Assembly (NCBI GenBank): GCA_017550765.1
Contig: JAFZOC010000234.1
Span: 1-5,221, forward strand
Direction of reading: 5' to 3'
Origin: Oscillospiraceae bacterium
Lineage (GTDB): Bacteria; Bacillota_A; Clostridia; Oscillospirales; Oscillospiraceae
DNA length: 5,221 bases
Within the stretch, counting starts at the first letter, position 1; each line of letters opens with the position of its first letter. The translations under genes were made by a program, and so were the position numbers. The notes beneath the pieces were generated by a model. That model was not told the DNA's origin. It ran no database searches and saw only the letters and a list, made by a program, of their open reading frames with translations. Positions 1-5,221 of the stretch are shown here, piece by piece.

Positions 1-1
1 C

Positions 2-1132
2 CTGTTCGCGGCGGCGAGCCTCCTGGTGTCCCTGGCCGCGGTCTACTGCCCCTGGGCGCCGCTGCGCTTCGTGCTCGCGCTGCTGCCGGGGCTGGCATTC
101 CTGCGCAGCCCTGTGGGCTTCCCGCTCATCTTTTCGGTCCTGGCCTGGCTGTACCTGATCCTGGTGCTGACGGCAGGGCGCTTTTCCGTCTGGCTGCACA
201 GCTATCGCCGCAACTACCGGGCCATGCTGCTGCTCTATCTTTTCTCGGCGGTCTCCAGTGTGATCCTCAACTCGGTCACGCCCGGCATGCTGCTCCTTAT
301 GCCCGGCATGCTCTACGCTGCGGCCTTCCTCTATCTGGGCGTGTTCGCCATGCGCCGTCTGCAGATGAACGCGGAGATGGGCCTGCGCTGGGATCTGGCC
401 AACGGAGCCGTCGTGATCGGCGCCCCGCTGCTGGCCGCGGGCTGCTCGCTGCTGCTCTGGCAGCTGCTGCGTCTGCTGGAGCCCGTCACGGTCTCTCTGC
501 TCCCCCCGCTGCGGCGCGCCCTCGCCCAGCTGGTCAATTTTTTCTTCCCCATCGACCCGGCTGTGCCGACGCCCACGGAGCGGCCGAGACCGACCTTGAG
601 CCCGGCGGAGGCGGAGGACGCAGCGCCCGAATGGACCGCCCCGCCCCAGGTCGGGCCGGACTGGGAGCTCGACCCGGAGCTCCTTGAGAAGCTGCGCAGG
701 CTCGGTCTGTTCGTGCTGCTGGCGGTCCTGGCGATCGCGGTGCTGGTCCTGATCCTGGTCCGCGTCCACCGCGTACGCGCAAAGACGGAGGCGGGCTCCC
801 TCTTCGAGGAGACGGAGGAGGGCGTACGTGTGAAGGGGCAGCGGCGGAAGGCCGAGAGCAGGTCCGGACCGGCGAAGGCCCGGCAGATCCGAGCGCTCTA
901 CCGACGATATATGTTGCTGATGCGAAAACGCGGGGTGCCCATCCGCAAGGTCAGCACCTCCCGGGAGATCCTGGACGGAGCCGAGCAGATCAGCCTCTCC
1001 CCCGCCGCCCGGCGGCTGCGGGAGCTGTATCTGAAGGCCCGCTATGGCGACGGGGAGGCCGTCACCCTGGGAGACGTGCAGGAAGCCGCCCTCTGCCTGC
1101 GGCAGATCCTGGACGACGAGCCCAAGCCCTGA
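2..1132 (+). CDS. Multi-pass membrane protein with C-terminal DUF4129-like domain (5' partial)
   Basis: The frame is open to the left edge. A GTG at 26 has no convincing ribosome site, and the hydrophobic codons before it (LFAAASLLV) suggest the true start is outside the window. Counting from the codon at 2, 376 residues are visible. Hydrophobic segments suggest about six membrane spans: the first lies near the left edge, the fifth at about 134-159 and the last at about 234-255. Between the last two lies a Pro/Glu-rich loop of about 70 residues. The basic cytoplasmic-looking tail (about 294-371) has the DUF4129 pattern: LYRRYMLLMRKRGVP, then a TSREIL helix, then LRELYLKARYG. DUF4129 proteins are often encoded beside MoxR ATPase, DUF58 and transglutaminase genes, so such a cluster may lie upstream, but this is inference. 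The biochemical role is unknown. The SRAP gene begins 33 nt downstream with no terminator between, so the two may share a transcript. Confidence 0.8.
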   Translation: MFAAASLLVSLAAVYCPWAPLRFVLALLPGLAFLRSPVGFPLIFSVLAWLYLILVLTAGRFSVWLHSYRRNYRAMLLLYLFSAVSSVILNSVTPGMLLLMPGMLYAAAFLYLGVFAMRRLQMNAEMGLRWDLANGAVVIGAPLLAAGCSLLLWQLLRLLEPVTVSLLPPLRRALAQLVNFFFPIDPAVPTPTERPRPTLSPAEAEDAAPEWTAPPQVGPDWELDPELLEKLRRLGLFVLLAVLAIAVLVLILVRVHRVRAKTEAGSLFEETEEGVRVKGQRRKAESRSGPAKARQIRALYRRYMLLMRKRGVPIRKVSTSREILDGAEQISLSPAARRLRELYLKARYGDGEAVTLGDVQEAALCLRQILDDEPKP

Positions 1133-1150
1133 AGGTCTTGCGAAAACAGC

Positions 1151-1157
1151 GAGGAGG
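1151..1157 (+). promoter_or_regulatory. Ribosome binding site of the SRAP gene
   Basis: GAGGAGG lies 8 nt before the ATG at 1166. It fixes the start so that cysteine is residue 2. That matters because SRAP proteins need Cys2 exposed after methionine removal. Confidence 0.8.
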
Positions 1158-1165
1158 CGATCACC

Positions 1166-1738
1166 ATGTGCTGCCGATACTATTACAGCATGCCCCGGGG
1201 CAGCGAAAAAGCGGACGCCATCGCCGACGCGATGGAGCGGAAGTGGCCCGGCAAGTACAAGACCGGGGAGATCTTCCCCGGTGACCCCGCCCCGGCCATG
1301 ATCGCCCGGCGCGAGAAGATCGTCGCCGTACCCGCGACTTTCGGGCTCCCGGGCTTCTCCGACGGGAAGCTGCTCCTGAACGCCCGGGCGGAGACGGCCG
1401 CGGAGAAGAAGACCTTCTCCCGGAGCTTCCAGGAGCGGCGGATCCTCCTACCGGCCACGGGATTCTACGAGTGGGGCCGGGACCCCGCCAAGACCAAGTA
1501 CCTCTTCACCGTGGACGAGCTGCCCGTCTTCTACCTCTGCGGGCTCTACGAGCAGGTCGACGGGATCTATCGCTTCGTCATCCTCACCCGGGCGGCCAAT
1601 GCCTCCATGCTCGAGACCCATGACCGGATGCCCGTGCTGGTGGGCGAAGAGGCGGTGCGTCCCTATCTGACGGACCGGGCCGCCGCTCTGGAGATCCTGG
1701 CCGGCCCCGCGCCGGAACTCACGCGGCAGGGCGCCTGA
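1166..1738 (+). CDS. SRAP-family protein (YedK/HMCES-like), abasic-site DNA-protein crosslinker
   Basis: Complete 190-residue protein of the SOS response-associated peptidase family. Family members sense abasic sites in single-stranded DNA and form a thiazolidine crosslink through Cys2, shielding the lesion; they were first annotated as peptidases. The key residues are visible: Cys2 in MCCRYY, Asn72 in the NARAET motif, Glu102 in GFYEW and His152 in THDRMPV. These correspond to the Cys, Asn, Glu and His of the E. coli YedK active site. It is shorter than typical members of about 220 residues. Residue 3 is Cys rather than the usual Gly, and the usual WGLIPSW-like stretch is replaced by FGLPGF, which looks like a compact Firmicutes subtype. 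The start is set by the strong ribosome site and the need for Cys2. It follows the DUF4129 gene by 33 nt. No SOS box was recognised upstream. The family assignment is very secure; the in vivo role is inferred from the family. Confidence 0.95.
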   Translation: MCCRYYYSMPRGSEKADAIADAMERKWPGKYKTGEIFPGDPAPAMIARREKIVAVPATFGLPGFSDGKLLLNARAETAAEKKTFSRSFQERRILLPATGFYEWGRDPAKTKYLFTVDELPVFYLCGLYEQVDGIYRFVILTRAANASMLETHDRMPVLVGEEAVRPYLTDRAAALEILAGPAPELTRQGA

Positions 1739-1811
1739 CCGCTGTCCGGACCGCTCCGGTCTCCGCAAGCCCTCCCGGCCGGGGCAGCGCTCGGCAAGAT
1801 CGGCAAAAGCA

Positions 1812-1843
1812 GGGAGGCGCCGCACATCGGCGCGGCGCCTCCC
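1812..1843. repeat. Palindromic repeat copy 1 (12-bp perfect stem)
   Basis: GGGAGGCGCCGC at 1812-1823 pairs perfectly with GCGGCGCCTCCC at 1832-1843 around an 8-nt loop. It is 30/32 identical to the copy at 2058-2089. On the plus strand no T tract follows. On the minus strand the stem is followed by TGCTTTTGCC, so it could act as a weak terminator for leftward transcription. Confidence 0.75.
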
Positions 1844-1892
1844 CGAGAATGTCAAAAAGCCATTCGAGGCCCTTATGTGACAGGGCCGCGGG

Positions 1893-1926
1893 GGAGCGCG
1901 AGGGGGCAAGGCCCGCCTCGCGTTCC
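1893..1926. repeat. Long GC-rich inverted repeat
   Basis: GGAGCGCGAGG at 1893-1903 pairs with CCTCGCGTTCC at 1916-1926, with one G-T pair at 1896/1923. The pairing continues as GGG 1904-1906 with CCC 1912-1914 after a single bulged G at 1915. This gives a 14-bp stem and a 5-nt loop. No T tract follows. It is part of the hairpin string of this region. Confidence 0.55.
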
Positions 1927-1938
1927 GATAGCCCGCCG

Positions 1939-1973
1939 TCTGAAAAAGCCCGATCGCATCAGGCTTTTTCAGA
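1939..1973. terminator. Bidirectional terminator-like hairpin
   Basis: TCTGAAAAAGCC at 1939-1950 pairs perfectly with GGCTTTTTCAGA at 1962-1973. The inner part can extend with GAT/ATC around CGC. The A5 on the left and T5 on the right give each strand a GC-containing stem core followed by a U run, the usual form of a terminator serving two converging genes. The core is short and the T tract lies inside the longer stem, so strength is uncertain. Confidence 0.5.
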
Positions 1974-1977
1974 TAAT

Positions 1978-2003
1978 GGCATTTTGTGTTCGGCCAAAAT
2001 GCC
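1978..2003. repeat. Inverted repeat with AT-rich stem
   Basis: GGCATTTTG at 1978-1986 pairs perfectly with CAAAATGCC at 1995-2003 around the loop tgttcggc. It lies 4 nt after the preceding hairpin. It belongs to the hairpin string and has no obvious separate function. Confidence 0.5.
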
Positions 2004-2019
2004 CGGCGGGATGAGCGCA

Positions 2020-2050
2020 GTCAAAAGAGCCCCGACGGGACTTCTTTGAC
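2020..2050. repeat. Imperfect inverted repeat ending in TTTGAC
   Basis: GTCAAA at 2020-2025 pairs with TTTGAC at 2045-2050. The pairing continues inward through GAG/CTT and CCC/GGG around a GAC loop, with mismatches. It ends 7 nt before the second palindromic repeat. Confidence 0.45.
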
Positions 2051-2057
2051 AAGCTGA

Positions 2058-2089
2058 GGGAGACGCCGCGCATCGGCGCGGCGCCTCCC
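2058..2089 (+). terminator. Palindromic repeat copy 2, possible terminator
   Basis: GGGAGACGCCGC at 2058-2069 pairs with GCGGCGCCTCCC at 2078-2089, with one A-C mismatch, around an 8-nt loop. It is followed on the plus strand by the pyrimidine-rich TTCTCATCTTCC, so rightward transcripts may end here. It also lies 20 nt beyond the stop codon of the leftward MBL-fold gene, but on that strand no T tract follows. It is a near copy (30/32) of the hairpin at 1812-1843. Confidence 0.5.
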
Positions 2090-2108
2090 TTCTCATCTTC
2101 CGTCGGCG

Positions 2109-2840
2109 TCAGCCCTCCGCTCCTCCGGCGGACCGCAGAGGCCGGAGCCGGACCGTGTCCAGGCTCTTCCGGTACTTGCGCAGATCTTCGGAGGGGAAGG
2201 GCCTGCCGTGGGCGGGGTACAGCGTGAGCGGCCCCAGGGCCAGGATCGTCTCCCAGGAACGTCTGAACTGCGGCAGATCTTCGATCCAGATCGTGGTGCG
2301 CCGCAGGCTGGGGAAGCCGTTCATGGCCGCGTCTCCGCAGAACAGCGCGTCCCCCGCCAGCAGCGCGATATGGTCGGCGGTGTGTCCCGGGGCCTCGATG
2401 ACCGGGTACGGGAACTGCAGCTGCCGGAAACGCTCCGAGTCCACCGGCACCAGCCGGTCCAGGAAGCGCTCCTCGATCGGCGGATAGCGGTGCTCCCCGT
2501 GGCCGCACAGGGCCAGCACCTGGCAGAACAGCCAGGCCAGCCCGTTGGAGCAGCCCCCCTGGAAGGAGTTCTGGCCGGTCTGCAGCCGCGGGATGGCCGC
2601 AGGGTGGACGATCGCCTGCGCGCCGGTCAGCTCCAGCACCTCGTTCAGAAAGCCCGCGTGGTCGTCGTGGGCGTGGGTCAGGAACACATAGCGGATCTCC
2701 TCCGGCCGGATGCGCCGCGCCGCCAGCTTCCTCCGAAAGCGCGGGAAGCCCCCGGCGTATCCCGTGTCGATCAGGATGTAGCCCCCCTCGTACGAGATCA
2801 GATAGTTGTTGACTGCCCTGTTGCCCAGATCGACGATCAT
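2109..2840 (-). CDS. Metallo-beta-lactamase-fold hydrolase
   Basis: A complete 243-residue MBL-fold enzyme. The zinc-binding set is intact: THAHDDH gives His56, His58, Asp60 and His61; PGHTADH gives His153; LFCGDA gives Asp170; and YPAHGRP gives His211. This predicts a binuclear metal site and hydrolysis of an ester, thioester or phosphoester. The N-terminal strands (NNYLISYEGGYILIDTG) are typical of glyoxalase II-like and lactonase-like members. No signal peptide is seen, so it should be cytoplasmic. An insert at about 88-125 carries Cys97, Cys106 and Cys112 and probably shapes the substrate pocket. The frame stays open upstream to 3098, but the ATG ending at 2840 is chosen because GGGAGGGG lies about 6-7 nt before it and the upstream part covers a divergent promoter region. 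It is transcribed away from the HTH gene, from a shared 229-bp spacer. The fold is certain; the substrate cannot be told from sequence. Confidence 0.93.
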   Translation of the reverse strand: MIVDLGNRAVNNYLISYEGGYILIDTGYAGGFPRFRRKLAARRIRPEEIRYVFLTHAHDDHAGFLNEVLELTGAQAIVHPAAIPRLQTGQNSFQGGCSNGLAWLFCQVLALCGHGEHRYPPIEERFLDRLVPVDSERFRQLQFPYPVIEAPGHTADHIALLAGDALFCGDAAMNGFPSLRRTTIWIEDLPQFRRSWETILALGPLTLYPAHGRPFPSEDLRKYRKSLDTVRLRPLRSAGGAEG

Positions 2841-2871
2841 TTCGGTCCCCTCCCGTTCTTGTCTCGCTCTC

Positions 2872-2900
2872 AGCATACCACAGCGGACGCGCGGAGGGAA
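2872..2900 (-). promoter_or_regulatory. Candidate promoter of the MBL-fold gene
   Basis: Read on the minus strand there is an extended -10, TGG-TATGCT (hexamer at 2872-2877). A weak -35, TTCCCT (2895-2900), lies 17 nt further upstream. The predicted start near 2865 leaves a leader of about 25 nt. The -10 matches well and the -35 poorly. Confidence 0.4.
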
Positions 2901-2934
2901 GCCCCTTCCGCGCCAGCCCCGGCCTGTGTCGGAC

Positions 2935-2953
2935 GGTCCACGCTCTGTGGACG
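2935..2953. promoter_or_regulatory. Palindromic operator candidate, copy 1
   Basis: GGTCCAC-gctct-GTGGACG contains a perfect 6-bp inverted repeat (2936-2941 and 2947-2952) around 5 nt. The same motif occurs at 4265-4283. Here it lies 21 nt before the TATCCT of the rightward HTH promoter, centred near -42 of its predicted start. It is also about 79 bp upstream of the predicted start of the divergent MBL-fold gene. Two copies with identical spacing to a -10 make a regulator binding site likely. The regulator is not identified; the neighbouring HTH protein is the obvious candidate. Confidence 0.65.
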
Positions 2954-2973
2954 ACGGGCGGACCGCGGCGCGG

Positions 2974-2979
2974 TATCCT
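2974..2979 (+). promoter_or_regulatory. Candidate -10 of the HTH regulator promoter
   Basis: TATCCT is one of the few AT-containing hexamers in this GC-rich spacer. No recognisable -35 lies 16-18 nt upstream (acgacg at 17 nt), while the palindrome half-site GTGGAC ends 21 nt upstream. That is typical of an activator-dependent promoter. The predicted start near 2986 gives a leader of about 84 nt. Confidence 0.4.
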
Positions 2980-3010
2980 GTACCCGCGGCCTGTGCGCCC
3001 GACGGGGCCC

Positions 3011-3048
3011 GCAGGGCAGGCGCACGGGCCTCGCCCCGCCTGCCCCGC
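3011..3048 (+). other. Stable hairpin in the HTH gene leader, just before the ribosome site
   Basis: GGGCAGGCG at 3014-3022 pairs perfectly with CGCCTGCCC at 3037-3045. GGGC at 3026-3029 pairs with GCCC at 3033-3036 inside it, and GC/GC closes the base across one mismatch. The hairpin ends 7 nt before the AGGAAGGAG ribosome site. It may affect translation or mRNA stability. No T tract follows, so it is not a terminator. Confidence 0.45.
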
Positions 3049-3054
3049 TGCCAG

Positions 3055-3063
3055 AGGAAGGAG
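3055..3063 (+). promoter_or_regulatory. Ribosome binding site of the HTH regulator
   Basis: AGGAAGGAG lies 6 nt before the ATG at 3070. It decides the start: the frame is open as far back as 2806, but that extension would run through the palindrome and promoter. Confidence 0.75.
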
Positions 3064-3069
3064 AAGACC

Positions 3070-3978
3070 ATGACCCGAGAAGAGATCTTTGCCAGCAACC
3101 TCCGCTGTCTCCGGGAGGCCTATGGTGAGACCCAGGAGGAGATGGCCCTGGCCCTGGGGATCTCCAAGAACGCCATCTCCAACTACGAGTGCGGCCGCCG
3201 CATGCCGAAGCCCGAACTGCTGGCCCGGATCGCGGAGCATCTGGCCTGCTCCGTGGAGGAACTGCTCTGCGAGGACCAGTCTGCCCTGCTGCGCGTGGCT
3301 CCGGACCCGCAGGCCCTGCGCAGCGTCCTGCGGACGATGCTGCCCGTGTTCTGTACCGAGCAGGCCCTGGAGAGCGAGCCTTTCCGCCGGGGCCTGCAGG
3401 CGCACAGATCCCTGTGGGCCTGTTTCGCGCCGGGTCATCCGGACAGCGGGCAGGGCGCTGCTCTGCTCTTCGACGCGCTGGACGCCTACGAAGACGTGAC
3501 CGAGGGCCCCGGCCGCATGGAAGCCGTCGCCAACACCCTGTCCCTCTGGTGTCTGCTGCATCTGATGCTGCACAGGGCCCCCGAGCTCCTCGACGCCGAG
3601 AGCGCCCCGCTGGCGCTGCTGCGGAGAACGGACCGGCAGCTGGACCGGGACATCGAAACGGAGCTCGCCCGGCGCGAAGAGAGCCCCGCCCTGGACCGAG
3701 AACGGCAGGCCGCTGTCCGGGAGCTGGACGATCCGGAGCACCAGCGCAAGTTCTTCGCGCTGCTCCGGCTCCTGAAGGCCTCGCCCCGCTGGGCCTACGC
3801 GGCGGACTATCTCCTTGCCCTGCGCTACCTTCTGGACATGGTCCCCAACGGTCTGGGGCCGGAGAGCAACGCCCGGATCGGCGCGGAGATGATGGCGTCC
3901 TTCGCCCGGCTGGGGAACCGCCTGGCGAGGCGGATCCGGCGCGCCGGCCGGGAGCTCTGGCGACCGGAGACCGTCTGA
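3070..3978 (+). CDS. XRE-family helix-turn-helix regulator with long C-terminal helical domain
   Basis: A complete 302-residue protein. Residues about 6-66 form an XRE/Cro-type HTH: NLRCLREAYGETQEEMALAL, then GISKNAISNYECGRRMPKPE as the recognition region, then LARIAEHLACSVEELL. This is a DNA-binding domain that usually works as a dimer on palindromes. The remaining 235 residues are mostly helical by composition, without membrane spans or a known catalytic motif. The best-structured part is about 226-290, with KFFALLRLLK, a YLLALRYLLD helix and IGAEMMASFARLGN. I do not recognise a named domain there; a ligand-sensing or oligomerisation role is a guess. The start is set by the ribosome site. 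It diverges from the MBL-fold gene, and a palindrome sits 117 bp before its start codon. A second copy of that palindrome precedes the zinc-ribbon gene, so self-regulation plus control of that gene is plausible but untested. The HTH assignment is secure. Confidence 0.93.
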   Translation: MTREEIFASNLRCLREAYGETQEEMALALGISKNAISNYECGRRMPKPELLARIAEHLACSVEELLCEDQSALLRVAPDPQALRSVLRTMLPVFCTEQALESEPFRRGLQAHRSLWACFAPGHPDSGQGAALLFDALDAYEDVTEGPGRMEAVANTLSLWCLLHLMLHRAPELLDAESAPLALLRRTDRQLDRDIETELARREESPALDRERQAAVRELDDPEHQRKFFALLRLLKASPRWAYAADYLLALRYLLDMVPNGLGPESNARIGAEMMASFARLGNRLARRIRRAGRELWRPETV

Positions 3979-4002
3979 GCGGGACGTATCGGCAGCGCCG
4001 CA

Positions 4003-4029
4003 GACGACCGCCTGCGCCCGCGGCCACGC
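4003..4029. repeat. 27-nt direct repeat, copy 1
   Basis: The unit begins GACGACCGCCTGCGCC and ends GCGGCCACGC. It matches 4067-4093 at 26 of 27 positions, the only difference being C/T at the 17th base. The two copies are offset by 64 bp. Confidence 0.7.
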
Positions 4030-4066
4030 CCCCAGCCGCGCCAGAGCCGCCGCCGGGGGTCCGACG

Positions 4067-4093
4067 GACGACCGCCTGCGCCTGCGGCCACGC
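4067..4093. repeat. 27-nt direct repeat, copy 2
   Basis: Second copy of the unit at 4003-4029, 26/27 identical. The 37-bp sequence between the copies is unrelated GC-rich DNA. Only two copies are present, so this is not a CRISPR array. Confidence 0.7.
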
Positions 4094-4124
4094 GCCCCCT
4101 GTCCATGGGCTCCCATGAGCAGAA

Positions 4125-4157
4125 CGATCCCCGTGACGTGTTAGGTCACGGGGATCG
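4125..4157. terminator. Perfect 13-bp hairpin downstream of the HTH gene
   Basis: CGATCCCCGTGAC at 4125-4137 pairs perfectly with GTCACGGGGATCG at 4145-4157 around the 7-nt loop gtgttag. It is the strongest stem between the HTH stop codon and the next promoter and may end HTH transcripts. However, the sequence after it is gaaacgtgagg rather than a T tract, so an mRNA-stabilising 3' hairpin or a protein-binding palindrome is equally possible. Confidence 0.45.
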
Positions 4158-4161
4158 AAAC

Positions 4162-4185
4162 GTGAGGGGGCCCCACCCCCCTCAC
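4162..4185. repeat. Perfect 9-bp hairpin, adjacent to the 4125-4157 hairpin
   Basis: GTGAGGGGG at 4162-4170 pairs with CCCCCTCAC at 4177-4185 around a 6-nt loop. It starts 5 nt after the preceding hairpin, so a transcript would carry two stacked stems. No T tract follows. Confidence 0.5.
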
Positions 4186-4264
4186 CCCTCATCCGGCCCT
4201 GGACGGCGCCGCCAGGGCTTCTGCGGCCTGGCCGTCCGGGACTGTCCGGGCCGTCCCTTCCCTC

Positions 4265-4283
4265 GGTCCACAGAACGTGGACG
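4265..4283. promoter_or_regulatory. Palindromic operator candidate, copy 2
   Basis: GGTCCAC-agaac-GTGGACG has the same 14 outer bases as the motif at 2935-2953, while the central 5 nt are different. The half-site GTGGAC ends 21 nt before the candidate -10 TAGGAT, exactly as at the HTH promoter. The centre lies near -42 of the predicted transcription start. Conserved arms with a free spacer are the usual sign of a dimeric regulator site. Confidence 0.65.
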
Positions 4284-4300
4284 CGATCCGGGCGAGAGCC

Positions 4301-4309
4301 TGCTAGGAT
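4301..4309 (+). promoter_or_regulatory. Extended -10 of the zinc-ribbon gene promoter
   Basis: TGC-TAGGAT matches an extended -10. No -35 is found at 17 nt (acgcga). The predicted start near 4316 gives a leader of about 62 nt that contains a small GGCCC/GGGCC hairpin (4318-4333). Confidence 0.45.
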
Positions 4310-4364
4310 GATAGAACGGCCCCGCAGAGGGCCGGCAGACAGGACAAGTCTTTGGATCTTTGAG

Positions 4365-4370
4365 AGGAGG
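4365..4370 (+). promoter_or_regulatory. Ribosome binding site of the zinc-ribbon gene
   Basis: AGGAGG lies 7 nt before the ATG at 4378. It rules out an in-frame TTG at 4360, which would overlap this site. Confidence 0.8.
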
Positions 4371-4377
4371 AACGAAC

Positions 4378-5010
4378 ATGGCATTTTGCAGCAATTGCGG
4401 ATCGGAACTGCCGGAGGGGACGAAGTTCTGCCCGGCGTGCGGAGCTCCGACAGGAGGGGCTCCCCAGCGCAGCGCCCCGGTGGCGCAGCCGGAGCCCGCG
4501 AGCCGGCCCAGGCGGGCGAAGAAGTCGATCTTCCGGCGCTGGTGGCTCTGGGCCCTGATCGCGGTGGTCGCGGTGAGCCTTTGGAGCCGGGCCGGCGGGC
4601 GCGCGGACAAGTCGGGCAGCGCCGGGCGCAGCGAGCCCGCGGCGACCTCATCGCCCCGCGCCACAGTCAGGCCGGCGGCGGAGAGCGCCGTGCCCTCGGC
4701 GGTCCCGGAGGACGCCGCCAGCCCCGTCGGGGCCCCGGGCCCGAACGAGATCCGGCCGGAGATCAAAGCATTTCTGGACTCCTACGAGGCCTTCATGGAC
4801 GAGTACATCGCCTTCATGGGGCGCTACGCCAGCGCCGACCCCGGCAGCGCGACGAGCATGCTGGCGGAGTACGCCGGACTGCTGAGCCGCTACAACGAGT
4901 TCGCGGAAAAGATCAACGCCATGGATGCCAGCGAGATGAGCCAGGCCGAATGGGCCTATTACCTGGAGGTCACCGCCCGCGTCCAGCAGAAGCTGATCGC
5001 CGCCGGCTGA
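4378..5010 (+). CDS. Zinc-ribbon, single-TM protein with DUF6591-like C-terminal domain
   Basis: A complete 210-residue protein. The N-terminus is a zinc ribbon with Cys4, Cys7, Cys18 and Cys21 (FCSNCG and FCPACG), of the type placed at the start of many Firmicutes membrane proteins. A basic stretch (RRAKKSIFRR, about 45-54) precedes one membrane helix at about 55-69 (WWLWALIAVVAVSLW). By the positive-inside rule the ribbon is cytoplasmic and the rest is outside. Residues about 70-124 are an Ala/Pro/Ser-rich linker. Residues about 125-210 (IRPEIKAFLDSYEAFMDEY, then YYLEVTARVQQKL) form a helical domain resembling DUF6591 of Clostridia; this name is from memory of the family pattern. Function is unknown; a sensing or envelope-associated role is only a guess. 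It is a single-gene unit with its own promoter, a palindrome shared with the HTH gene, and a strong terminator behind it. Confidence 0.9.
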   Translation: MAFCSNCGSELPEGTKFCPACGAPTGGAPQRSAPVAQPEPASRPRRAKKSIFRRWWLWALIAVVAVSLWSRAGGRADKSGSAGRSEPAATSSPRATVRPAAESAVPSAVPEDAASPVGAPGPNEIRPEIKAFLDSYEAFMDEYIAFMGRYASADPGSATSMLAEYAGLLSRYNEFAEKINAMDASEMSQAEWAYYLEVTARVQQKLIAAG

Positions 5011-5115
5011 CCGCAGAACGGCACGGCCCCGGCCCCGTCGGCGACCGCCGGCAGGGCGATCCTTCCCCGCGCATACATCCCGACCGCAGGCACGATACGT
5101 CGACCTCGGACCCGG

Positions 5116-5149
5116 AAGACGGGGCGGGCCATCCGGCCCGCCCCGTCTT
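5116..5149 (+). terminator. Strong intrinsic terminator of the zinc-ribbon gene
   Basis: AAGACGGGGCGGGCC at 5116-5130 pairs perfectly over 15 bp with 5135-5149 around an ATCC loop. T-rich sequence (TTTCCTTATCT) starts at the end of the stem. It lies 105 nt after the zinc-ribbon stop codon. I see nothing else convincing in 5011-5115. The A residues on the left side are few, so it mainly serves rightward transcription. Confidence 0.88.
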
Positions 5150-5182
5150 TCCTTATCTCCCGCGCTGACGGCCGCCCCGGCT

Positions 5183-5221
5183 TCAGGCCGCGGCATCCGC
5201 GCCTTCGGCGGGCGTCCTCCC
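5183..5221 (-). CDS. Possible C-terminal end of a convergent gene (partial)
   Basis: On the minus strand the frame from the right edge reads GRTPAEGADAAA followed by TGA (5183-5185). An acidic, Ala-rich tail just beyond a terminator fits the end of a convergent gene, but 12 residues in GC-rich DNA prove nothing. No family can be assigned. Confidence 0.25.
   Translation of the reverse strand, partial: GRTPAEGADAAA

Follow-up and report, generated by a model that had tools for sequence, protein, structure and literature searches.

Genes and palindromes of the locus

The window, that is the whole stretch of 5,221 nt analysed here from an Oscillospiraceae bacterium (contig JAFZOC010000234.1), has a GC content of 69 percent and carries the genes and sequence features listed in Table 1. 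The starts at 3070 (XRE-family regulator) and 4378 (zinc-ribbon protein) are our choice within longer open frames, and the gaps around the two palindromes (2841-3069 and 3979-4377) both lie between genes.

Table 1. Features of the window and arms of the corresponding palindromes in related genomes
Feature	Sequence or remark	Position	Strand
DUF4129 protein gene
SRAP protein gene
Metallo-beta-lactamase-fold protein gene			minus
Operator-like palindrome, site 1, 5' of XRE gene	GGTCCAC-GCTCT-GTGGACG	2935..2953	+
-10-like hexamer of site 1	TATCCT, 27 nt after right-arm start	2974..2979	+
XRE-family regulator gene	302 aa	3070..3978	+
Perfect 12-bp inverted repeat, between XRE gene and site 2	7-nt loop; sequence read directly	4126..4156	+
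Operator-like palindrome, site 2, 5' of zinc-ribbon gene	GGTCCAC-AGAAC-GTGGACG	4265..4283	+
-10-like hexamer of site 2	TAGGAT, TGC in front (extended -10), 27 nt after right-arm start	4304..4309	+
Zinc-ribbon DUF6591 gene, probable target	210 aa	4378..5010	+
Palindrome arms in G131	GTTCAC/GTGGAC
Palindrome arms in G186	TTTCAC/GTGAAA
Palindrome arms in G440	TTTCAC/GTGAAC
Palindrome arms in G634	GTCAAC/GTTGTC
Palindrome arms in G713	CTTCAC/GAGAAG

A sequence-only reading of the window had pointed out two intergenic palindromes with identical arms and a constant 21 nt between GTGGAC and a -10-like hexamer. Both observations were reproduced: each site matches GGTCCACNNNNNGTGGACG with 0 mismatches, and the re-measured distance is 21 nt at both sites, so that 27 nt separate the start of the right arm from the hexamer. 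Using TANNNT as a loose definition of the -10, we found no such hexamer at any other spacing between 12 and 49 nt from each site. The best -35 (spacers of 16-18) agrees with TTGACA at just 3/6 positions in the site 1 promoter and 2/6 in the site 2 promoter, and the earlier remark that neither promoter has a -35 therefore holds.

Without regard to sequence, the window holds seven perfect 6-N5-6 palindromes; what is unusual is that two of them share the same 12 arm letters, are both intergenic and both lie 27 nt from a hexamer. At ≤3 mismatches GGTCCACNNNNNGTGGACG is found at 5 places in the window, 2 of them being sites 1 and 2 read in reverse, while shuffled windows (n=200) gave a mean of 0.71 such matches and reached 5 in 1/200. 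The exact GTCCAC-N5-GTGGAC occurs once in one of 19 related genomes (about 1.8-3.1 Mb) and is absent from the other 18.

Other repeats were also noted. The 12-bp inverted repeat behind the XRE gene is possibly the end of the XRE transcript, though it has no T tract, and a 31-nt direct repeat (4003-4033 / 4067-4097, 94 percent) is present in the same gap. Between the SRAP and metallo-beta-lactamase-fold genes there is a 49-nt inverted repeat (1808-1856 / 2045-2093) with 78 percent complementarity and arms 188 nt apart, possibly a MITE-like element.

The XRE302 protein family

The 302-aa protein (XRE302) has an XRE-type helix-turn-helix at about residues 7-66, followed by an all-helical C-terminal domain; by our count 5 helices belong to the HTH and 11 more have at least 9 residues, one 5-residue helix being ignored. 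Neither a Pfam match nor a TPR profile match was obtained for the C-terminal domain, and the family carries no NCBIfam name, only sub-cut-off NCBIfam matches being found. ComR and PrgX top the Foldseek list, but nothing reaches E 0.001.

The family looks rare. A first large protein search, with about 8000 scored candidates, yielded at least 3 XRE302 proteins including that of the window, and a search with an alignment as query (again about 8000 candidates scored) at least 12 proteins, 6 of which, the window protein included, stood far above the rest, which matched in the HTH only. With scoring limited to the top 5 or 6 candidates of each genome, at least 2 full-length genes were found in 400 genomes of the family to which G004 belongs and at least 4, one of them already known, in 394 genomes of an order, while further searches over 3, 391, 3 and 20 genomes added nothing. 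Homologues share 26-43 percent identity with the window protein. A simple RBS rule detected no RBS-preceded ORF of 12-60 aa within 500 nt of the window XRE gene; over six XRE302 loci the same rule, applied without a signal-peptide program, gave 5 propeptide candidates, none of them convincing.

Palindromes at XRE302 genes of related genomes

All six XRE302 loci with readable DNA, the window among them, carry a palindrome with at least 5/6 arm pairs at the 3' end of the regulator gene or after it (arms in Table 1). It lies inside the last regulator codons in G131, spans the gene end in G713 and follows the gene in G186, G440 and G634; in a protein-level comparison the tails of two further proteins, P0061 and P0062, resemble the box-encoding tail of G131. 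The spacing to TANNNT is 27 nt at five of the six loci and 28 nt in G131. In the window, site 2 is found about 290 nt past the XRE stop, as opposed to the tight coupling at the other loci. T2, A5, C6 and G12 do not vary among the 7 sites, and G634 departs from the YCAC core that had been noted beforehand. A partial -35 (4-5 of 6 positions) is present at 4/5 of the relatives' sites, and those promoters may thus fire unaided. Near the XRE302 gene of G186 (L145, 8739-10110) we also observed a gene for a Tox-GHH nuclease-domain protein and one for a member of SUKH-1, a family that includes many immunity proteins.

The rule had already been noted when G440, G634 and G713 were added, which makes these three out-of-sample. 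Shuffles that reached 5 pairs at exactly 27 nt numbered, per 1000, 0 for the window, 20 for G186, 51 for G440, 41 for G713 and 84 for G634, with no match at this distance in G131 itself; at 26-28 nt they numbered 16 for the window, 16 for G131, 50 for G186, 145 for G440, 117 for G713 and 177 for G634. The three out-of-sample loci are thus each weak alone, while the combined p is 1.7e-5 at 26-28 nt and 1.9e-5 at 27 nt only, with G131 counted as a miss. As control served 28 other XRE loci minus L096, for which tblastn found no HTH (one of those kept, L112, is short, with 148 nt). These gave 0/27 palindromes at 27 nt and 2/27 at 26-28 nt, a difference from the XRE302 genes with Fisher exact p = 2.5e-5 in either spacing comparison.

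This family-wide layout strengthens the proposal that the dimeric regulator acting near -42 is the XRE protein whose gene lies between the sites. A different dimeric regulator, encoded elsewhere and having the XRE gene merely as one of its targets, seems quite unlikely to us, since it would not account for similarly spaced palindromes at or just behind the five further XRE302 genes, among whose first downstream genes no similarity was seen, nor for their scarcity at the control XRE genes. The sequence-only reading also had the protein acting on its own gene as well as on the zinc-ribbon gene. When 250 nt 5' of the regulator gene were scanned, a palindrome was found at 1/6 loci, namely the window. 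Autoactivation is for this reason the less certain part, and self-control is so far a feature of this locus only.

Most zinc-ribbon orthologues carry a different palindrome

The nearest relatives of the zinc-ribbon protein come mostly from rumen MAGs labelled Oscillospiraceae, Ruminococcaceae or Clostridiales. We compared up to 320 nt upstream of 15 orthologues (L001-L011, L024, L047, L119 and L120; L010 offers just 128 nt, and for L119 and L120 the gene start is placed only approximately), leaving out other zinc-ribbon loci, most of which match in the C-terminal domain alone. The expectation that the window motif recurs upstream of these orthologues failed: GTCCAC-N5-GTGGAC was found at 0/15, the best match having 4 mismatches. 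Instead, 11/15 carry TTCCCACC-N5-GGTGGGAA with at most 1 mismatch, and at all 11 sites a TANNNT hexamer comes 27 nt after the first base of the right-half GTGG (or GTGA). Read as 6-N5-6 the distance is 28 nt in 11/11, one base more than in the window and the same as in G131. No such palindrome, and no 6-N5-6 of any kind with TANNNT at 26-28 nt, was seen at the remaining orthologues, L009, L011, L119 and L120. In these comparisons the window motif goes with the regulator, not with the target gene.

The gene 5' of the zinc-ribbon gene encodes a conserved protein of about 155 aa, here called fam2, in 12/13 relatives first taken; the contig of L010 ends at this point, so that fam2 is present in 12/12 relatives with room for it (L001-L009, L011, L024 and L047). 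It was not found in the window. Five members scanned gave no Pfam family above cut-off, and when fam2 was compared with the XRE302 family and with PDB folds, no homology to the former and no match among the latter was detected; it is a candidate for the regulator of the TTCCCACC palindrome. The palindromes present in relatives accordingly differ from that of the window and follow a different gene, in a register that is almost unchanged. A scan of 12 relative genomes located TTCCCACC-N5-GGTGGGAA at 1-5 places per genome with at most 2 mismatches and at 0-2 with at most 1 (zero in G010 and G012). A second perfect copy in G001 marks a second zinc-ribbon gene, and a second copy with 2 mismatches in G005 marks a duplicated promoter.

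Some of these loci show further rearrangements. L005 has an inserted stretch between fam2 and the zinc-ribbon gene, and within 5360-6010 the zinc-ribbon promoter (palindrome and -10) occurs twice, the upstream copy with 2 mismatches and with other sequence in between. L047 (5717-6000) is the second zinc-ribbon copy of the genome that holds L001; palindrome and -10 are kept, and a hairpin-rich stretch parts the promoter from the gene.

In GC-rich DNA palindromes of this kind might simply be RNA hairpins, terminators or chance repeats, which the number of perfect 6-N5-6 palindromes in the window and the extra flanking bases that lengthen the palindrome in several zinc-ribbon relatives (outer arms of up to 8 pairs) would fit. 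Against this, no T tract follows either window site, no gene reads towards site 1, the G131 site is inside the end of the regulator coding region and the distance to the -10 is nearly constant, and we regard such an origin as highly improbable.

Genes behind the palindromes

The window target has an N-terminal zinc ribbon (PF13240) and a C-terminal DUF6591 (PF20234), the latter scoring 110.9 bits against a Pfam cut-off of 27.1. A transmembrane stretch near residue 50 is possible, with a borderline hydropathy (top 19-residue value 1.47). In the literature searched no papers on DUF6591 were found. At the other XRE302 loci we looked at the first downstream gene that is preceded by an RBS. Its product is a small protein with a hydrophobic segment (2.0-2.3) in G131, G440 and G634 and a lipobox protein in G713. 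In G186 the first such gene starts 332 nt past the -10, behind a frame of about 90 codons that lacks a clear start; its product is larger, again has a hydrophobic segment and matches DUF6591 (E 2.3e-11). That the targets of the window and of G186 both match PF20234 speaks for our preferred explanation; that the matches cover different parts of the profile, positions 6-95 in G186 and 134-226 in the window target, counts against it. The first downstream genes of the five other loci show no mutual similarity. G440 and G634 have in common a second downstream gene of 61-64 aa (66 percent identical; loci L147 and L148), for which the L148 copy gave no Pfam match, and among the other ORFs compared no similarity between loci was detected at E 0.01.

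Comparison with known regulators and proposed mechanism

Lambda CI has an XRE-type HTH and contacts sigma region 4 at PRM; it also represses from neighbouring operators, and its C-terminal domain is cleavable. Its operator OR2 (record J02459) has the geometry of the window sites: it is a 17-bp 6-N5-6 palindrome with CAC/GTG and 5/6 pairs, and from the start of its right arm to the -10 of PRM the distance is 27 nt. Unlike CI, XRE302 has a C-terminal domain predicted to be helical, and the window lacks a three-operator array.

ComR of streptococci, an RRNPP regulator, is similar in its size of about 300 aa and in its XRE HTH with an all-helical C-terminal domain, described in PMC5131891 as TPR1-5 plus a cap helix. 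PMC4072589 gives the ComR search pattern in S. suis as GACA N4 TGTCCTG N20 TA, which is also 27 nt, and states that the -35 is missing from ComR-box promoters. The box lies between comR and comS, as the palindrome here lies after the regulator gene. The two systems differ in the centre of the box (N4 in ComR, N5 here) and in the targets, which here are neither a pheromone nor a sigma factor; moreover, XRE302 matches no TPR profile, and the RBS rule gave no pheromone gene that convinced us. With 302 aa the protein is within the range of about 250-500 aa that PMC10075063 gives for RRNPP receptors; an adjacent secreted propeptide gene was not found with the simple RBS rule. The fam2 system has the same order of gene, palindrome, -10 and DUF6591 zinc-ribbon gene, with different palindrome letters and a palindrome centre one base further upstream.

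With an operator centre predicted near -42, a fixed spacing and a -35 that is poor in the window and partial at most relatives' sites, the layout is that of class II activation, and since its geometry agrees with OR2-PRM and the ComR box, it suggests that in the window both the gene of the zinc-ribbon protein and that of the regulator are activated in this way. We consider it fairly probable that XRE302 is a class II activator in the manner of lambda CI and ComR, has an operator of its own and has taken over the DUF6591 membrane gene. A dimer would bind GTCCAC-N5-GTGGAC at sites 1 and 2 and, placed beside promoters in which a -10 is present and a -35 is weak or lacking, would recruit RNA polymerase, probably via sigma region 4 as CI does at PRM. 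Expression of the zinc-ribbon membrane protein would thereby be switched on, as would, in this organism, that of the regulator itself in a positive loop. Sites, spacing, linkage and family-wide conservation are seen in the sequence itself, and from them we infer binding, dimerisation, direction of effect and replacement of fam2. The absence of the motif at all 15 zinc-ribbon orthologues, the restriction of a site 5' of the regulator gene to the window, the distance of site 2 from the XRE gene, the 28 nt in G131, the weak shuffle results of G440, G634 and G713 and the looseness of TANNNT count against the proposal, as does the partial -35 at most relatives' sites, which makes a strict need for the activator less certain.

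Repression is the main rival. Many XRE-family proteins are repressors, and the PDB matches and sub-cut-off NCBIfam matches of XRE302 include many repressors and antitoxins. The protein would then bind both sites and block polymerase at the upstream edge of the promoter, site 1 serving negative autoregulation and site 2 keeping the membrane protein off until a signal arrives. The partial -35 beside the right arm at most relatives' sites would suit such a role, but a centre near -42 adjoins the -10 and spacer rather than covering them, the 27 nt spacing is that of two activator sites, and the window promoters have almost no -35; we therefore hold repression to be rather unlikely.

If XRE302 is an activator, regulator gene and operator behind it would form one cassette, which precedes various genes, most of whose products have membrane or lipoprotein features. 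More tentatively, such a cassette may be portable and capture whichever gene comes next, often an envelope-protein gene, since its operator would place polymerase at a set 27-28 nt further on. The copy in the window occupies the position that fam2 and the other palindrome hold in relatives, and it might have displaced both before the DUF6591 gene, a like-for-like rewiring in which the geometry is nearly kept while protein and DNA code are changed. The helical C-terminal domain may sense a peptide or a cell-envelope signal.

The proposed mechanism is of a known kind; the family and the wiring are new. The regulator gene and its two sites look like a small, self-contained switch that probably turns the neighbouring gene on. 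The unnamed XRE302 family gains a testable DNA code and target rule, namely a palindrome 27-28 nt before a -10 at or after the end of the gene, and a natural case is provided of orthologous promoters whose geometry is almost preserved with different regulator genes and palindromes. If the proposed activation is true, a control circuit would be assigned to the zinc-ribbon DUF6591 membrane protein.
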